DNA from: Rhizobium aethiopicum | Lineage (GTDB): Bacteria; Pseudomonadota; Alphaproteobacteria; Rhizobiales; Rhizobiaceae | NCBI RefSeq assembly: GCF_014197535.1 | Contig: NZ_JACIFV010000008.1 | Span: 62,001 to 126,000 of the forward strand | Reading direction: 5' to 3' | DNA length: 64,000 nucleotides | Shown: positions 1-64,000 of the stretch, piece after piece | Layout of the letters: the number at the start of each line of letters is the position of its first letter | How positions within the stretch are numbered: position 1 is the stretch's first letter | Notes under the pieces: generated by a model | Databases searched by the model: none | The model's input: the letters and a program-made list of their open reading frames with translations, nothing else | Told to the model about the DNA's origin: nothing | Position numbers and translations under genes: made by a program

Positions 1-650
1 GACAATGCGTAGATCTGGATCGTGGTGCGGCCGACCGGCACCCCCATCAGCCGCGCCGTCTGCGGCCCGCCGCCGAGGGCATAGACGTTGGTGCCGAAGC
101 GGGTACGGTGGGCGATGAAGATACCGGCGGCAAAGACCAGAAGCATGACGGCGCCGATCAGCGTCAGCCGCCCGCCGCCGGGCAGCCGCCAATAGAGGCT
201 CGTCAGCGTCGAATAATAGTCGTGGTTGATCGGAATGCTGTCGATCGAGAGCACGAAGGCGATACCGCGCGCCAGGAACATGCCGGCAAGTGTAACGATG
301 AAGGCCGGCATTTCGAGGTAGTGGATGATCGCGCCCATGATGGCGCCGAAGGCGGTGGTGATGACGAGGACCAGCGCGAAGGCAAGCAGCGGATGGATCG
401 AAGTGTTCTGCAGGATCACCGCGAGGAAGACGCCGGTGAAGGCGATGACCGAACCGATCGACAGATCGATGCCACCGGAGATGATGACGAAGGTCATGCC
501 GACGGCGGCGATGCCGAGAAAGGCATTATCGGTCAGAAGATTGCCGATGACGCGCGTCGACAGCATGTTCGGATATTGCAGCGTGCAGCCGGCATAGGCG
601 AGCACGAAGATGACGATAGTCGCGAGCAGCGGCAGATATTTGGAGTTCAT
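1..650 (-). CDS. yjfF: Sugar ABC transporter permease YjfF-like, cut by window edge
   Basis: Inner-membrane permease of a CUT2-type sugar importer; only the N-terminal ~216 residues lie in the window and the C-terminus is lost at base 1. The protein begins MNSKYLPLLATIVIFVLAYAG and carries the family segment AVGMTFVIISGGIDLSIGS, diagnostic of RbsC/YtfT/YjfF permeases. The ATG ends at 650, six bases past the stop of the preceding permease, with a GGGAG ribosome site inside that stop region. It is the last visible gene of a ytfQ-ytfR-ytfT-yjfF order, which in E. coli imports galactofuranose. The substrate here is inferred from gene order and similarity only. Confidence 0.88.
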   Translation of the reverse strand, partial: MNSKYLPLLATIVIFVLAYAGCTLQYPNMLSTRVIGNLLTDNAFLGIAAVGMTFVIISGGIDLSIGSVIAFTGVFLAVILQNTSIHPLLAFALVLVITTAFGAIMGAIIHYLEMPAFIVTLAGMFLARGIAFVLSIDSIPINHDYYSTLTSLYWRLPGGGRLTLIGAVMLLVFAAGIFIAHRTRFGTNVYALGGGPQTARLMGVPVGRTTIQIYAL

Positions 651-655
651 TTCGG

Positions 656-1660
656 CTACTCCCTTCCGCCCTGCCGGCGGCTGGCGAAGATGGCGAGCGA
701 TTGCACCGCCGGCGACTGAATGACGAGGATCACGATGATGATGACCGCCTTGATGATCAGGTTGAACTCAGGCGGAAATCCGGAGGACAGGATGCCGGTG
801 TTGACCGCCTGGATGATCATCGCGCCGATCAGCGACCCAACAATACTGAATCTTCCGCCAAGCAGCGAGTTGCCGCCGACGACGACGGCGAGGATGGCAT
901 CAAGCTCCAGCCAGAGACCGGCATTGTTGGCATCGGCACCCTTGATGTCGGCCGCGACGATGATGCCGGCGATCGAGGCGCAGAGTCCGCTCAGCATATA
1001 GACGGCCATCAGCAGCACCGGCGTTTGAATGCCGGAGAGGGTGCTGGCGCGGCGGTTGATGCCGACAGCCTCGAGCAGCATGCCGAGCGCCGTGCGGCGA
1101 ACGAGCAGGATGACGAGCAGGCCGACGAGCAGCCAGATGACGACCGGCATCGGCAGGAGGGCCATCGAGCCGCTGCCGAAGAAGATCAGGCCGTCATCGT
1201 TGAACGTCAGGATCGCGCCTTCGGTGATGAGCTGGGCGATGCCGCGGCCGGCGACCATCAGCACCAGCGTGGCGATGATCGGCTGGATGTTGAGGATCGC
1301 CACCAGGAAACCGTTCCAGACACCGCAGGCAAGCCCGATCATCAACGTCAGGAGAATTGTGTAAGCGACTGAATTTCCGGACACGATCGACGATGCAGCG
1401 ACGGCGCCGCAAATGGCGATGACCGCGCCGACAGAGAGGTCGATGCCCTTGGTGGCAATCACTAGCGTCATGCCGATCGCCAACAAAGCCACCGGCGCGC
1501 CGCGATTGAGCACGTCGATCAGGCTGCCATAGAGGCGGCCGTTTTGAACAACAACATTAAAAAACTGCGGCGACGTTATGAAATTCAACAGAAGAATGAC
1601 AACGAGCGCGATCAATTGCGGCGCCAGGCGATAGGCCAGCGCATAGCGGGAGGACTTCAT
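656..1660 (-). CDS. ytfT: Sugar ABC transporter permease YtfT-like
   Basis: 334-residue multi-spanning inner-membrane permease of the RbsC/YtfT family. Hydrophobic segments run throughout, and the conserved segment ALLAIGMTLVIATKGIDLSVG lies near residues 53-73. The start ATG overlaps the stop of the ATPase gene by 4 bases (ATGA), indicating translational coupling, and the yjfF-like gene begins immediately after. It forms the membrane pore with that second permease, driven by the RbsA-type ATPase upstream. The family is certain; galactofuranose as substrate is inferred from the ytf gene order. Confidence 0.9.
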   Translation of the reverse strand: MKSSRYALAYRLAPQLIALVVILLLNFITSPQFFNVVVQNGRLYGSLIDVLNRGAPVALLAIGMTLVIATKGIDLSVGAVIAICGAVAASSIVSGNSVAYTILLTLMIGLACGVWNGFLVAILNIQPIIATLVLMVAGRGIAQLITEGAILTFNDDGLIFFGSGSMALLPMPVVIWLLVGLLVILLVRRTALGMLLEAVGINRRASTLSGIQTPVLLMAVYMLSGLCASIAGIIVAADIKGADANNAGLWLELDAILAVVVGGNSLLGGRFSIVGSLIGAMIIQAVNTGILSSGFPPEFNLIIKAVIIIVILVIQSPAVQSLAIFASRRQGGRE

Positions 1661-3180
1661 GCATCCTCCTTCTTGTGCTCGGCGGCGGCGATGGCATCGA
1701 CGATACCGGCTGCGGTGATGCGCTCGCCCGTCAATTCGGCGATATGCTGCCTGTCGCGAAGTACGATAACACGTGAACTATAGGCGACAAGCTCTTCAAG
1801 TTCCGAGGAAATTACGATCAATGACATGCCTTCGGCGCAGAGCTGTTCGATGAGCCGAATGATCTCCGCATGGGCGCCGACATCGATGCCGCGGGTTGGC
1901 TCGTCGAGGATGAGAAACTTGGGGTTGGTTGCCAGCCAGCGGGCCAGAATCGCCTTCTGCTGATTGCCGCCGGAGAGCAGCCGGATCGGCTTTTCCCGGT
2001 CGGTGGTGCGGATGTCGAGCGCCTTGATATAACGGTCGGCGAGCGCATTCTGCTCGGCGCGCGACAGCGGCCGGGTCCAGCCGCGGCGAGCCTGCAGCGC
2101 CAGCGCGATGTTTTCCCGGATCGACAGGTCGCCGACGATGCCATCGGTCTTGCGGTCCTCGGGGCAGAAGCCAAAACCCTTCTCGATCGCGGCGCGCGGG
2201 CTGGAAAGGGTCACCGGCTGGCCGTCGATCGTCGCACTGCCGCTATCGGCATGTTCGACGCCGAAAAGCAATTCGGCGGTTTCGGTGCGCCCGGAACCGA
2301 GCAGACCGGCCACGCCGACCACCTCACCGGCGCGGACATCGAGATCGAAGGGCTTGACCTTGCCGCGTTTGCCGTAGCCGGAAAAACGGTACCGGATCTC
2401 GCCGGCTACAATGCTGCGTTCGCCGACCGTCTCTTCGGCCTGGGCGAGCTCGCGGCCGAGCATCATGGCGATCAGGCCCTGGCGCGGCAACTCGGCAGCG
2501 TAGCGGGTGCCGACGAGCTTGCCGTTGCGCAGCACGGTGATGCGATCACTGATCGCATAAACCTGCTCGAGGAAATGGGTGATGAAAACGATGCCGAGGC
2601 CGCGCCTTTTCAGGTCCTCGATGATGCGGAAGAGCAGCGCCACTTCCTGGTTGTCCAGGCTTGCCGTCGGCTCGTCCAATATCAGCACCTTGCCGGAGAG
2701 ATCGACGGCACGGGCGATGGCGACGACCTGCTGGACGGCGACGGAGAAACGTCCGAGTTCGGCGGTGACGTCAATATCGATGCCGTAGCCGGTGAGCAGT
2801 TCGCGCGCCTTGCGAATCATCGCGCGCACGTCGGTCATGCCGAACCGCCGCGGCTGACGTCCGAGAAAGAGGTTTTCGGCGACACTCAGATTGGTGAGGA
2901 GGTTGACCTCCTGATAGACGGTGCCGATGCCCAGCTTCTGGGCGGCGAGCGTGTTGGCCGGATTGATTTCCTGGCCGTCGAGCACCAGGCTGCCGCCGTC
3001 GCGATGATAGGCGCCGGTGATGCACTTGATCAGCGTCGATTTTCCGGCGCCGTTCTCGCCGAGAAGCGCATGAACCTCACCGCGGCGCAGCGTGAAATCA
3101 ACCTTGTCCAAGGCGACGGCGCCGGGAAAAAACTTGGATATGGCCGAGGCTGCGAGAATATTCTCGTTATTGTGAACCAT
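1657..3180 (-). CDS. ytfR: Sugar ABC transporter ATP-binding protein YtfR-like
   Basis: 507-residue cytoplasmic ATPase with two nucleotide-binding domains in tandem, as in RbsA/MglA/YtfR. Domain 1 has Walker A GENGAGKST at residues 41-49 and Walker B LILDEPTASLD. Domain 2 has the degenerate Walker A GLLGSGRTE, the signature LSGGNQQK and Walker B LILDEPTRGID. The reading frame stays open upstream to 3264, but I chose the ATG ending at 3180 (MVHNNENIL) because the family fold begins just after it and the extra 28 residues are arginine-rich, unlike the family. It sits between ytfQ and ytfT in the same operon. Confidence 0.92.
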   Translation of the reverse strand: MVHNNENILAASAISKFFPGAVALDKVDFTLRRGEVHALLGENGAGKSTLIKCITGAYHRDGGSLVLDGQEINPANTLAAQKLGIGTVYQEVNLLTNLSVAENLFLGRQPRRFGMTDVRAMIRKARELLTGYGIDIDVTAELGRFSVAVQQVVAIARAVDLSGKVLILDEPTASLDNQEVALLFRIIEDLKRRGLGIVFITHFLEQVYAISDRITVLRNGKLVGTRYAAELPRQGLIAMMLGRELAQAEETVGERSIVAGEIRYRFSGYGKRGKVKPFDLDVRAGEVVGVAGLLGSGRTETAELLFGVEHADSGSATIDGQPVTLSSPRAAIEKGFGFCPEDRKTDGIVGDLSIRENIALALQARRGWTRPLSRAEQNALADRYIKALDIRTTDREKPIRLLSGGNQQKAILARWLATNPKFLILDEPTRGIDVGAHAEIIRLIEQLCAEGMSLIVISSELEELVAYSSRVIVLRDRQHIAELTGERITAAGIVDAIAAAEHKKEDA

Positions 3181-3258
3181 GAGGGCTGCTGTGTCCTGAT
3201 ATTGCGCCGTGCGCCCGCGCCAAGACCGGGCATAACGCCCGATCCGGCACCGGCAATT

Positions 3259-3287
3259 CCGCACCGGCCCATTATGGGCCAGTGCGG
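3259..3287 (-). other. Intra-operon stem-loop between ytfQ and ytfR
   Basis: Inverted repeat with 12-base arms, one G-T wobble and a 5-base loop. It lies just after the binding-protein gene and before the ATPase gene, with no T-run. Such hairpins often protect the binding-protein part of the mRNA and raise its yield over the membrane parts. The fold is visible; the role is inference. Confidence 0.6.
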
Positions 3288-3300
3288 TTCCAGGTTCAAA

Positions 3301-4263
3301 TCAGTAGCCCTGACCCTTCTTCTCTTCGTAGACTTTCATGGGCTCGTCGGAAGGCGTGTAGAGCTTGGACTCGGTCTGGATCCACTTCGGCGGAGCCTTC
3401 TTGTCCTTCAGATAGGCATCGAGCGCGTCGAAGGCCGGACCAGCCATGTTCGGCGTCAGCTCGACGGTGGCATTGGACTCGCCTTCGGACATCGCCTTGA
3501 AGATATCCGGAACGGCGTCGATGGAGACGACGAGGATATCCTTACCGGGCTTCAGGCCGGCTTCCTTGATCGCCTGGATGGCGCCGACGGCCATATCGTC
3601 GTTATGGGCATAAAGAGCGCAGATATCCTTGCCGCCGTTCTCGGCCTTCAGGAAGCTTTCCATGACTTCCTTGCCCTTGGTGCGGGTGAAGTCACCGGTC
3701 TGGCTGCGAACGATCTTGAGGTTGTCGTGGCCGGCAAGAGCTTCTTCGAAACCCTTCTTGCGGGCGATGGCCGGCGACGAGCCGGTCGTGCCCTGCAGTT
3801 CGACGACGTTGCACTTCTTATCGCCGACGGTCTTCACCAGGAAGTCGCCTGCGACCTTGCCTTCATGAACGAGGTCCGACGTAACAGCGGTCAGGTACAG
3901 ATCGTCCGGAGCCTTGATGGTGCGGTCGAGAAGGATGACCGGGATCTTGGCTTCCTTGGCTTCCTTCAGAACGTCGTCCCAGCCGGTTTCGACAACCGGT
4001 GCGATCAGAATGGCGTCGACGCCCTGAGCAATGAAGGAGCGCAAAGCCTTGATCTGGTTTTCCTGCTTCTGCTGCGCATCGGCAAACTTCAGATCGATGC
4101 CGCGCTTCTTGGCCTGTTCCTTGGTGACGGTGGTTTCAGCCGCACGCCAGCCCGACTCCGAGCCGATCTGCGAGAAGCCGACCGTCAAGCCGCCGGCCGA
4201 AGCCGAACCGAACATGCAGGCAGCCAAAATCGTGGCACTCAAAAGTGCAGTCTTCAATTTCAT
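3301..4263 (-). CDS. ytfQ: Sugar ABC transporter periplasmic binding protein YtfQ-like
   Basis: 320-residue periplasmic binding protein of the ribose/galactofuranose (type I, Peripla_BP_4) fold. It has a clear Sec signal: Met-Lys-Leu-Lys, a hydrophobic stretch, then a GSASAGG cleavage area near residue 23. The mature protein starts GLTVGFSQIGSESGWRAAET, the YtfQ opening. VDAILIAPVVETGW and IPVILLDRTI are the typical ligand-domain strands. It is the first gene of the ytfQRT-yjfF unit. A terminator for the preceding BMP operon lies upstream at 4352-4380, so a promoter for this gene should lie in 4264-4351. No local regulator gene was found. Confidence 0.92.
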   Translation of the reverse strand: MKLKTALLSATILAACMFGSASAGGLTVGFSQIGSESGWRAAETTVTKEQAKKRGIDLKFADAQQKQENQIKALRSFIAQGVDAILIAPVVETGWDDVLKEAKEAKIPVILLDRTIKAPDDLYLTAVTSDLVHEGKVAGDFLVKTVGDKKCNVVELQGTTGSSPAIARKKGFEEALAGHDNLKIVRSQTGDFTRTKGKEVMESFLKAENGGKDICALYAHNDDMAVGAIQAIKEAGLKPGKDILVVSIDAVPDIFKAMSEGESNATVELTPNMAGPAFDALDAYLKDKKAPPKWIQTESKLYTPSDEPMKVYEEKKGQGY

Positions 4264-4351
4264 GATATCCTCCCAATGCCGCTCCTTCGCGGCGCAGGGT
4301 CAAAAAATCATATAGTATTACTTTTGTAAATCGCTTTTTTTAACGTTTGAG

Positions 4352-4380
4352 AAGAAAAAAGGGCGCCCCAACGAGCGCCC
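4352..4380 (-). terminator. Rho-independent terminator after the BMP ABC operon
   Basis: Read on the minus strand, a GGGCGC/GCGCCC stem (4361-4366 with 4375-4380) is followed by a run of six T, then CTTC. It lies 27 bases past the stop of the BMP binding protein, ending that operon and separating it from ytfQ. Confidence 0.85.
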
Positions 4381-4406
4381 TTCGCATCTGCAAAACCGAT
4401 AAGCGA

Positions 4407-5483
4407 TTATTGCGCCGGCAGCTTGTCGTCGACGCCTTCGACGTAGAAGTTCATGCCGAGCAGCGTACCGTCATCGGCCTTCTCGCCGGCCTTCAGCCAA
4501 GGCGTGCCGTCCTGCTTGTTGATCGGGCCGGTGAAGGGATGCAGCTCGCCCGATTTGATCTTGGCTTCGGTTTCCTCGGCCATCTTCTTCACGTCGTCAG
4601 GCATGTTGGTGTAGGGCGCCATCTTCAGGATGCCGTCCTTTAGGCCGTCCCAACTCTGTTCGGATTTCCAGGTGCCGTCCAGCAGCGCGTGCACACGTTT
4701 GGAGTAGTAGGCGCCCCAGGTGTCGACGATCGCCGTCAGCTGCGCCTTCGGGCCGGCTGCGATCATGTCGGACGCCTGACCGAAGGCATGGATGCCGCGT
4801 TCCTCGGCCACCTGCATCGGCGCTGTCGTGTCAGTGTGCTGCGTCAAGACGTCGACGCCCTGGTCGACCATCGCCTTGGCCGCATCGGCTTCCTTGCCGG
4901 GGTCGAACCAGGTATTGACCCAGATGACCTTCAGCTTGAAGCTCGGATCGACCGACTTGGCGCCCTGCTCGAAGGAGTTGATGCCCATCACCACTTCGGG
5001 AATCGGGAAGGAGGCGATGTAGGCCGCGCCGTGATTCTTCGAGGTCTTGGCGGCGATCTGGCCGAGGATGTAGCGGCCTTCATAGAATCGCGAATTGTAG
5101 GTCGCGAGATTCGGGCCGGTCTTGTAGCCGGTGCCATGCTCGAACTTGACCTTCGGGAACTTGGCGGCGACCTTCACTGTCGCATCCATGAAACCGAAGG
5201 AGGTCGTGAAGATCAGCTTGCAGCCGGAGCGGGCAAGGCGCTCGATGGCGCGCTCGGCGTCCGGGCCTTCCGGAACGTTTTCGAGATAAGGCGTTTCGAT
5301 CTTGTCGCCGAATTCTGCCTGGACCTGCTGGCGCCCGAGGTCGTGGGCCTGCGAATAACCGCCATCGGTGTGCGAACCGACATAGACGAAGCAGACCTTC
5401 GTCTTGTCCGCGGCCTGAGCGGCGGAGGAAATGCCGATCACGGCAGCAGCCGAGGCGGCGAGTGTGATTGCTAACTTCTTCAT
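4407..5483 (-). CDS. BMP-family ABC transporter substrate-binding protein
   Basis: 358-residue periplasmic binding protein of the basic membrane protein (BMP/PnrA-like) family, which mostly bind purine or other nucleosides. A Sec signal ends near SSAAQAADK (residues 19-27). The family pattern VCFVYVGSHTDGGYSQAHDLG follows, and LIFTTSFGFMDA with KFEHGTGYKT matches the BMP core. There is no lipobox cysteine, so it is a soluble periplasmic form. It is the last gene of the ATPase-permease-permease-binding protein operon and is followed by a strong terminator. The exact ligand cannot be read from the sequence. Confidence 0.88.
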   Translation of the reverse strand: MKKLAITLAASAAAVIGISSAAQAADKTKVCFVYVGSHTDGGYSQAHDLGRQQVQAEFGDKIETPYLENVPEGPDAERAIERLARSGCKLIFTTSFGFMDATVKVAAKFPKVKFEHGTGYKTGPNLATYNSRFYEGRYILGQIAAKTSKNHGAAYIASFPIPEVVMGINSFEQGAKSVDPSFKLKVIWVNTWFDPGKEADAAKAMVDQGVDVLTQHTDTTAPMQVAEERGIHAFGQASDMIAAGPKAQLTAIVDTWGAYYSKRVHALLDGTWKSEQSWDGLKDGILKMAPYTNMPDDVKKMAEETEAKIKSGELHPFTGPINKQDGTPWLKAGEKADDGTLLGMNFYVEGVDDKLPAQ

Positions 5484-5537
5484 AGTAACCCCTGTTGGTT
5501 TGAAGTTATTGCGGAACCCGTCTTTGATCTTGTTGCT

Positions 5538-6458
5538 TTATCGCTCCGGCACGAAGGCTTTTCCGAGCGACGCGGGCGTGTTGATCAACGTCGTGCGCCG
5601 ATTATGAGAAATGATGATGAGAACCACAATAGTCGCGGCATAGGGCAGCATCGAAAGGAACTGCGCGGGAATGCCGAGACCGAAGGCCTGCGCGTGCAGC
5701 TGCAGGATGGTGACCGCGCCGAAGAGGTACCCGCCGGCAAAAACCCGCCATGGCCGCCAGGAGGCGAAAACGACAAGCGCCAGGGTGATCCAGCCGCGGC
5801 CAGCCGACATATTCTCCGCCCATTGCGGCGTGTAGACGAGCGAGAGCTGCGCGCCGGCAAGACCGGCGCAGGCGCCACCGAACATCACCGCTAGGTAGCG
5901 CGTGCGGATGACACCGATGCCGAGCGCATGGGCCGAAGTATGACTGTCGCCGATCGCTCTCAGTTTCAGCCCGGCCCGGCTGTGGAACAGGAACCAGCTG
6001 ACGCCGATCACGAGCGCAATCGACAGGTAGAAGATCAGATCCTGCCTGAACAGAACATGGCCGATCACAGGGATATCCGACAGGACGGGAATGACGATCT
6101 CGTCGAGGCGAATGCCGGGAACGCTGACATAGGGCTCGCCGAGCATGCCGGATGCACCGAGGCCGAGAAGGGTGAGCGCCAGTCCCGTCGCCACCTGATT
6201 GGCCACCAGCGTCAGCGTCAGGAAAGCAAACAGCAGCGAGAACAGCGCGCCGGCCGCTATGCCGCAGATGATCCCGACATAGGGCGAGCCCGACGCTTGC
6301 GCGCCGGCAAAAGCGGCGACCGCGCCCATGATCATCATGCCTTCGACGCCGAGATTGAGAACGCCGGAGCGCTCCGCTACCAGTTCGCCGAGCGCGGCGA
6401 TGACGAGCGGCGTCGAGGCGGTGATGACCGTCAGCAGAATGGCTTCGAAAATGCTCAT
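5538..6458 (-). CDS. BMP-type ABC transporter permease (second permease)
   Basis: 306-residue inner-membrane permease of the BPD_transp_2 family found with BMP/nucleoside importers (YufQ/NupQ-like). Typical signatures are LGELVAERSGVLNLGVEGMM at residues 25-44 and GVEGMMIMGAVAAF just after. Its ATG overlaps the end of the first permease gene by 4 bases. It pairs with that permease to form a heterodimeric channel. The next gene, 54 bases on, is the BMP binding protein. Confidence 0.9.
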   Translation of the reverse strand: MSIFEAILLTVITASTPLVIAALGELVAERSGVLNLGVEGMMIMGAVAAFAGAQASGSPYVGIICGIAAGALFSLLFAFLTLTLVANQVATGLALTLLGLGASGMLGEPYVSVPGIRLDEIVIPVLSDIPVIGHVLFRQDLIFYLSIALVIGVSWFLFHSRAGLKLRAIGDSHTSAHALGIGVIRTRYLAVMFGGACAGLAGAQLSLVYTPQWAENMSAGRGWITLALVVFASWRPWRVFAGGYLFGAVTILQLHAQAFGLGIPAQFLSMLPYAATIVVLIIISHNRRTTLINTPASLGKAFVPER

Positions 6459-7540
6459 GCCCCCACACTCCTGATCCGCGACCAGACGATGCGGATTTTG
6501 TAGTAGATCAGCGTATCGCAGGAGAGCACGAAGAAGAGCAGCAGGCCCTGGAAGACGCGGGTGACCTTGTCGGAGACGCCGAGCGACAGCTGCGCCGCTT
6601 CGCCGCCGAGATAGGTCAGCGCCAGCACCAGGCCAGACGCGATGATGCCGAGCGGATTGAGCCGGCCGAGGAAGGCGACGATGATAGCGGTGAAGCCGTA
6701 GCCCGGCGAAATGGCGGGCTGCAGGTGGCCGATCGAACCGGAGACCTCAGAGATTCCGGCAAGGCCGGCAAGCGCGCCCGAGAAGAGGAAACTAAACCAG
6801 ATCATCTTCTTCGACGAGAAGCCGGCAAAGCGCCCTGCCCGCTCCGACTGGCCGAGGACGACGACCTCGAAACCTTTCAACGTAAAGCGCAGCATGAACC
6901 AGACGCCGATCGCCGCGATGATGGCGACGATGAAGGCCCAATGAGCGCGGCCCGATTCTTCCCAGATCGCCGGCAGCACCGCCTCCGGCGCGAAATCGCG
7001 CGAAACAGGAAAGTTGAATCCCTTCGGATCGCGCCAGGCGCCCCGGACCAGCCAGTCGAGGAAAAGCTGGGCGACATAGACCAGCATCAGCGACGTCAGG
7101 ATCTCATTCGTGTTGAAATGCGCCTTCAACAGCGCCGGAATGGCGGCAAAAAGCGCGCCGCCGAGCGCGCCGAGCAGCAGCATCAACGGCAGGACGAGAG
7201 GCGAATGCCAGTCGTAGAAGACGATCGGCAGATAGGAGCCGGTGATGGCGCCGATGGTGAACTGCCCCTCGGCGCCGATGTTCCAATTGTTCGAGCGGTA
7301 ACTGACGGCAAGGCCGACGGCGATCAGGATCAGCGGTGCTGCCTTGATCGCCAGCTCGTGCAGCGACCAGACCTCGAGCAGCGGCTCGACGAAGAATGCA
7401 TCGAGCGCCTCGACGGGGTCTTTGCCGAGCATGGCGAACATGATGGCGCCGAAGGCGAGCGTCAGGGCAAGTGCCAGGAGCGGCGAGACGAAAGCGAAGA
7501 GCTTCGAGACGTCGGGACGTTTTTCCAGTTCAATGCGCAT
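6455..7540 (-). CDS. BMP-type ABC transporter permease (first permease)
   Basis: 361-residue inner-membrane permease of the YufP/NupP kind. It contains KAAPLILIAVGLAVSYRSNN followed by WNIGAEGQFTIGA, the hallmark of the first permease in BMP systems, and many hydrophobic segments. The frame is open to 7570, but I chose the ATG ending at 7540 (MRIELEKRPD) because it overlaps the ATPase stop by only 11 bases and the extra 10 residues are basic and unlike the family. It is translationally coupled both upstream and downstream. Confidence 0.88.
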   Translation of the reverse strand: MRIELEKRPDVSKLFAFVSPLLALALTLAFGAIMFAMLGKDPVEALDAFFVEPLLEVWSLHELAIKAAPLILIAVGLAVSYRSNNWNIGAEGQFTIGAITGSYLPIVFYDWHSPLVLPLMLLLGALGGALFAAIPALLKAHFNTNEILTSLMLVYVAQLFLDWLVRGAWRDPKGFNFPVSRDFAPEAVLPAIWEESGRAHWAFIVAIIAAIGVWFMLRFTLKGFEVVVLGQSERAGRFAGFSSKKMIWFSFLFSGALAGLAGISEVSGSIGHLQPAISPGYGFTAIIVAFLGRLNPLGIIASGLVLALTYLGGEAAQLSLGVSDKVTRVFQGLLLFFVLSCDTLIYYKIRIVWSRIRSVGA

Positions 7541-9098
7541 GGGCAGTCTCCGCGGCCGAGCTGCCTTCATGCAGGCCGCCCATCAGCAGGCCGATCTTTT
7601 CGCGGGTGAGGTCGCCGGCCGGATAGGGCCGGGAAAGGCGCCCCTCGGAGATGACGGCGATATCGGTTGCCACTTCGAAGATTTCGTCGAGATCCTGGCT
7701 GATGACGACGACGGCGGAGCCGGCTTTTGCAAGATCTACGAGCGCCTGGCGGATGCGACTTGCGGCTCCCGCATCGACGCCCCAGGTCGGCTGGTTGACG
7801 ACGAGGACGGCCGGCTGGCGGTCGAGCTCGCGGCCGACGATGAATTTCTGCAGATTGCCGCCGGAGAGTGAGCCGGCGGCGGGATCATCACTACTCTTGC
7901 GGACATCCATTGCTTCGGAAATGCGCCGCGCCGCAGACTTTACCGCGCCTTGCCTGATGATGCCGAGCACGCCCAGAAAGGCTTTGCGATCCGACTGGCT
8001 GCGGGCCAGCACCAGATTATCGGACAGCTTCATGGTGGAAACGGCAGCGTGCCCGTGCCGCTCCTCCGGCACGAAACCGGCGCCGAGCAGGCGGCGGGCG
8101 GTAATGCCCTGAGTGCCCACGGGCTTCTTGCGGATGATAATCGCTTCGGCGGAGGCAACCGGATACTCGCCCGACAGCGCGTCGAACAGCTCGCTCTGGC
8201 CGTTGCCGGCGACCCCGGCAATCGCGAGGATTTCGCCCGAACGCACCGTCATGGAGATGTCGCGCAGCGGCATGGCGAAGGGCGTGCGCGCGGAAACCGA
8301 CAGGTTGGCAACGGCAAGCTGCACCTCGCCCCTGTCGCTGCGCTCGGGATGGGTGACAATCGCCACTTCGCTGCCGACCATCATGCGGGCGAGCGAGGCC
8401 GGCGTTTCCCGCCTGGGATCGCAGGCGCCGGTCACCCGGCCATGGCGCAGCACGGTGGCGCGATCGCAGATGCGCTGCACCTCCTCCAGGCGATGGCTGA
8501 TATAGAGAACCGAACGGCCCTCCGCCCGCAGCTTGAACAGCGTCTCGAACAGCCTGTCGGCCTCTTGCGGCGTCAGCACAGAGGTCGGTTCGTCGAGAAT
8601 GATCAGCTTCGGATTCTGCAGCAGCGCCCGGACGATCTCGATGCGCTGGCGCTCGCCGACGGAGAGATCGGCGACATGGGCATGCGGATCGAGCGGCAGG
8701 CCGTAGGCGACCGACAGCGCCCTCGACTCCGCGGCGATCCGATCGATCGGAATGGCGTCATCGAGCGACAGCGCGATGTTTTCGGCCACTGTCAGGGCCT
8801 CGAACAGCGAGAAATGCTGAAAAACCATGCCGATGCCGTGCTTGCGGGCTTCGCCCGGAGAGGCGATGACGACAGGGCTTCCTTCCCACAGGATCTGCCC
8901 ATGCGTCGGCTCGAGAACACCGAATAGCATCTTGACCAAGGTGGACTTGCCTGCGCCATTTTCGCCGAGAAGCGCATGAATTTCGCCCGGCGCAATTTCG
9001 AGATCGATGTCATTGCAGGCGGCAAAGCCACCGAAAAACTTCGTCAGCTTCTGGACGGACAACAACGCACCGGGATCCGGCACATTCAATGCAGACAC
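7530..9098 (-). CDS. BMP-type ABC transporter ATP-binding protein
   Basis: 522-residue tandem ATPase of the YufO/NupO type. Domain 1 has Walker A GENGAGKST (residues 45-53), signature LSVGERQR and Walker B LIILDEPTSVL. Domain 2 has the signature LSGGNLQK but a Walker A reading AGVAGNGQSE and a Walker B ending VVNQPTWGVD, so the catalytic Asp-Glu is missing there. This asymmetry is normal for the family, in which domain 1 hydrolyses ATP. It heads the BMP operon, only 39 bases after a quinone oxidoreductase on the same strand. Confidence 0.92.
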   Translation of the reverse strand: MSALNVPDPGALLSVQKLTKFFGGFAACNDIDLEIAPGEIHALLGENGAGKSTLVKMLFGVLEPTHGQILWEGSPVVIASPGEARKHGIGMVFQHFSLFEALTVAENIALSLDDAIPIDRIAAESRALSVAYGLPLDPHAHVADLSVGERQRIEIVRALLQNPKLIILDEPTSVLTPQEADRLFETLFKLRAEGRSVLYISHRLEEVQRICDRATVLRHGRVTGACDPRRETPASLARMMVGSEVAIVTHPERSDRGEVQLAVANLSVSARTPFAMPLRDISMTVRSGEILAIAGVAGNGQSELFDALSGEYPVASAEAIIIRKKPVGTQGITARRLLGAGFVPEERHGHAAVSTMKLSDNLVLARSQSDRKAFLGVLGIIRQGAVKSAARRISEAMDVRKSSDDPAAGSLSGGNLQKFIVGRELDRQPAVLVVNQPTWGVDAGAASRIRQALVDLAKAGSAVVVISQDLDEIFEVATDIAVISEGRLSRPYPAGDLTREKIGLLMGGLHEGSSAAETAHAH

Positions 9099-9137
9099 GT
9101 TCCCCTCATTTCTTCTGCCGACCGGTCCGTTCGGATC

Positions 9138-10118
9138 TCATGGAATCAGCAGCGTCGTTCCTGTTGTTCTTCTTGCTTCCAGATCCGCGTGAGCTCGCCC
9201 AACCTCACGCAGCGGATAGGTTTGGTTGACATTGATACGCACTTTGTTGCTTTGCACAACATCAAATAGCGCCTTTGCACTATCGTCCAATTCCTGACGC
9301 GTGGCGATATAGGTGAAGAGCGTCGGGCGCGTCGCAAAGAGCGACCCTTTCTGGGCCAGCATGGCGAGGGTGAAATTCTCGATCGGCCCGGAAGATTGGC
9401 CGAAGGAGGCAAAAAGGCCGCGCGTCTTCAGGCAATCGAGGGACTGTGGAAAAGTATCCCGACCGATCGAATCATAGACGACATCGACACCCTTGCCGCC
9501 CGTTATCTCGCGGACGCGGCCGACGAAGTCTTCGCTCTTGTAGTTGATCACATGGTCGTAGCCATGGGCGAGTGCCAGCTTGACCTTGTCCTCTGAGCCC
9601 GCCGTGCCGATGACCGTGGCGCCGAGCGCCTTTGCCCATTGGCCGGCGATCAGACCGACTCCGCCGGCTGCGGCATGGAACAGAAGGACGGTGCCGGGGC
9701 CGACCTTGAAGGTGCGGTTCAGGAGATATTCGGCGGTCATGCCTTTCAGCATCATCGCCGCCGCCGTTTCGAGCTCGATGCCATCAGGCACATGCACCAG
9801 ATGGCGCGCCTCGATATTGCGCTCGACGCTATAGGCGCCGTCGGCGCTGGCATAGGCGACCCTGTCGCCGAGCCTGAAATCGCTAACGCCGGGGCCGACC
9901 GCCGTCACGGTTCCGGCGCCCTCCTTGCCGGTGACGAAGGGAAGCTGCGGCACCTTATAGGAGCCGTTGCGGAAGTAGACATCGATGAAGTTGAGGCCGA
10001 TCGCCGCCTGCCGGATCTGCACCTCGCCCGCCGCCGGTGGCGGAAGATCGATCTCGACATATTCGAAAACATCAGGTCCGCCCGTCTGCGAGAATGAAAC
10101 CGCATGCGTCTTCGTCAT
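9138..10118 (-). CDS. qor: NADPH:quinone oxidoreductase, zinc-independent MDR family
   Basis: 326-residue cytoplasmic medium-chain oxidoreductase of the QOR/zeta-crystallin type, which reduces quinones with NADPH. The N-terminal GroES-like domain contains AAIGLNFIDVYFRNGSY. The Rossmann domain has HAAAGGVGLIAGQWAKALGA, the NADPH loop. No structural or catalytic zinc cysteines are present, as expected. I took the ATG ending at 10118 (MTKTHAVSF), since the open frame to 10145 runs into the preceding gene. It lies 10 bases after phosphatidylcholine synthase and 39 bases before the BMP ATPase gene, so all may share a transcript. Confidence 0.88.
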   Translation of the reverse strand: MTKTHAVSFSQTGGPDVFEYVEIDLPPPAAGEVQIRQAAIGLNFIDVYFRNGSYKVPQLPFVTGKEGAGTVTAVGPGVSDFRLGDRVAYASADGAYSVERNIEARHLVHVPDGIELETAAAMMLKGMTAEYLLNRTFKVGPGTVLLFHAAAGGVGLIAGQWAKALGATVIGTAGSEDKVKLALAHGYDHVINYKSEDFVGRVREITGGKGVDVVYDSIGRDTFPQSLDCLKTRGLFASFGQSSGPIENFTLAMLAQKGSLFATRPTLFTYIATRQELDDSAKALFDVVQSNKVRINVNQTYPLREVGRAHADLEARRTTGTTLLIP

Positions 10119-10128
10119 GTTGCCTGTC

Positions 10129-10857
10129 CTAAGCTTCGCGTCCAAGGGAGGGGAAGAATTGCAGCACCGCGCCGATGACGTAAAGATAGAGCCCGGTCAC
10201 GATGAAGAGAACGAGAGCCCATTGCGGCATCTCGAAATGCATCAGCAGCGAATAGACGCCGAGCGCCGACCACAGGAAAAAGACGCCGAGATTGAGCGGG
10301 CGCAGCCTCTTCACCCGGACAGGATGCAGGAAATTGATCGGCAGGAAGGTCAGCACTACCGAAATCGTCACGACGGCGAGCGCCGTCGTGGCGCTGGCAT
10401 CGATGACGAACAGCGTGAAGACGATCATGTTCCAGACGACGGGAAAGCCGGAGAAAAAATACTCGTCGGTCTTCATGCCCATATCGGCATAATAGATGGC
10501 GCTGGAGACGACGATCATGCCGGCTGCGACGAAGGACCAAGGCTCGCCGATCATGCCGCTCTGATAGAGGGCGAAAGCCGGCAGCAGCACATAGGTGACG
10601 TAATCGATGATATTGTCGAGCGTATCGCCCGACCAGTTCGGCAGGACTTCCTTTACGCGCACCTTGCGGGCGATCGGCCCATCGATGCCGTCGACCAGAA
10701 GCGCCAGCCCCAGCCACCAGAACATGTCGATAAAGCGATGCTCGGCAGCGGCGACGACGCCGAGAAAGGCAAGGAACGAGCCGGACGCCGTCAGGATATG
10801 AACGGAAAAAGCGCGCATCTCGGCGTAAGGAACGCGCTTGTAGTTGAAAATCTTCAT
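10129..10857 (-). CDS. pcs: Phosphatidylcholine synthase (CDP-alcohol phosphatidyltransferase)
   Basis: 242-residue integral membrane enzyme that condenses choline with CDP-diacylglycerol to give phosphatidylcholine and CMP, a route known from rhizobia and other host-associated bacteria. The CDP-alcohol transferase motif D-x2-D-G-x2-A-R-x8-G-x3-D-x3-D is complete: it starts at DGIDGPIAR and ends in SGDTLDNIID (residues ~56-85). About eight hydrophobic segments follow. Phosphatidylcholine is important for rhizobial membranes and symbiosis. The product name is firm from motif, length and genus. Confidence 0.94.
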   Translation of the reverse strand: MKIFNYKRVPYAEMRAFSVHILTASGSFLAFLGVVAAAEHRFIDMFWWLGLALLVDGIDGPIARKVRVKEVLPNWSGDTLDNIIDYVTYVLLPAFALYQSGMIGEPWSFVAAGMIVVSSAIYYADMGMKTDEYFFSGFPVVWNMIVFTLFVIDASATTALAVVTISVVLTFLPINFLHPVRVKRLRPLNLGVFFLWSALGVYSLLMHFEMPQWALVLFIVTGLYLYVIGAVLQFFPSLGREA

Positions 10858-11208
10858 AGTCCCCCGACCGCCTGTCGCGCTCGCCCCGGCAAGCGTGTTT
10901 TTTCGCCATCATAACCGGACCCTGTTCCTGAATCGGGTTGGGTTCGGCGCCGTAGGTCTTTGTTGTCGCACCGCTTTTGCCGAAAATCAGCATTCGGCTG
11001 CGGTCCGCCGCTCTAATATGCATCCTTTGCCCGGCTTCGCCAGCAGGAAATAAGACATTCCCCGCTCGTCATTGAATCCTGACAAGGACATGCATATTTC
11101 CCTTCTGAAGCGTCGCGTGGAATGGAATGCCTTTAATTCCGGCCGGATTTGTAATATCTCGCTCCCAATCCGACAGTTCATCCGACGAATACGGGATCCG
11201 CTACCGAA
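10858..11208. other. Intergenic region between divergent pcs and fpr
   Basis: About 350 bases that should hold the promoters of pcs (minus) and fpr (plus). I see no convincing ORF, RNA or strong palindrome. The overlapping open frames here do not look like proteins. Confidence 0.5.
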
Positions 11209-12021
11209 ATGAACGCGCCTGCAAAGACCGAAGACTTCGCCTCGTCCATCCCCGCCGGCGTCTATGCCGAGACGGTGCTCAGCGTGACGCATTACACCGA
11301 CCGGCTCTTCCGCTTCACGATGACCCGGCCGCAGGGCTTCCGTTTCCGTTCCGGCGAATTCGCGATGATCGGGCTGATGGTCGAGGGCAAGCCGGTCTTC
11401 CGCGCCTATTCGATCGCCAGCCCCGCCTGGGCCGAGGAGCTGGAATTCTTCTCGATCAAGGTGCCGGACGGCCCGCTGACCTCGCATCTGCAGGCGATCA
11501 AGCCCGGCGATCAGGTGCTGATGCGCAAGAAGCCGACGGGCACGCTGGTGCTTGATGCGCTGACGCCGGGCCGTCGCCTCTACATGTTCTCGACGGGAAC
11601 GGGCGTCGCGCCTTTCGCCAGCCTGATCCGCGATCCCGAGACCTATGAGAAGTTCGAGGAAGTCATCCTCACCCACACAACCCGCGATGTCGCCGAGCTG
11701 AAATACGGCTTCGACCTCGTGCACGAGATCCAGAATGATGAACTGCTGAAGGAAGTGGTCGGCGACAAGCTGCGCCATTATGCGACCGTCACGCGCGAGG
11801 ATTTCGAATATCGCGGCCGCATCACCGACCTGATCTCGTCGGGCAAGCTGTTTACCGATCTCGGCGTGCCGCCCCTCGATCCGGCAATCGACCGCGGCAT
11901 GATCTGCGGCTCCTCGGCCATGCTGAAGGATACCAAGGAACTGCTGGAGAAGGCCGGCCTCAATGAGGGCGCCAACAGCAAGCCCGCCGAATTCGTCATC
12001 GAACGGGCCTTCGTCGGCTGA
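11209..12021 (+). CDS. fpr: Ferredoxin--NADP(+) reductase
   Basis: 270-residue cytoplasmic flavoenzyme moving electrons between NADPH and ferredoxin or flavodoxin; in bacteria it serves oxidative-stress defence and Fe-S maintenance. The FAD-binding motif R-x-Y-S is seen as RAYSIASPAW (residues ~65-74), and the NADP-binding segment STGTGVAPFASLIRDP lies near 128-143. The C-terminus ends in VIERAFVG, as is usual for the bacterial subclass. It is a single gene closed by a clear terminator at 12051-12075. Confidence 0.95.
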   Translation: MNAPAKTEDFASSIPAGVYAETVLSVTHYTDRLFRFTMTRPQGFRFRSGEFAMIGLMVEGKPVFRAYSIASPAWAEELEFFSIKVPDGPLTSHLQAIKPGDQVLMRKKPTGTLVLDALTPGRRLYMFSTGTGVAPFASLIRDPETYEKFEEVILTHTTRDVAELKYGFDLVHEIQNDELLKEVVGDKLRHYATVTREDFEYRGRITDLISSGKLFTDLGVPPLDPAIDRGMICGSSAMLKDTKELLEKAGLNEGANSKPAEFVIERAFVG

Positions 12022-12050
12022 CGTTTTTTTTGCGACAAGCAGATTTGAAG

Positions 12051-12075
12051 CGGCTCCGGAAACGGAGCCGTTTTT
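12051..12075 (+). terminator. Rho-independent terminator after fpr
   Basis: Perfect 8-base stem CGGCTCCG/CGGAGCCG closed by a GAAA tetraloop and followed by TTTTT. It sits 30 bases past the fpr stop; its T-run overlaps the stop codon of the convergent GntR gene. Confidence 0.93.
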
Positions 12076-12730
12076 ATTTGCGGGCGAGATAGTCGATCAG
12101 TGCCGCCATTGCCGCATGCGCCTGATCCGGTCTGCCCCGCTGGATGGGCCGAATGACGGCTACATGCAGCGCGATGGCGCGGTCCATTCGTTCAGGGCTT
12201 GCGGTGGAATACCAGAGGCGACGCGAATGCGTCTGCACCGGGCCGAGCGCGGCCGTTATGAAGCCATTCGGACAGGCATCCTCGAGGATCTCGTCAAAGG
12301 TCTTGTCGGCGGCGAAGAAGCCGGTGAGATCGCCGGTGGCAGCGCATTTTTCCATTGCATCGGCACAATCGCCGAGGCGCTGGCGCTGTTCATCCGTCGC
12401 GTGTTCGGCAACCAGGCTTGCTGCGATCGGCTCAAGCTCACGGCGCACCTGCATGACATCGCCATGATCCTGCGGCGCGATCTCGGCAACCTGCAGCCCG
12501 ACGCGCGGCTTCACCAGGATGAGCCCCTGCCAGGCGAGTTTCTGGATCGCCTCACGCACCGGCGTCCGTCCATGACCGGCCAAATCGATCAGCTGCTTTT
12601 CGGTGACGGGCGCGCCAGGCTTCAGCGCCAGCGTGACGATCAGATGTTCCAGCGCAAGATAGGCGAGATGACTCTGTGAGGTCTGCATGCCGAAAATCCG
12701 CTGCGCGACTGGTATATCAACTTCTCGCAT
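12074..12730 (-). CDS. GntR-family transcriptional regulator (FCD/VanR type)
   Basis: About 218-residue DNA-binding repressor. The winged helix-turn-helix includes LIVTLALKPGAPVTEKQL and the strongly conserved GRTPVREAIQKLAWQGLI. The all-helical FCD effector domain follows (RRELEPIAASLVAEHA and onward). The frame is open to 12865, but the early residues do not resemble the family. I give the ATG ending at 12730; the ATG ending at 12688 (MQTSQSHLAY) is also possible, and neither has a strong ribosome site. It stands between fpr and a LysR gene, so its target is unclear. A candidate operator lies just upstream at 12752-12768. Confidence 0.82.
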   Translation of the reverse strand: MREVDIPVAQRIFGMQTSQSHLAYLALEHLIVTLALKPGAPVTEKQLIDLAGHGRTPVREAIQKLAWQGLILVKPRVGLQVAEIAPQDHGDVMQVRRELEPIAASLVAEHATDEQRQRLGDCADAMEKCAATGDLTGFFAADKTFDEILEDACPNGFITAALGPVQTHSRRLWYSTASPERMDRAIALHVAVIRPIQRGRPDQAHAAMAALIDYLARK

Positions 12731-12751
12731 GCTGAAAAACGCAGGGCAAGT

Positions 12752-12768
12752 CATACTGATACCGTATG
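12752..12768. promoter_or_regulatory. Candidate GntR operator
   Basis: Imperfect 17-base palindrome CATAC-N7-GTATG, 12 of 17 positions symmetric, placed 22 bases before the proposed GntR start. The site fits autoregulation by this GntR protein. The role is inference. Confidence 0.35.
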
Positions 12769-12894
12769 CGAATAACGATTTGCGTATCTCGGGATTGAGT
12801 GCCCCAGAAATCGTTGCTCTGCTCAGCGAAACGGAATTGCAACCCCGTCCTTTGACGATTGCCATGCACAGCGCGAAATGGTCCTATGAGGTTC

Positions 12895-12909
12895 ATGAGT
12901 TAGTTTCAT
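12895..12909. promoter_or_regulatory. Candidate LysR box upstream of lysR
   Basis: ATGA-N7-TCAT, a short dyad of the T-N11-A type used by LysR proteins, directly before the ribosome site of the lysR gene. The same ATGA-N7-TCAT pattern occurs at 13931-13945 before the transporter genes. Confidence 0.38.
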
Positions 12910-12919
12910 GGAGCTCGCA

Positions 12920-13873
12920 ATGTCTCCCGACGACATCGACCTAAACCTTCTGCGCGTATTTGATGTGCTAATGCAGGAAAGAAGCGTTACGCGCGCCGCT
13001 GATCATTTGGGGCGGACCCAATCCGCTGTCAGCCACTCACTGGCGAAGTTGCGTATTATTTTCAAAGACGAGCTGTTTACGCGCGACGGTGCATTGATGA
13101 GGCCCACGCCTCGCGCATTAGAGCTTATCGGAGACTTATCTGAAGCTCTCGGAAAAATCCGCGCGGCGATCGGGCGCTACAGGGTTTTCAACCCTTTGAC
13201 AACCACACGAAACTTTCGCGTGGGACTGACCGATTATCATGCAATGATTTTCATCCCTGGTCTCATTCGGGAATTCTCCAAGCAGGCGCCACAGGCCACC
13301 CTAAATGTCATACCCGCCAACCGGGCTGAAGCTGAAAGCGCAGATTATTTCCGACAGGTCGACTGCACTCTGACGGGCGCAAGGCTGAAGGACGACCCCA
13401 ACCTGACGAAGACAGAACTAGGGCAGGATAGGATACTCTGCGCCGTTTGGAGCGGCAGCGAAATCGCCAGGAGCGCCTTGAGTTTGGACAGATATCTTTC
13501 GGCATCTCACCTTCAAATTTCCGCTGATGGGCTGTCCGAGGGTTTGGCCGATGGAGCACTCGGAGAGCGTGGCCTACGGCGGAAGGTCGTCGCGACCATT
13601 TCGAATTACCTGGTAATGCCTTGGGCATTGAGAGGGACGGATCTGATTACCCATTGCGGCGACGGCATTTTTCAAATGCTTGATGGCACAAGCGAGGTGA
13701 CACTCCTCTCGCCGCCCATTCCCATCACTTCTGTCAGCGCGAGCCTCGTCATTCATCGGCAGATGGTCACCGATCAGGGGACCCTCTGGCTGCGCCGGCT
13801 GATAACTGAATTGTATCATGCCGCTCAAATCAGAAAAAACGAAGTCATTTTGGCAAGGAACATTGTCGCGTGA
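12920..13873 (+). CDS. LysR-family transcriptional regulator of the amino-acid ABC operon
   Basis: 317-residue regulator. The N-terminal helix-turn-helix is textbook: DIDLNLLRVFDVLMQERSVT followed by RAADHLGRTQSAVSHSLAKLR. The C-terminal substrate-binding domain is of the NodD/NahR-like subgroup (DYHAMIFIPGLIREF, then PANRAEAESADYFRQ). I chose the ATG at 12920 because GGAG lies six bases before it; the ATG at 12908 has no such site. It is codirectional with, and 155 bases before, the Aap-like transporter operon, its most likely target. Confidence 0.87.
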   Translation: MSPDDIDLNLLRVFDVLMQERSVTRAADHLGRTQSAVSHSLAKLRIIFKDELFTRDGALMRPTPRALELIGDLSEALGKIRAAIGRYRVFNPLTTTRNFRVGLTDYHAMIFIPGLIREFSKQAPQATLNVIPANRAEAESADYFRQVDCTLTGARLKDDPNLTKTELGQDRILCAVWSGSEIARSALSLDRYLSASHLQISADGLSEGLADGALGERGLRRKVVATISNYLVMPWALRGTDLITHCGDGIFQMLDGTSEVTLLSPPIPITSVSASLVIHRQMVTDQGTLWLRRLITELYHAAQIRKNEVILARNIVA

Positions 13874-13930
13874 GCGACGAGAAGGCTCGGCTTTGACGCA
13901 CAGTCCGCGAGTTCTACTGCCCAACGGTAC

Positions 13931-13945
13931 ATGAATTTTTCTCAT
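13931..13945. promoter_or_regulatory. Candidate LysR box upstream of the amino-acid ABC operon
   Basis: ATGA-N7-TCAT with the same arms and spacing as the site at 12895-12909, in the AT-rich gap before the binding-protein gene. The shared layout suggests that one LysR protein acts at both. Confidence 0.38.
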
Positions 13946-14028
13946 AAACCGGATGATGACAATTAATTTGACGATTAACCGTCAGCCGGCCACCCTCTTT
14001 TGCAGAAATCAAAAAAGGGGATCTTATT

Positions 14029-15042
14029 ATGCAGAAATTAATGGCTGGCGTTCTGGGTGCGGCAATCGCCGTTTATGCATGCCCTGTCTGGGCGGGGACC
14101 TTGGACGAGGTCAAGGCAAAAGGCGTCCTCACATGCGGGACGAATCCGGCAACGGCGGGCTTCAGTGTCCCTGACAATGACGGAAAGTGGACAGGCTTCG
14201 TCGTCGATTACTGTCGTGCCGTGGCTGCTGGCGTGCTCGGCGACGCCACGAAGGTCAAGTTCATCCCGCTCAACGCCAAGGATCGATTCACTGCACTGCA
14301 GTCCGGCGAGATCGACATCCTGGCCCATAATGCGACGTGGACATCATCGCGCGACACCTCCCTCGGCATCATCTTCGCCGGCACCTACTTCTACGACGGC
14401 CAAGGCTTTATGGTTCGCAAGTCGGAGAATATTCAATCTGCCAAGGCTCTTGACGGCGCATCGATCTGTGTGTCGCAGGGGACCACTGCCGAATTGAACC
14501 TCGCCGACTATTTCCGCACCAACGGGATGACTTATAGCGCCGTTGGTTTTGCGGACGAAGAGGCCGTTATCAAGGCCTACGAAGAAGGGCGCTGCGACGT
14601 TTTCTCAGCAGACACTTCGAGCCTGAACGCCGCGCGTATCCGTATGGCGAAGCCCGACGAAAACATTGTGCTCCCCGAAATCATTTCGAAGGAGCCGCTG
14701 GGGCCTGCAGTTCGCCAAGGTGACGACCAGTGGCTGAACATTGCCAAGTGGACGCTCAATGTCATGCTCGCTGCTGAAGAGTTCGGCGTCACCTCGAAGA
14801 ATGTCGACGAGATGAAGAACTCCGGTGATCCAAATATCCGCCGCCTCTTGGGCGTGGAAGGAAGCTTCGGCAAGGATGTCGGGCTCGGAGCGACATGGTC
14901 TCAGGACATCATCAAGCAGGTTGGCAACTATTCCGAGATTTTTGAGCGTTCGATCGGCAAGGAGTCTCCCTTGAGGATAGAACGCGGTGTGAATGCGCTC
15001 TGGAGCGCCGGCGGCCTTCAATACGCACCTCCCATCCGCTGA
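14029..15042 (+). CDS. Amino-acid ABC transporter substrate-binding protein (AapJ-like)
   Basis: 337-residue periplasmic binding protein of the general L-amino acid (AapJ) group. The signal peptide is AAIAVYACPVWAG, with cleavage near residue 24. The mature part opens TLDEVKAKGVLTCGTNPATA and has GFSVPDNDGKWTGFVVDYCR, both AapJ hallmarks; GEIDILAHNATWTSSRD is the ligand-contact region. AAGGGGAT supplies the ribosome site. It is the first gene of binding protein-permease-permease-ATPase. A 9-base-pair hairpin follows the stop. Substrate is probably one or more L-amino acids; the neighbouring PatB-like enzyme hints at a sulfur amino acid. Confidence 0.92.
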   Translation: MQKLMAGVLGAAIAVYACPVWAGTLDEVKAKGVLTCGTNPATAGFSVPDNDGKWTGFVVDYCRAVAAGVLGDATKVKFIPLNAKDRFTALQSGEIDILAHNATWTSSRDTSLGIIFAGTYFYDGQGFMVRKSENIQSAKALDGASICVSQGTTAELNLADYFRTNGMTYSAVGFADEEAVIKAYEEGRCDVFSADTSSLNAARIRMAKPDENIVLPEIISKEPLGPAVRQGDDQWLNIAKWTLNVMLAAEEFGVTSKNVDEMKNSGDPNIRRLLGVEGSFGKDVGLGATWSQDIIKQVGNYSEIFERSIGKESPLRIERGVNALWSAGGLQYAPPIR

Positions 15043-15048
15043 TAGACC

Positions 15049-15075
15049 GAGGCCGCCACGAGAAGCGGCGGCCTC
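15049..15075 (+). other. Intra-operon stem-loop after the binding-protein gene
   Basis: Perfect 9-base arms GAGGCCGCC/GGCGGCCTC with a 9-base loop, six bases past the stop and ahead of the first permease. There is no T-run beyond TT. It is likely an mRNA-stabilising or attenuating hairpin that favours binding-protein synthesis. Confidence 0.7.
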
Positions 15076-15095
15076 TTCCTAGTTGAGAGGAACGA

Positions 15096-16283
15096 ATGGT
15101 TGACATGGCTCAGCCTGCGCCTGTGCGCAGCACCTTCTCGATCTATGACAGAAGGATTCGCGGAATCGCCTACCAAGCCGCATTGGCTGCAAGTCTGGTT
15201 GTGGTCATCGCAGCGATTGCAACCCAAACTGTTTCGAACATGAAACGGCGTGGCATTCCTCTTACTTTTGATTTTTGGACGCATACGTCAGGTTTCCAGA
15301 TCAATCAGACCCTCATCCCCTACGACACCCTGTCAACCTATGGACAGGCCTTTTGGGTGGGTGTTGCGAACACGCTCCTGGTCAGCGCACTCGGTATCGT
15401 GCTTGCCACGATCATCGGTTTCCTGATCGGCATTTCACGCCTTTCAAGAAACTGGATAGCAGCCAAGGTTGCGACCTCCTATATCGAAGTCATTCGAAAT
15501 ATCCCGCTGCTGCTTCAGCTTCTGTTCTGGTACAACGCAGTCCTCAAGCCGCTGCCCGCTCCAAAGGCATCGATCTCCCTTCCAGGGGGAATCTACCTCA
15601 ACAATCGCGGAATCATAATGCCCACGGTTGAATTTCTGGCGGGAGCCGGCTGCTTCGCGGTGGCAATCCTTGCCGGGGTGGCTGTCGCTGTTGCATTCGC
15701 AGTCTATGCCCGAGCCTTTCAGAAGCGAACCGGCAAGCAGCTTCCAGTCCTCCTGGTCACCATCTTCTCCCTCATCGGGCCGCCGCTGCTTGCTTATTCA
15801 GCAGTGGGCAGTCCCTGGACCTTCACCTATCCTGAATTGAGGGGTTTCAACTTCCGCGGCGGCCAACAGGTCTACCCTGAATTCGCGGCCCTGCTCATCG
15901 GTCTTTCTGTTTACACGGCATCATTTATCGCTGAAATCGTCCGCGGAGGCATTCAAGCTGTTTCCAGAGGACAGACAGAAGCGGCCCACGCACTCGGTCT
16001 CCCTCAGGGCAAAACCTTGCGCTTGGTCGTAGTCCCGCAGGCTTTGCGGATCATCATCCCGCCTCTGACCAGTCAATATCTGAACTTGATCAAAAACTCA
16101 TCGCTTGCCGTTTTCATTGGTTATCCCGATCTCGTTCAGGTTTTTGCGGGATCGGTACTCAATCAAACGGGGGCGGCGGTGCAGGTGATGGCCATAACGC
16201 TCGCGGTCTATCTCGTCATCTCCTTGATCACGTCGGCCGCCATGAACGCCTTCAACCAGAGTTTTGCGCTCGTGGAGAGATGA
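15096..16283 (+). CDS. Amino-acid ABC transporter permease (AapQ-like)
   Basis: 395-residue inner-membrane permease of the HisM/AapQ group. The large size and long periplasmic insertion match AapQ and not the short ~220-residue permeases. YIEVIRNIPLLLQLLFWYN is the conserved permease stretch. The EAA-type loop is seen as EAAHALGLPQGKTLRLVVVP near residues 294-313, contacting the ATPase. GAGAGG precedes the ATG. It ends one base before the next permease start. Confidence 0.9.
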   Translation: MVDMAQPAPVRSTFSIYDRRIRGIAYQAALAASLVVVIAAIATQTVSNMKRRGIPLTFDFWTHTSGFQINQTLIPYDTLSTYGQAFWVGVANTLLVSALGIVLATIIGFLIGISRLSRNWIAAKVATSYIEVIRNIPLLLQLLFWYNAVLKPLPAPKASISLPGGIYLNNRGIIMPTVEFLAGAGCFAVAILAGVAVAVAFAVYARAFQKRTGKQLPVLLVTIFSLIGPPLLAYSAVGSPWTFTYPELRGFNFRGGQQVYPEFAALLIGLSVYTASFIAEIVRGGIQAVSRGQTEAAHALGLPQGKTLRLVVVPQALRIIIPPLTSQYLNLIKNSSLAVFIGYPDLVQVFAGSVLNQTGAAVQVMAITLAVYLVISLITSAAMNAFNQSFALVER

Positions 16284-16284
16284 G

Positions 16285-17424
16285 ATGAACGACACTCTTC
16301 ATGCACCGGCTACATATCGATACGACTATCTTCCCTCGGTCCCGCCTCCACCGGACATCCAGCCCGGCCCCGTGACCTGGGCGCGAAAGAACCTGTTTTC
16401 GAGTCCTTTCTCCTGCCTTTTGACCGTGTGCTTCACCGGGCTGGCAGTGTGGCTCGTTTCGCAATTCCTGAGCTTTGCGCTGGTAAAGGCGGTGTGGAGC
16501 GGTGACAGCGAAGTCTGTCGTGCCAATCCCGACGGCGCATGCTGGTCCTTTATCGGCGCGAAGCTGAGCTATCTGCGGTACGGGGCATATCCGCCGACAG
16601 AGCGCTGGCGCGTCGACCTAACGCAGCTGATCGGTGCCGCCTTGATCGGCTGGCTCCTATGGCGGAGCGCCCCGCGCCGCAACATAGCCGCGCTGCTGTT
16701 TTTCGGCATTTATCCCATTGTGGCGTTTGCGCTGCTTCGTGGCGTGGAAACGATTGGTCTACCGGTCATCGACACCACGCTTTGGGGCGGAATGATGATC
16801 ACGCTCTTGATGTCCGTCGTAGGAATCGTGTTTTCGCTGCCGCTTGGTATCGTTCTCGCACTCGGCAGACGGTCCGAACTCCCAATCATCAAGGCCGCTT
16901 GCGTCTTTTACATCGAGGTTGTCCGAGGCGTACCTTTTATCACCGTACTCTTCATGGCGAACTTCATGATGCCTTTGTTTGTGCCTGAGGCGTTTACGCC
17001 GGACAGGCTTTTGCGCCCAATGATCGGCACTGCCCTCTTCTCGGCGGCTTACATGGCGGAAGTGATTCGTGCCGGGCTGCAGGCTATCCCCAACGGGCAA
17101 TATGAAGGGGCTCAGGCTCTGGGTGTCAGATACTTCACGATGATGAGGCTTATCATCTTGCCTCAAGCGCTCACGATTGTGATTCCCGGCATCGTTTCGA
17201 CGTTCATTGGACTGTTCAAGGACACGACGCTCGTCGCAATCGTCGGCATAGCAGATTTTCTGCGGGCGGTCGAAACCGCCCGTGTCGATCCGACCTGGGC
17301 GGGTCCCACCATCTCGTCAACCGGTTACCTGTTTGCCGCGATTGTCTACTGGGCCTTCTGCTTCGGGATGTCTCGGTATTCCATGTCGGTGGAACGTCAC
17401 CTCGCGCGCGGCCACAAATCATAG
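16285..17424 (+). CDS. Amino-acid ABC transporter permease (AapM-like)
   Basis: 379-residue inner-membrane permease, partner of the AapQ-like protein. YIEVVRGVPFITVLFMANFM and the cytoplasmic loop EGAQALGVRYFTMMRLIILP mark the family, and the C-terminal part has LFKDTTLVAIVGIADFLRA, typical for AapM. The frame opens with TTG at 16264, but the ATG at 16285, one base after the upstream stop and behind GGAGAGATGA, is the natural start. The ATPase gene that should follow is only a fragment. Confidence 0.9.
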   Translation: MNDTLHAPATYRYDYLPSVPPPPDIQPGPVTWARKNLFSSPFSCLLTVCFTGLAVWLVSQFLSFALVKAVWSGDSEVCRANPDGACWSFIGAKLSYLRYGAYPPTERWRVDLTQLIGAALIGWLLWRSAPRRNIAALLFFGIYPIVAFALLRGVETIGLPVIDTTLWGGMMITLLMSVVGIVFSLPLGIVLALGRRSELPIIKAACVFYIEVVRGVPFITVLFMANFMMPLFVPEAFTPDRLLRPMIGTALFSAAYMAEVIRAGLQAIPNGQYEGAQALGVRYFTMMRLIILPQALTIVIPGIVSTFIGLFKDTTLVAIVGIADFLRAVETARVDPTWAGPTISSTGYLFAAIVYWAFCFGMSRYSMSVERHLARGHKS

Positions 17425-17433
17425 GAAGTGTCG

Positions 17434-17736
17434 ATGTTGAATAATCCAAAGTACGCGCCAAACCGCGAGGCCAAAAAGGTCATGCTGTTCGACGAGCCGA
17501 CCTCGGCGCTCGATCCTGAGATGGTCAAGGAAGTCCTCGATACTATGACCTCGCTCGCAACAGAAGGCATGACAATGCTCTGTGTGACGCACGAAATGGG
17601 TTTCGCCCGCGAGGTCGCCGATCGTGTCGTGTTTATGGATCAGGGGCAAATTGTCGAGATGGCCACTCCAGATGAATTCTTCCGGAGTCCTCGTTCCGAC
17701 CGAGCACGGCAGTTCCTGCGACAAATTCTGAGGTGA
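17434..17736 (+). pseudogene. Truncated amino-acid ABC ATPase (AapP-like C-terminal remnant)
   Basis: 100-residue product that keeps only the last ~85 residues of an AapP/GlnQ ATPase: Walker [18 protein letters not shown]-loop, switch histidine in [17 protein letters not shown], and the C-terminal end. Walker A, Q-loop and the LSGGQ signature are absent. It starts [15 protein letters not shown], which is unrelated to the family, joined straight to Walker B. A normal ATPase has about 250 residues, so some 150 are missing. The fragment is in frame and preceded by AGGAAG, so it could be translated, but it cannot hydrolyse ATP alone. The transporter would need an ATPase from elsewhere, such as a resident AapP, or it is dead. 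Confidence 0.88.
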
Positions 17737-17793
17737 TCGTCCCCGCTCTTCCGATGCGCTGCCTGCGCCAACATGACCATTAGGATCTGACCG

Positions 17794-19020
17794 ATGACAC
17801 AATCCCGTGCACCGGCGACCAGGAAACTGGGCGCCGAGGAGTCGAATTTTGACATTGTCCATGATCGCAGCCAATTCGGTTCCGCGAAATGGGCCAATCA
17901 ATGGGACGAGTTCTCTCCCCGTGTCGACGGCAGCGGCCTGCTATCGCTCTGGACGGCCGACATGGACTTTCGTGCGCCGGAACCGGTGATCGCACGCCTG
18001 CGCGAGGCCGTCGATCATGGAATCTATGGCTATACGAAGCGTGATCCGCGCCACTATGAGATCGTAAGGTCGTGGTTCCAGCGCCGCCACGGCTGGAGCG
18101 TGGATATCGAGACGCTGCTCCCCGCGCCGGCAATCATGCCCTCCGTCGCTGCTATTTTGCGGACCTTCACGCAACCCGGTGACGGGGTCATTGTTCAAGC
18201 TCCGGTCTATTCCCCCTATTTTCAAGTCGTCCGTGCCAATGGCAGGCGCCTGCTCATCAATCGCCTGAGGCTTGCGGACGGCGCCTACGAGCTCGACCTG
18301 GAGGATTTTGAACGGCAAGCCGCAAATGGTGCCCGCGCACTCCTATTGTGCAATCCGCACAACCCTGCTGGCAAGGCCTGGACACGCGAGGAACTGACCA
18401 GCCTCGACGCCATCTGCGAGCGCTACGGCATTCTGGTGATCTCCGACGAAATTCATTGCGATATTCGACTGAACGACCGGCCTCATATCGTATTCTCCTC
18501 GATCGGCGATGCCGCGGCGGCAAAATCCTTCATCTGCACAGCACCGACCAAGACATTCAACCTCGCCGGTGTGCCTGCGGCTACCCTGTCCGTCGCCGAC
18601 CCGGAACGCCGCGAGGAGCTGTTCCAGGTCATGCAAGCATCGTTCATGCTGAACGCCAACTATTTCGGGCGGCTGGCTCTTGAAGTCGCCTATAGCTCCG
18701 GCGATCAGTGGCTCGACAGCCTTACACGCTACGTTCGCGACAATGTCGATCTCGTATCGCGCAGAGCGGCGAGCGATCTCCCCGGCATCACGCCTATGCG
18801 ACCGGATGCATCATATTTGATTTGGCTCGACGCGCGAGAGTTGGATGCAAAGGTGGAAGGCGTCCATCGATTCTTTGTCGAACAGGCGGGGGTCAACCTT
18901 TACGACGGACGCGTCTATGGGCCGGGTGGAGAAGGGTTCATCCGATTAAATGTCGGCTGTCCGCGCTCAGTCCTCGAAGGAGCGCTGGCACGCATGGCAA
19001 GCGCCCTCGCGTCGCTGTAG
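17794..19020 (+). CDS. PatB/MalY-type PLP-dependent C-S lyase or aminotransferase
   Basis: 408-residue class I/II fold PLP enzyme of the PatB/MalY group, typically cystathionine beta-lyases that release thiols, ammonia and pyruvate from cysteine conjugates. Evidence: LWTADMDFRAPEPVIARL near the N-terminus, GIYGYTKRDPRHYE, the CNPHNPAGKAWTREEL segment, VISDEIHCDI holding the PLP-contacting Asp, and the Schiff-base lysine in TAPTKTFNLAG (near residue 252). It follows the amino-acid transporter genes by 57 bases on the same strand, so it probably acts on the imported compound. An ordinary aminotransferase role cannot be excluded. Confidence 0.87.
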   Translation: MTQSRAPATRKLGAEESNFDIVHDRSQFGSAKWANQWDEFSPRVDGSGLLSLWTADMDFRAPEPVIARLREAVDHGIYGYTKRDPRHYEIVRSWFQRRHGWSVDIETLLPAPAIMPSVAAILRTFTQPGDGVIVQAPVYSPYFQVVRANGRRLLINRLRLADGAYELDLEDFERQAANGARALLLCNPHNPAGKAWTREELTSLDAICERYGILVISDEIHCDIRLNDRPHIVFSSIGDAAAAKSFICTAPTKTFNLAGVPAATLSVADPERREELFQVMQASFMLNANYFGRLALEVAYSSGDQWLDSLTRYVRDNVDLVSRRAASDLPGITPMRPDASYLIWLDARELDAKVEGVHRFFVEQAGVNLYDGRVYGPGGEGFIRLNVGCPRSVLEGALARMASALASL

Positions 19021-19143
19021 CTGCGCAATCACCCGGCATTGTCCCGGCTCTGATCAATGGCCGTGTGCTTGTGATCGCCCGGCTGTCGAACCTGCGGCGA
19101 AGGCGCAGCCGCTAGTTGCAATTACCAATGCCGGCGACTTCTT

Positions 19144-20346
19144 TCACTCGTGCCGCAACGCCTCGATCGGATTGAGCTGTGCTGCCCGTCTCGCCGGAAA
19201 ATAGCCGAAGATCATGCCGATCGCGGCGGAGAAGAGGAAAGCGACGGCGACCATCATCGGGCTGAAGACGAACGGCACTTTCAGGAGGGTGACCGCCACC
19301 AGACCGAGGCTCAGGCCGAGCACGATGCCGGTGATGCCGCCGAAGAGTGAGAGGGCCACCGCCTCGACGAGGAACTGGGTGAGCACCTGGTTTTCGAGCG
19401 CGCCGATCGCCAGACGGATGCCGATTTCGCGGGTTCGCTCGGTGACGGAGACCAGCATGATGTTCATGATGCCGATGCCGCCGACGAGCAGGCTGATGGC
19501 GGCGACGGCGCCGAGCAGGCCAGTCAGGAGCGTCGTCGTGCCGGTCATCGCCTCGGCGATCTGCGTCATATCGTTGACGTTGAAATCGTCCTGCCGGCCG
19601 GGAATGATCTTGCGGCGCTCACGCAGCAGATTTTCGACGTCGGCCTGCACCTTGGCCGTGGACACACCGTCCCGCGCCGAAATGATGATCTGCGGCACGT
19701 TGCTGTTGCCGCTGATACGCCGCTGGAACACCTTGACCGGCATGATGACCACGTCGTCCTGGTCGGTGCCCATGCCGGACTGGCCGCGCCTGGCGAGCAC
19801 CCCGATGACCGGGCACGAAACCTTGCCGACGCGGATCTGCTGACCGAGCGGGTCGGCGGCGCCGAAGAGCTGCGAGCGCACCGTCTCGCCGATGATGCAG
19901 CGGGACTGGCCGCGCTCCTCGGCGGGGGTAAAAGTGCGGCCGAGCGCCAGGTTCCAGTCCTGCGCGACGAAGTAGTCGTTGGTGGTGCCGTAGACACTGG
20001 TCGAATGGTTCTGACCGCCAAAAATCACCGTTGCCGTCGACTGGTTGAGCGGCGCTACCGCTCTCAAGCCGCCGATCTGGTCGCGGATGGCGGCGACATC
20101 CTTGACGCTGAAACGTTTGGCCTCGGAACTCGCCCGGCCGGGGCCGAACTGGCCGGGACGGACGAACAGCATGTTGGTGCCGAGCCGCGACAATTCGGTC
20201 GAGACCTGGGCGGTCGTGCCGTTGCCGATCGTCACCAGCGCGATGACGGCGGCAACGCCGATGACGACGCCAAGAACGGTGAGGAACGAACGCAGCATGT
20301 TGCGGCTGATGGCGCGCAGCGCGAGCTTCAGCGTCTCAAAGAACAT
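19144..20346 (-). CDS. MacB-like ABC transporter permease (FtsX/MacB_PCD)
   Basis: 400-residue inner-membrane protein. It has an N-terminal transmembrane helix ([20 protein letters not shown], residues ~18-37), a large periplasmic MacB_PCD domain (~residues 40-270), and three C-terminal helices including [20 protein letters not shown]. It ends in the conserved [21 protein letters not shown], nearly invariant in MacB. The ATP-binding domain is encoded separately by the next gene upstream, whose end it overlaps by 11 bases. With the adaptor it forms a tripartite-type efflux or secretion pump. The frame upstream of ATG 20346 has no family match. Confidence 0.9.
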
Positions 20347-21052
20347 GATCCGCCCTCCTCCGATGCTCCAGCTCAGTCTCCAGCTTGCCGTCGACGAAGC
20401 GCAGCAGCCGCTCGGCATAGGCGGCGATATCGGGCTCGTGCGTGACCATGACGATGGTGATGCCCTGCTCGCGATTCAATCGCGTCATCAGATCCATGAT
20501 TTCGACGCTGGTCTTCGTATCGAGATTGCCCGTCGGCTCGTCGGCGAGCAGCAGTGCCGGCTCGGTGACGATGGCGCGGGCGATGGCGACGCGCTGCTGC
20601 TGGCCGCCTGACAGCTCCTGCGTCTTGTGATGCTCGCGGCCGGACAGGCCAACCAGCGCCAGTGCCTCGCGCGCCCGTTCGCGCCGTTCGCGCACCGCCA
20701 TGCCGCGATAGATCAGCGGCAGTTCGACATTCTCGGCCGCCGAGGTGCGCGACAGAAGGTTGAAGCCTTGGAAGACGAAGCCCAGCATGTGGCGGCGCAA
20801 CAGCGTCAGCTGACCACGGTCGAAGCCGCTGGTCGGGATGCCCTGGAAGATGTAATCGCCCGATGTCGGCACATCGAGGCAGCCGAGAATGTTCATCGCC
20901 GTCGACTTGCCGGAGCCAGACGGCCCCATGATCGCGACGAATTCATGGGCATCGATCGCCAGATCGACATGGTCGAGCGCACGGATTGCGGCCTCGCCCG
21001 CGCCATAGATCTTCGAGACCTTCTTGAATTCGATCAGCGGCGGGTTTGTCAT
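20336..21052 (-). CDS. MacB/LolD-type ABC transporter ATP-binding protein
   Basis: 238-residue ATPase of the MacB N-domain/LolD group. Walker [10 protein letters not shown] is at residues 43-51, the signature [14 protein letters not shown] near 140, Walker [16 protein letters not shown], and the switch His in MVTHEPDIA. The segment [22 protein letters not shown] is highly typical. The stop overlaps the permease start, and the gene begins 12 bases after the adaptor gene. It powers the FtsX-type permease. Confidence 0.92.
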
Positions 21053-21064
21053 CCATCTCTCCGC

Positions 21065-22348
21065 CTAGTTCGTCCGCACCGTGGCGTCGGTCACCAGGGG
21101 GTCGTTTTCCTTGATCTCGCCTGAAATCACCTGCGTGAACTGGCCGTCGGACGAGCCGACCTGGATGACGACGGGCGCGGCGCGGCCGCTGCGCAGCACC
21201 CAGACGCGGCGCTGCGCTCCCGTCAGCACCTCACCGGAACTGCCGCCGCGCCGGCGTGGCGGCCCGAAGATCCCGAGAATGCCGCGGCCGCGCCGTTCCG
21301 CCTGCGGCGGGGCATAACGCAGCGCGGCGTTCGGCACCATCAGCGTATCCTTGACGGCCTCGACGGTGATGTCGGCGGTCGCCGTCATGCCGGGGCGCAG
21401 CAGCAGGTCGGCATTGTCAACCGAGAGCACCGCCTTGTAGGTCACCACGTTGTTGACCACTTCGGAGGCGAAGCGGATCTGCTCGATCTCGGCGGGGAAC
21501 GACCGGTCGGGATAGGCATCGACGGTAAACTTCGCCTTCTGGCCGACGGCGATCTTGCCAACATCGGCTTCGTCGACATCGACCTGCAGCTCCATCTTTT
21601 TCAGATCGCCGGCGATGGTGAAGAGAATGGGCGCCGAAAGCGAGGCGGCGACGGTGGCGCCCGGATTGACGGAACGGGTGAGAATCACGCCATCGATCGG
21701 TGAGACGATCTTTGCCTTGGCGAGATTGACCTCGGCAAGCTGCAGGTCGGCCTCCGAGGCCAGAACCTCGGCTTCGTTGATCTGTTTGGCGGCGACGGCG
21801 GAATCATATTTGTAGGTGGCGTCGTCGAGGCTCTGCTGGGTGGAGACATTGCTCCTGACCAGGCTCTTCAGCCGCTCGAGCGAGGTGCTTGCCGATTCGA
21901 GATCGGCATTGGCCTTGGCGACGTTCGCCTTGGCCGAATTGACCTTGGCGCGCGAGCTCTTCACATCCGCCTCGAGCTTGTTGGTGTCGAGCAGCGCCAG
22001 TACGTCGCCGGCCTTGATCGTGCTGTTATAATCGACGTTGACATCGCGGACGGTGCCGGAAAGTTCGCTCGATATATCCACCTGCTCGGTCGGCTGCACC
22101 GAACCGGTGGCGGTGACGAGCACCGTCAGGTCACCGCGTTTTGCCGGCTGCGTGGTGTAGCTCACCTCGCTTTGCCCGCGGCCGATGTAGAAGTAAGCGG
22201 CAGCGGCAGCGAGGAGGATCAGCAGAACGAGCAGACGCCCGCGCCAGCGGCCCCGCTTGTTCTGCCTTGCCGACGCGGCAAGAACCGCTGCGAGGTCGGG
22301 CGTCGTGCCGGCCTTTGCTCCGGTTTCGTCGCTTACGATCTTGTTCAT
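21065..22348 (-). CDS. MacA-like periplasmic adaptor (HlyD/RND membrane-fusion protein)
   Basis: 427-residue adaptor anchored by one helix near residues 38-56 (LLVLLILLAAAAAYFYI). The N-terminal lipoyl half is ISSELSGTVRDVNVDYNSTI; an Ala/Lys-rich coiled-coil hairpin spans ~115-185; the second lipoyl half has KIVSPIDGVILTRSVNPGAT; a beta-barrel and a membrane-proximal domain with VPNAALRYAP follow. A Gly/Arg-rich insert (PPRRRGGSSG) lies near 360. It is the first gene of the adaptor-ATPase-permease operon. Exported substrate unknown; no outer-membrane TolC gene is in the window. Confidence 0.9.
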   Translation of the reverse strand: MNKIVSDETGAKAGTTPDLAAVLAASARQNKRGRWRGRLLVLLILLAAAAAYFYIGRGQSEVSYTTQPAKRGDLTVLVTATGSVQPTEQVDISSELSGTVRDVNVDYNSTIKAGDVLALLDTNKLEADVKSSRAKVNSAKANVAKANADLESASTSLERLKSLVRSNVSTQQSLDDATYKYDSAVAAKQINEAEVLASEADLQLAEVNLAKAKIVSPIDGVILTRSVNPGATVAASLSAPILFTIAGDLKKMELQVDVDEADVGKIAVGQKAKFTVDAYPDRSFPAEIEQIRFASEVVNNVVTYKAVLSVDNADLLLRPGMTATADITVEAVKDTLMVPNAALRYAPPQAERRGRGILGIFGPPRRRGGSSGEVLTGAQRRVWVLRSGRAAPVVIQVGSSDGQFTQVISGEIKENDPLVTDATVRTN

Positions 22349-22561
22349 GTCATCCTCGATCAGTCAGTGGCCGCATCGGCCTGCAATGAAATAATCACAC
22401 CGCAGATGAACCGGGAATTAGCGTTGCCGCCGAACTGGCACGGAATTGCGGACAGGTGAAATGAAATATTGGTAAGAAAACTCAAGTTTCCGCACGGCAG
22501 AGCCCATTGCGCAAAAATCCGTAGCGTTTTCGCACTCCTGACAGGCAACAATTGCCGACGG

Positions 22562-22936
22562 TCAATCGGCATCCTCGGCATATTGCTCGGCATCCGGCAG
22601 CGGATGCAGCCAGGCTTCGCGCCGCTTGATCCAGACTTCATGGCTCGGCTCAAGATCCGTTGGCGGGCTGTCGAGCGAGCCGAGGCGGATTTCCACCGTC
22701 GCCTCCTGCAGGCAGAAAAGCCTGCTGCCGCAGGCGGGGCAGAAGCTGCGGCCGGCGAAAGTGGCAATTTCGCCGCTATGGGAGAAAGCCGATCGAGGCC
22801 AGAGCGCGAAGAAGACGAAGGCGGAACCACTCGATTTCCGGCAATCGGCGCAGTGGCAGAGGCCGACGCGAAGCGGCTCGCCTTCCACTCGATAGGCGAC
22901 CGCTCCGCAAAGGCAGCTTCCCGTTCTGATCCTCAT
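22562..22936 (-). CDS. GFA (CENP-V/GFA) domain zinc protein
   Basis: 124-residue protein made of one GFA domain. Zinc ligands are visible as GSCLCGAVAY (residues 7-16), CHCADCRKSSG (27-37) and FCPACGSRLF (65-74). The family is named for glutathione-dependent formaldehyde-activating enzyme, but most short members have no proven activity. It lies 9 bases after a 69-residue gene on the same strand and may be cotranscribed with it. Confidence 0.88.
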   Translation of the reverse strand: MRIRTGSCLCGAVAYRVEGEPLRVGLCHCADCRKSSGSAFVFFALWPRSAFSHSGEIATFAGRSFCPACGSRLFCLQEATVEIRLGSLDSPPTDLEPSHEVWIKRREAWLHPLPDAEQYAEDAD

Positions 22937-22945
22937 GGACGGCCG

Positions 22946-23155
22946 TCAGGAGTCGAGCTTGGTGGGGAGCCGCGGCGGACGGCGCTTTGCCGCCATCAAC
23001 AGGTCGAGCTCGGTGGCGGAGGGGCCAAACTTGTCATAGAGGCGCTTGGCCTCCTTGTCGTCCAACCGGTATTTTCTGGCAAATTCGCTCATGCTGTAGG
23101 GGCGGCCACGCAACACTCTTCGCGCCGGGGTCGCCGTTTTCGGTGCGTCGGTCAT
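22946..23155 (-). CDS. Small conserved-type hypothetical protein (69 aa)
   Basis: 69-residue basic, soluble protein with the core SEFARKYRLDDKEAKRLYDK followed by FGPSATELDLLMAAKR. The core resembles the short helical DUF3606-like proteins of rhizobia, but the match is too weak to name it. GGAGAAAACC directly before the ATG is a good ribosome site, which supports it as a real gene. It is followed after 9 bases by the GFA protein. No function can be given. Confidence 0.6.
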   Translation of the reverse strand: MTDAPKTATPARRVLRGRPYSMSEFARKYRLDDKEAKRLYDKFGPSATELDLLMAAKRRPPRLPTKLDS

Positions 23156-23266
23156 GGTTTTCTCCTTTCATCAGCTTCCCTGTAAGTTAGAGCGGCCCAT
23201 CTATTTGAAAAGACTCGAGCGGCCTCGGCAGGGCCATCAACCGAAGCGGATGCGGCTGATTTTCCT

Positions 23267-23292
23267 GGAACCTTTTTTGCCGAGAGACGGTT
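23267..23292 (+). promoter_or_regulatory. Possible second EcfG-type promoter
   Basis: GGAAC, 17 bases, GGTT: close to the alphaproteobacterial general-stress pattern GGAAC-N16/17-CGTT. It lies far upstream of the stress protein (about 220 bases), so it is weaker evidence than the site at 23440. Confidence 0.35.
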
Positions 23293-23439
23293 TTCGAAGC
23301 GAGGCTGCGGGCCGCTAGAGAACATCGGGATTTTTCCGCTTTCTCCCGGTGGCCAACGAAATGGCAGGCGAGCTCCCTACCCGCCCGGTCCGCTTCCTCA
23401 TCCTCCTCTCTCCGGCGAGATCACGAAATATTAAAATGC

Positions 23440-23464
23440 GGAACGCATGCGCCGGAGCGAGGTT
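23440..23464 (+). promoter_or_regulatory. EcfG (general stress response) promoter of the KGG protein
   Basis: GGAAC at 23440-23444, 16 bases, then GGTT at 23461-23464, matching the EcfG sigma-factor consensus in all but one base of the -10. The start codon follows 49 bases on with AAGGAG before it. KGG-type genes are typical members of the EcfG regulon. Confidence 0.68.
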
Positions 23465-23513
23465 GTGAACTCGAGGTCGACGTGGCCTCAGTTCAAAACC
23501 AAGGAGAAACCGA

Positions 23514-23696
23514 ATGGCAAACCAAGGTGGAACCCACGAACAGCACGTCAAGGCTGGGCAGCAGAGTCACAAGAACGACTCCAATACCCGCAGCGCCTCT
23601 TCAGGCGGTCGCGACGCGCAGTCCAGCGGAACCCGCGGCGGCAGCCATGAGCAGCATGTAAAGGCTGGTCAACAAAGCCACAAGAACAGCCACTAA
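23514..23696 (+). CDS. KGG-motif stress-induced small protein
   Basis: 60-residue, very hydrophilic, Gly/Ser/Gln/His-rich protein with two near-identical units: GGTHEQHVKAGQQSHKN at residues 5-21 and GGSHEQHVKAGQQSHKN at 42-58. These belong to the YciG/Con-10-type KGG repeat of stress-induced, probably disordered proteins. A strong ribosome site (AAGGAG), a good EcfG promoter 50 bases upstream and a perfect terminator just downstream define a single-gene unit. A role in desiccation or osmotic tolerance is likely from the family but not proven. Confidence 0.85.
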   Translation: MANQGGTHEQHVKAGQQSHKNDSNTRSASSGGRDAQSSGTRGGSHEQHVKAGQQSHKNSH

Positions 23697-23718
23697 GGCT
23701 TTCATGACATGAAACTCG

Positions 23719-23749
23719 GCCCGCGCCTCCATTCCGGCGCGGGCTTTTT
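23719..23749 (+). terminator. Rho-independent terminator after the KGG gene
   Basis: Perfect 9-base stem GCCCGCGCC/GGCGCGGGC with an 8-base loop followed by TTTTT, 22 bases past the stop. It also separates the gene from the convergent sugar ABC operon, whose last stop is at 23753. Confidence 0.95.
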
Positions 23750-23752
23750 GTT

Positions 23753-24832
23753 TCAAGACAAACGCCGGCCGTCCTCACCGAAGAGGTGCAGCACAGCGGG
23801 GTCGAGATGGAGCGGCAGGCTGTCTCCCGATTTCATCTGCTGCTGGCCGGCAAAGACGGCGATCAACCTCTTGCCGGCGGTTTCGGTGTGGACGACGGTT
23901 TCAGAACCCAGCTCTTCGACAAGGGTGATCCGCGTGTCCAGCCTGCCTGCGGCGGCGGCATCGGCGAGGCTGATGTGCTGTGGCCGGATGCCGATGCTGA
24001 CCCTCTCGCCCGTCGGGCGCGCCTCCCTGGCAAGGACGGAAAGACGATGGCCGCCGACGGTTTCGACTTGCGTGAAACTGCCATCGTGGCCGACGATCGA
24101 GGCTTCCAGAAAATTCATGTGCGGCGCGCCGATAAAGCCGGCGACGAAGCGGTTGGCCGGTTTGTTGTAGAGTTCCAGCGGCGTCCCAACTTGTTCGATC
24201 CTGCCGCCTCTCAGCACGACGATTCGGTTTGCGAGCGTCATCGCCTCGACCTGATCGTGGGTAACGTAGATCATCGTTGCCTTCAGGCGGGCATGCAGGG
24301 CGGCGAGTTCGGCGCGCATGCTCACCCGAAGCTCGGCATCGAGATTGGAGAGCGGCTCGTCGAGCAGGAAGGCATCCGGCCGGCGCACGATGGCGCGGCC
24401 GATCGCGACGCGCTGGCGCTGGCCGCCGGAGAGCTGCCCGGGGCGGCGCTGCAAGAAAGGCTCGATCTCCAGCATGCGGGCGGCGTCAGCGATGCGCGCT
24501 TCGATCTCGGCCTTGGCCACCTTGGTGTTCTCCAAGCCGAAGGCAAGGTTTTCGCGCACGCTCATATGCGGATAAAGAGCATAGGACTGGAAGACCATGG
24601 CAAGGCCGCGGTCGGCCGCACCGATTGCGGTGACGTCCTTGCCGTCGATGGCGATACTGCCGCCGGTGGGCTTGTCGAGACCGGCGATCAGGCGCAGCAA
24701 AGTCGATTTTCCACACCCGGACGGGCCGACGAAAGCGACGAACTCGCCGTCATTCACCTCAAGCGAGACATCGCGGATGACCTCGACGGCGCCGAAATTC
24801 TTGACGATGTTCCTGAGCTCGAGTCCGCTCAT
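23753..24832 (-). CDS. CUT1 sugar ABC transporter ATP-binding protein (UgpC/MalK type)
   Basis: 359-residue ATPase with Walker [10 protein letters not shown] (residues 36-44), signature [14 protein letters not shown], Walker [17 protein letters not shown], and the C-terminal TOBE/OB regulatory domain from about residue 235 (FIGAPHMNFLEASIVG, later ISIGIRPQHISLAD). It is the last gene of a permease-rich operon, 18 bases after the MalG-type permease. Such ATPases can serve several CUT1 importers. Confidence 0.92.
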   Translation of the reverse strand: MSGLELRNIVKNFGAVEVIRDVSLEVNDGEFVAFVGPSGCGKSTLLRLIAGLDKPTGGSIAIDGKDVTAIGAADRGLAMVFQSYALYPHMSVRENLAFGLENTKVAKAEIEARIADAARMLEIEPFLQRRPGQLSGGQRQRVAIGRAIVRRPDAFLLDEPLSNLDAELRVSMRAELAALHARLKATMIYVTHDQVEAMTLANRIVVLRGGRIEQVGTPLELYNKPANRFVAGFIGAPHMNFLEASIVGHDGSFTQVETVGGHRLSVLAREARPTGERVSIGIRPQHISLADAAAAGRLDTRITLVEELGSETVVHTETAGKRLIAVFAGQQQMKSGDSLPLHLDPAVLHLFGEDGRRLS

Positions 24833-24850
24833 GCACTCTCCTGTTTCATA

Positions 24851-25900
24851 TTATTTCAGCCCCGAGCCGGCGATACCAGTCGTGATGAAGCGCTGCAGGA
24901 AGACGAAGATCAGCACGACGGGGATCATCGAGACGACGGTCATGGCGAGAATATAGTGCCACTGCACATTGAGCTCGCCGGCATAGACATTGAGGCCGAC
25001 CTGCAGCGTGTAGAGTTCCTTGCGCGACAGCACGATCAGCGGCCAGAGGAAGTCGTTCCAGCGCCAGACCACCGAGAAGATCGCCAGCACCGCCAGCGCC
25101 GGGGCCGACAGCGGCAGGATGATGCGCCAGTAGATCTGCCATTCGCTGGCCTTGTCCATGCGCGCCGCATCGATCAGTTCATCGGGGATCGTCAGCATGT
25201 ATTGGCGCAATAGGAAAACGCCCGTCGGCGTGGCGACAGTCGGCAGGATGACGCCCCAGAGGCTGTCGAAGAGGTTCAAGCTGCCGATGACCGAATAGAG
25301 CGGCACGACGATCACCGAGAGCGGCACCATCAGCGTCGCTAGGATCATCAGCATGACGGCGGTGCGGCCGGGAAACTGGTATTTCGACAGCGCGAAGGCG
25401 GCCATGGAATTGACGAGCAGGGTAATGGCCGTCGCCACGACCGTTACGAAGACGGAGTTGCGCAGGAACAGGAAGAAGTCGAAGCGCTGGAAAGGCTCGG
25501 TGTAGTTATTCGCGGCGAATTCGACCTCACGGACCGGCGTGCGGTCCTTGATGTTGACCTTGACGATTTCGCCAGGCTGTTTCGGATCGACCATCTGACC
25601 CATGATGCCGATGCGGCGGACTTCGGCGAGCACGTGGGTGCTGCCATCCGGCATCGTCACATTATAGAGCGGCAAAGGCTTGTCGTAGCCCGGCACCACG
25701 GCCTGCTCGGTGACATAGGGCAGGACGGACGGCGGGAACTCGGCGAGCGCCGCCGGCGTCTTGAAGGAGGAGAAGACCAGCCAGATGGCCGGGCCGAACA
25801 TCAGGATGACGCCTGAGATCAGCCAGATCCAGGTGACGACGTCGGTCCAGTGCCAGCCGCGGCCGCGGCGGCGAAGCAGGAAGGTGGCGACGGCGCTCAT
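24851..25900 (-). CDS. CUT1 sugar ABC transporter permease (MalG type)
   Basis: 349-residue inner-membrane permease. It is longer than the usual ~280 residues because of a periplasmic insertion between the first helix (residues ~20-42) and the rest, with PDGSTHVLAEVRRIG inside it. The core has NSMAAFALSKYQFPGR, and the EAA loop appears as ELIDAARMDKASEWQIYWRI, then ILPLSAPAL. The ATG overlaps the stop of the MalF-type permease by 4 bases. It pairs with that permease. Confidence 0.9.
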   Translation of the reverse strand: MSAVATFLLRRRGRGWHWTDVVTWIWLISGVILMFGPAIWLVFSSFKTPAALAEFPPSVLPYVTEQAVVPGYDKPLPLYNVTMPDGSTHVLAEVRRIGIMGQMVDPKQPGEIVKVNIKDRTPVREVEFAANNYTEPFQRFDFFLFLRNSVFVTVVATAITLLVNSMAAFALSKYQFPGRTAVMLMILATLMVPLSVIVVPLYSVIGSLNLFDSLWGVILPTVATPTGVFLLRQYMLTIPDELIDAARMDKASEWQIYWRIILPLSAPALAVLAIFSVVWRWNDFLWPLIVLSRKELYTLQVGLNVYAGELNVQWHYILAMTVVSMIPVVLIFVFLQRFITTGIAGSGLK

Positions 25901-26934
25901 AGACGTTTGCCCTTCTTCTCGTTGCGGCTGCTTGCGGCGAGCTGAACCAGCGTCAGGATGACGAGCACGATGCCCATCAGGATCGAGGCGGCCGAGGCCA
26001 GGCCGGGATTGCGCAGCGAACTGGCAAAGCCGGTCTCGTAAATAAACTGGGTAATGTACATGGTGCTGGTGCCGGGCCCGCCGCCGGTGAGCACGAAAAC
26101 CTCGTCGAAGATCTGCACGGCGCGGATCAGCGCCAGAACCAGGACGACGATGAGGTTCGGCATTAAGAGCGGCAGGGTGATGCGCCGGAAGACACGGGTG
26201 GGGCTGGCCTTGTCCATCGCCGCCGCCTCATAGAGATCCCTCGGGATCGCCTGCAGGCCGGCGAGCAGGATCAGCGCGTAAAAGCCCATATGCGCCCAGA
26301 CCGACACGAAGACGGCGAAGAAGAAGGCCCAGAAACGATCGCTGAGCCAGGAGAAGGGTTCGAAGCCGAAAGGGCTCAGCGCATAGTTCAACAGGCCTTC
26401 ACGCTGCAGGATCCATTTCCAGATCAGGCCAACGACCACGGGGGACAGCAGCACCGGAAAGAAGAAGACGGCGCGCCAGAAGCCGCGATTGGAAAGCTCG
26501 CGGTTGAGGATCAAAGCCGTTGCGAGTGCCGCGACCAGCATTGCCGAGACCTGGAAGACGACGAAGACGGCGGTGTTGCGCACGGCGGCCCAGAAGGTGT
26601 CGGCAGCACAAGTCGAGGGGTCGAGATAGGAGCGGCAATCAAAGAGGATGCGGTACTGCTCGGCGCCGACATAGGTCCTGTTCGGCAGGAAAATGGCGCC
26701 GCCGCTCGTCGTCGAATAGATGAAGTTGATGACCAGCGGCAGGAGCACGAAGATGGAAAAGATCAGCATGTTGGGCGCCAGAAAGACGCCCGCCATGCCA
26801 TTCAGCCCCGTCAGCTTCTGCCAGGCGCGCATCGGGATATCGACGATCCCCATGGCGAGCCTGACAGGCGCAAGGAGCGCCTGCCGCAGACCGGCTTTCG
26901 CCGGCGGTTCGGAAGAAACTGTCCCGTCCGTCAT
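25897..26934 (-). CDS. CUT1 sugar ABC transporter permease (MalF type)
   Basis: 345-residue inner-membrane permease. It opens with a cytoplasmic stretch, then FLAPNMLIFSIFVLLPLVIN (first helix). The EAA loop is DLYEAAAMDKASPTRVFRRI followed by TLPLLMPN. A periplasmic insertion near residues 85-120 holds two cysteines (LFDCRSYLDPSTCAADTFW) that could form a disulfide. The frame is open to 27072, but the ATG ending at 26934, 11 bases after the binding-protein stop, fits the family start. It is coupled to the next permease. Confidence 0.9.
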   Translation of the reverse strand: MTDGTVSSEPPAKAGLRQALLAPVRLAMGIVDIPMRAWQKLTGLNGMAGVFLAPNMLIFSIFVLLPLVINFIYSTTSGGAIFLPNRTYVGAEQYRILFDCRSYLDPSTCAADTFWAAVRNTAVFVVFQVSAMLVAALATALILNRELSNRGFWRAVFFFPVLLSPVVVGLIWKWILQREGLLNYALSPFGFEPFSWLSDRFWAFFFAVFVSVWAHMGFYALILLAGLQAIPRDLYEAAAMDKASPTRVFRRITLPLLMPNLIVVLVLALIRAVQIFDEVFVLTGGGPGTSTMYITQFIYETGFASSLRNPGLASAASILMGIVLVILTLVQLAASSRNEKKGKRL

Positions 26935-26945
26935 CCGCTCTTCCG

Positions 26946-28205
26946 TCAGTTGCCGCCGACCTTGGCCTTGATGTCCTCGTCGATGCGGGCATAGGCGTCG
27001 TCGAGCTTCATTTCGCCGGCGATCACCTGGCTGATGCGGGCAACGATGGCGCTGTAATAGGCGTCCGACCACTTCCAGCCCGGCAGCTTCATCGCCGGAG
27101 CGGCTGTCTGGCCGGCCGATTCGACGAAGGCCTTCAGCGCCGCCTTCACATGCGGATTATCGGTCTTGAAGTCCACCTGGCCGGCGGCTACGCCCTTATG
27201 CGCCGGAATGAACAGGCTGCGCTCGGCAAATTCCTTCTGCACGTCGGCGCTTGCCAGGTAGTCCATCACCTTGGCGACGTCCTTCGGGTTCTTGGTGTAT
27301 TTGACGGCGACGAGACCGGCGCCACCCTGCATGCCGGTGCAGGCCACCGTGCCGCAGGGGCTCCCGGCCATGATCCAGTCGAAACTGTCGCCGATCTTCT
27401 GCGCGAAGCCCGAAACCTGCCAGCTGCCGGAATAATAATAGGCAAGACCGCCATTGATGAAGTCTTCGGCGGCAGCGCGATAGGTACTGCCGGCGGCGCT
27501 TACCCAGACGTCCTTGTTGACGGTGCCGTCCTCGTTCCATTTGACGAAGCGGCTGAGGAATTCCTTGGCGCCCTGATCGATCGGCGCCGGCTTGCCGTCG
27601 GCGGCGATATAGTTGGCGCCATAGGAGATATTGGGGCCGGAGACGCGGTGGCCCGAGCGGTCGATCGCCATGGCGAAGACCTTCTGGCTGTCGGCGACCT
27701 TCCTGGCCGCCGCTGCCCAATCGTCCCAGGTGGCTTTCGGGCCGGGAATTTCGACGCCGGCTTGCTCGAACAGCGTCTTGTTGACGAAGCCGCCGGTGAG
27801 CGTCAGCTGCGTCATGAAGCCGGTGATGGCGTTCGAGCCGTCGGGACGCATCCAATCGGCCTGGGCGCCGAAATTCTCGTCCCAATATTTCGCATCGGCG
27901 AGAAGCGGGCGGAGATCGAGCCAGTGCTGCGCTTGCGCCTTCAGATTGGTGACGCGGGCGATATCGGGCCCCTTCCCGGCTTCCAGCTGCACCGGCAGCT
28001 GTTCCTTGACGACGTCATAGGAGACTTCATCGAGGATGACGTTGACATCGGGATTGGCCTTGGAGAAACGCGCCAGCAGATCCTTGATCACCTCGCCTTC
28101 GCCGCCGTCGGAATACCACATGATGCGCACGTCGCCGGCGTGGGCGGCGACGGAACTCAAGAGAACCGCAGCAAAAGCCGCGCCGATCGATTTCATTCTG
28201 GTCAT
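26946..28205 (-). CDS. CUT1 sugar ABC transporter substrate-binding protein
   Basis: 419-residue family 1 extracellular binding protein. The signal peptide is MTRMKSIGAAFAAVLLSSVA, with cleavage after AHA (near residue 24). The mature start DVRIMWYSDGGEGEVIKDLL and the motif FSKANPDVNVILDEVSYDVV are typical. A pair of cysteines occurs in the SPCGTVACTGMQGG segment. The upstream ATG at 28238 is rejected because the signal peptide begins at MTRMKS. It lies 67 bases after the 839-residue gene, suggesting that the importer takes up a product released or recognised by that protein. Confidence 0.9.
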   Translation of the reverse strand: MTRMKSIGAAFAAVLLSSVAAHAGDVRIMWYSDGGEGEVIKDLLARFSKANPDVNVILDEVSYDVVKEQLPVQLEAGKGPDIARVTNLKAQAQHWLDLRPLLADAKYWDENFGAQADWMRPDGSNAITGFMTQLTLTGGFVNKTLFEQAGVEIPGPKATWDDWAAAARKVADSQKVFAMAIDRSGHRVSGPNISYGANYIAADGKPAPIDQGAKEFLSRFVKWNEDGTVNKDVWVSAAGSTYRAAAEDFINGGLAYYYSGSWQVSGFAQKIGDSFDWIMAGSPCGTVACTGMQGGAGLVAVKYTKNPKDVAKVMDYLASADVQKEFAERSLFIPAHKGVAAGQVDFKTDNPHVKAALKAFVESAGQTAAPAMKLPGWKWSDAYYSAIVARISQVIAGEMKLDDAYARIDEDIKAKVGGN

Positions 28206-28272
28206 AGTCTCCTCCTCTTGACCGATGAACTTCTGCATCCGGCCAGGTCCTCCACCTGTCCGGACATATCAT

Positions 28273-30792
28273 TTAAGAGGCAGCGCGCCGCTGCTGCCTG
28301 CCCGCTATCTCAAGATGTACCGCGTCTCCCCGTACTGACCAGTCCGACGGCTTGAGAATACGGCCTTCGGCGCGCACGGTACCGTCCTCTTCGAAGACGA
28401 CCTGACCATAGTCTGGGTCGTCGATGATCAAGGCGCCCTCATTGACGCGGCGGGCGGCAAGCGTGGCGAAACGCGCCCGCATGCCGTCGAGGCCGTCCTC
28501 TCGCCCGAGATCGGAGAGGCGGACGATCCAGCGGCCGTTGCGGCCGGCCAGGCGCAGCTCGACATCCGTCGTCGGGCCGTGTTTCACCGGTTCGAGCGGT
28601 CCGCTACCGATCAGCATCGCCAGACCGTTGCCGGAACGGGCAAGCGCCAGATTGCTGCCGACCGCCGTCTCGTCGAAGGCTTCGAGCGGAAACCAGGCAT
28701 GGGTGAAATCCGGCTGGCCCTCGTGGATGTCGAAATCGAGAATGGCGAGGTCACGATATTGATGGACGCGCGGCAGCGTTCCGCAGCCGCCCCAGAAACT
28801 GGGCCGGCCGTAGCCGAACTGGATGGTTTCGCCGGGATGGTTGATCCAGATCTGCGCTTCCGGCCGCTCGCCCAAACGCAGATGCAGCACCGTCTCCTGA
28901 TAACCCCAGGCGCCGGGGCGATAATGGGCGATGGTGCCGAGCGCGGTATCGCGGGTCTTATAGTGGTAGAGGGCGGCAAAACGGTTCTCGCCCTGGGAAA
29001 AGGTCCATTCCTGCGCGTCGTCGGTGTCATGCGCCGCGATCGTCGCCAGCGCTTCCGGGAAACGCAGCCCGTGATCGCGGATGCAGACGGCAAGCTGCGG
29101 CAGCGCATGGACGCGCCGGCCGTACCAGCCGCGGCCCCAGAGCAGCCGGGCGATGGCCGACAACTCGACCGAGCGGCCGGGGCGCAGCGTGTGTTCGTAG
29201 GAGCGGCCCTGGCTGCCGGTCAGCATGCCGTGATGGGCCGAGCGGGCGACAATTTCCATCAGGCGGACGATGCTGGCATTGGCGCGGTTGCGGATAGCTT
29301 CATCCGGGGCGCAGGCAGCAAGCGCCGTCAGCCCTTTGAGGTCGATCGGGAAATAGGGAACAGAATTCCATTCGGCCATTTCCCAGCGCTCGAAATGATC
29401 GAGCCAGGCGCGGACCCGCTCTTCGCCGACCCTCATCTGCTCGGCGCCGGTGCGGCCGGAACGGACGAAGACGGCATCGGGGAACAGCCTTCCGCCGAGA
29501 TAGGCGGCGGTGTGGAAGAGCAGCGCGTGATTTTCCGAAAAATACCACTGAACGTCATTGCCGGGCTCGTCCATCCAGTAGCGATAGCTGAGAACGGCGC
29601 GCTCGATTCTCTGCCGCAGATCCTGCGACAGCAGATTGCTCCAGCGCGTATAGGCAAACAGCAGCGGCACCAGCACGAAATCGGCGCAGTCGTGACAATC
29701 CTCGATAACAGGCAGCATCGCCGAAATCATCGCCTCGGTGTCCTCGCCGCCCTGCCCCAAAGCCAAGCGCGCGAAGGCGCAAACGGTATCGGGCTCGGAA
29801 TGGGCGGCGACCTCGGCAAGCGCCTCTGCGACGCGAGCCTCGAGCGCGGCGGGCGCTAGCCCCTGGCGCTGGGGATGGCAGATCTCGACGCCGAGCGTGC
29901 GGCCGAGCGAAAGTTTGCCTGTTTTGAACGTGATGCGGAAATGGCGGAAATCGGCGGGCATATCAGCCGAGGGGCCGAGTTCCAGCTTCGTCGCCCCCGC
30001 TTCCAGCGCGAATTCATAATCGAAGCGCTCGACCGACATGAAGTCGCCTTCGATCTCGACATGACAGCTCAGCGCCACCGGCAGCGGCGCGGGAAACAGG
30101 ATCGTCACGTTTTCGCCGAGATAGGCGGTGCGATCGAAGCGCATGCCTTCGAGGATTGCCTCCAGCCCGTCCGCCTCACTGGCGGCGATCGGAACAGGCA
30201 CCGATGTTTCGACCTCCGGCCCTTCGAAATAATCCAGCTGGAAATAGAAGCGGGCGTCGCGTTCGGCGAGATCGTCGAAATAAACGCGGATCTCGTTGAG
30301 ACCCTTGGAAAGCTCGACCTCGAAAATCTGCTGGGCTTCCAGATTGCGCTGGTAAGGCGCCATGAAGCCCTGCTCGGCCTCATTGACGAAGAGGACGGCG
30401 CCACCGCAGGTCGTCAGGCGCAGCGTGGCTGGTCCCGCCGACTGCGCATCGAGGAAGGTGCGCGCCCAGCAGCCGATGCGCGTCGGACGAAACCAGAAGC
30501 CGGAGAGATCGACGCGCGGCGATGAAAAGGGAAGCCACCAGCGGACGGCCTCGAATTCGGTCGCCGGCTGCGGTCTTCGGCCGGAAAAGGATGCCTTGAA
30601 TTCGGTGCGGCAGGGATATTCATGCGGGATGAAATTCTTCGTCTTAGTGACGAAGAAAAACGGATCCATCTTGCCTTCCATCGACCGATCGGCGACGTCG
30701 TAGCGCGCCTGCGAGAGATGGCCGAGCTGCCAGTAGACGATCGGGCCTTGTTTCGCGGTCTTGCGGCGGAGATAAGACTCTTCGGCGGCCAT
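28273..30792 (-). CDS. Large putative carbohydrate-active protein (alpha/alpha-toroid type), 839 aa
   Basis: Not assigned to a named family with confidence. Residues ~80-300 look like two beta-sandwich domains (LSGFWFRPTRIGCWARTFLD, GGAVLFVNEAEQG, LSKGLNEIRVYFDDLAERDA). Residues ~315-600 are helical, with WYFSENHALLFHTAAYLGG (416-434), EWNSVPYFPID (474-484) and SQGRSYEHT (527-535), a layout seen in (alpha/alpha) toroid polysaccharide lyases and hydrolases. The C-terminal ~240 residues are again beta-rich. There is no signal peptide, so it should be cytoplasmic. It heads the CUT1 operon and is divergent from a LacI regulator, which fits breakdown of an imported oligosaccharide. Candidate catalytic residues are His422, Glu474, Tyr480, Tyr532 and His534. 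Confidence 0.72.
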   Translation of the reverse strand: MAAEESYLRRKTAKQGPIVYWQLGHLSQARYDVADRSMEGKMDPFFFVTKTKNFIPHEYPCRTEFKASFSGRRPQPATEFEAVRWWLPFSSPRVDLSGFWFRPTRIGCWARTFLDAQSAGPATLRLTTCGGAVLFVNEAEQGFMAPYQRNLEAQQIFEVELSKGLNEIRVYFDDLAERDARFYFQLDYFEGPEVETSVPVPIAASEADGLEAILEGMRFDRTAYLGENVTILFPAPLPVALSCHVEIEGDFMSVERFDYEFALEAGATKLELGPSADMPADFRHFRITFKTGKLSLGRTLGVEICHPQRQGLAPAALEARVAEALAEVAAHSEPDTVCAFARLALGQGGEDTEAMISAMLPVIEDCHDCADFVLVPLLFAYTRWSNLLSQDLRQRIERAVLSYRYWMDEPGNDVQWYFSENHALLFHTAAYLGGRLFPDAVFVRSGRTGAEQMRVGEERVRAWLDHFERWEMAEWNSVPYFPIDLKGLTALAACAPDEAIRNRANASIVRLMEIVARSAHHGMLTGSQGRSYEHTLRPGRSVELSAIARLLWGRGWYGRRVHALPQLAVCIRDHGLRFPEALATIAAHDTDDAQEWTFSQGENRFAALYHYKTRDTALGTIAHYRPGAWGYQETVLHLRLGERPEAQIWINHPGETIQFGYGRPSFWGGCGTLPRVHQYRDLAILDFDIHEGQPDFTHAWFPLEAFDETAVGSNLALARSGNGLAMLIGSGPLEPVKHGPTTDVELRLAGRNGRWIVRLSDLGREDGLDGMRARFATLAARRVNEGALIIDDPDYGQVVFEEDGTVRAEGRILKPSDWSVRGDAVHLEIAGRQQRRAAS

Positions 30793-30923
30793 GCTTCAGC
30801 CCGCTTGAGCTTTAACACGCCGGGCAAAATGCCGACGCATGGACTTGCCGTCAAACCGCATCTTCAAAGCCTCCCTGCTCTGCCGCCTGTCGCTGACACC
30901 TCAATTGTGCATAGCCATTCCAT

Positions 30924-30931
30924 TTGCGCAA
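30924..30931. promoter_or_regulatory. Candidate LacI operator core
   Basis: Perfect 8-base palindrome TTGCGCAA with the central CG that LacI-family proteins prefer. It lies in the 183-base divergent gap between the 839-residue gene and lacI. A second looser half, TTGTGCA, lies 13 bases to its left. The role is inferred from position. Confidence 0.4.
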
Positions 30932-30975
30932 TCTGAAAGATTTTTGCATACTTCACGAGGGAGCGAGGAGATGTG

Positions 30976-32040
30976 ATGACCGCGGAGCAGAAAAAGGGCA
31001 GGCGCACGCGCCTCGACGACATCGCCGCCCGATGCGGCGTATCGATCAGCACGGTGTCGCGCGCGCTCGCCGGCGAAAAGGGCGTCAGGCCCGAGATCCG
31101 CAAGCTGGTGTTGGAAACGGCAAGCGCTGTCAGCTACGCGCTGCCGGCGAGTGTCGCCGGCAAGAAGGTCATGCTCGTCGCCTCCGGCGCGGCAATGATC
31201 GACTATGTCCGCAACCAGTTCACGCTCCACGTGCTCGAAGGATTGAACGCGCGCGCGTCTGCCCTTGGCATCGAGCTCGCCATGCGCCCGGTCGCCGACA
31301 AGGCCGATGAAGCCCGCGTTGTCGCCGAGATGCGCAATGATGCGGGCTTCGGCGGCATGCTGATCCTGACGGTTGACGAAGAGGATATGCTGGCGGCCGC
31401 CTCCGATCTCGGAAAGCCCGTCGTGCTCGTCAACAGCGACGATCCCTATATGCGGCTCTCGAGTGTGACGCCCTGCAACCGCTCGGCCGCCTTCATTGCC
31501 GCCGAGCGGCTGATCAAGGCCGGGCATCAACGTATCCTGTTCATGCTGCGGCCGGGACGGCGGACGATCGAGCGGCGCCTGGAGGGCTGGCGCGACGCGC
31601 TGCAGCATCATGGGCTGACGGCCGATGCCGACCTGGTGCTCGAGGTTGATGACTGGTTGCCGGAACTCGGCGCCGAGGCGATCACCCGTCTCGTCGGCGA
31701 CAAGGGTCTTTGCTTCACCGCCGTTCTGACGGCGGGCGACAGTCTCGCCAACGGCGCCGTGCGCGGATTGCAGGCGATGGGTTATGCCGTGCCGCAGGAT
31801 GTCTCCGTCATGGGCATAGACGACCTGCCGCAATCGGCCTTTCTCAATCCGCCGCTGTCGACGGTGCACATCCCGATGCGCGAACTCGGCGCCACCGCGC
31901 TCGACCTCTTGCGCGACATGATGCTCGGCCTTGCCTTGCCGCGCCGCCGTGTCGAGCTTGCATGCCATGTCGTCGAAAGAGGCAGCGTCGCAGCCGTCCG
32001 CCATCCGGTTGCCGCGGATCACATTAAGCCAATCACATGA
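30976..32040 (+). CDS. LacI-family transcriptional regulator
   Basis: 354-residue repressor. The N-terminal helix-turn-helix is RLDDIAARCGVSISTVSRAL (residues 12-31) with hinge helix LPASVAGKKV, then a periplasmic-binding-like effector domain that includes MLILTVDEEDML and DVSVMGIDDLPQSAFLNPPL. GAGCGAGGAG precedes the ATG at 30976; a GTG three bases earlier is less likely. It is divergent from the carbohydrate operon at 30792-23753 and very probably controls it in response to a sugar. Confidence 0.9.
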   Translation: MTAEQKKGRRTRLDDIAARCGVSISTVSRALAGEKGVRPEIRKLVLETASAVSYALPASVAGKKVMLVASGAAMIDYVRNQFTLHVLEGLNARASALGIELAMRPVADKADEARVVAEMRNDAGFGGMLILTVDEEDMLAAASDLGKPVVLVNSDDPYMRLSSVTPCNRSAAFIAAERLIKAGHQRILFMLRPGRRTIERRLEGWRDALQHHGLTADADLVLEVDDWLPELGAEAITRLVGDKGLCFTAVLTAGDSLANGAVRGLQAMGYAVPQDVSVMGIDDLPQSAFLNPPLSTVHIPMRELGATALDLLRDMMLGLALPRRRVELACHVVERGSVAAVRHPVAADHIKPIT

Positions 32041-32053
32041 GGTTAGGCCGGTC

Positions 32054-32584
32054 ATGAAATTTCTGGCGATATCCGGAAGCGCCCGCAGAGCCTCGACCAA
32101 TACGGCCATGCTATATGCCCTCCAGTCGGCTGCCGGGCCGGCGCATACGCTCTCGGTCTATGATCGTGTTGGCGAGCTCCCGGTCTTCTCGCCCGATCTC
32201 GAAAGTCCCGAGCCTCCTTCCGAAGTGGCGGCTCTTGCAAAGGCGATCGCGGACGCGGATGGACTGATCCTGGCGAGTCCCGAATATATCAGGTCAATCC
32301 CCGGCGGGCTGAAGAACGCCATCGACTGGCTCGTCTCCCGCAACGAAGTGATCGGCAAACCGATCGTGCTTGCGCACGCGTCGCATCGCGGCGATGACAT
32401 GCTGCAGCAGCTTCGCACCGTTCTCGCCACGCTGAGCGAGCGCTTCAACGAGCAGCTCTTTCTTCGCCTCCATCTGATGAAGCTTTCCCCGGAAGAAATT
32501 GCCGAGCATGTTTCCGCGCCCCGGCATCAGGAGGAGATGCGCCATTTCCTCGAGGCTTTCGCACGCTATTGCAGCCCAGCCTGA
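32054..32584 (+). CDS. NADPH-dependent FMN reductase family protein
   Basis: 176-residue flavodoxin-fold protein. The FMN phosphate loop is ISGSARRASTNTAML (residues ~6-20) and the isoalloxazine-side motif is ASPEYIRSIPGGLKNAIDWL (near 75-94), both standard for the FMN_red family (ChrR, azoreductase-like). It starts 13 bases after lacI on the same strand, so it is probably cotranscribed, but a link to sugar metabolism is not obvious. The ATG at 32054 fits the family start; the frame upstream overlaps lacI. Confidence 0.87.
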   Translation: MKFLAISGSARRASTNTAMLYALQSAAGPAHTLSVYDRVGELPVFSPDLESPEPPSEVAALAKAIADADGLILASPEYIRSIPGGLKNAIDWLVSRNEVIGKPIVLAHASHRGDDMLQQLRTVLATLSERFNEQLFLRLHLMKLSPEEIAEHVSAPRHQEEMRHFLEAFARYCSPA

Positions 32585-32606
32585 GGCTCGGCTGCGCAAC
32601 GACCCG

Positions 32607-33350
32607 TCAAGCCTCCATGAAGCTCGCCTCGAACAGCTCCTGCGCATAGGCATCATGCGTCGTGCCGGCCTGCAGATCCGCCTTTGTGAGTTCGTCGACG
32701 AAGCCGCCGTTTTTCATAATCAGCACCCGGTCGCACATATGGGCGATGACCGCGAGATCGTGACTGACGAGCAGATAGGTCAGCCCCTTCTCCTCACGCT
32801 GATCGGCAAGCAGGTTGAGGATTTCGGCCTGGACGGAAACGTCGAGCGCCGATGTCGGCTCATCGAGCAGCAGGATCGGCGGCGACAGGATCAGCGCCCG
32901 GGCGATCGCCACGCGCTGCCGCTGGCCGCCGGAAAGCTCGTGCGGGAAACGGTTGGCGAAGCTTGCCGGCAGGCCCACCTGGATCAACGCCCTTTCGACC
33001 TTCGACCAGATGTCGTAATGGCGCATGGCGCGCAACGGTTCGGCAAGCGCGGTGCCGATGCGGTGGCGCGGATGCAGGGATCCGTAAGGATCCTGAAACA
33101 CCATCTGGGCTGAGGTCAGTTCCTCGCGGGAGCGCTTCTTGCCGATCGGCTTGCCGCGAAGCTCGATCTGACCGGTCCAACCGGCCTCCATGCCGGCGAG
33201 GCAGCGCAGCACCGTCGATTTGCCGCAGCCGGATTCGCCGACAATGCCAAGCGTCTCGCCCTGGCCCACCTGAAAACTGATGCCCTTGACGACATGGTTG
33301 CTTGATTTGCCCGAGGTGAAGACAACATCGAGGTCACGGACATTGATCAT
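32607..33350 (-). CDS. Peptide/nickel-type ABC transporter ATPase (DppF-like)
   Basis: 247-residue ATPase with Walker A GESGCGKST (residues 38-46), signature [14 protein letters not shown] and Walker [36 protein letters not shown] is the DppF/OppF Q-loop stretch. The C-terminal zinc/iron-like tail of longer OppF proteins is shortened. It is the last gene of a five-gene operon and its ATG overlaps the DppD-like stop by 4 bases. Confidence 0.92.
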   Translation of the reverse strand: MINVRDLDVVFTSGKSSNHVVKGISFQVGQGETLGIVGESGCGKSTVLRCLAGMEAGWTGQIELRGKPIGKKRSREELTSAQMVFQDPYGSLHPRHRIGTALAEPLRAMRHYDIWSKVERALIQVGLPASFANRFPHELSGGQRQRVAIARALILSPPILLLDEPTSALDVSVQAEILNLLADQREEKGLTYLLVSHDLAVIAHMCDRVLIMKNGGFVDELTKADLQAGTTHDAYAQELFEASFMEA

Positions 33351-34192
33351 TGCGCCGCCTCCAGATCGAGTTTCGCCCTATCGAGAACGGCAAGCCGGCG
33401 AACCGGGTTTTTCGGATCGGGCAGCGCTGCTATCAGACCGCGCGTATAGGGATGACGGGCCTCTTCGAGACTGGTCAGGGTTTCGATGATCCGTCCGGCA
33501 TACATGACGATGATACGCTCGCAGAAGGCCGCCACCATGCGGATGTCGTGGCTGATCAGCAGCAGGCCCGAATTGTTTTCACGCACCAACTCATCGAGCA
33601 GCAGCAGCACGTCCTTGCGAACGCTGACATCGAGCGCCGAGGTCGGTTCGTCGGCGACGACGAGCTTCGGCCGCGCCAGCAGCATCATGGCGATCATCAC
33701 GCGCTGGCCCATGCCGCCCGAGATCTGGTGGGGATAAAGCGCCATGACCCGCTCGGGATCGGTGATGCGCACCCGCTCCAGCATGGCTCGCGCCGCATCC
33801 TGCGCCGGCTTGCCGCGCAGGCCGAGATGAAGGCGGGCGGCCTCGGCGATCTGCTTGCCGATCGATAGCACCGGATTCAAGGAATAGCGCGGATCCTGCA
33901 TGATCAGCGCGATGTCCTTGCCGCGCAGCGCGCCCATCTGCCGCTCGCTTTTTGCCAACAGCGGATCGCCGCCGAGATCCAGACGTTCGGCGGTGACGAC
34001 CGCGGCCGGCGGTAAAAGGCGCATGATCGCCCGCCCCGTCGTCGATTTGCCAGAACCGGATTCTCCGACGATCCCGACCCGTTCGCGGCCGACATCGAAA
34101 CTGACATTAGAAACGGCGGGCACGGCCCCTCGCCCGAAACGGACGCTCAACTCCTTGACCGAAAGAACGGGCTGCAAATCACGATCTTGCAT
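33347..34192 (-). CDS. Peptide/nickel-type ABC transporter ATPase (DppD-like)
   Basis: 281-residue ATPase: Walker A GESGSGKST (residues 43-51), IALIMQDPRYSLNPVLSIGK Q-loop, signature ISGGMGQRVMIAMML and Walker [19 protein letters not shown]. In the signature the usual Leu-Ser is Ile-Ser and the second Gln region is MGQ, within family range. The frame is open to 34243, but the ATG ending at 34192 (MQDRDLQPVL) fits the fold and overlaps the permease stop by 14 bases. Confidence 0.9.
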   Translation of the reverse strand: MQDRDLQPVLSVKELSVRFGRGAVPAVSNVSFDVGRERVGIVGESGSGKSTTGRAIMRLLPPAAVVTAERLDLGGDPLLAKSERQMGALRGKDIALIMQDPRYSLNPVLSIGKQIAEAARLHLGLRGKPAQDAARAMLERVRITDPERVMALYPHQISGGMGQRVMIAMMLLARPKLVVADEPTSALDVSVRKDVLLLLDELVRENNSGLLLISHDIRMVAAFCERIIVMYAGRIIETLTSLEEARHPYTRGLIAALPDPKNPVRRLAVLDRAKLDLEAAQ

Positions 34193-35096
34193 GGCGGGGA
34201 TCCAGAATGTCACGCAGAGCATCTCCGGCGATGTTGAAGGCAAGGCTGGTCAGCAGGATGGCGACACCGGGCATGACGGCGACCCACCAATAATCGAGCA
34301 TGAATTTGCGGCCGTTGGAAATCATCGCGCCCCATTCCGGTGCCGGCGGCTGGGCGCCAAGGCCGAGAAAGCCGAGCGAGGCCGCCGTCAGGATGATGCC
34401 CGCCATGTTGAGCGTCAGGCGCACGATGACCGACGGAATGCACATGGGGGCGATATAGAGGAGCAGGATGCGGATCGGCGAAGCCCCGTAAAGGCGGGCG
34501 GCGACCACGTAATCGGCGTTTCTGACGACAAGCGCCTCCGCGCGCGCCAGCCGGGCGATCGGTGGCCAGGCGGTGAGTGAGATCGCGATGATGGCTGTGG
34601 TCAGGCCGGCGCCGAGTGCTGCCGCAAAGGCGAGCGCCAGGATCAGCGACGGGAAGGACAGAACGATATCGGTGGCGCGCATCAAGAGCGCATCGGTGCG
34701 CCCGCCGAAGAAGCCGGCGACGACGCCGATCAACAGGCCGATCGGCCCGACGATGAGGGAGATCGACAGCACGGTCTGAATGGTGATGCGCGTGCCGAAG
34801 ATGAGGCGGCTCAGAATGTCGCGGCCGAACTCGTCGGTGCCGGCCGGATGCGCCAGGCTCGGCGGCTGCAGGGCGTCGCCAAGCGATTGGATGACCGGGT
34901 CATAAGGCGCCAATAACGGCGCGAAGATCGCGATCAGGCAAAGCAGGCCGAGGATGACGAAGCCGGCAAGGCCGAGCGGCTCGGCAGCCAGCTTGCGGCC
35001 GGCACGGGCAAACGACGCCGCCATACGGCTCGGCACGCTCGGCGGACGAATCCGGATCTCGCTGCGGATAACGTTGCTCATCGGGCTGGGGCTCAT
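34179..35096 (-). CDS. Peptide/nickel-type ABC transporter permease (DppC-like)
   Basis: 305-residue inner-membrane permease. The N-terminal cytoplasmic segment is followed by LAGFVILGLLCLIAIFAPLL and the DppC hallmark SLAHPAGTDEFGRDILSRLI. The EAA-like loop is EALVVRNADYVVAARLYGAS. I use the ATG ending at 35096; a GTG one codon earlier is possible. Its start overlaps the stop of the DppB-like gene. Confidence 0.9.
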   Translation of the reverse strand: MSPSPMSNVIRSEIRIRPPSVPSRMAASFARAGRKLAAEPLGLAGFVILGLLCLIAIFAPLLAPYDPVIQSLGDALQPPSLAHPAGTDEFGRDILSRLIFGTRITIQTVLSISLIVGPIGLLIGVVAGFFGGRTDALLMRATDIVLSFPSLILALAFAAALGAGLTTAIIAISLTAWPPIARLARAEALVVRNADYVVAARLYGASPIRILLLYIAPMCIPSVIVRLTLNMAGIILTAASLGFLGLGAQPPAPEWGAMISNGRKFMLDYWWVAVMPGVAILLTSLAFNIAGDALRDILDPRHARS

Positions 35097-36121
35097 CACG
35101 CCGCCTCCCGCATGCGCGGATCAAATATGGCGTAGGCGACGTCGGCGAGGAAGTTCAACAGCATGAAAATGAATCCCACAATGATGGTGCCGGCCACGAT
35201 GGCGTTCATGTCGCCGATCATCAGCGCATTCGTCATGTATTGGCCGATGCCCGGCCAGGAAAAGACGATCTCGGTCACGACGGCGCCTTCGAGCAATCCG
35301 CCATAGGAAATGGCGAGGATGGTGATCAGCTGCACGGCGATGTTCGGCAGGACATGGCGCCAGATCGTGCCGAAGGGGCTCACACCCTTGGCGCGGGCCG
35401 CAATGACGTAATCCTGGCTCAACTGCTCGAGCGTGAAGCTGCGAGTCATGCGGGTAATGTAGGCCATCGCGGCATAAGCGAGGATGATGGCCGGAAGGAT
35501 TATGTGGCCGAGCGCATTCCAGAAGATTTCCGTCTCGCCCTGCAGGAGGCTATCGACCAGCAGCAGCCCGGTCTGCGGCGTGACCAGACCTTCGTAAAAC
35601 ACATCGATCCTGCCTGGCCCGCCGACCCAGTTCAGGCCGGCATAGAAGATGACGAGGCCGACGATGCCGAACCAGAACACCGGGATCGAATGACCGACGA
35701 GGGCGACCACGCGGGCGACCTTGTCGATCAGGCTGTCGCGAAACAGCGCCGCGACCAGGCCGAGCGGGACGCCGACGAAGGTCGAGATGATCACCGCCAG
35801 CGTCGCAAGTTCGAACGTGGCCGGAAAGGCCTGAGCGAGGTCCGAGGAGACAGGATTGCCGGTGAGCACGGCCGTGCCGAAATCACCATGGGCGAGCCCG
35901 TTCAGATAGAGGAAGAACTGCTGATAGATCGGCAGATCGAGCCCCAGACGCGTCCGCATCGCCGCATAGGCGGCGGGATCGGCGAGTTCGCCGACGATCG
36001 CGCCCACGGGATCCGTGGGCAGGACGCGGCCGATCACGAAGGTCACACAGAGGAGGATGAACAGGCTGACGAGCAGATGCGCCAGGCGTCGGCCAAATTC
36101 GGCTACAGAGAGTTCCTTCAT
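35096..36121 (-). CDS. Peptide/nickel-type ABC transporter permease (DppB-like)
   Basis: 341-residue inner-membrane permease. The opening LLVSLFILLCVTFVIGRVLP and the periplasmic LGLDLPIYQQFFLYLNGLAHGDFG are DppB/OppB hallmarks. The EAA loop is SQDYVIAARAKGVSPFGTIW followed by RHVLPN. It lies 20 bases after the binding-protein gene and is coupled to the DppC-like permease. Confidence 0.91.
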   Translation of the reverse strand: MKELSVAEFGRRLAHLLVSLFILLCVTFVIGRVLPTDPVGAIVGELADPAAYAAMRTRLGLDLPIYQQFFLYLNGLAHGDFGTAVLTGNPVSSDLAQAFPATFELATLAVIISTFVGVPLGLVAALFRDSLIDKVARVVALVGHSIPVFWFGIVGLVIFYAGLNWVGGPGRIDVFYEGLVTPQTGLLLVDSLLQGETEIFWNALGHIILPAIILAYAAMAYITRMTRSFTLEQLSQDYVIAARAKGVSPFGTIWRHVLPNIAVQLITILAISYGGLLEGAVVTEIVFSWPGIGQYMTNALMIGDMNAIVAGTIIVGFIFMLLNFLADVAYAIFDPRMREAA

Positions 36122-36141
36122 GATCGGCTGCCTCGGGAGTA

Positions 36142-37737
36142 TTACTGAGCTTCAGACTTCGTGACGTTCTCGAGACGCGTCAGCTGGGTCGGATGCCCTA
36201 CATATCCCTGCACCTTGGTCGACAGGACGATCGGCTCGAAGCGCTCGAACATCGGCAGCACCGCCGGCTTCTGTTCCACGAACATCTTCTGCATTTCGAC
36301 ATAGAGCTCGCCGCGCTTCTTGGCGTCCGGTTCCATCGATGCCTTGGCCGTCAGAGCCGTCAGCTCCGGGATGTCCCAGGCCGAGCGCCAGACGAAATTG
36401 CCGGCATTGTTGGCTTCCTTCGAGTTGTCGGGATTGGAGGAGAACTGCTCCATCGAGCCGAGCACGTTCGGCATGTAGGCGCTGGTCTGCGGGATCAGCA
36501 GATCGAAATCCCTGGCGCGATGGGCGGCGATGATTTCCGAGCCGTTGCCCTGCTGGATGTCGACCTTGATGCCGACCTGGGCAAGCGATGCCTGGATGGC
36601 CGTGGCAAGATCGATGCGCGGCGTCTGGGCGATCGTCTTCAGAGTCAGCGAGAAGCCGTCCTTGAACCCTGCTTCGGCCAACAACTGCTTGGACTTTTCG
36701 ACGTCGAGATGCCAGTCGGGGTTCGGGATCGCAGATTCGAAATTCTCCGGAACCGGGACGTTTCTCGCCCGCCCGTAGGGCCCCATGATCGTCTTCTCGA
36801 TGCCCTTATAGTCGATGCCATAGGCAATCGCCTCGCGCACCTTCGGATTGGACAGGTACTGGTTGCCGGCATTCATCGACAGCACGTAGAAGCCGCCTGT
36901 CGGAATACGTTGAATCGTAAAGCCCTGCTTGTCCTCGAAGGTCGCGAGATCGGCCGCAGTCAGGGCGCTGGCGATATCGATGTCACCGCGATCGAGCATC
37001 AACCGCTCGACCTGGCTTTCCGGAACATGCCGAACGATGACGCGCTTCATCTTTGGCGCGCCGGCCACATAATCCTTGTTGGCATCCAGGATCACCAGCT
37101 CGTTGGGAGACCAGCGGTTCAGGGTGAACGGACCGGAGCCGGCCGAGTGCGTGCGCATCCAGGCATTTCCCCAGTCGTTGTCTGCGACATGCTTCTGCAC
37201 TTCGACGCTGTCGACAATGCTGGTGGTCGATGCCGCGAGCCGGTAGAGCAGCATCTCGGCCGTCACCTGGCCGGAAAAGTCGATGCGCACGGTCTTGTCG
37301 TCGACTGCCGTAACGAGCTTGTCGACATTGGTCTTGTCGTAGCCGACGCGCTTGAGGTTCGCCGCAGCGGCCTGGTCGAGCTTCAGAAGCCGCCCGATCG
37401 AATAGACGACGTCCTTCGCCGTCACCGGATTGCCGGAGGCGAAATTGGCCTGGCGCAGCGTGAAAGTGATGCCCTTGTCGTCGACCTTCCAGCTTTCGGC
37501 CAGCTGCGGCACGATCTTGCCATCCGGCGTGCTGTTGACCAGGCGGTCGTAGAGGTTCGACATGATCTCGACGGCCTTGCCCTCGGTCGCCTGATGCGGA
37601 TCGAGCGACAGGACCTGCGCCAGTGACGTCCCGATCACCAGCTGATCCCTAGGGGTGGCGGCGTGCGAGAGCGGCGCAGCGATCATCAGCGCGCCGATAA
37701 CGGCGCCGACGAACATGCCTTTCGAAAAATGCTTCAT
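36142..37737 (-). CDS. Family 5 ABC transporter substrate-binding protein (DppA/OppA fold)
   Basis: 531-residue periplasmic binding protein of the peptide/nickel (SBP_bac_5) family. The signal peptide has GMFVGAVIGALMIAAPLSHA, with cleavage after residue ~28. SLDPHQATEGKAVEIMSNLYDR and YVLSMNAGNQYLSNPKVREAIAYGIDYKG are family hallmarks. The open frame reaches 37935, but the ATG ending at 37737 has GGGAGGAG just before it and starts the signal peptide. Despite the family name, such proteins also bind sugars and oligouronides; the sugar-acid genes next door and the shared operator word point that way here. Confidence 0.9.
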   Translation of the reverse strand: MKHFSKGMFVGAVIGALMIAAPLSHAATPRDQLVIGTSLAQVLSLDPHQATEGKAVEIMSNLYDRLVNSTPDGKIVPQLAESWKVDDKGITFTLRQANFASGNPVTAKDVVYSIGRLLKLDQAAAANLKRVGYDKTNVDKLVTAVDDKTVRIDFSGQVTAEMLLYRLAASTTSIVDSVEVQKHVADNDWGNAWMRTHSAGSGPFTLNRWSPNELVILDANKDYVAGAPKMKRVIVRHVPESQVERLMLDRGDIDIASALTAADLATFEDKQGFTIQRIPTGGFYVLSMNAGNQYLSNPKVREAIAYGIDYKGIEKTIMGPYGRARNVPVPENFESAIPNPDWHLDVEKSKQLLAEAGFKDGFSLTLKTIAQTPRIDLATAIQASLAQVGIKVDIQQGNGSEIIAAHRARDFDLLIPQTSAYMPNVLGSMEQFSSNPDNSKEANNAGNFVWRSAWDIPELTALTAKASMEPDAKKRGELYVEMQKMFVEQKPAVLPMFERFEPIVLSTKVQGYVGHPTQLTRLENVTKSEAQ

Positions 37738-37765
37738 TGTAACTCCTCCCTGGATTACTATAAGA

Positions 37766-37778
37766 GACATATTATGTC
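37766..37778. promoter_or_regulatory. Operator-like palindrome before the Dpp-type operon
   Basis: GACATA-T-TATGTC, a 13-base perfect dyad 29 bases before the binding-protein start and 92 bases before gntR. It contains CATATTATGTC, the same 11-base word found at 38602-38612 before the dehydratase gene. It is the probable binding site of the GntR protein. Confidence 0.62.
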
Positions 37779-37869
37779 GTCCGTATGTCGTATTATGATC
37801 TATCGAACTCCGATATGATTTGCAAGACCCGTGCGGAAGACGTGAGGCAAAGGAACTGGGGAAACGAGA

Positions 37870-38580
37870 ATGACGACACTTGGCCGTGGTCGGCAAAGAC
37901 TGGCGCAGCAGGTCATCGATCAATTGCGCGCGCAAATCGAGACGGGGAAATTGCGCGTCGGCGACCAGCTGCCGACCGAGCCGCAGCTCGAATCGACCTT
38001 CGGCGTCAGCCGCACCGTGGTGCGCGAGGCCATCGCGGATTTAAGGGCTGCGGGTTTTGTCCGGCCAATCCAGGGCAAAGGCGTGTTCGTCGCGGATCCG
38101 AAGGTTCATTCGGTCATGTCGCTGACGCCGGTGGAAATCAAAAGCATTCCGGAAACCTTGGAATTGCTGGAGTTTCGCATGGCTACCGAGGGTGAAGCGG
38201 CAGCGATTGCCGCTTATCGCCGCACGGCTGAGCAAGAAGCGGCGATCCGCGAGGCAAACCGAAGAATGGCGCAACTGATCGAGACGGGACAGCAGACCGT
38301 CGAGGCGGATTATGCCTTTCACATGGCGATCGCCGCGGCCACCAACAACCGGTTCTATGTCGATGTTCTCCGTCATTTCGGCCCGCGCGCCATTCCCCGC
38401 GGGCAGTTTCCGACGCTGCCGGAGGCCAATGACCGCGAGTATCTGCAGAAGGTCTATGCCGAACATGTGGACATCCTGGCGGCGATCGCCGATCAGGACC
38501 CCGACCGTGCCCGCCAGGCGATGCGCGCGCATCTGATGGCGAGCCAACGTCGCTATCGCATGCTTGCCGAACAGCAATAG
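37870..38580 (+). CDS. GntR-family regulator (FadR/UxuR subgroup)
   Basis: 236-residue repressor. The winged helix-turn-helix is RVGDQLPTEPQLESTFGVSR, then TVVREAIADLRAAGFVRPIQ (residues ~35-75). The FCD effector domain holds the metal-binding pattern with Asp and His residues (VEADYAFHMAIAAATNN near 146-162, later EHVDILAAI). GGGGAAACGAGA before the ATG is a good ribosome site. It lies between the Dpp-type operon (divergent) and the uxuA-like and kdgD genes (same direction), each preceded by the same palindrome word, so it should control both, as UxuR/ExuR-type proteins control hexuronate genes. Confidence 0.9.
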   Translation: MTTLGRGRQRLAQQVIDQLRAQIETGKLRVGDQLPTEPQLESTFGVSRTVVREAIADLRAAGFVRPIQGKGVFVADPKVHSVMSLTPVEIKSIPETLELLEFRMATEGEAAAIAAYRRTAEQEAAIREANRRMAQLIETGQQTVEADYAFHMAIAAATNNRFYVDVLRHFGPRAIPRGQFPTLPEANDREYLQKVYAEHVDILAAIADQDPDRARQAMRAHLMASQRRYRMLAEQQ

Positions 38581-38601
38581 GGCTCGACACCCTCAAAAAT
38601 T

Positions 38602-38621
38602 CATATTATGTCATATGACAT
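38602..38621. promoter_or_regulatory. Operator-like palindrome before the dehydratase gene
   Basis: Perfect 14-base palindrome ATGTCATATGACAT at 38608-38621, with the shared 11-base word CATATTATGTC running from 38602 to 38612. It stands 24 bases before the dehydratase start. With the site at 37766 it defines a likely GntR operator. Confidence 0.68.
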
Positions 38622-38644
38622 TATTGAATTTGGAGAGGTCTCTG

Positions 38645-39619
38645 ATGTATCTTGGAACACAGGTGGCGGCGCGCGGCGATGACGATTATCGGATCTTCGC
38701 GCAATTGGGGGTGAAGCATATCAGCGCCGATCCGCCGGGAAAGCCGAGCAGCTGGACGCTTGCCGATATCGAACGCCATCGCGACAAGGTCGAGAGCTTT
38801 GGCCTGATCCTCGACATGATCCAGCTGCCCCTGCCCTCGCAGCCGATCGAGAAGGCCTCCTATCCCGACATCCTGCTTGCCGGGCCTGAGCGTGACCGGC
38901 AGATCGATGCGGTCTGCCAGATGATCGAGGATGTCGCGGCGGCCGGCGTTCCGGCGGTCAAATACAATCTCAACCTGATCGGCATTCCGCGCACGCCGGA
39001 CGAACCGGGACGCGGCGGCTCGATGAATGCGAGCTTCCGCTGGGAGAAGACGGATCAGCAGGCAGCCCCCGGCCTTGCCGGCGTGCTCTCAGAGGACGAA
39101 AACTGGGAACGGATCGATTATTTCCTCGAACGGGTCGTGCCGGTCGCCGAAAGCAATCGCGTCCGGCTCGCCTGCCATCCGCACGACCCCTATACGCCGC
39201 CCGGCTATCGCGGCGTCACGCGCGTGCTGGGAACGGTGGAAGGGCTGAAGAAATTCGTGCAGATGCGCGAAAACCCCTATCACGGCCTCAATTTCTGCCA
39301 GGGCTCGGTCGGCGAGATGCTCGAAAATCCGCGCGAAGAGATCGACGACATCATTCGCTGGTTCGGTGAGCGCAACAAGATCTTCAACGTCCACTTCCGC
39401 AATATTCGCGGCGGCAAGCTGTCCTTCATGGAGACCTTTCCCGACGAGGGCGACATGGACATGGTCCGCTCGGCCAGGATCTACAAGGAAGTCGGCTACA
39501 AATACATGCTGATGCCCGACCATGTGCCGACCGTCAGCGGCCAGGATCCATCCGCCACCGCATTTGCCTTCTGCTACGGCTACATCGCGGCACTTCTGCA
39601 AGTGCTCGAGAACGCCTGA
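38645..39619 (+). CDS. Mannonate dehydratase family protein (UxuA-like)
   Basis: 324-residue TIM-barrel enzyme of the UxuA superfamily, whose best-known member turns D-mannonate into 2-keto-3-deoxygluconate. Metal and substrate motifs are RLACHPHDPYTPPGYRGVTR (near 175-195), GLNFCQGSVGEM (~219-230) and NVHFRNIRGG (~255-264), equivalent to the UxuA CHP, CxGS and HxRN elements. At 324 residues it is shorter than E. coli UxuA (394), so the exact substrate may differ. The upstream open frame to 38564 overlaps gntR; GGAGAGG before ATG 38645 decides the start. It is followed by kdgD. Confidence 0.85.
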   Translation: MYLGTQVAARGDDDYRIFAQLGVKHISADPPGKPSSWTLADIERHRDKVESFGLILDMIQLPLPSQPIEKASYPDILLAGPERDRQIDAVCQMIEDVAAAGVPAVKYNLNLIGIPRTPDEPGRGGSMNASFRWEKTDQQAAPGLAGVLSEDENWERIDYFLERVVPVAESNRVRLACHPHDPYTPPGYRGVTRVLGTVEGLKKFVQMRENPYHGLNFCQGSVGEMLENPREEIDDIIRWFGERNKIFNVHFRNIRGGKLSFMETFPDEGDMDMVRSARIYKEVGYKYMLMPDHVPTVSGQDPSATAFAFCYGYIAALLQVLENA

Positions 39620-39645
39620 CACGATTTTCAACACGTAAGGAATAG

Positions 39646-40578
<933 letters not shown>

Positions 40579-40604
40579 AAGCGGAGATGTTCGCGCCGGT
40601 TGGT

Positions 40605-40742
40605 GCCCCTCACCCTAACCCTCTCCCCGTAAAAACGGGGAGAGGGGACGTGCCAAAAGCAACGTCGAGATAGAGGAAGCCGGTGCGGCATATCCCTTCT
40701 CCCCGCGAGCGGGGAGAAGGTGCCGGCAGGCGGATGAGGGGC
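40605..40742. repeat. RIME-like intergenic palindromic repeat, type A
   Basis: A 138-base mosaic with outer arms GCCCCTCA/TGAGGGGC, a first inner hairpin of 12-base arms (CCCTCTCCCCGT, AAAA loop, 40619-40646) and a second with 12-base arms (CCTTCTCCCCGC, GA loop, 40695-40720). This organisation and the CTCTCCCCGT core match the intergenic mosaic elements of rhizobia. It fills the gap between kdgD and the convergent ABC operon and may act as a bidirectional transcription end. Confidence 0.82.
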
Positions 40743-40793
40743 TGATGTCGGCAATCTCCCAGGCTGAAAATGTCGCAGCCCTATCGCCCTCAC

Positions 40794-41867
40794 CTACAGC
40801 GCCACACCAGTCCCACGATCGAAAATGTGCACCTGGTCGCTGGCGATACTGGCCTCGAACACGGCGCCGTAGCGGGCGGGATATTCGCCGTCGACGATCG
40901 CCGTTACCTGCTGCCCGGCAAGGTCGAAGACCACATGGGTCTGGGCGCCCGTCGGTTCCACCAGCATGGTTCGGCCGGCAAGCGGTGTGCCGCCCGATAT
41001 GCCGGGAACCAGATGTTCGGGGCGCAGGCCGATGGTGACGGCCTGACCTGATTTGACCTTGCGGTCGGGCGCGATGCGGATCGCCGTGCCGTCTTCGAGG
41101 CGGGCGGCGGGTTCGCCGTTTTCACCGTCCACTGTGCCCTCCAGCATATTCATCGCCGGCGATCCGATGAAGGCGGCGACGAAGAGATTGGCCGGCTTCC
41201 GATAGAGTTCGAGCGGTGTTCCCTGCTGCTCCACCTTGCCGTGATTGAGCACAACGATGCGGTCGGCGAGCGTCATCGCCTCGATCTGGTCGTGGGTGAC
41301 ATAGATCGAGGTCGTCCGGACCTTCTGGTGCAGTGTCTTGATCTCCGAGCGCATCTGCACGCGCAGTTTCGCATCAAGGTTGGAGAGCGGCTCATCGAAC
41401 AGGAAGACGGCCGGGTTGCGGACGATGGCGCGGCCCATGGCGACGCGCTGGCGCTGGCCGCCGGAAAGCTGGGCGGGCTTGCGGTCGAGCAGCTTGGCGA
41501 GGTCGAGCATACGGGCGGCTTCAGTGACGCGGGCCTCGATCTCCGCTTTGGCAACGCCGGCGAGCTTCAGATTGAAACCCATGTTTTCGGCGACGGTCAT
41601 GTGCGGATAGAGCGCATAGGACTGGAAGACCATGGCGATGTTGCGCTCGCGCGGCGTCATGGCGTTGACGACATTGCCGCCGATGGCGATCTCGCCGTCG
41701 GTAATCTCCTCGAGGCCGGCGATCATTCGCAGCAGCGTCGATTTTCCGCAGCCGGACGGCCCGACCAAGGCGACGAATTCGCCGTCCTCGATATGCAGCG
41801 AGATGCCATGGATGACGTCGACGGCGCCATAGGTCTTGCGGATGTCGTTCAATTCAACGGATGCCAT
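40794..41867 (-). CDS. CUT1 sugar ABC transporter ATP-binding protein (UgpC/MalK type), second copy
   Basis: 357-residue ATPase: Walker [10 protein letters not shown] (residues 36-44), signature [14 protein letters not shown], Walker [17 protein letters not shown] and a C-terminal TOBE domain ([16 protein letters not shown], then [14 protein letters not shown]). It is similar in layout to the ATPase at 23753-24832, but it belongs to a separate operon and is its last gene, 22 bases after the MalG-type permease. Confidence 0.92.
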
Positions 41868-41889
41868 GCTTGCACTCCAATGGTTCGGC

Positions 41890-42738
41890 TCAGGACTTCA
41901 CCGCGCCGGCGGTCAATCCGGCGATGATGTGTCTCTGGGCGACGAAGAAGACGATGATGGTGGGAAGGATGGTCAGCGTGATGAAGGCCAGCACCAACTG
42001 CCATTCCGTGCCGAATTCGCCGCGATAGACCATGATGCCGAGCGGCCAGGGATATTTGGATTCCGAGTTCAGCATGATCAGCGGCAGGATGTAGCTGTTC
42101 CAACTGCCGACGAAGGAAATGATGCTGACCGTGGCGACGATCGGCCGGGAGAGCGGCAGCGAGATATGCCAGAAGAACCTGAGATAACCGCAACCGTCGA
42201 CGAAGGCCGCCTGAAACAATTCTTCCGGAAGATTGCGGAAATAGTTCCTGAACAAAAGAATGCTCATGCCGAGGCCGAAGGCGACCTGTGGCAGCACCAC
42301 ACCCCAATAGGTATTGAGCAGGCCGAGATCACGAATGCGGATGAACAGCGGCAGGATCGCGGTGGCGGCCGGAAACATCAGGCCGAGCAGGAAATAATTG
42401 AGCAGGAAGGACGAGCCGAAGAAGCGGACATGGGCAAAGGCGAAGGCCGCCATCGACGAGACGATCAGCGTCAAGAGCACGGTCAGCGCCGCAATGACGA
42501 GCGAATTGCCGATCTGCAGCCAATAGCGCTCGCCGAAGAGGATGTCGGTGTAGTTCGCCCATTGCCATTCGGTCGGCAGGCCGAAGGGATTGGTGCGGAG
42601 ATCCCCCAGCGTCTTGAAGCCGCCGAGCGCCGTCGTCAGCAGCGGCACCAGTACGATCGCGGCGATCAGGCTCAGCGATACGTAGAGATAGATGCGGGTG
42701 GATGTCCTCATGCGGATGGAAGAGCTCATATCAGTCAT
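41890..42738 (-). CDS. CUT1 sugar ABC transporter permease (MalG type), second system
   Basis: 282-residue inner-membrane permease with about six helices. [20 protein letters not shown] is the conserved third helix region, and the EAA loop reads [20 protein letters not shown], then SLPLSRPIV. The C-terminal [15 protein letters not shown] is a classic MalG ending. It overlaps the MalF-type gene by 8 bases. Confidence 0.92.
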
Positions 42739-43669
42739 GGCGCATGAAGATCCTTTTGTAACCGAAGGCGAGTGTCACGCAGATGATGAACAGCACCACG
42801 CCGACGGCGCTGCCCAGACCCACCTGCATGCGCATGACACCGTAGGTATAGAGGAAGGTGACCATCGTCTGCGTCGAGTTCGACGGCCCGCCGCCGGTCA
42901 GCGGCATGATCATGTCGAAGAGCTGCAGGGAGCCGACGACGGCGAAGAAGATTGAAAGGCGCAGGGTGGAGCCGAGGAGCGGCAGCGTGACGTAGCGGAA
43001 TTTCTGCCAGCCGGTGGCGCCGTCGATCTCGGCCGCCTCCAGCACGCTCTTGTCGACCGATTGCAGGCCGGCGATGAACAGCATCATGTGGAAGCCGAAA
43101 TACTTCCAGACGATAACCCCGAGGATGGCATAGATCGCCACGTCCTTGTCGGCGAGCACATAAGGATTGGCGAAGCCGAAGAAGTTGGAAACGGCGGCAA
43201 ACAGGCCGTAGTCGCCGTCATAGACGAAGCGCCAGATGAGGCCTGCGGCAACATCCGCCAGCACATAGGGCAGGAAGAAGATCAGGCGGTAAGCGACGAC
43301 ACCGGGAATGCGGTGCGCCAGCATGGTGGCCAGCCAGATGGCGAGCGGCACCTGGATGCAGATCGAGATGATGATGATCAGGCCGTTATTGACCAGCGCC
43401 TGGGTAAACGCCGCGTTGCGGAACAGGACCTGGAAATTGCGGAGTGCGATGAACTCCGTCGGCGTGCCGTAACCGTTCCACTTATAGAGGCTGTACCAGG
43501 CCGCCTCGCCCATCGGCATGATCACGAAGAGCGTGAAGAGCAGCAGCGCCGGCGGCAGAAACAGCAACAGCACCGTCAGCCGGTCGTGGGCGACCGAGCT
43601 CTTCCGGTTTGCGGCTCGTCTTGCCGGCCTTGCGGCGCTCGGTGTCGATAAGACTGAGATATTGGCCAT
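42731..43669 (-). CDS. CUT1 sugar ABC transporter permease (MalF type), second system
   Basis: 312-residue inner-membrane permease. The first helix region is LTVLLLFLPPALLLFTLFVI, followed by the periplasmic WYSLYKWNGYGTPTEFIALR. The EAA loop is SVLEAAEIDGATGWQKFRYV followed by TLPLLGSTL. It starts 80 bases after the binding-protein gene, with a perfect 10-base-pair hairpin in the gap, and overlaps the next permease. Confidence 0.92.
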   Translation of the reverse strand: MANISVLSTPSAARPARRAANRKSSVAHDRLTVLLLFLPPALLLFTLFVIMPMGEAAWYSLYKWNGYGTPTEFIALRNFQVLFRNAAFTQALVNNGLIIIISICIQVPLAIWLATMLAHRIPGVVAYRLIFFLPYVLADVAAGLIWRFVYDGDYGLFAAVSNFFGFANPYVLADKDVAIYAILGVIVWKYFGFHMMLFIAGLQSVDKSVLEAAEIDGATGWQKFRYVTLPLLGSTLRLSIFFAVVGSLQLFDMIMPLTGGGPSNSTQTMVTFLYTYGVMRMQVGLGSAVGVVLFIICVTLAFGYKRIFMRHD

Positions 43670-43702
43670 GGTTCCTGCTTTCGCATTTCGTCGGCAGCGA
43701 TG

Positions 43703-43731
43703 CCGGCGCTCCCGATTGGCAGGAGCGCCGG
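43703..43731 (-). other. Intra-operon stem-loop after the second CUT1 binding protein
   Basis: Perfect 10-base arms CCGGCGCTCC/GGAGCGCCGG with a 9-base loop, between the binding-protein and permease genes and without a T-run. It is a likely mRNA-stabilising hairpin that sets the binding-protein to permease ratio. Confidence 0.7.
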
Positions 43732-43749
43732 ATGGTTCTGCGGCGCTGG

Positions 43750-45054
43750 TTATTGTTCCAGTTCGAAAGCGTCCTGGATCATCTGGGCGCCGTCCTTGGA
43801 GTTCATCTGTCCGGAGACGATTTCCACCGAGACGTCGTTGACGACACGGCCGACGGCCGCACCGAGATCCTGGTCGAAGAAGTTCTGATGCCAGGTCGAA
43901 CCGGCAAGCTGTTTGGCCGATTCGGCCAGCAGCGGATTGACGACGCCGTCATCGGCGCCGACGGCAACAGGCAGGAGCATGCCTGATTTGGCCATTGCGC
44001 GCTCGTTTTCCGCATTCGTCAGGAAAGCGAGGAAATCGATCGCTTCCTTGGAGGCGTTCTTGGTGAGCGCCCAGCCGTTCAGGCCGCCGAGCGTATCGGT
44101 CGGCTTGCCGGCGCCGCCTTCGACCGTCGGGAAGACGAAACGGCCGATATTGTCGGATGAAAGCCCCTTGCCGTCCCCGGCATTCTTGCGCTGGTTGGCC
44201 TCGGTCGCTTCAAAGCCGAGAATCATTGCCGCCTTGCCGTCGCCGAAAACGCCGAGCGTCTGTGGCCAGGTCGTGCCGAGATAGCCCGGCTGGAACGGTT
44301 CGAGCTTGCCGAGCTCGGCGAGATCTTCTCCGGCCTTGATGATGGCCGGATCGAGGAAGCCTTCGCCCTCGCCCTTCTTGGCCGCATCGAAGACCTTCTG
44401 GCCGCCCTCACGCATGACGAGATAGCTCCAGTAGAAGTGGATCGGCCATTTCTCGCCCCCGCCGCCGGCGATCGGTACGATACCGGCCGCCTTGATCTTC
44501 TTCACCGCCTCAAGAAAATCAGCCCAGGTCTTGATGTCCTCGGCCTTGACCCCGGCCTTGGCAAACAAGGCCTTGTTATAGAAGAAGCTGACCAGGCCGA
44601 CCTTGTAGGGGATCGCCCAGGTTTTGCCGTCGAAGGTCAGGCCGTCGACCGAGGCCGGCGTATAGGCCTTGCGCAGCTTGCCGCCATCAGCATCGAGGGC
44701 TGCCGTCACATCCTGCAGCGCGCCGGTCTCGGACTGCTGCTTCAGGACGCCACCGCCCCAGCTGAAAAAGAAATCCGGTACGTCGTCGGACTGCAGCAGC
44801 GTGGGAAGCTTGGCCTTGAAGGCCTCGTTTTCGAGAAACTGCATCTGGATGTCGACGTCGGGATGCTGAGCTTCGTATTTCTTGACGATTTCTTCCCAGG
44901 CGGCGACGTTCTTCGGATCGGTTTCAAGATGCAGCCACTTGACCACCGTCGTCGCCGAGGCGGCCCCTGCTCCGGCCAGCAACATGCCGGCTGCCGCGGC
45001 CACGGATACGATGCGCCTGCCGCCGAAAGCGGCGTTCTTCAGCATGAAATTCAT
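43750..45054 (-). CDS. CUT1 sugar ABC transporter substrate-binding protein, second system
   Basis: 434-residue family 1 binding protein. The signal peptide includes VSVAAAAGMLLAGAGAASAT, cleaved near residue 35. The mature part starts TTVVKWLHLETDPKNVAAWE and has KYEAQHPDVDIQMQFLENEA, typical for N-acetylglucosamine, raffinose or cellobiose-type CUT1 binders. GMLLPVAVGADDGV near the C-terminus is part of the hinge region. It is the first gene of the second CUT1 operon and is divergent from a ROK regulator. Ligand not determinable. Confidence 0.9.
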   Translation of the reverse strand: MNFMLKNAAFGGRRIVSVAAAAGMLLAGAGAASATTVVKWLHLETDPKNVAAWEEIVKKYEAQHPDVDIQMQFLENEAFKAKLPTLLQSDDVPDFFFSWGGGVLKQQSETGALQDVTAALDADGGKLRKAYTPASVDGLTFDGKTWAIPYKVGLVSFFYNKALFAKAGVKAEDIKTWADFLEAVKKIKAAGIVPIAGGGGEKWPIHFYWSYLVMREGGQKVFDAAKKGEGEGFLDPAIIKAGEDLAELGKLEPFQPGYLGTTWPQTLGVFGDGKAAMILGFEATEANQRKNAGDGKGLSSDNIGRFVFPTVEGGAGKPTDTLGGLNGWALTKNASKEAIDFLAFLTNAENERAMAKSGMLLPVAVGADDGVVNPLLAESAKQLAGSTWHQNFFDQDLGAAVGRVVNDVSVEIVSGQMNSKDGAQMIQDAFELEQ

Positions 45055-45162
45055 GATTTTCCTCCCAGGGGACCTATCCTCACAATTTTTCCCCTATGCG
45101 GATTAATTCAACGGACCTCGCGCCGGATGTCAACCCGATACGTTAATTTTTACCAAATTCGC

Positions 45163-45192
45163 TTGACAGCCCTGCGGAGTTGCCTGCTATTT
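45163..45192 (+). promoter_or_regulatory. Candidate sigma-70 promoter for the ROK gene
   Basis: TTGACA at 45163-45168, 18 bases, CTATTT at 45187-45192, in the AT-rich divergent gap between the CUT1 operon and the ROK gene. The -35 is perfect; the -10 fits the loose alphaproteobacterial form. Several TTAATT words surround it and could be operator parts. Confidence 0.42.
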
Positions 45193-45253
45193 AATTCGTA
45201 ACCCGTTATAAATGTTGGCTTCCGCCCAACCAAACGACTGCCGGCACATTTTC

Positions 45254-46453
45254 ATGAAGACTGCAGATCCAGAATTGATGCGCGCGATCAATCGCTTGAA
45301 CGTGCTCGACACCATCAGGCGCCATGGTCCGATCTCGCGCATCGAAATCAGCGAGCGGACCGAACTTTCGACGACAACCGTCTCGGCCATCACCGCCTCG
45401 CTGCTCGATGACGGGCTCATCCTGCCGCGGCATGAAGGCGATATCCGCAATGAGGCGGTGCGTGGCCGGCCGCGCGTGGCGCTGGAGCTCAATCCCGACG
45501 CCGCCCGCGTCGTGGGTGGCAAGATCGCCGCCAGCCGCATGGTGTTCGTCGTCACCAATTTTCGCGGCGACGTGCTGTCGAAGCTGGCTTTGCCGATCCG
45601 CATCGACCGGCAGCCGATCGGCGTCATTGCCGATCTGGTCGAGGACGGGGTCAGGCGCTGCGTCGTCGATGCCGGCCTGTCGCTGGAAGATGTCGACAGC
45701 ATCTGCCTCGGCTTTCCCGGCGTCGTCGAGCACCGCACCGGCTACATCAGAAGCAGCCCGATCTTTCGCGACACCAATGTCGATTTCGCCGCCGAGATGT
45801 CGACGCGGCTGTCGACGCCGACCATCGTCGAGAGCGACGCCCATGCCATCACGCTCGGCCATCACTGGTTCGGAAGAGCCAGGGATCTCGAGGATATGGT
45901 GTTGATTTCGCTGGAACAGACGCTGGGGCTTGGCGTGTTGCACGGCAACCGCCTGTTCCGCGGCGCCGGCGGCCTCAGCCATAATCTCGGCGACCTCGTG
46001 CTCGGCATGGGACCGAACGGCATCGTGCGGCTTTTCAGCCAGGCCGGCGAAAGCGCGATCCTCGGCGAACAGCAGGCCGATGGGCGTTTTGCCGAAGCGA
46101 TCCGCCTCGGGCGCGGCATGACCCATGCCCAAGCTCTGATCAAGGCTGATGACGATCGGCTGATCGGCGCTGCCATGCGCGCCGGCGAGGCAGTCGGCTT
46201 GACCATCGCCAACATCGTCACGCTGTTTGCGCCGCCGCGCGTCATTCTGGTCGGCTCCAGCCTGGCGCTCGGCGAACCGTTTTTGAACAGCCTGCGCGAC
46301 GCCTATGCGCTCGCCATCCCGCCCTCGCTGAAGGGGGTCAGCGAACTCGTCTTCGACGATTCGAGCGATGATTTCTGGGCGCAGGGTGCCGCAGCCGTGG
46401 CGCTCTACGAACTCTACGAATCACCCTGGAGCACCACAGGGCCGGCGCTCTGA
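45254..46453 (+). CDS. ROK-family transcriptional regulator (NagC/XylR type)
   Basis: 399-residue regulator. The N-terminal MarR-like helix-turn-helix is LDTIRRHGPISRIEISERTE followed by LSTTTVSAITASLLDDGLI. The ROK domain has ICLGFPGVVEHRTG and GLGVLHGNRLFRGAGGLSHN. The usual zinc motif C-x-C-G-x2-G-C after that histidine is missing: no cysteine occurs there. I chose the ATG at 45254; one at 45212 is possible. It is divergent from the CUT1 operon and codirectional with the dehydrogenase and ThuA-like genes, so it probably controls both. Confidence 0.88.
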   Translation: MKTADPELMRAINRLNVLDTIRRHGPISRIEISERTELSTTTVSAITASLLDDGLILPRHEGDIRNEAVRGRPRVALELNPDAARVVGGKIAASRMVFVVTNFRGDVLSKLALPIRIDRQPIGVIADLVEDGVRRCVVDAGLSLEDVDSICLGFPGVVEHRTGYIRSSPIFRDTNVDFAAEMSTRLSTPTIVESDAHAITLGHHWFGRARDLEDMVLISLEQTLGLGVLHGNRLFRGAGGLSHNLGDLVLGMGPNGIVRLFSQAGESAILGEQQADGRFAEAIRLGRGMTHAQALIKADDDRLIGAAMRAGEAVGLTIANIVTLFAPPRVILVGSSLALGEPFLNSLRDAYALAIPPSLKGVSELVFDDSSDDFWAQGAAAVALYELYESPWSTTGPAL

Positions 46454-46485
46454 GGAGCGCGCACTCAAGATCAATGGAGGAATTC

Positions 46486-47586
46486 ATGGACAAGGTCGGT
46501 ATCGGCATCATCGGATGCGGTAATATTTCGGGCGCCTATCTCACAGCGATGGCATCCTTCCCAATTCTCGACATTCGCGGCGTCGCCGATCTCAACCGGG
46601 AACTGGCAGAGGCAAAAGCTGCCGAATTCAACATGCCCGTCAAATCCGTCGAAGAGCTTTTCGCCGATCCCAAGGTCGAGATCATCGTCAATCTGACCAT
46701 CCCGAAGGCCCATGTCGCCGTGGCGATGCAGGCGCTGGAGGCCGGCAAACATACCTATTCGGAAAAGCCGCTCGGGATTAATTTCGCGGAAGGGAAAAAA
46801 TTGGCCGAGGCGGCGCGCGGCCGAAATCTGCGCATCGGCGCGGCGCCTGACACCTTCCTCGGCGGCGGCCACCAGACGGCCCGGGCCTTGATCGACCAGG
46901 GCGTCATCGGCCAGCCGGTCGGGGGCTCGGCAAGCTTCATGTGCCCAGGCCATGAGCGCTGGCATCCGAATCCGGCCTTCTATTACGAAGTCGGCGGTGG
47001 GCCGATGCTCGACATGGGTCCCTATTACATCACCGATCTCGTCAATCTTCTCGGGCCGGTATCCCAGGTCGCCGGCTTTGCGACGACGCCGCGGGCCGAA
47101 CGGCTGATTACCAGCGAGCCGCGCAACGGCGAGCGCATTCCTGTGCATGTACCGACCCATGTCGCCGGCATGATGGCTTTTGCCAACGGCGCCGTCGTCC
47201 AGATCGCCATGAGCTTCGATGTCGCCGGCCACAAGCATGTGCCGCTCGAAGTCTACGGAACCGAGGGCACGCTCATCGTGCCCGACCCCAACAAGTTTGC
47301 CGGCCCGGTCGAATATATGAAGAAGGGCGGTGCCTTCGAGGACCAGCCGGTCACCGCGCCCTATGCCGAAGGCAATTTCCGCTCGCTCGGCGTCGCCGAC
47401 ATGGCGCATGCGATCCGCTCCAACCGTCCGCACCGCGCCAACGGCGACCTGGCGCTGCATGTGCTCGAAATCATGGAAGCCTTCCACATAGCGTCCGAGA
47501 CCGGCCGGACGGTGACGATATCAACGGCGGTCGAACGCCCTGCCCCCTTGTCCGATTCGATCGTCGACGGACGGCTGGCGAAATAA
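46486..47586 (+). CDS. Gfo/Idh/MocA-family oxidoreductase
   Basis: 366-residue NAD(P)-dependent sugar dehydrogenase. The Rossmann loop is GIIGCGNISGAYL (residues ~6-18), the catalytic EKP motif appears as TYSEKPLGINFAEG (near 92-105), and the C-terminal domain has GGGPMLDMGPYYITDLVNLL. GGAGG before the ATG at 46486 decides the start over the ATG at 46474. It sits between the ROK regulator and a ThuA-like gene, the same pairing of dehydrogenase and ThuA seen in the thu trehalose/maltitol locus of Sinorhizobium, but the order and regulator differ. Confidence 0.9.
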   Translation: MDKVGIGIIGCGNISGAYLTAMASFPILDIRGVADLNRELAEAKAAEFNMPVKSVEELFADPKVEIIVNLTIPKAHVAVAMQALEAGKHTYSEKPLGINFAEGKKLAEAARGRNLRIGAAPDTFLGGGHQTARALIDQGVIGQPVGGSASFMCPGHERWHPNPAFYYEVGGGPMLDMGPYYITDLVNLLGPVSQVAGFATTPRAERLITSEPRNGERIPVHVPTHVAGMMAFANGAVVQIAMSFDVAGHKHVPLEVYGTEGTLIVPDPNKFAGPVEYMKKGGAFEDQPVTAPYAEGNFRSLGVADMAHAIRSNRPHRANGDLALHVLEIMEAFHIASETGRTVTISTAVERPAPLSDSIVDGRLAK

Positions 47587-47603
47587 TTTCAGGAGGAAAG
47601 AGA

Positions 47604-48245
<642 letters not shown>

Positions 48246-48259
48246 GACGAAGTTGAAAA

Positions 48260-48433
48260 CCCCTCCCCAACCCCTCCCCACAAGGGGGAGGGACTAAGCT
48301 GCGGTGTCCGGTAGTGACCTAAAAGAAGATGTCGTGCCGGGCTGTTACCGTTCTACGATTGCTACGGCAGAGGTTATGTGAAGCGGTGCGGCATCTTAGC
48401 CCCTCCCCCTTGTGGGGAGGGGTTGGGGAGGGG
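48260..48433. repeat. RIME-like intergenic palindromic repeat, type B
   Basis: Perfect 33-base inverted repeats at 48260-48292 and 48401-48433, made of CCCCTCCCCA-type words with ACAAGGGGGAGGG at the inner end, enclose 108 bases without an ORF. It is a different sequence from the element at 40605 but of the same style, and it lies between the convergent thuA-like and DUF2938 genes. It resembles the abundant palindromic intergenic repeats of Rhizobium. Confidence 0.82.
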
Positions 48434-48444
48434 TCTTGGCGATC

Positions 48445-48924
48445 TCAGCGCAGAATCAACGCCGTACCATAAAGTCCTAATGCAAACACCGTATGCGCCA
48501 GCAGATTGAAACACCGGACCTTCATCGGCTTCGGATGCTTGGACGCAGCCCAGCCGAGGCCGAGGCCCGGCTGCAGCAGGAACCACCCTGCCCCGACTGT
48601 GATGATGCCGAAAATCCAGGCGGGAAGAAATGTCGGGGCTGCCAACCATCCCTCTCCCATGATGAGCGCGAAGATCACGCCATAGAGAATGCCGACGGCG
48701 TAGTGGCTGAACCAGCCGAGTGCTAATTCACCAGCATAGGGCTCGGCATCGGCGATGTTCTCATGAAAGACCTTGCCGCGGCCGAGATGCCAGAACCAGC
48801 GGCCGACCGGCGCCCAGTTCGGCGGCGTCTGGCCGAAGACCTTCGTGAGCACGATCGCCCAGAGGTCCATGAGGATGGTTGCGCCGGCGCCGATCGCCAG
48901 ACCGCGCCATAAGATATCGAACAT
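48445..48924 (-). CDS. DUF2938 membrane protein
   Basis: 159-residue integral membrane protein with about four helices. Features: LAIGAGATILMDLWAIVLTK (first helix), TPPNWAPVGRWFWHLGRGKV (loop), ELALGWFSHYAVGILYGVIF (second helix) and the C-terminal NLLAHTVFALGLYGTALILR. These match the DUF2938 family, whose function is unknown. It stands alone on the minus strand between two plus-strand units. Confidence 0.8.
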   Translation of the reverse strand: MFDILWRGLAIGAGATILMDLWAIVLTKVFGQTPPNWAPVGRWFWHLGRGKVFHENIADAEPYAGELALGWFSHYAVGILYGVIFALIMGEGWLAAPTFLPAWIFGIITVGAGWFLLQPGLGLGWAASKHPKPMKVRCFNLLAHTVFALGLYGTALILR

Positions 48925-48966
48925 CGGGAATCACCGGAGAGCGTTGTGATAGAAGAAGCGCCAGAG

Positions 48967-48996
48967 AACCATTGCGGACGCGCTTGCGCAATGGTT
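48967..48996. other. Inverted repeat in the DUF2938-creatininase gap
   Basis: Perfect 10-base arms AACCATTGCG/CGCAATGGTT with a 10-base spacer. It lies in the divergent promoter region but has no T-run, so it is either an operator for one of the flanking genes or a leader hairpin. The function is open. Confidence 0.45.
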
Positions 48997-49066
48997 TCGG
49001 CAAGACATTCGCGGAGACATTGCGGCCAAGAGGCGCCCTCGACGGGGCCGTTGCTCCATCATCCGC

Positions 49067-49102
49067 AAAAAGGCATCGGTGCGGCCGCAAATTGATGCTT
49101 TT
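49067..49102. promoter_or_regulatory. Operator-like site before the creatininase-like gene
   Basis: AAAAAGGCATC, 16 bases, GATGCTTTT. The same arms with the same 16-base spacing occur at 50997-51031 before the NMT1-type importer. It ends 57 bases before the start codon. Probable LysR-protein binding site. Confidence 0.72.
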
Positions 49103-49159
49103 CGCAGGTAGCGTTATTCCCTACTCACAGTCTCGAACGGCAATGAGAGGCGAACGGCA

Positions 49160-49957
49160 ATGACACTGCCATTTTACTGGAACGAATTGGCCAGCGACGA
49201 CTTCGCCGGCTTGTCTCCCGACACCACCATCGCCGTTCTGCCGATCGCCTCGACCGAGCAGCACGGGCCGCATCTACCTGTCGCTACCGACGTGGCTATC
49301 GCCAATGGCATGCTCGTCGAGTTGCGCAAGCAGAAGCCCATCGATCTCGATTGTCTGGTGCTGCCGACACAGGAAATCGGCAAGGCCAATGAACATATCT
49401 ACGGCCCGGGAACCTTGTCGCTCGGCGCCGAACTGCTCATTCCGGTCTGGACCGCGATCGGCGCAAAGGTTGCCGAAGCCGGCATCCGCAAGATGGTGAT
49501 CGTCAACTCGCATGGCGGCAATGTCGATATTATGAGCATCGTGGCGCGCGAGCTGCGTGTGCGCTATGCGATGGCCGTCGTCTCCACGCAATGGGGCCGC
49601 TTCGGCCACCCCGAGGGTATGATCGGCGAGCATGAGCTGAAATACGGCATCCATGGCGGCGAGGTGGAAACGTCGCTGATGCTGCATTTCCGACCTGATC
49701 TGGTGCGGATGGAGAAGGCGCAGAATTTCACCTCCAAGGCGGAATGGATGCGGGAGCAATCGAATTACATTCAGCCGCTGCCGCCGCATTCGCTCGCCTG
49801 GATCGCGCACGATCTCAATCCCAACGGCGTGGTCGGCGACGCCTCGCTCGGGACCGCCGAAAAGGGCGAAGCAATTTGCCGCCATCAGGTCAAGGGCTTC
49901 ATAGAGCTGCTCTATGACCTGAAGCGTTACCCGCTTTCCAATCTCTACTCGAAGTAG
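49160..49957 (+). CDS. Creatininase-family amidohydrolase
   Basis: 265-residue metal-dependent hydrolase of the creatininase family (creatinine amidohydrolase, also FAPy deformylase and similar cyclic-amide or formamide hydrolases). Metal ligands show in STEQHGPHLPVATDVAIA (residues ~31-48: Glu, His, Asp), in NSHGGNVDI (~115-123) and in GEVETSLML (~170-178: Glu). The next gene is a convergent LysR regulator whose target motif precedes this gene too. With a CodA-like deaminase and RidA nearby, it probably opens or trims a nitrogen ring. True creatinine activity is not shown. Confidence 0.88.
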   Translation: MTLPFYWNELASDDFAGLSPDTTIAVLPIASTEQHGPHLPVATDVAIANGMLVELRKQKPIDLDCLVLPTQEIGKANEHIYGPGTLSLGAELLIPVWTAIGAKVAEAGIRKMVIVNSHGGNVDIMSIVARELRVRYAMAVVSTQWGRFGHPEGMIGEHELKYGIHGGEVETSLMLHFRPDLVRMEKAQNFTSKAEWMREQSNYIQPLPPHSLAWIAHDLNPNGVVGDASLGTAEKGEAICRHQVKGFIELLYDLKRYPLSNLYSK

Positions 49958-49978
49958 GACCTTGTCCCGAGCATTGGC

Positions 49979-50929
49979 TCACATCGCGGCGGAAGCATAG
50001 GCCGGAATGTGACCCTTGGCCTGCAGCTCCTGCACGAGTCCGGCCAGTTCGGCCAGGAGGTACTCGACGAACAGGCTGGTGGCGGAATCGAGCGGCGCGC
50101 GGGCGCGGGCAAAGAGCTTCATCGGCTGGTGGCGCGCATGCGGCTCGGCGATCGGCCGGAAGACCAGTTCACCCTGCCGGCATTCAGTGATGACATCGAG
50201 CGGGTTCAGGATCGTCAGCCCCGCCCCCGTTCTGACCAGCTTCTTCAGCATCTCCGAGGCATTGGTTTCGAGCACCGGTTCGACATGCACGTCGAGGCGC
50301 GCCAGGGCCAGATTAATCACGTCGCGCAGGCTGGTCCCTTGCTGCGCCAGCACGAGGCGCTCCTGGACGATATCGGCCAGGTTGATCGGGCCGGGACCGA
50401 TCAGATGGTGACCGGGCGGCAGAACCACGCCTATTGGAATGTCGAAATTGCCGAGGGTGCGGATGCCGGGCGTTGCCGGAATATTGAAGCCGAGGCCGAT
50501 ATCCACCTCACCTGAAAGCACCGGGTTGACCGTCATCGTGCCGGCGTCGTTGCGCAATTGCATGAAGACGCGCGGATGCTCCGACTGGAACCGCGCGATG
50601 ATTTCGGGGAGCGGCCCTGCAGCAAGGCCAACCGTTGTCACCAGCCGCACCTTGCCCGCCTGCTGCATCTTCAGGCTGCGGATGCGCCCCTCCAGCCGCT
50701 CGTAATTCTTCAGCACCTCGCGAATATGTTCGATGCAGAGTTCGCCGGCGGCCGTCAGGCGCAGGCCGCGTGGCAGACGCTCGAAGAGCGGCGCGCCCAT
50801 TTCCTCCTCCAGCGCGAGGATCTGCCGATTGATCGCCGAAGACGCCACGTTCAGCCGTGCCGCCGCCTTGCGGATCGAGCCCGAACGCGCAATCTCGTTG
50901 ATATAGAGAAGTTTTCTTGAGTGCAGCAT
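49979..50929 (-). CDS. LysR-family regulator of the heterocycle island
   Basis: 316-residue regulator. Helix-turn-helix: KLLYINEIARSGSIRKAAAR, then LNVASSAINRQILALEEEMG (residues ~5-45). The substrate-binding domain includes VRLVTTVGLAAGPLPEIIAR and LVRTGAGLTILNPLDVITE. The frame is open to 50947; the ATG ending at 50929 gives the normal family N-terminus. It is divergent from the NMT1-type operon and convergent with the creatininase gene, and both of those carry the same dyad, so it very likely regulates both. Confidence 0.88.
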   Translation of the reverse strand: MLHSRKLLYINEIARSGSIRKAAARLNVASSAINRQILALEEEMGAPLFERLPRGLRLTAAGELCIEHIREVLKNYERLEGRIRSLKMQQAGKVRLVTTVGLAAGPLPEIIARFQSEHPRVFMQLRNDAGTMTVNPVLSGEVDIGLGFNIPATPGIRTLGNFDIPIGVVLPPGHHLIGPGPINLADIVQERLVLAQQGTSLRDVINLALARLDVHVEPVLETNASEMLKKLVRTGAGLTILNPLDVITECRQGELVFRPIAEPHARHQPMKLFARARAPLDSATSLFVEYLLAELAGLVQELQAKGHIPAYASAAM

Positions 50930-50989
50930 CAGAACCCCGTCGCACAAAAATCAGGCACGCAGCGTAAATTAGGCACAAGCTTTCGGTGA

Positions 50990-51031
50990 GATGCCGAAAA
51001 GGCATCATTGCGCACGAAATTTGATGCTTTT
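50990..51031. promoter_or_regulatory. Operator-like cluster before the NMT1-type importer
   Basis: Three half-sites: GATGCC (50990), GGCATC (51001) separated by GAAAA, then 16 bases and GATGCTTTT (51023-51031). The GGCATC-N16-GATGCTTTT part repeats the site at 49067-49102. It lies in the gap between lysR and the importer, about 80 bases before the importer start, as expected for LysR activation. Confidence 0.74.
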
Positions 51032-51111
51032 CAAAGAGCAAAGCAACGGCTCCTATGAAGAAAATCGAACGTCGCCGCGACGGCTGCGAACTCAGAAGGG
51101 GAACGTCGATC

Positions 51112-52128
51112 ATGCCCATGACAAAGAAGAACAGGGTCTTTTCCGCATTGGGCGCGCTTGGCGGCATGATTGCCTCCATCGCGTCCGCTCAGGCGGCCGA
51201 CAAGGTCACCTATGGCACCAACTGGCTGGCGCAGGCCGAGCATGGCGGCTTCTACCAGGCGGTCGCCGACGGTACCTATGCCAAACACGGCCTTGACGTC
51301 ACCATCGTCCAGGGCGGCCCGAACGCCGCCAACAGCGCGCTTCTGATCTCCGGCAAAATCGATTTCTACATGGGTGGACCGCAGGGCGAGATTTCGGCCG
51401 TCGAGCAGGGTATTCCGCTCGTCGATGTCGCGGCGATCTTCCAGAAGGATCCGCAGGTGCTGATCGCACATCCCGATGCCGGCATCGAGAAATTCGAAGA
51501 TCTCGCGAAGCTCAAGACGCTGTTCCTCGGCAAGGACGGCTATCTCACCTATTTCGAGTGGATGAAGGCGAACTTCAAAGGCTTCAGGGACGAGCAGTAC
51601 AAGCCGTATAATTTCAGCCCGGCGCCCTTCCTTGCCGACAAGGATTCGGCGCAGCAGGGCTACCTTACCTCGGAACCCTACGAGATCCAGAAGCAGGCCG
51701 GATTCGAACCGAAAGTCTTCCTGCTCGCAGACAACGGCTACTCTCCCTATTCGACGATGATCACCACCACGCAAGCGATGATCGACAGTAAGCCGGATGT
51801 CGTCCAGCGCTTCGTCGATGCCTCGATCGAAGGCTGGTACCACTATCTCTATGGCGACAACGCGAAGGCCAATGAGCTGATCAAGAAGGACAATCCCGAA
51901 ATGACGGATGGTCAGATCGCCTATTCCATCGCCAAGATGAAGGAGTACGGCATCATCGAATCCGGCGACAGTCTCGACAAGGGCATCGGCTGCCTGACCG
52001 AGGGGCATTACAAGGCCTTCTTCGACGAAATGGTAGCGATCAAGGTGTTCAAGCCGGAGACGGATTACACCAAGGCGTTTACGACAAAATTCGTCTGCAA
52101 GGGCACCGGAATGGCGATGAAGAAATAA
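51112..52128 (+). CDS. NMT1/THI5-type ABC transporter substrate-binding protein
   Basis: 338-residue periplasmic binding protein. The signal peptide contains VFSALGALGGMIASIASAQA, cleaved near residue 30. The mature start DKVTYGTNWLAQAEHGGFYQ and the ALLISGKIDFYMGG segment mark the NMT1/THI5/ThiY-like group, several of which bind pyrimidines such as hydroxymethylpyrimidine. The ATG at 51112 behind AGGGGAA is preferred over the longer frame to 51055, since it leads straight into the signal. It is the first gene of a six- or seven-gene operon. Ligand inferred to be a nitrogen heterocycle because deaminase, oxidase and RidA follow. Confidence 0.9.
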   Translation: MPMTKKNRVFSALGALGGMIASIASAQAADKVTYGTNWLAQAEHGGFYQAVADGTYAKHGLDVTIVQGGPNAANSALLISGKIDFYMGGPQGEISAVEQGIPLVDVAAIFQKDPQVLIAHPDAGIEKFEDLAKLKTLFLGKDGYLTYFEWMKANFKGFRDEQYKPYNFSPAPFLADKDSAQQGYLTSEPYEIQKQAGFEPKVFLLADNGYSPYSTMITTTQAMIDSKPDVVQRFVDASIEGWYHYLYGDNAKANELIKKDNPEMTDGQIAYSIAKMKEYGIIESGDSLDKGIGCLTEGHYKAFFDEMVAIKVFKPETDYTKAFTTKFVCKGTGMAMKK

Positions 52129-52148
52129 GCTACCAACGCCGCCTGTGG

Positions 52149-52168
52149 TCCGCCGCCAACACGGCGGA
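52149..52168 (+). other. Stem-loop after the NMT1-type binding protein
   Basis: Seven-base arms TCCGCCG/CGGCGGA with a 6-base loop, between the binding-protein and ATPase genes, no T-run. Likely an mRNA-stabilising hairpin like those in the other ABC operons of this window. Confidence 0.55.
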
Positions 52169-52196
52169 TCATTCCCCTGCATGAACGAGACAGGCA

Positions 52197-53024
52197 ATGC
52201 CCCCAGCAGAAGCTCAGGCCCTATCACCGAAAGAAGCGCGCAAGCGGCCGCTGGTCGTCATGCAATCGGTCTCGAAAGTCTTCTCCAGCGGAACCGTGGC
52301 CCTTTCGAATATGTCGCTGACCGTGGAAAGCGGTGAGTTCATCAGTCTGCTCGGTCCGTCCGGCTGCGGTAAATCCACGGCGCTGCGCATCATTGCCGGC
52401 CTCGGCAATGTCTCCTCGGGCGCGATCGACTGGCCAAGTTCGCGCATCAACTCCAAGGGTCTCCCCGAGGGCGATATCAGCTTCGTCTTTCAGGAGCCGA
52501 CGCTGATGCCCTGGAAGACCGTGTTCGATAATGTCCATCTGCCGCTGAAGCTGAAACATGTTTCGAAGGCTGCGGCGCACGATCGGATACTGGAGACGCT
52601 GAGCACCGTCGGGCTTCAGGATTTCGCCAGCGCCTATCCGCGCGAACTCTCCGGCGGCATGAAGATGCGTGTGTCGATCGCCCGGGCGCTCGTGACCAGG
52701 CCGAAGCTCCTGCTGATGGATGAGCCCTTCGCGGCGCTTGATGAGATCACCCGCCAGAGGCTGAACGACGACGTGCTGCGGCTCTGGAAGGTGACCGGCA
52801 TCACCGTCATCTTCGTCACTCATTCGGTCTTCGAATCCGCCTATCTCTCGAACCGCATCGTCGTGATGAAGGCAAGACCTGGGCGCGTTCATGCCGATCT
52901 GCCGCTGACGACCAGCCTTGAACGCGATGCTCATTACCGCACTTCGGAAGAATACCGCAGAGCTTGCGAGACGGTCTCGCATTCGCTGATCGGGGCGATC
53001 AACGCGGTGGAGGACCATCGATGA
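52197..53024 (+). CDS. Nitrate/taurine/pyrimidine-type ABC transporter ATPase (SsuB/TauB-like)
   Basis: 275-residue ATPase: Walker [10 protein letters not shown] (residues 53-61), Q-loop FVFQEPTLMPWKTVFDNV, signature LSGGMKMRVSIARA and Walker B LLLMDEPFAALDEITRQ, with switch His in FVTHSVFESAYLSNRI. The PFAALDE pattern is diagnostic of the SsuB/TauB/ThiZ subfamily. Its stop overlaps the permease start by 4 bases. Confidence 0.92.
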   Translation: MPPAEAQALSPKEARKRPLVVMQSVSKVFSSGTVALSNMSLTVESGEFISLLGPSGCGKSTALRIIAGLGNVSSGAIDWPSSRINSKGLPEGDISFVFQEPTLMPWKTVFDNVHLPLKLKHVSKAAAHDRILETLSTVGLQDFASAYPRELSGGMKMRVSIARALVTRPKLLLMDEPFAALDEITRQRLNDDVLRLWKVTGITVIFVTHSVFESAYLSNRIVVMKARPGRVHADLPLTTSLERDAHYRTSEEYRRACETVSHSLIGAINAVEDHR

Positions 53025-53863
53025 GTGACGAACCGGCCGAAGCGCCGCTGGTTTTCAAAACTATGGCAAGCGCCAAGGGCCGCGATCTGGCGCTGCGCAT
53101 CTTGATCCCCCTGCTGGTGATCGCGGCGCTGATCCTGATCTGGTCTGCCTATGTCAGACTGTCCGGCGTGCCGCCCTATATCCTGCCGGGCCCTGCGGCG
53201 GTCGCCAGTGCCCTCGTGACCGACTGGGGCACGCTTGCCCCTGCCCTCTGGGTCACCACCAAGATCACCCTGATGTCGCTGATGCTGGCGCTTGTCGGCG
53301 GCGTCGGTTTTGCGATCTTCCTCGTGCAGTCGCGCTGGATCGAACTCGCCTTCTATCCGCTCGCGGTCATTCTTCAGGTCACGCCGATCGTGGCGATCTC
53401 GCCGCTGATCCTGATCTATGCGCCGTCGACGCAGGTGGCGCTGCTGATCTGCGCCTTCCTGGTAGCGTTTTTCCCGATCCTTTCGAATATGGTGCAGGGG
53501 CTGAAAAGCGTCGACCATAATCTCATCAACCTGTTCGAGCTCTACGGCGCCTCGCGCTGGCAGACGCTGCTCTTTCTCAAGCTGCCGGCCGCCCAACCCT
53601 ATTTCATGACGGGTCTCAGGATCGGCGGCGGCCTGGCGCTGATTGCCGCCGTCGTCGCGGAATTTGCCGCGGGCTCGGCGGGCGCCGGCTCCGGTCTCGC
53701 CTTCCGGCTCCTCGAAGCGCAGTATCGCCTCAATATTCCGCGCCTCTTTGCGGCGCTGCTGATGCTCTCGCTGCTCGGCGTGGCGATCTTCGCCGTCACC
53801 TCCTTCATTTCGTGGCTTGCCCTGCACCGCTGGCACGAAAGCAGCCTGAAACGGGAAAACTGA
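53021..53863 (+). CDS. SsuC/ThiX-type ABC transporter permease
   Basis: 280-residue inner-membrane permease with about six helices. LSGVPPYILPGPAAVASALV is the family opening, and the EAA-like loop reads NLINLFELYGASRWQTLLFL, then KLPAAQPYFMTGLRI. GLALIAAVVAEFAAGSAGAG is the helix before the C-terminal end. The ATG at 53021 overlaps the ATPase stop; the longer frame is rejected. The stop shares one base with the start of the deaminase gene. Confidence 0.91.
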   Translation: MSDEPAEAPLVFKTMASAKGRDLALRILIPLLVIAALILIWSAYVRLSGVPPYILPGPAAVASALVTDWGTLAPALWVTTKITLMSLMLALVGGVGFAIFLVQSRWIELAFYPLAVILQVTPIVAISPLILIYAPSTQVALLICAFLVAFFPILSNMVQGLKSVDHNLINLFELYGASRWQTLLFLKLPAAQPYFMTGLRIGGGLALIAAVVAEFAAGSAGAGSGLAFRLLEAQYRLNIPRLFAALLMLSLLGVAIFAVTSFISWLALHRWHESSLKREN

Positions 53864-55176
53864 TGACCTATTCCTTCATCTCCCCGCCCAATGCCGGCCG
53901 CTTCGTGCTGAGCAACGCAACCCTGCCTGCCGCTGCCGTCGCCGGTTATGAGGCGCCTGTTGTCGAGGGGCTCGTCCGAGCCGATATCGTCATCGCCGAC
54001 GGCGTGATTTCCGCCCTGCTGCCGGCCGGCGGAGCGCCCGTAGAATTGGCGAAGTCCGACCTGAAGGAGGGCATGGTCTGGCCCTGCTTCGCAGACATGC
54101 ACACGCACCTCGACAAGGGCCACATCTGGCCGCGCAACGCCAATCCGGACGGCACATTCCCGGGAGCGCTGGAGGCCGTGCGCGCAGACCGCGAGGCAAA
54201 CTGGTCGGCCGCCGACGTCAAGAAGCGCATGGAGTTTTCCCTTCGATCTGCCTACGCACACGGCACCAGCCTCATTCGAACCCATCTCGATTCCCTTGCG
54301 CCGCAGCACCGCATTTCATTCGAAGTCTTTGCCGAAATGCGCGATGTCTGGAAGGACAGAATCGCTTTACAGGCGGTGGCGCTGTTTCCGATGGAAAACA
54401 TGGCGGACGCGGCCTATTTCGCCGATCTCGTCACTGTGGTCCGCGAAAAGGGCGGGCTGATCGGCGGCGTCACCCGGATGAGCGGCGATCTCGACAGCCA
54501 GCTCGACATGTTGTTCAGAGCTGCGGCCGAGAACGGCCTCGATGTCGATCTTCATGTCGACGAGACCGACGATCCGGCTGCGGAAACCCTCAAGGCAATT
54601 GCCCAAGCCGTCCTGCGCAACCGCTTCGGCGGCAAGGTAACGGCCGGCCATTGCTGCTCGCTCGCCCGCCAGGACGAGGAGACGGCAAAACGCACGGTCG
54701 ATCTTGTCGCAGAGGCCGGTGTCGCCATCGTCTCACTGCCGATGTGCAACACGTATCTGCAGGACCGCTATCCCGGTCGCACACCGCGCTGGCGCGGCGT
54801 CACCCTGTTCAAGGAGCTGGCCGCGGCCGGCGTTGCAACCGCGGTCGCCTCCGACAATACCCGCGATCCCTTCTATGCTTATGGCGATCTGGATGCGGTG
54901 GAGGTGTTCCGCGAGGCGGTCCGCATCCTGCACCTCGACCATCCGCTGAATACGGCTGCGCGTGTCGTCACCACCTCGCCGGCCGATATTCTCGGCCGGC
55001 CGGATATGGGGCGCATCGCCGTCGGCGCATCGGCCGATCTCGTTCTCTTCAGCGCCAGGCGCTGGAGCGAATTTCTTTCCCGTCCGCAGTCCGACCGCGT
55101 CGTCCTTCGTCGCGGCAAGGTGATCGACCGCAGCCTGCCGGACTATCGTGAACTCGACAGCGTCGTTGGAGCCTGA
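53863..55176 (+). CDS. CodA-like cytosine deaminase / amidohydrolase
   Basis: 437-residue metal-dependent hydrolase of the cytosine deaminase branch of the amidohydrolase superfamily. Metal and catalytic motifs: ADMHTHLDKGHIWPRN (near 82-97), DLHVDETDDPAAETL (~228-242), VTAGHCCSLARQDE (~260-273) and ASDNTRDPFYAYGDL (~330-344), which together match CodA. CodA relatives also deaminate creatinine and other cyclic ureas. It starts on the last base of the permease stop, so it is coupled to the importer and should act on the imported compound. The ring substrate is not known. Confidence 0.88.
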   Translation: MTYSFISPPNAGRFVLSNATLPAAAVAGYEAPVVEGLVRADIVIADGVISALLPAGGAPVELAKSDLKEGMVWPCFADMHTHLDKGHIWPRNANPDGTFPGALEAVRADREANWSAADVKKRMEFSLRSAYAHGTSLIRTHLDSLAPQHRISFEVFAEMRDVWKDRIALQAVALFPMENMADAAYFADLVTVVREKGGLIGGVTRMSGDLDSQLDMLFRAAAENGLDVDLHVDETDDPAAETLKAIAQAVLRNRFGGKVTAGHCCSLARQDEETAKRTVDLVAEAGVAIVSLPMCNTYLQDRYPGRTPRWRGVTLFKELAAAGVATAVASDNTRDPFYAYGDLDAVEVFREAVRILHLDHPLNTAARVVTTSPADILGRPDMGRIAVGASADLVLFSARRWSEFLSRPQSDRVVLRRGKVIDRSLPDYRELDSVVGA

Positions 55177-55177
55177 C

Positions 55178-56587
55178 ATGCCGGATTATCAGACGATCAG
55201 CCAAGAACTCGAAGGCATCGCCATCGAAGACAATCCGGCGCTGGTGCGCCAGAAGAGCCGCGATTTCTACTGGTATTCGCCGATCCTGAAGGCGCAGCTC
55301 GATAATGTGACGGCCGACCTCGTCGTCACGCCGAAAAACGAAGAAGAGGTCATCCGGACGTTGAAAGTCGCCTTCGCGCACGGCGTGCCGGTCACGCCGC
55401 GCGGCGGCGGCACCGGCAATTACGGCCAGGCGATGCCGCTTTCCGGCGGGATCGTGCTCAATCTGGCGGCCATGGACAAGATCAAGGAAATCCATCCCGG
55501 CCGCGTGATCTGCGAGCCGGGCATCATCATTGCCCAGCTCGACAAGCAGACCAAGGCTCATTCCGGCCAGGAACTGCGGTTCCATCCCTCGACGGCGCAG
55601 ATGGCGACGGTCGGCGGCTTCATTGCCGGCGGCTCCGGCGGCGTCGGCTCGATCACCTGGGGCGGCTTGCGCGATCTCGGCAATATTCTGCGCCTGCGCG
55701 TCGTCACCATGGAGGCCGAGCCGCGCGTGCTCGATCTCACCGGCTGGGACCTGCAGAAGGTCAGCCATGCCTACGGCACCAACGGCATCATCACCGAGAT
55801 CGAAATGCCGCTGGCGCCTGCCTATGACTGGGTCGATGTTCTCGTCGGTTACGATGACTTCATGGCCTGCGTGCGCTTTTCGGACGCGCTGGCCAAGTGC
55901 AACGGCATCCTCGTCAAGGAAATCGCCCCGATCGCCGCTCCGATCCCGCACGACTATTTCACTCGCCACAAGCCTTATATCCGCAAGGGGCAGTCGGTGG
56001 TGGTGTTGATGATCGCGCCGCATGCGATGGACGCCTTCCTGGCCTTCACCTCGGCCCACAAGGGCGAAGTGATCTTCCGCTCCGACAAGGTCGAGAGCAT
56101 GAAAGGCATTCCGCATGCCTATGAACTTGCCTGGAACCACACGACGCTGCGGGCGCTGAAAGTCGATCCCGGCTTCACCTATCTGCAGGTTCAGTATCCC
56201 GGGCCGGATCACGTGGCCAAGGTCGCCAAGATGGTGGAGATCTTCGGCGACGAAGTTCCGGGGCATCTGGAGTTCATCCGGTTCGACGGGCAGATCCAGT
56301 GCTCCGGCCTGCCGCTGGTGCGCTACACCACCGAAGAGCGCCTTGAAGTGATCATCCGGATCCACCAGGATCACGGCTGCCCGATCTTCAACCCGCACCG
56401 CTATACGCTCGAGGAAGGTGGCATGAAGCGCACCGACAAGGTGCAGCTTGCCTTCAAGCATGAAACCGATCCCAAGGGGCTGCTGAACCCCGGCAAGATG
56501 ATCGCCTGGGAGAACCCTGACTTCGATTTCAATGCCGGCAAGAACTATCTCTTCCCCGGCCTTGCCAGCGTCATGGAGGCCTCATGA
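55178..56587 (+). CDS. FAD-linked oxidase (GlcD/VAO family)
   Basis: 469-residue flavoprotein of the vanillyl-alcohol oxidase/GlcD fold. The FAD pyrophosphate loop is VTPRGGGTGNYGQAM (residues ~75-89), with GFIAGGSGGVGSITWGGLRD (~145-164) as the second FAD contact, and a C-terminal cap with FNPHRYTLEEGG near 407-418. No covalent-FAD histidine is obvious. It starts one base after the deaminase stop; the longer frame is rejected. It probably oxidises the deaminated ring or a ring-opened hydroxy acid, with the NAD(P)H oxidoreductase beside it. Confidence 0.86.
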   Translation: MPDYQTISQELEGIAIEDNPALVRQKSRDFYWYSPILKAQLDNVTADLVVTPKNEEEVIRTLKVAFAHGVPVTPRGGGTGNYGQAMPLSGGIVLNLAAMDKIKEIHPGRVICEPGIIIAQLDKQTKAHSGQELRFHPSTAQMATVGGFIAGGSGGVGSITWGGLRDLGNILRLRVVTMEAEPRVLDLTGWDLQKVSHAYGTNGIITEIEMPLAPAYDWVDVLVGYDDFMACVRFSDALAKCNGILVKEIAPIAAPIPHDYFTRHKPYIRKGQSVVVLMIAPHAMDAFLAFTSAHKGEVIFRSDKVESMKGIPHAYELAWNHTTLRALKVDPGFTYLQVQYPGPDHVAKVAKMVEIFGDEVPGHLEFIRFDGQIQCSGLPLVRYTTEERLEVIIRIHQDHGCPIFNPHRYTLEEGGMKRTDKVQLAFKHETDPKGLLNPGKMIAWENPDFDFNAGKNYLFPGLASVMEAS

Positions 56588-57165
56588 GGGTTCTCGTGCT
56601 GCATTCGCATCCGGTGGAGGAAAGCTACGGCAAGGCCCTCTACAAGCAGACGCTGGAAAGCCTGCGCAAAGCCGGCCACGACGTGGACGGATGCGATCTT
56701 TACGCCGAGAATTTCGATCCCGTTCTTTCCCGGCATGACCGGCTCAGCTATCACGACTATCCCGGCAACACCGAACTGGTGAAATCCTATGTCGAGCGGC
56801 TGAAGCGGGCCGAAGGGCTGGTGCTGGTCACGCCGATCTGGAATTTTGGCTTCCCCGCAATATTGAAGGGATATTTCGATCGCGTCTGGCTTCCCGGCGT
56901 CTCGTTCGAACTGGTCGACGGCAAGGTGGAATCGCGGCTGCGCCATATCAGGAAGCTTGCCGCCGTGCTCACTTATGGCGCCACGCCGTTCCGGGCTTTT
57001 GTGGCCGGAAATCCGCCGAAGAAGATCGTCAAGCGCGTGCTGCGAGCCCAGATCTACCCGCTGCGGCCAGTCACCTTTCTTGCCCACTACGACATGAACA
57101 ACTGCACTGAGGAAAGCCGGATACGCTTTCTGGAGAAGGTGAAGAACGCCATGGAGCGCTACTGA
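56584..57165 (+). CDS. Flavodoxin-fold NAD(P)H oxidoreductase (MdaB/NQO type)
   Basis: 193-residue protein with the flavodoxin_2 fold. VLHSHPVEESYGKALYKQTL is the FMN/FAD phosphate loop, and LVLVTPIWNFGFPAILKGYF with DRVWLPGVSF the isoalloxazine-contact segment, typical of MdaB/KefF/NQO1-type reductases. Its ATG overlaps the oxidase stop by 4 bases, a sign that the two act together. Possible role: two-electron reduction of a quinone-like or iminoquinone-like intermediate. Confidence 0.86.
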   Translation: MRVLVLHSHPVEESYGKALYKQTLESLRKAGHDVDGCDLYAENFDPVLSRHDRLSYHDYPGNTELVKSYVERLKRAEGLVLVTPIWNFGFPAILKGYFDRVWLPGVSFELVDGKVESRLRHIRKLAAVLTYGATPFRAFVAGNPPKKIVKRVLRAQIYPLRPVTFLAHYDMNNCTEESRIRFLEKVKNAMERY

Positions 57166-57208
57166 ACATCCGGGCCGCAGCGACACCTCGTTCAAGCAGG
57201 GAATGCCG

Positions 57209-57598
57209 ATGAAGAAGGTTTTCAATCCCTCATCCGTCCGCCGCCCGTTCGGACATTACAATCACGGGCTATTGGTGCCGCCGGGCGCCTCGCTGCTCGT
57301 GACCTCGGGTCAGCTCGGCATCGGCCCCGACGAGATCGTGCCGGAGGATATCGGCGCACAGGCGGAACTCTGCTTCGAGGCAATCAAGGCAATTCTCGCC
57401 GAGGCCGAGATGAGCTTTGGCGATGTGATCCGAATCTCCGCCTTTGTGACGAAACGCGAGGATTTCCCGGCTTATATGGCGGTGCGGGATCGCTATACCT
57501 TGGATCCGAAGCCGGCCTCAACGCTGATCATCGTCAGCGGCTTCACCCGGCCTGACTTTCTGGTGGAAGTCGAAGCGACGGCCGCCAAAGTATTCTGA
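57209..57598 (+). CDS. RidA-family (YjgF/RutC-like) protein
   Basis: 129-residue trimeric-type protein of the RidA/RutC superfamily, which hydrolyses enamines, imines or aminoacrylates. GASLLVTSGQLGIGPDEIVP and AILAEAEMSFGDVIRISAFV are family hallmarks; RYTLDPKPASTLIIVSGF has the usual Pro-Ala-x-Thr site but keeps no canonical RidA arginine. Its alkyl-binding face may therefore accept other substrates. The ATG at 57209 has AGGGA seven bases ahead; an ATG at 57203 is less likely. It ends the heterocycle operon, as RutC does in the Rut pyrimidine pathway. Confidence 0.87.
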   Translation: MKKVFNPSSVRRPFGHYNHGLLVPPGASLLVTSGQLGIGPDEIVPEDIGAQAELCFEAIKAILAEAEMSFGDVIRISAFVTKREDFPAYMAVRDRYTLDPKPASTLIIVSGFTRPDFLVEVEATAAKVF

Positions 57599-57626
57599 TG
57601 AAGCAGGCCCTGTGGGAGCGCCCGCG

Positions 57627-58127
57627 TCAGCCGCCCTCTCCCTGCGGCTCCTCAGCGCTACCCCCGATATCGCTGGCAAATTTTCGCATAAGCCGCACCA
57701 GCTCATTGAAATCGTGCTCGTCCCAGCTTGCGAAGATCGCGCGGCCCATCCGCTCGCGCGCGGCGTCGATGCGGTCCGTCATCACTTTGCCTTTCGGGCT
57801 GATGACAGCCTCGCGCACGCGGCGGTCGGCGGCACTTTCCCGACGCTCGACCAGCTCCAGGCTCTCGAGCTTGGCGACCTGCCTACTGACGGTGGTGTAG
57901 TCGCGCCCGGCGCGGTCGGCGAGTTCGACGACGCCGATCGGGCCGAGGCGTTCCACCGTCACCAGCAGCGGAAACAGGGCGCGATCGAGCGAAATACCTG
58001 CTTCGCGCACCATCTGCTCGTCGCGCTGGGGCCGGTTCATCACGCTGACGATTTCGATCAAAGCCCCATGCAGTTCGCGCAGCTTTTCCGATATATGTGT
58101 ATTTTGCACATTTATTGTTGACGACAT
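57627..58127 (-). CDS. MarR-family transcriptional regulator
   Basis: 166-residue regulator. The winged helix-turn-helix is IGVVELADRAGRDYTTVSRQ followed by VAKLESLELVERRESAADRR with VREAVISPKGKVM (the wing). AGGAG stands eight bases before the ATG ending at 58127; the longer frame to 58190 overlaps the divergent gene. It is divergent from an aromatic-type FAD monooxygenase, and two near-identical palindromes lie at the start region, so it should repress that gene and itself until a phenolic-type ligand binds. Confidence 0.9.
   Translation of the reverse strand: MSSTINVQNTHISEKLRELHGALIEIVSVMNRPQRDEQMVREAGISLDRALFPLLVTVERLGPIGVVELADRAGRDYTTVSRQVAKLESLELVERRESAADRRVREAVISPKGKVMTDRIDAARERMGRAIFASWDEHDFNELVRLMRKFASDIGGSAEEPQGEGG
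58094..58112. promoter_or_regulatory. MarR operator, site 1
   Basis: TATGTGTATTTTGCACATT, a dyad of TATGTG and CACATT arms with 7 bases between. It differs from site 2 at 58142-58160 at few positions and lies inside the first codons of marR, 30 bases from site 2. Confidence 0.68.
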
Positions 58128-58141
58128 TTCGATTCTCCTAT

Positions 58142-58160
58142 TATGTGCATAATACACATA
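58142..58160. promoter_or_regulatory. MarR operator, site 2
   Basis: TATGTGCATAATACACATA, a near-perfect 19-base palindrome between marR and the monooxygenase gene, directly before the ribosome sites of both. The arms are TATGTG/CACATA. Confidence 0.75.
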
Positions 58161-58171
58161 TGGAGACGACA

Positions 58172-59698
58172 GTGACACAGAATTCGACAATCGACGTGCT
58201 GATATCAGGGGCCGGCGCAGCCGGGCTGACGCTGGCGATCGAGCTGGCGCGGCGTGGTATATCTTTTCGCCTGATCGAAAAGTTAAACGACCCTTTCCGC
58301 GGCTCGCGCGGCAAGGGCATTCAGCCGCGAACGCAGGAGGTCTTCGAGGATCTAGGCATCCTCGACCGGATCGTCGCGCTCGGCGGCGCCTATCCCAAGC
58401 AGCGGGAATATCGCAACGACGGAAGCTTCATCGACTCCGACGCCATGGTGCGCGAGGAGGCGACGCCTGCCGAGCCCTATCATCTTCCGCTGATGGTGCC
58501 GCAGTTCCTGACCGAGAGGGTGATGCGCGAGCGCCTCATCGAGCTGGGACACCGGCCGGAATTCGGCTGCGAGCTTATCGGTTTCGAACAGGACGAGGCG
58601 GGCGTGACGGCGCAACTCAATAGCCAATCTGGCGACGAGACCATTCGCGTCCGATGGCTGGTTGGCGCCGATGGCGGCCGCAGCTTTGTACGCCACGCGC
58701 TGGATATCGGCTTTCCCGGCAAGACGCTCGGCGTGCGCGCCATCGTCGCCGATGTCGCGCTGACGGGGCTCGATCGCGACGCCTGGCATCGCTTTGGCGA
58801 AGGCGACATGCAGCGACAGCTGGCCCTTTGCCCGCTGGTGGGAACCGATCTGTTCCAGATCCAGGGACCGATCCCTCTCGAAGGCGAGATCGACCTTTCC
58901 GCAGCGGGTCTGACCGCCCTGGTGAGGGAACGCACCGGCCGCGAGAATATTGACGTCCAGTCGGTCTCCTGGGCCTCGGCCTACACCATGAACGCCCGGC
59001 TTTCCGACCGCTACCGGCTCGGCCGCATCTTTCTCGTCGGCGATGCCGCGCATACGCATCCGCCGACCGGCGGCCAGGGCCTCAATACCAGCGTCCAGGA
59101 TGCCTATAATCTCGGATGGAAACTGGCTGCGGTCATCGCCGGCGCCCCCGATCAGCTGCTCGACAGCTACGAGGAAGAGCGCCGCCCGATTGCTGCGGCG
59201 ATGCTTGGCCTTGCGACCAAACTTCTCGATGCGCTGAAGCGCGGTGACGTCAGACGTGGCCGCGAGGTTCATCAGCTCGATATCGGCTATCCCGAATCCT
59301 CCGTCGCGCTGGAAAAGCCGGAACGCCGCGGCGGTCTGCTTGCCGGCGACCGCGCGCCGGATGCCCCGCTCGCCGGTGCGGCCGGCCAGCCAAGGCGGCT
59401 GTTCGACATGTTCAGGGGCGCCCATTGGACCCTGCTCTGCTACGAGGTCGACGAGACAGTCGTGCCGCCGCGCAAGGGATTGCACATCCACAGGGTCGGC
59501 CGGAGCGGCGACCTCCTGGATGAAAGCGGGCATTTCCGCAGCGTCTATGCCTTGACGCCGGGCGACCATGTGCTCGTGCGTCCGGACGGCTATATCGGCG
59601 CCATAGTCGCATCCGGCGCCTCTTCAGCGCTGGAAGCCTATCTCGCCAAGGTCGGCCTCGGCATGACTGCGGAACGTCACGATGCTGAAACCTGCTGA
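58172..59698 (+). CDS. FAD-dependent aromatic monooxygenase (PheA/TfdB type)
   Basis: 508-residue class A flavoprotein hydroxylase. FAD dinucleotide loop: ISGAGAAGLTLAIELARRGI (near residues 10-29). The DG motif is WLVGADGGRSFVRHALDI, and the second FAD motif is FLVGDAAHTHPPTGGQGLNT followed by SVQDAYNLGWKLAAV. The C-terminal thioredoxin-like domain (from ~400) is that of PheA/TfdB/MhpA. I chose GTG 58172 because GGAGACGACA precedes it and operator site 2 ends 12 bases earlier; an ATG at 58160 would start inside the operator. Substrate is likely a phenol or other substituted aromatic, induced through MarR. Confidence 0.88.
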   Translation: MTQNSTIDVLISGAGAAGLTLAIELARRGISFRLIEKLNDPFRGSRGKGIQPRTQEVFEDLGILDRIVALGGAYPKQREYRNDGSFIDSDAMVREEATPAEPYHLPLMVPQFLTERVMRERLIELGHRPEFGCELIGFEQDEAGVTAQLNSQSGDETIRVRWLVGADGGRSFVRHALDIGFPGKTLGVRAIVADVALTGLDRDAWHRFGEGDMQRQLALCPLVGTDLFQIQGPIPLEGEIDLSAAGLTALVRERTGRENIDVQSVSWASAYTMNARLSDRYRLGRIFLVGDAAHTHPPTGGQGLNTSVQDAYNLGWKLAAVIAGAPDQLLDSYEEERRPIAAAMLGLATKLLDALKRGDVRRGREVHQLDIGYPESSVALEKPERRGGLLAGDRAPDAPLAGAAGQPRRLFDMFRGAHWTLLCYEVDETVVPPRKGLHIHRVGRSGDLLDESGHFRSVYALTPGDHVLVRPDGYIGAIVASGASSALEAYLAKVGLGMTAERHDAETC

Positions 59699-59844
59699 GC
59701 AGCCGCAGGGGGCGATCCGAGCGGTTGGACCGGCGGCTAACGCTTCCGGTTTTCACCGTCGTCAGCCTTGGTGCCGCCAGCCCACGGGCAGAGCCTATAC
59801 GGGTCCGGCCAAAGCCGCCGCGGCAGGGGCGGCTGAAGACTTCA

Positions 59845-60075
59845 TCAGAGCGCATCGCGTTCGTATCGCGGCGTCCAGCCGCGCGCCATCCCGCGACTCA
59901 TCACGCATTCGGCCAGCGCCAGTTGCCGGCGCAAATGCTTGCAGTCATCGAGCAGCGAGCGGATCGCCGCCTTGGCATCATCGTCATGCCAGGCGAGCAC
60001 AGCTTCCACTTCCCAAGCATCATCGGGTTCCATCTGATCAAGCCTGGCCTGACGGGATTTCAAGCTCGGCTGCAT
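59845..60075 (-). CDS. Small SOS-linked hypothetical protein (76 aa)
   Basis: 76-residue soluble protein, MQPSLKSRQARLDQMEPDDA at the start, with the helical segment KAAIRSLLDDCKHLRRQLAL and an Arg-rich end. I do not recognise a family. Its ATG overlaps the stop of the preceding small gene (ATGA), so the two are cotranslated. The unit is preceded by a LexA box, which makes damage induction likely. No function can be given from the sequence alone. Confidence 0.68.
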   Translation of the reverse strand: MQPSLKSRQARLDQMEPDDAWEVEAVLAWHDDDAKAAIRSLLDDCKHLRRQLALAECVMSRGMARGWTPRYERDAL

Positions 60076-60245
60076 CAGTTTAGCGCCAGCGGCAATTGGA
60101 CCGGACGCGGCAAAGGCGGCAGCGGTCGGCTGAGTTCCACCTTTTTCTGCCAGGCGGCGCGGCGCTGCTGGTCCCGCTCGCGGGCCGCCCGGGAGGCTTC
60201 CACGAGGGCAAGGGCGTTGGCGATCACCTGTTCCGTATGTGTCAT
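60075..60245 (-). CDS. Small SOS-linked hypothetical protein (56 aa), first gene
   Basis: 56-residue protein starting MTHTEQVIANALALVEASRA, strongly charged in the middle (ARERDQQRRAAWQKKVE) and proline-rich at the end. GGAG lies seven bases before the ATG ending at 60245. It is coupled to the 76-residue gene by an ATGA overlap. A -35/-10 pair and a LexA box stand directly upstream. The family is unknown to me; short basic proteins under LexA often affect DNA repair or cell division, but that is only a guess. Confidence 0.7.
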   Translation of the reverse strand: MTHTEQVIANALALVEASRAARERDQQRRAAWQKKVELSRPLPPLPRPVQLPLALN

Positions 60246-60258
60246 GACAATCTCCAAT

Positions 60259-60273
60259 GTTCCCGTTCTGTTC
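60259..60273 (-). promoter_or_regulatory. LexA (SOS) box
   Basis: GTTC-CCGTTCT-GTTC on the plus strand (GAAC-N7-GAAC on the coding strand), an exact match to the alphaproteobacterial LexA operator GTTC-N7-GTTC. It lies right after the -10 at 60275-60280 and 14 bases before the start codon, where a repressor would block transcription. Confidence 0.82.
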
Positions 60274-60274
60274 T

Positions 60275-60302
60275 AATCTAGACTTTTGACTGGAGAAGTC
60301 AA
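60275..60302 (-). promoter_or_regulatory. Promoter of the SOS-linked small operon
   Basis: On the minus strand TTGACT (60302-60297), 16 bases, TAGATT (60280-60275), a good sigma-70-type promoter. The -35 is part of a perfect 17-base dyad TTGACT-N5-AGTCAA at 60286-60302, which may be a second operator. Confidence 0.62.
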
Positions 60303-60360
60303 GCGCCGGGACGAGCTTCGTGGAACGGGGAGAAAATCGGAACAAAGGCGCGGCCGCTGG

Positions 60361-60618
60361 TCAGTCGGCAGCTTCTATGACGGCGATGCCCGCCTCCTGC
60401 GCAGCCCTGATGAAGACGGCGCGCACATGATCCGGCGAGAGATCGCCGGTAATCGCATCCAGGCAGGCTTTGACCGCTTCGAAATATTCTTCGCCGTCGT
60501 CCACCGGCCAGTCACGGAGCAGCGTTCGCGCGGCATCCCACACTGAGTTGATAACGGCATAATGGCCAAGCCCCATGGAGGCCAGGCCGACCGGTCGAAA
60601 ATTTGCCGTCTGTCTCAC
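60361..60618 (-). CDS. DUF982 family protein (85 aa)
   Basis: 85-residue protein of the rhizobial DUF982 family: FRPVGLASMGLGHYAVINSV at the start, the conserved core LLRDWPVDDGEEYFEAVKAC and the end AVFIRAAQEAGIAVIEAAD. The start is GTG at 60618, since the FRPV segment belongs to the family; an ATG at 60576 would remove it. A second DUF982 protein occurs at 62031-62312. DUF982 genes are numerous in rhizobia and their function is unknown. Confidence 0.78.
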   Translation of the reverse strand: MRQTANFRPVGLASMGLGHYAVINSVWDAARTLLRDWPVDDGEEYFEAVKACLDAITGDLSPDHVRAVFIRAAQEAGIAVIEAAD

Positions 60619-61030
60619 TTTGCTACAGCTTTTCCTAATTTCGGCGAGCTAACCGATACTTTGCAATTAGCATGCCGTTGGCAGCGGCCTTCGATCCTTG
60701 GCACCATGACCGTGATAGACACGTCTCTCCCGGCGGGATCCGGCAGGCGACGCTTGAAACGGGAAACGTCTGAAGCTTCTCGAGGGGTTCCGGAACTCTC
60801 GCTATCAGCATTAAACGACCGATTATGGTAATATCAGACTGAACTCATTACACCCACTCATCAAAATCGCCAATATCCATGCATATTCTGTCGGGCGTGC
60901 AGCAACGCGTTGCCTTCTCGGAAGCAACGCCTTGCAATGATCGGGCATTGATTGTCCCGAAGGTGGACGTGAATGAATCCAGATCGTACAATGCCCCCTC
61001 TTGCACGCGGCGGATCTGGGAGGACGCGCG
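60619..61030. other. Intergenic region before the cyclase gene
   Basis: About 410 bases with no convincing gene. Short open frames on both strands lack family features. No palindrome or sigma-factor match strong enough to report was found; it should contain the promoters of the DUF982 gene (minus) and the cyclase gene (plus). Confidence 0.45.
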
Positions 61031-61858
61031 ATGCCTATCTTCATGGACCGACACTATCTCGAAGGAACGTCAGCCGCCGAGGTTGCGCAGGCGCATCGCA
61101 TGGATATCGACATTCAGGATCGATACGGCGTCAAGTTTCTGACTTATTGGTTCGACGAGCGGCGCGGGACGGCCTTCTGTCTGGTGGATGCGCCCGATGT
61201 CGAAACCGTCCACTGCGTACATCGCGAGGCGCACGGTTTCGTCGCCAACGAGGTCGTCGAGGTGGCTCTGTCGGCCGTCGAGGCCTTTCTCGGTCGCATT
61301 AATGACCCCGATCCGGCGCCCGGCCAATCCGCGCCGCGGATGGATCCTGGCCACCGGGCGATCCTCTTTACCGATATTGTCGGCTCGACCGAGATGACGA
61401 CGCGCCTCGGCGACCGCATGGGGACGGAGCTTGTCAGAGCCCATGACGCGATCGTGCGCCGGTGCCTCGGCAAAAATTCCGGCCGCGAAGTGAAGCACAC
61501 CGGCGACGGCATCATGGCCGCCTTCGCGGCGACGACCGCGGCCGTCGAATGCGCCATGGCGATCCAGCAGGAATTCCAGCATTACAACGGCAGCAAGGCC
61601 GAGCCGATCCATGTTCGCATCGGACTCGATTGCGGCGAGCCGGTCGAGGACAGCAACGACCTCTTCGGCTCCACCGTGCAGCTCGCAGCCCGCCTCTGCG
61701 CGGCCGCAGCCAGTGACCAGATCCTCGTGTCGGAGAATATCTTCCGGGAATTTGGCGCCGGCGACCTCTTCGCCCATGCGACGCGCCGGCGCATCAAGGG
61801 ATTTTCGAAGCCCGTGCTGGTCTTCCGCTGCGATTGGGCGGCCGCCAGCCTTGGCTAA
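61031..61858 (+). CDS. DUF4242-adenylate/guanylate cyclase fusion protein
   Basis: 275-residue cytoplasmic protein. Residues 1-88 are a DUF4242 (SCO4226-like, nickel-binding) domain: PIFMDRHYLEGTSAAEVAQA, with RYGVKFLTYWFDERRGTAFC and VHREAHGFVANEVVEV. Residues ~105-270 are a class III cyclase catalytic domain: the first metal Asp in ILFTDIVGSTEMTTRLGDR (Asp115), the second in VKHTGDGIMAAF (Asp159), then IRIGLDCGEPV-like and FGSTVQLAARLC. It probably makes cAMP under control of the N-terminal sensor. GGGAGG before the ATG at 61031 decides the start. Confidence 0.87.
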   Translation: MPIFMDRHYLEGTSAAEVAQAHRMDIDIQDRYGVKFLTYWFDERRGTAFCLVDAPDVETVHCVHREAHGFVANEVVEVALSAVEAFLGRINDPDPAPGQSAPRMDPGHRAILFTDIVGSTEMTTRLGDRMGTELVRAHDAIVRRCLGKNSGREVKHTGDGIMAAFAATTAAVECAMAIQQEFQHYNGSKAEPIHVRIGLDCGEPVEDSNDLFGSTVQLAARLCAAAASDQILVSENIFREFGAGDLFAHATRRRIKGFSKPVLVFRCDWAAASLG

Positions 61859-62030
61859 CGCGCGTCGCGACCGGGGCGACGCGCATAGATCCGGTGAAAT
61901 CGGCTGAGAGCTGTTGCCGCTTTCCGCGGCTTGCCGCGCTCGGTTTGACTGCCGACCAGTCGAGATCCGCGACCAGACTCACCGCTTATGACGTGGCGGC
62001 ACGCCGGCTCAGATCATCAGAGCTGGTTCT

Positions 62031-62312
62031 TCAAGCATTGCCGACGTTTCGATCGCCCATCCCCTCGAATTTGGGTCCACTGTCGAGCATGCCCGACATC
62101 TTCAGAAAACGGCGGAAATTCTCGCGTGCGGCGCTGAGAGGAAATGCCCCCTTGGCGGTATCCCTGCACGCCTTCAGCAGCGTGTCATACGCCAGACCTC
62201 GCTTGTCCTGCGGCCACTCATCCAGAAAATCGAAGATTTCGTCGAGACATGTGATCTCGGCGACGAAATGCTGACGATGAAGAAAAACCGGCTCGAACCG
62301 AGCTTCCGACAT
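62031..62312 (-). CDS. DUF982 family protein (93 aa)
   Basis: 93-residue protein with the DUF982 core: FVAEITCLDEIFDFLDEWPQ, then GLAYDTLLKACRDTAKGAFP and SAARENFRRFLKMSGML. GGGAGG five bases before the ATG ending at 62312 is a strong ribosome site. The upstream stretch is AT-rich. Function unknown; it is the second DUF982 copy within 1.5 kb of the first, although the two are quite different in sequence. Confidence 0.75.
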   Translation of the reverse strand: MSEARFEPVFLHRQHFVAEITCLDEIFDFLDEWPQDKRGLAYDTLLKACRDTAKGAFPLSAARENFRRFLKMSGMLDSGPKFEGMGDRNVGNA

Positions 62313-62584
62313 AGTAACCTCCCATTTATATTACTTTTTTATGGTTTTATATTAATAAAAATCGCCGATTTGTTCAAGACAAAATCGGGAATCATTCACT
62401 TGGTAACACTGCGGACTTACTTCCATAACCGCAGAATAGTCCGAGCCGATCGTCCGGTATACCATATGATGAAGAACGATAGCCCGATTGTCTCCATCAG
62501 ATGAGCGTGATCGCCCTCGCCGGTCCTCGCATCTGTTTGTGCCGGCGTGATAGATTACCGACACCAACCTCAGGAGAAGCTCAG

Positions 62585-62767
62585 ATGACCCGATTCCTCA
62601 CATTGGTCGCAACCAGCACGATGATCGGCGCATCCGCGCTCACGGCTTCCTGCACCTCGCCCGCGAGGCAGGACCGGGAGGATTATCAATATCAGCTGGA
62701 TACTTCGAGGAACCCGGCCTGTGCGGGCGGATTCAGACCCGGCAATGCTCGCTCGTGCAGTTATTGA
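62585..62767 (+). CDS. Small lipoprotein (60 aa)
   Basis: 60-residue protein with a signal sequence LTLVATSTMIGASAL ending in the lipobox-like TASC, so Cys23 should be lipidated and the rest (TSPARQDREDYQYQLDTSRN) would sit in the periplasm. The C-terminal part has two further cysteines. AGGAGAAGCTCAG precedes the ATG. It resembles short entericidin-like or hypothetical rhizobial lipoproteins, without a close assignment. Role unknown. Confidence 0.6.
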   Translation: MTRFLTLVATSTMIGASALTASCTSPARQDREDYQYQLDTSRNPACAGGFRPGNARSCSY

Positions 62768-62870
62768 AAAGTCCGTTTATGCCAATGGGAGGTTTGGCGC
62801 ATCAGGAGCCGGCATAACCGTTGCAGAGCGGTCGATCGCTTGCATAGCCAAGAGAAACATTGGAAACACC

Positions 62871-63743
62871 GTGGATCCTACGCTGAACAAAGATTTCCTT
62901 GAATTCCACTCACTGCCGCTGGACACAGTCGCTGCGATTATCGACAGAGCCGACCAGCTTGCGAAGCATTGGGCGGGCCGCACCATGCCGCAATCCCTGC
63001 ATGGCAAACGGGTGGGCATTATCGTCGACGACACGGGATGGCGGAATACGGCCGCCTTCGATCTCGGCGTCAAGGCTATGGGCGGCGTCTGCGTGCAACC
63101 GCCGATCAGCTTCAACACCCGCGAGGCCACCGCCGATCTCGCAGGCTATCTCGATAACTGGTTTGATCTCCTCGTCGTCAGGACGAAGGAACTTGCTACC
63201 TTGCAAGAGCTCGCAGCCGTCATGCATGCGCCTGTCATCAATGCCCGAACAAGACTAAATCATCCGTGCGAAACGCTCGGCGATCTCGCCTACATCAAGA
63301 GCGTCAGGGGATCATTGGACGGCCTCAAGGTTGTCGGGATCGCGCCAGATGCCAACATTCTTCGTTCCTGGGTCGAGGCATCGAAATCCATGCCCATCCA
63401 CGTCGTCCAAGTCTACCCGGAGCGCTGGCAAGTGGCCGATCCCAATCTCCTGAACCCGAATTTCGAAATCAGCCGGGATATCAGGCATGCCCTTGAAGCG
63501 GATGTCATCATCACGGACTCGTGGCCGAAAGAGGCAAGGGAAAACGAGCTGGTCGCGTATCAGCTAACAGCAACGCTTCTCGATAAGGGACAGCGCGACC
63601 TGATCTTTTTGCCATGCCCGCCAGTCGCAAGAGGACAGGAAGTAACTGCCGACGCGATGTCGCACCCCGTCTGTCAAAGCCGTCCCGCAAAGGAATTCCT
63701 GCTGCATGCCCAGAACGCACTCATGGAGTGGGCGACATCTTGA
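62871..63743 (+). CDS. Ornithine/aspartate carbamoyltransferase homologue with altered motifs
   Basis: 290-residue protein. The two-domain carbamoyltransferase fold is recognisable: FLEFHSLPLDTVAAIIDRAD at the N-terminus, GIIVDDTGWRNTAAFDLGVK (residues 49-68) where active enzymes have S-T-R-T, HPCETLGDL (131-139) for HPCQ, APDANILRSW (158-167), and LPCPPVARGQEV (247-258) for HCLP-x-x-R-G. The carbamoyl-phosphate motif is heavily changed, so it may act on another compound. I prefer GTG 62871 behind GGAAACACC; the longer frame overlaps the lipoprotein gene. Not linked to arginine genes in this window. Confidence 0.8.
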   Translation: MDPTLNKDFLEFHSLPLDTVAAIIDRADQLAKHWAGRTMPQSLHGKRVGIIVDDTGWRNTAAFDLGVKAMGGVCVQPPISFNTREATADLAGYLDNWFDLLVVRTKELATLQELAAVMHAPVINARTRLNHPCETLGDLAYIKSVRGSLDGLKVVGIAPDANILRSWVEASKSMPIHVVQVYPERWQVADPNLLNPNFEISRDIRHALEADVIITDSWPKEARENELVAYQLTATLLDKGQRDLIFLPCPPVARGQEVTADAMSHPVCQSRPAKEFLLHAQNALMEWATS

Positions 63744-64000
63744 CGATCCGGCGTTGCGCCTCGACATGATCCGGCCCGCGACCCCTCGGCGCAGATGAGC
63801 TTTCCCACTCCCCCAATTGTGTCGTTTTCGCATCACTTTCCCTACGGTTGTAAATTCCCTCTTGGCAATGGCGAATTGCTTCGCTACAAAAACGCTACCG
63901 CTTCAGATCGAACAAAAGGGAGGCGTTGAATGACATCAGCAATCATCGAAGTCTTCCCGTGTGGTATGTCCCGACGCTAGGTCATATCCCTTCGCGACCC
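63744..64000. other. End of window, no assignable gene
   Basis: About 260 bases after the carbamoyltransferase homologue. One open reading frame of 16 codons (63930-63980) has a strong ribosome site AAAGGGAGG before its ATG, but stops at a TAG. It could be a leader peptide or the start of a gene broken by a mutation. I cannot tell which from this window. Confidence 0.3.

Follow-up and report, generated by a model that had tools for sequence, protein, structure and literature searches.

A conserved paired element before a creatininase-family gene and an importer operon in Rhizobium points to a two-promoter LysR-type regulon

In the window, by which we mean the whole 64,000-nucleotide stretch of Rhizobium aethiopicum DNA that was analyzed, a lysR-family gene lies between a creatininase-family hydrolase gene and an operon encoding an importer and several enzymes (Table 1). 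The creatininase gene and lysR are convergent rather than divergent. An earlier note had proposed that a paired sequence found before both units makes the separate creatininase gene and the operon one regulon. Is this sequence an operator, and do the two units answer to one regulator? From the sequence evidence assembled below, we consider it likely that the two copies are sites of a single transcription factor, most likely the LysR encoded between them, and that they define a two-promoter regulon.

Table 1. Genes and predicted regulatory features of the locus (window coordinates)
Feature	Position	Strand	Remarks
Recognition-box position, creatininase promoter (ATCCGCAAAAAGGCATC)	49061-49077	+	Inner half conserved, outer half degenerate
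C-site AAAAGGCATCGGTGCGGCCGCAAATTGATGCTTTTC	49068-49103	+	56 bp before the creatininase start codon
C-site right arm GATGC	49094-49098	+	CTTTTC in -35 position, 49098-49103
Putative -10 of creatininase promoter, CCTACT	49120-49125	+	16 bp after CTTTTC
Creatininase-family hydrolase gene	49160-49957	+	PF02633, E 1.9e-70
lysR-family regulator gene	49979-50929	-	HTH_1 + LysR_substrate (PF00126, E 1.4e-18; PF03466, E 1.1e-39)
S-site recognition box GATGCC-GAAAA-GGCATC	50990-51006	+	Perfect 6-bp palindrome with T-N11-A
S-site core AAAAGGCATCATTGCGCACGAAATTTGATGCTTTTC	50997-51032	+	Right arm GATGC, 51023-51027; CTTTTC in -35 position, 51027-51032
Putative -10 of importer operon, TCCTAT	51051-51056	+	18 bp after CTTTTC
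Substrate-binding protein, NMT1/THI5-like	51112-52128	+	PF09084
ABC transporter ATPase	52197-53024	+	PF00005
ABC transporter permease	52964-53863	+	PF00528; ORF start overlaps ATPase gene
Amidohydrolase, PRK07583 "cytosine deaminase" family	53812-55176	+	NF005759, 694.8 bits (cut-off 403); ORF start overlaps permease
FAD-binding oxidoreductase	55148-56587	+	PF01565
Flavodoxin-fold NAD(P)H oxidoreductase	56584-57165	+	PF02525
RidA-family protein	57203-57598	+	PF01042

Some gene boundaries in Table 1 differ from those of the longest open reading frames or are likely to shift. The substrate-binding protein likely starts at 51112 and not at the longest-ORF start, 51055, because that start and the ribosome-binding site before it (AGAAGGGGAAC) are conserved in relatives; translated from there, the protein has a signal-peptide-like start. 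The true start of the permease is probably near 53021. The genes on the left flank, thuA and the ORF at 48445-48924, were rejected as part of the system, since they are absent near most relatives. Between the two lies a 47-base inverted repeat (window 48256-48437; AAAACCCCTCCCCAACCCCTCCCCACAAGGGGGAGGG...; 94% complementary, 88 bases between the arms), which looks like a dispersed intergenic repeat element.

Anatomy of the paired element

The sequence GGCATC-N16-GATGCTTTT occurs twice in the window, on the same strand and with identical spacing, at 49072-49102 and 51001-51031, and an A-run stands immediately left of GGCATC at both copies. This agrees with the earlier note except in one coordinate: the second copy was placed correctly, while the first was started at 49071, one base early. 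The shared element is larger than was described there. It spans 36 bp with the form AAAAGGCATC-N16-GATGCTTTTC, and its two copies, the C-site before the creatininase gene and the S-site before the importer operon, are identical at 30 of 36 bases, the match extending into the spacer (10 of 16 bases). When the two upstream regions were compared without gaps, their best match scored 24; 1000 dinucleotide shuffles gave a mean of 9.4 and a maximum of 15. For random pairs of segments from the window, about 1000 of them, scores averaged 10.0 and went as high as 29; this top score is probably due to repeated sequence in the window, where one repeat of that kind was found. Because random segment pairs reach 29, the shuffle test alone is not our main argument, which is instead conservation.

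The earlier note had called the element a dyad. It is best read as a composite, in which the left arm is the inner half of a recognition box of LysR type and the right arm is a half-site that covers the -35 position. GATGCC and T-N11-A are present at the importer promoter in 79 of 79 relatives, and the T-N11-A palindrome also in every distant S-site listed. At the creatininase promoter of the window genome T-N11-A is absent; among the relatives, the outer half of the box is degenerate at most creatininase promoters, and T-N11-A, with T at position 3, is found in only 18 of 79 C-sites. The two copies are therefore not equivalent, the full T-N11-A palindrome being found at the importer promoter only. 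We regard the C-site as a variant, half-palindromic site, and the binding predicted there may differ. In one distant genome (G584; L152, 1404 and 3310) both sites have shifted to GGCAGC, and its creatininase site reads GCTGCC/GGCAGC, such that the change in one half is mirrored in the other; this matched change, a single case, is only suggestive. The right arm GATGC lies 21 bp, or two helical turns, from the left arm GCATC, so both arms would lie on the same face of the DNA.

Candidate -10 elements follow both copies. Conserved TCCTAT/TCAAAT (importer) and CCTACT/CCGTAT (creatininase) lie 16-18 bp beyond CTTTTC, a position that fits -10 elements. The assignment at the importer promoter is based on CGCTCAAATG/CGCTCCTATG, conserved in relatives, and that at the creatininase promoter on TCCCTACT/GCCGTAT, conserved in relatives at the same distance. 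Transcripts would then start near 51063 (importer operon) and near 49132 (creatininase), and the palindrome would be centered at about -65 with the right arm over -35. A consensus scan found no sigma-70 consensus promoter here, which is consistent with an activator-dependent promoter, although as evidence it is weak. The site core also lies 66-68 bp from the start codon of lysR itself in nearly all relatives, and thus autoregulation is possible.

The position of the element in the 5' regions of catabolic and transport genes, together with its inverted repeats, would also suit an element acting as RNA, a riboswitch or leader, instead of as a DNA operator. We think this extremely improbable. No Rfam family matched near the element; the conserved sequences presumed to be -10 elements stand beyond its downstream end, which would leave it outside the sense transcript; and it is the letters that are conserved, as for a protein-binding site.

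Rarity and conservation of the element

The earlier note had raised the possibility that the dyad is scattered at random through the genome. This is not the case. Allowing up to three mismatches, a genome-wide scan found the full pattern at only these two promoters in the 6.49-Mb genome, and a reversed control pattern gave zero matches genome-wide. A profile search scored the two copies at 52.4 and 48.4 bits, and the next match at 17.5 bits. The bare core GCATC-N16-GATGC has 17 exact copies in the genome, and for this reason the arms alone are not diagnostic; it takes the A/T runs at the flanks and the conservation of the spacer to identify a site. One core match that resembles an S-site in reverse (C9:171078, L012) was set aside as chance, since the A/T runs are missing from it and it looks like coding sequence.

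We compared 80 related loci, mostly from Rhizobium but also from Shinella, Pararhizobium and other Rhizobiales. Gene order is the same in all 80: creatininase, lysR on the opposite strand, substrate-binding protein, ATPase and the deaminase-family gene, with the FAD oxidase and the reductase next in order wherever the contig is long enough. In every one of them lysR is divergent from the importer operon, with a site in the shared intergenic region. One locus (L094) begins inside the creatininase gene and was left out of counts that need the DNA upstream of it; in the 79 loci where that DNA is intact, both sites are present (79 of 79) and at near-constant positions, the exception being L074, whose creatininase site is 179 bp out. 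The relatives thus carry the element at both promoters, in the genus and beyond.

The C-site block is sharply bounded in these 79 relatives. Its arms carry on average 1.82 and 1.92 bits per base and its spacer 1.34, compared with 0.08-0.39 bits per base upstream and 0.55-0.59 downstream. These figures bear on the possibility that the similarity arose by chance or through an old duplication of DNA without function, a reading for which the 17 genomic copies of the bare core could be cited. We give it practically no credence: the match score lies well above the maximum of the 1000 shuffles, and both copies have been conserved over a divergence that erased their flanks, so that the conservation data already refute it.

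Among 100 genomes of the genus, the element and the creatininase gene were found in the very same 84; the remaining 16 have neither, and the reversed control pattern was absent from all 100. Exactly two copies are present in 81 of the 84. A single copy was found in one genome (G003), probably because the contig ends in the creatininase gene, and two genomes (G022 and G048) have a third, C-type copy each. Neither was accepted as a new target. The third site of G048 precedes a remnant duplicate of the creatininase gene: at L129 3709 onward (G048:C17), a truncated creatininase duplicate with a near-intact C-site lies beside amidase-like and isochorismatase-like reading frames. That of G022 (L128 3691, G022:C80) is a C-type site with one base changed in the right arm; an intact creatininase gene is missing after it, and we are less sure of its origin.

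Within 10 kb, no third site was found in the 80 related loci, including the DNA upstream of inverted ridA genes; two extra strong matches in that scan turned out to be the usual S-sites of two loci, L044 and L086, whose query match started late. The ridA gene is co-directional with the operon in the window and inverted in many relatives, and where inverted it has no copy of the site. In ten further genomes, a profile search returned exactly two strong sites each, with the next match at 18.1 bits or less.

Link between the element and the LysR ortholog

Co-occurrence of site and regulator inside one linked locus is partly trivial, because genes and their upstream DNA travel together. Across the order, the S-site is present in the divergent intergenic region in 15 of 15 genomes with an ortholog of this LysR, 10 of them outside the genus. 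Conversely, 16 homologs of the importer protein (61-69% identity) with no adjacent ortholog of this LysR have the site in none, a comparison that is confounded with evolutionary distance. Creatininase paralogs examined in the same genomes (39-48% identity) have no site.

The most telling case for linking the site to the regulator is G454, a genome from another family and the one genome found in which creatininase and lysR are unlinked. In it, lysR (70% identical) and the importer operon remain divergent, with an S-site present, while the creatininase gene (70% identical) sits about 10 kb away from lysR and has retained its own C-site (46.3 bits). The unrelated block of genes in between contains, by our reading of the translations, sugar-transport-like and FGGY-kinase-like frames. 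The site is thus found at both units and is rare elsewhere, and in this single genome it is found at both although they lie apart.

Both sites might instead be bound by another, unlinked regulator, such as one of nitrogen or carbon metabolism, with the adjacent LysR acting elsewhere or only at its own promoter. The C-site, which lacks the full LysR-type palindrome, would fit such a protein. We nevertheless judge this distinctly unlikely. An unlinked global regulator should have other promoters, but there are only two sites here and two in each of the ten further genomes; moreover, the element occurs beside this LysR ortholog and is absent at homologs without it. Because the element co-occurs with the LysR ortholog, including where the creatininase gene is displaced, the regulon of creatininase gene and operon proposed in the earlier note is well supported: the element marks these two promoters only, is conserved and is kept in G454.

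Predicted mechanism, pathway and relation to known systems

For this regulon we infer LysR binding, activation rather than repression, the inducer and the start sites. In the mechanism we propose, (i) a LysR-type tetramer would anchor about 65 bp before each start, at the recognition box, using the strong palindrome GATGCC-N5-GGCATC at the importer promoter and a half-site at the creatininase promoter; (ii) an inducer, probably the imported compound or a pathway product, would bind, and the other dimer would then engage GATGCTTTTC over -35; and (iii) the protein so placed would activate a weak promoter, switching both units on. Through the box at the divergent promoter, LysR would also regulate its own gene. 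LysR could instead bind both sites as a repressor that is released by inducer, given that the right arm overlaps the presumed -35 and could equally block RNA polymerase. We consider repression unlikely, since activators in divergent LysR-type systems usually have a box near -65 and a half-site at -35 (PMC3382589, PMC11739112), and since the presumed -35 and -10 elements are poor.

What might the regulon be for? The enzyme set suggests breakdown of a nitrogen ring compound. We lean slightly toward the view that the regulon marks an uncharacterized catabolic route for such a compound from soil or roots, with a dedicated LysR-type sensor and, as its members, the NMT1-type importer, the creatininase-family hydrolase, the PRK07583 deaminase, the FAD oxidase, the flavodoxin-fold reductase and RidA. 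Urea amidolyase and amidase genes lie directly upstream (left) of creatininase in only 11 of the 80 loci and were accordingly rejected as a core part; this arrangement is seen, for example, on plasmid pC of R. etli CIAT 652 (L197). These neighboring genes hint that the pathway may release urea or allophanate as a product.

This sequence evidence ties the separately transcribed creatininase-family gene to the importer and breakdown operon, so a search for the substrate can take the whole gene set as one pathway. A ready reporter is also at hand in the conserved site: a promoter fusion could be screened against candidate compounds for the inducer. In addition, the locus offers a case of a regulon that stays whole although its members have been separated in the genome.

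A literature search found no paper on this cluster or regulon; automated Rhizobium motif collections could contain it. One of these, RhizoBindingSites, provides automated footprint motifs for nine symbiotic species, among them R. leguminosarum bv. viciae 3841, as stated in its source paper (PMC7674921). That strain carries this locus, which in R. johnstonii 3841 lies on pRL12, and the collection may already hold a motif for these genes.

The recognition-site/activation-site model of LysR-type regulators (PMC11739112) and the PltR/pltL system, in which the PltR lys box lies at -74 to -53 (PMC3382589), provide the closest points of comparison in the cited literature. As in PltR/pltL, lysR here is divergent from its predicted target operon and a palindromic T-N11-A box would be centered at about -65. 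In contrast to PltR/pltL, a second half-site lies toward -35, a separate second promoter (creatininase) carries the element, the box sequence, GATGCC-N5-GGCATC, is different, and binding is predicted. In the AtzR/atzDEF system of cyanuric acid catabolism, the gene of a LysR-type protein diverges from an operon for the breakdown of a nitrogen ring compound. The present locus shares that divergent arrangement, but here the predicted target promoters are two, the operon includes an importer and the enzymes are different, and there is no sign of a shared substrate. Divergent LysR-type regulators that act through a T-N11-A operator are thus a well-known kind, and the present one would have a second target promoter.
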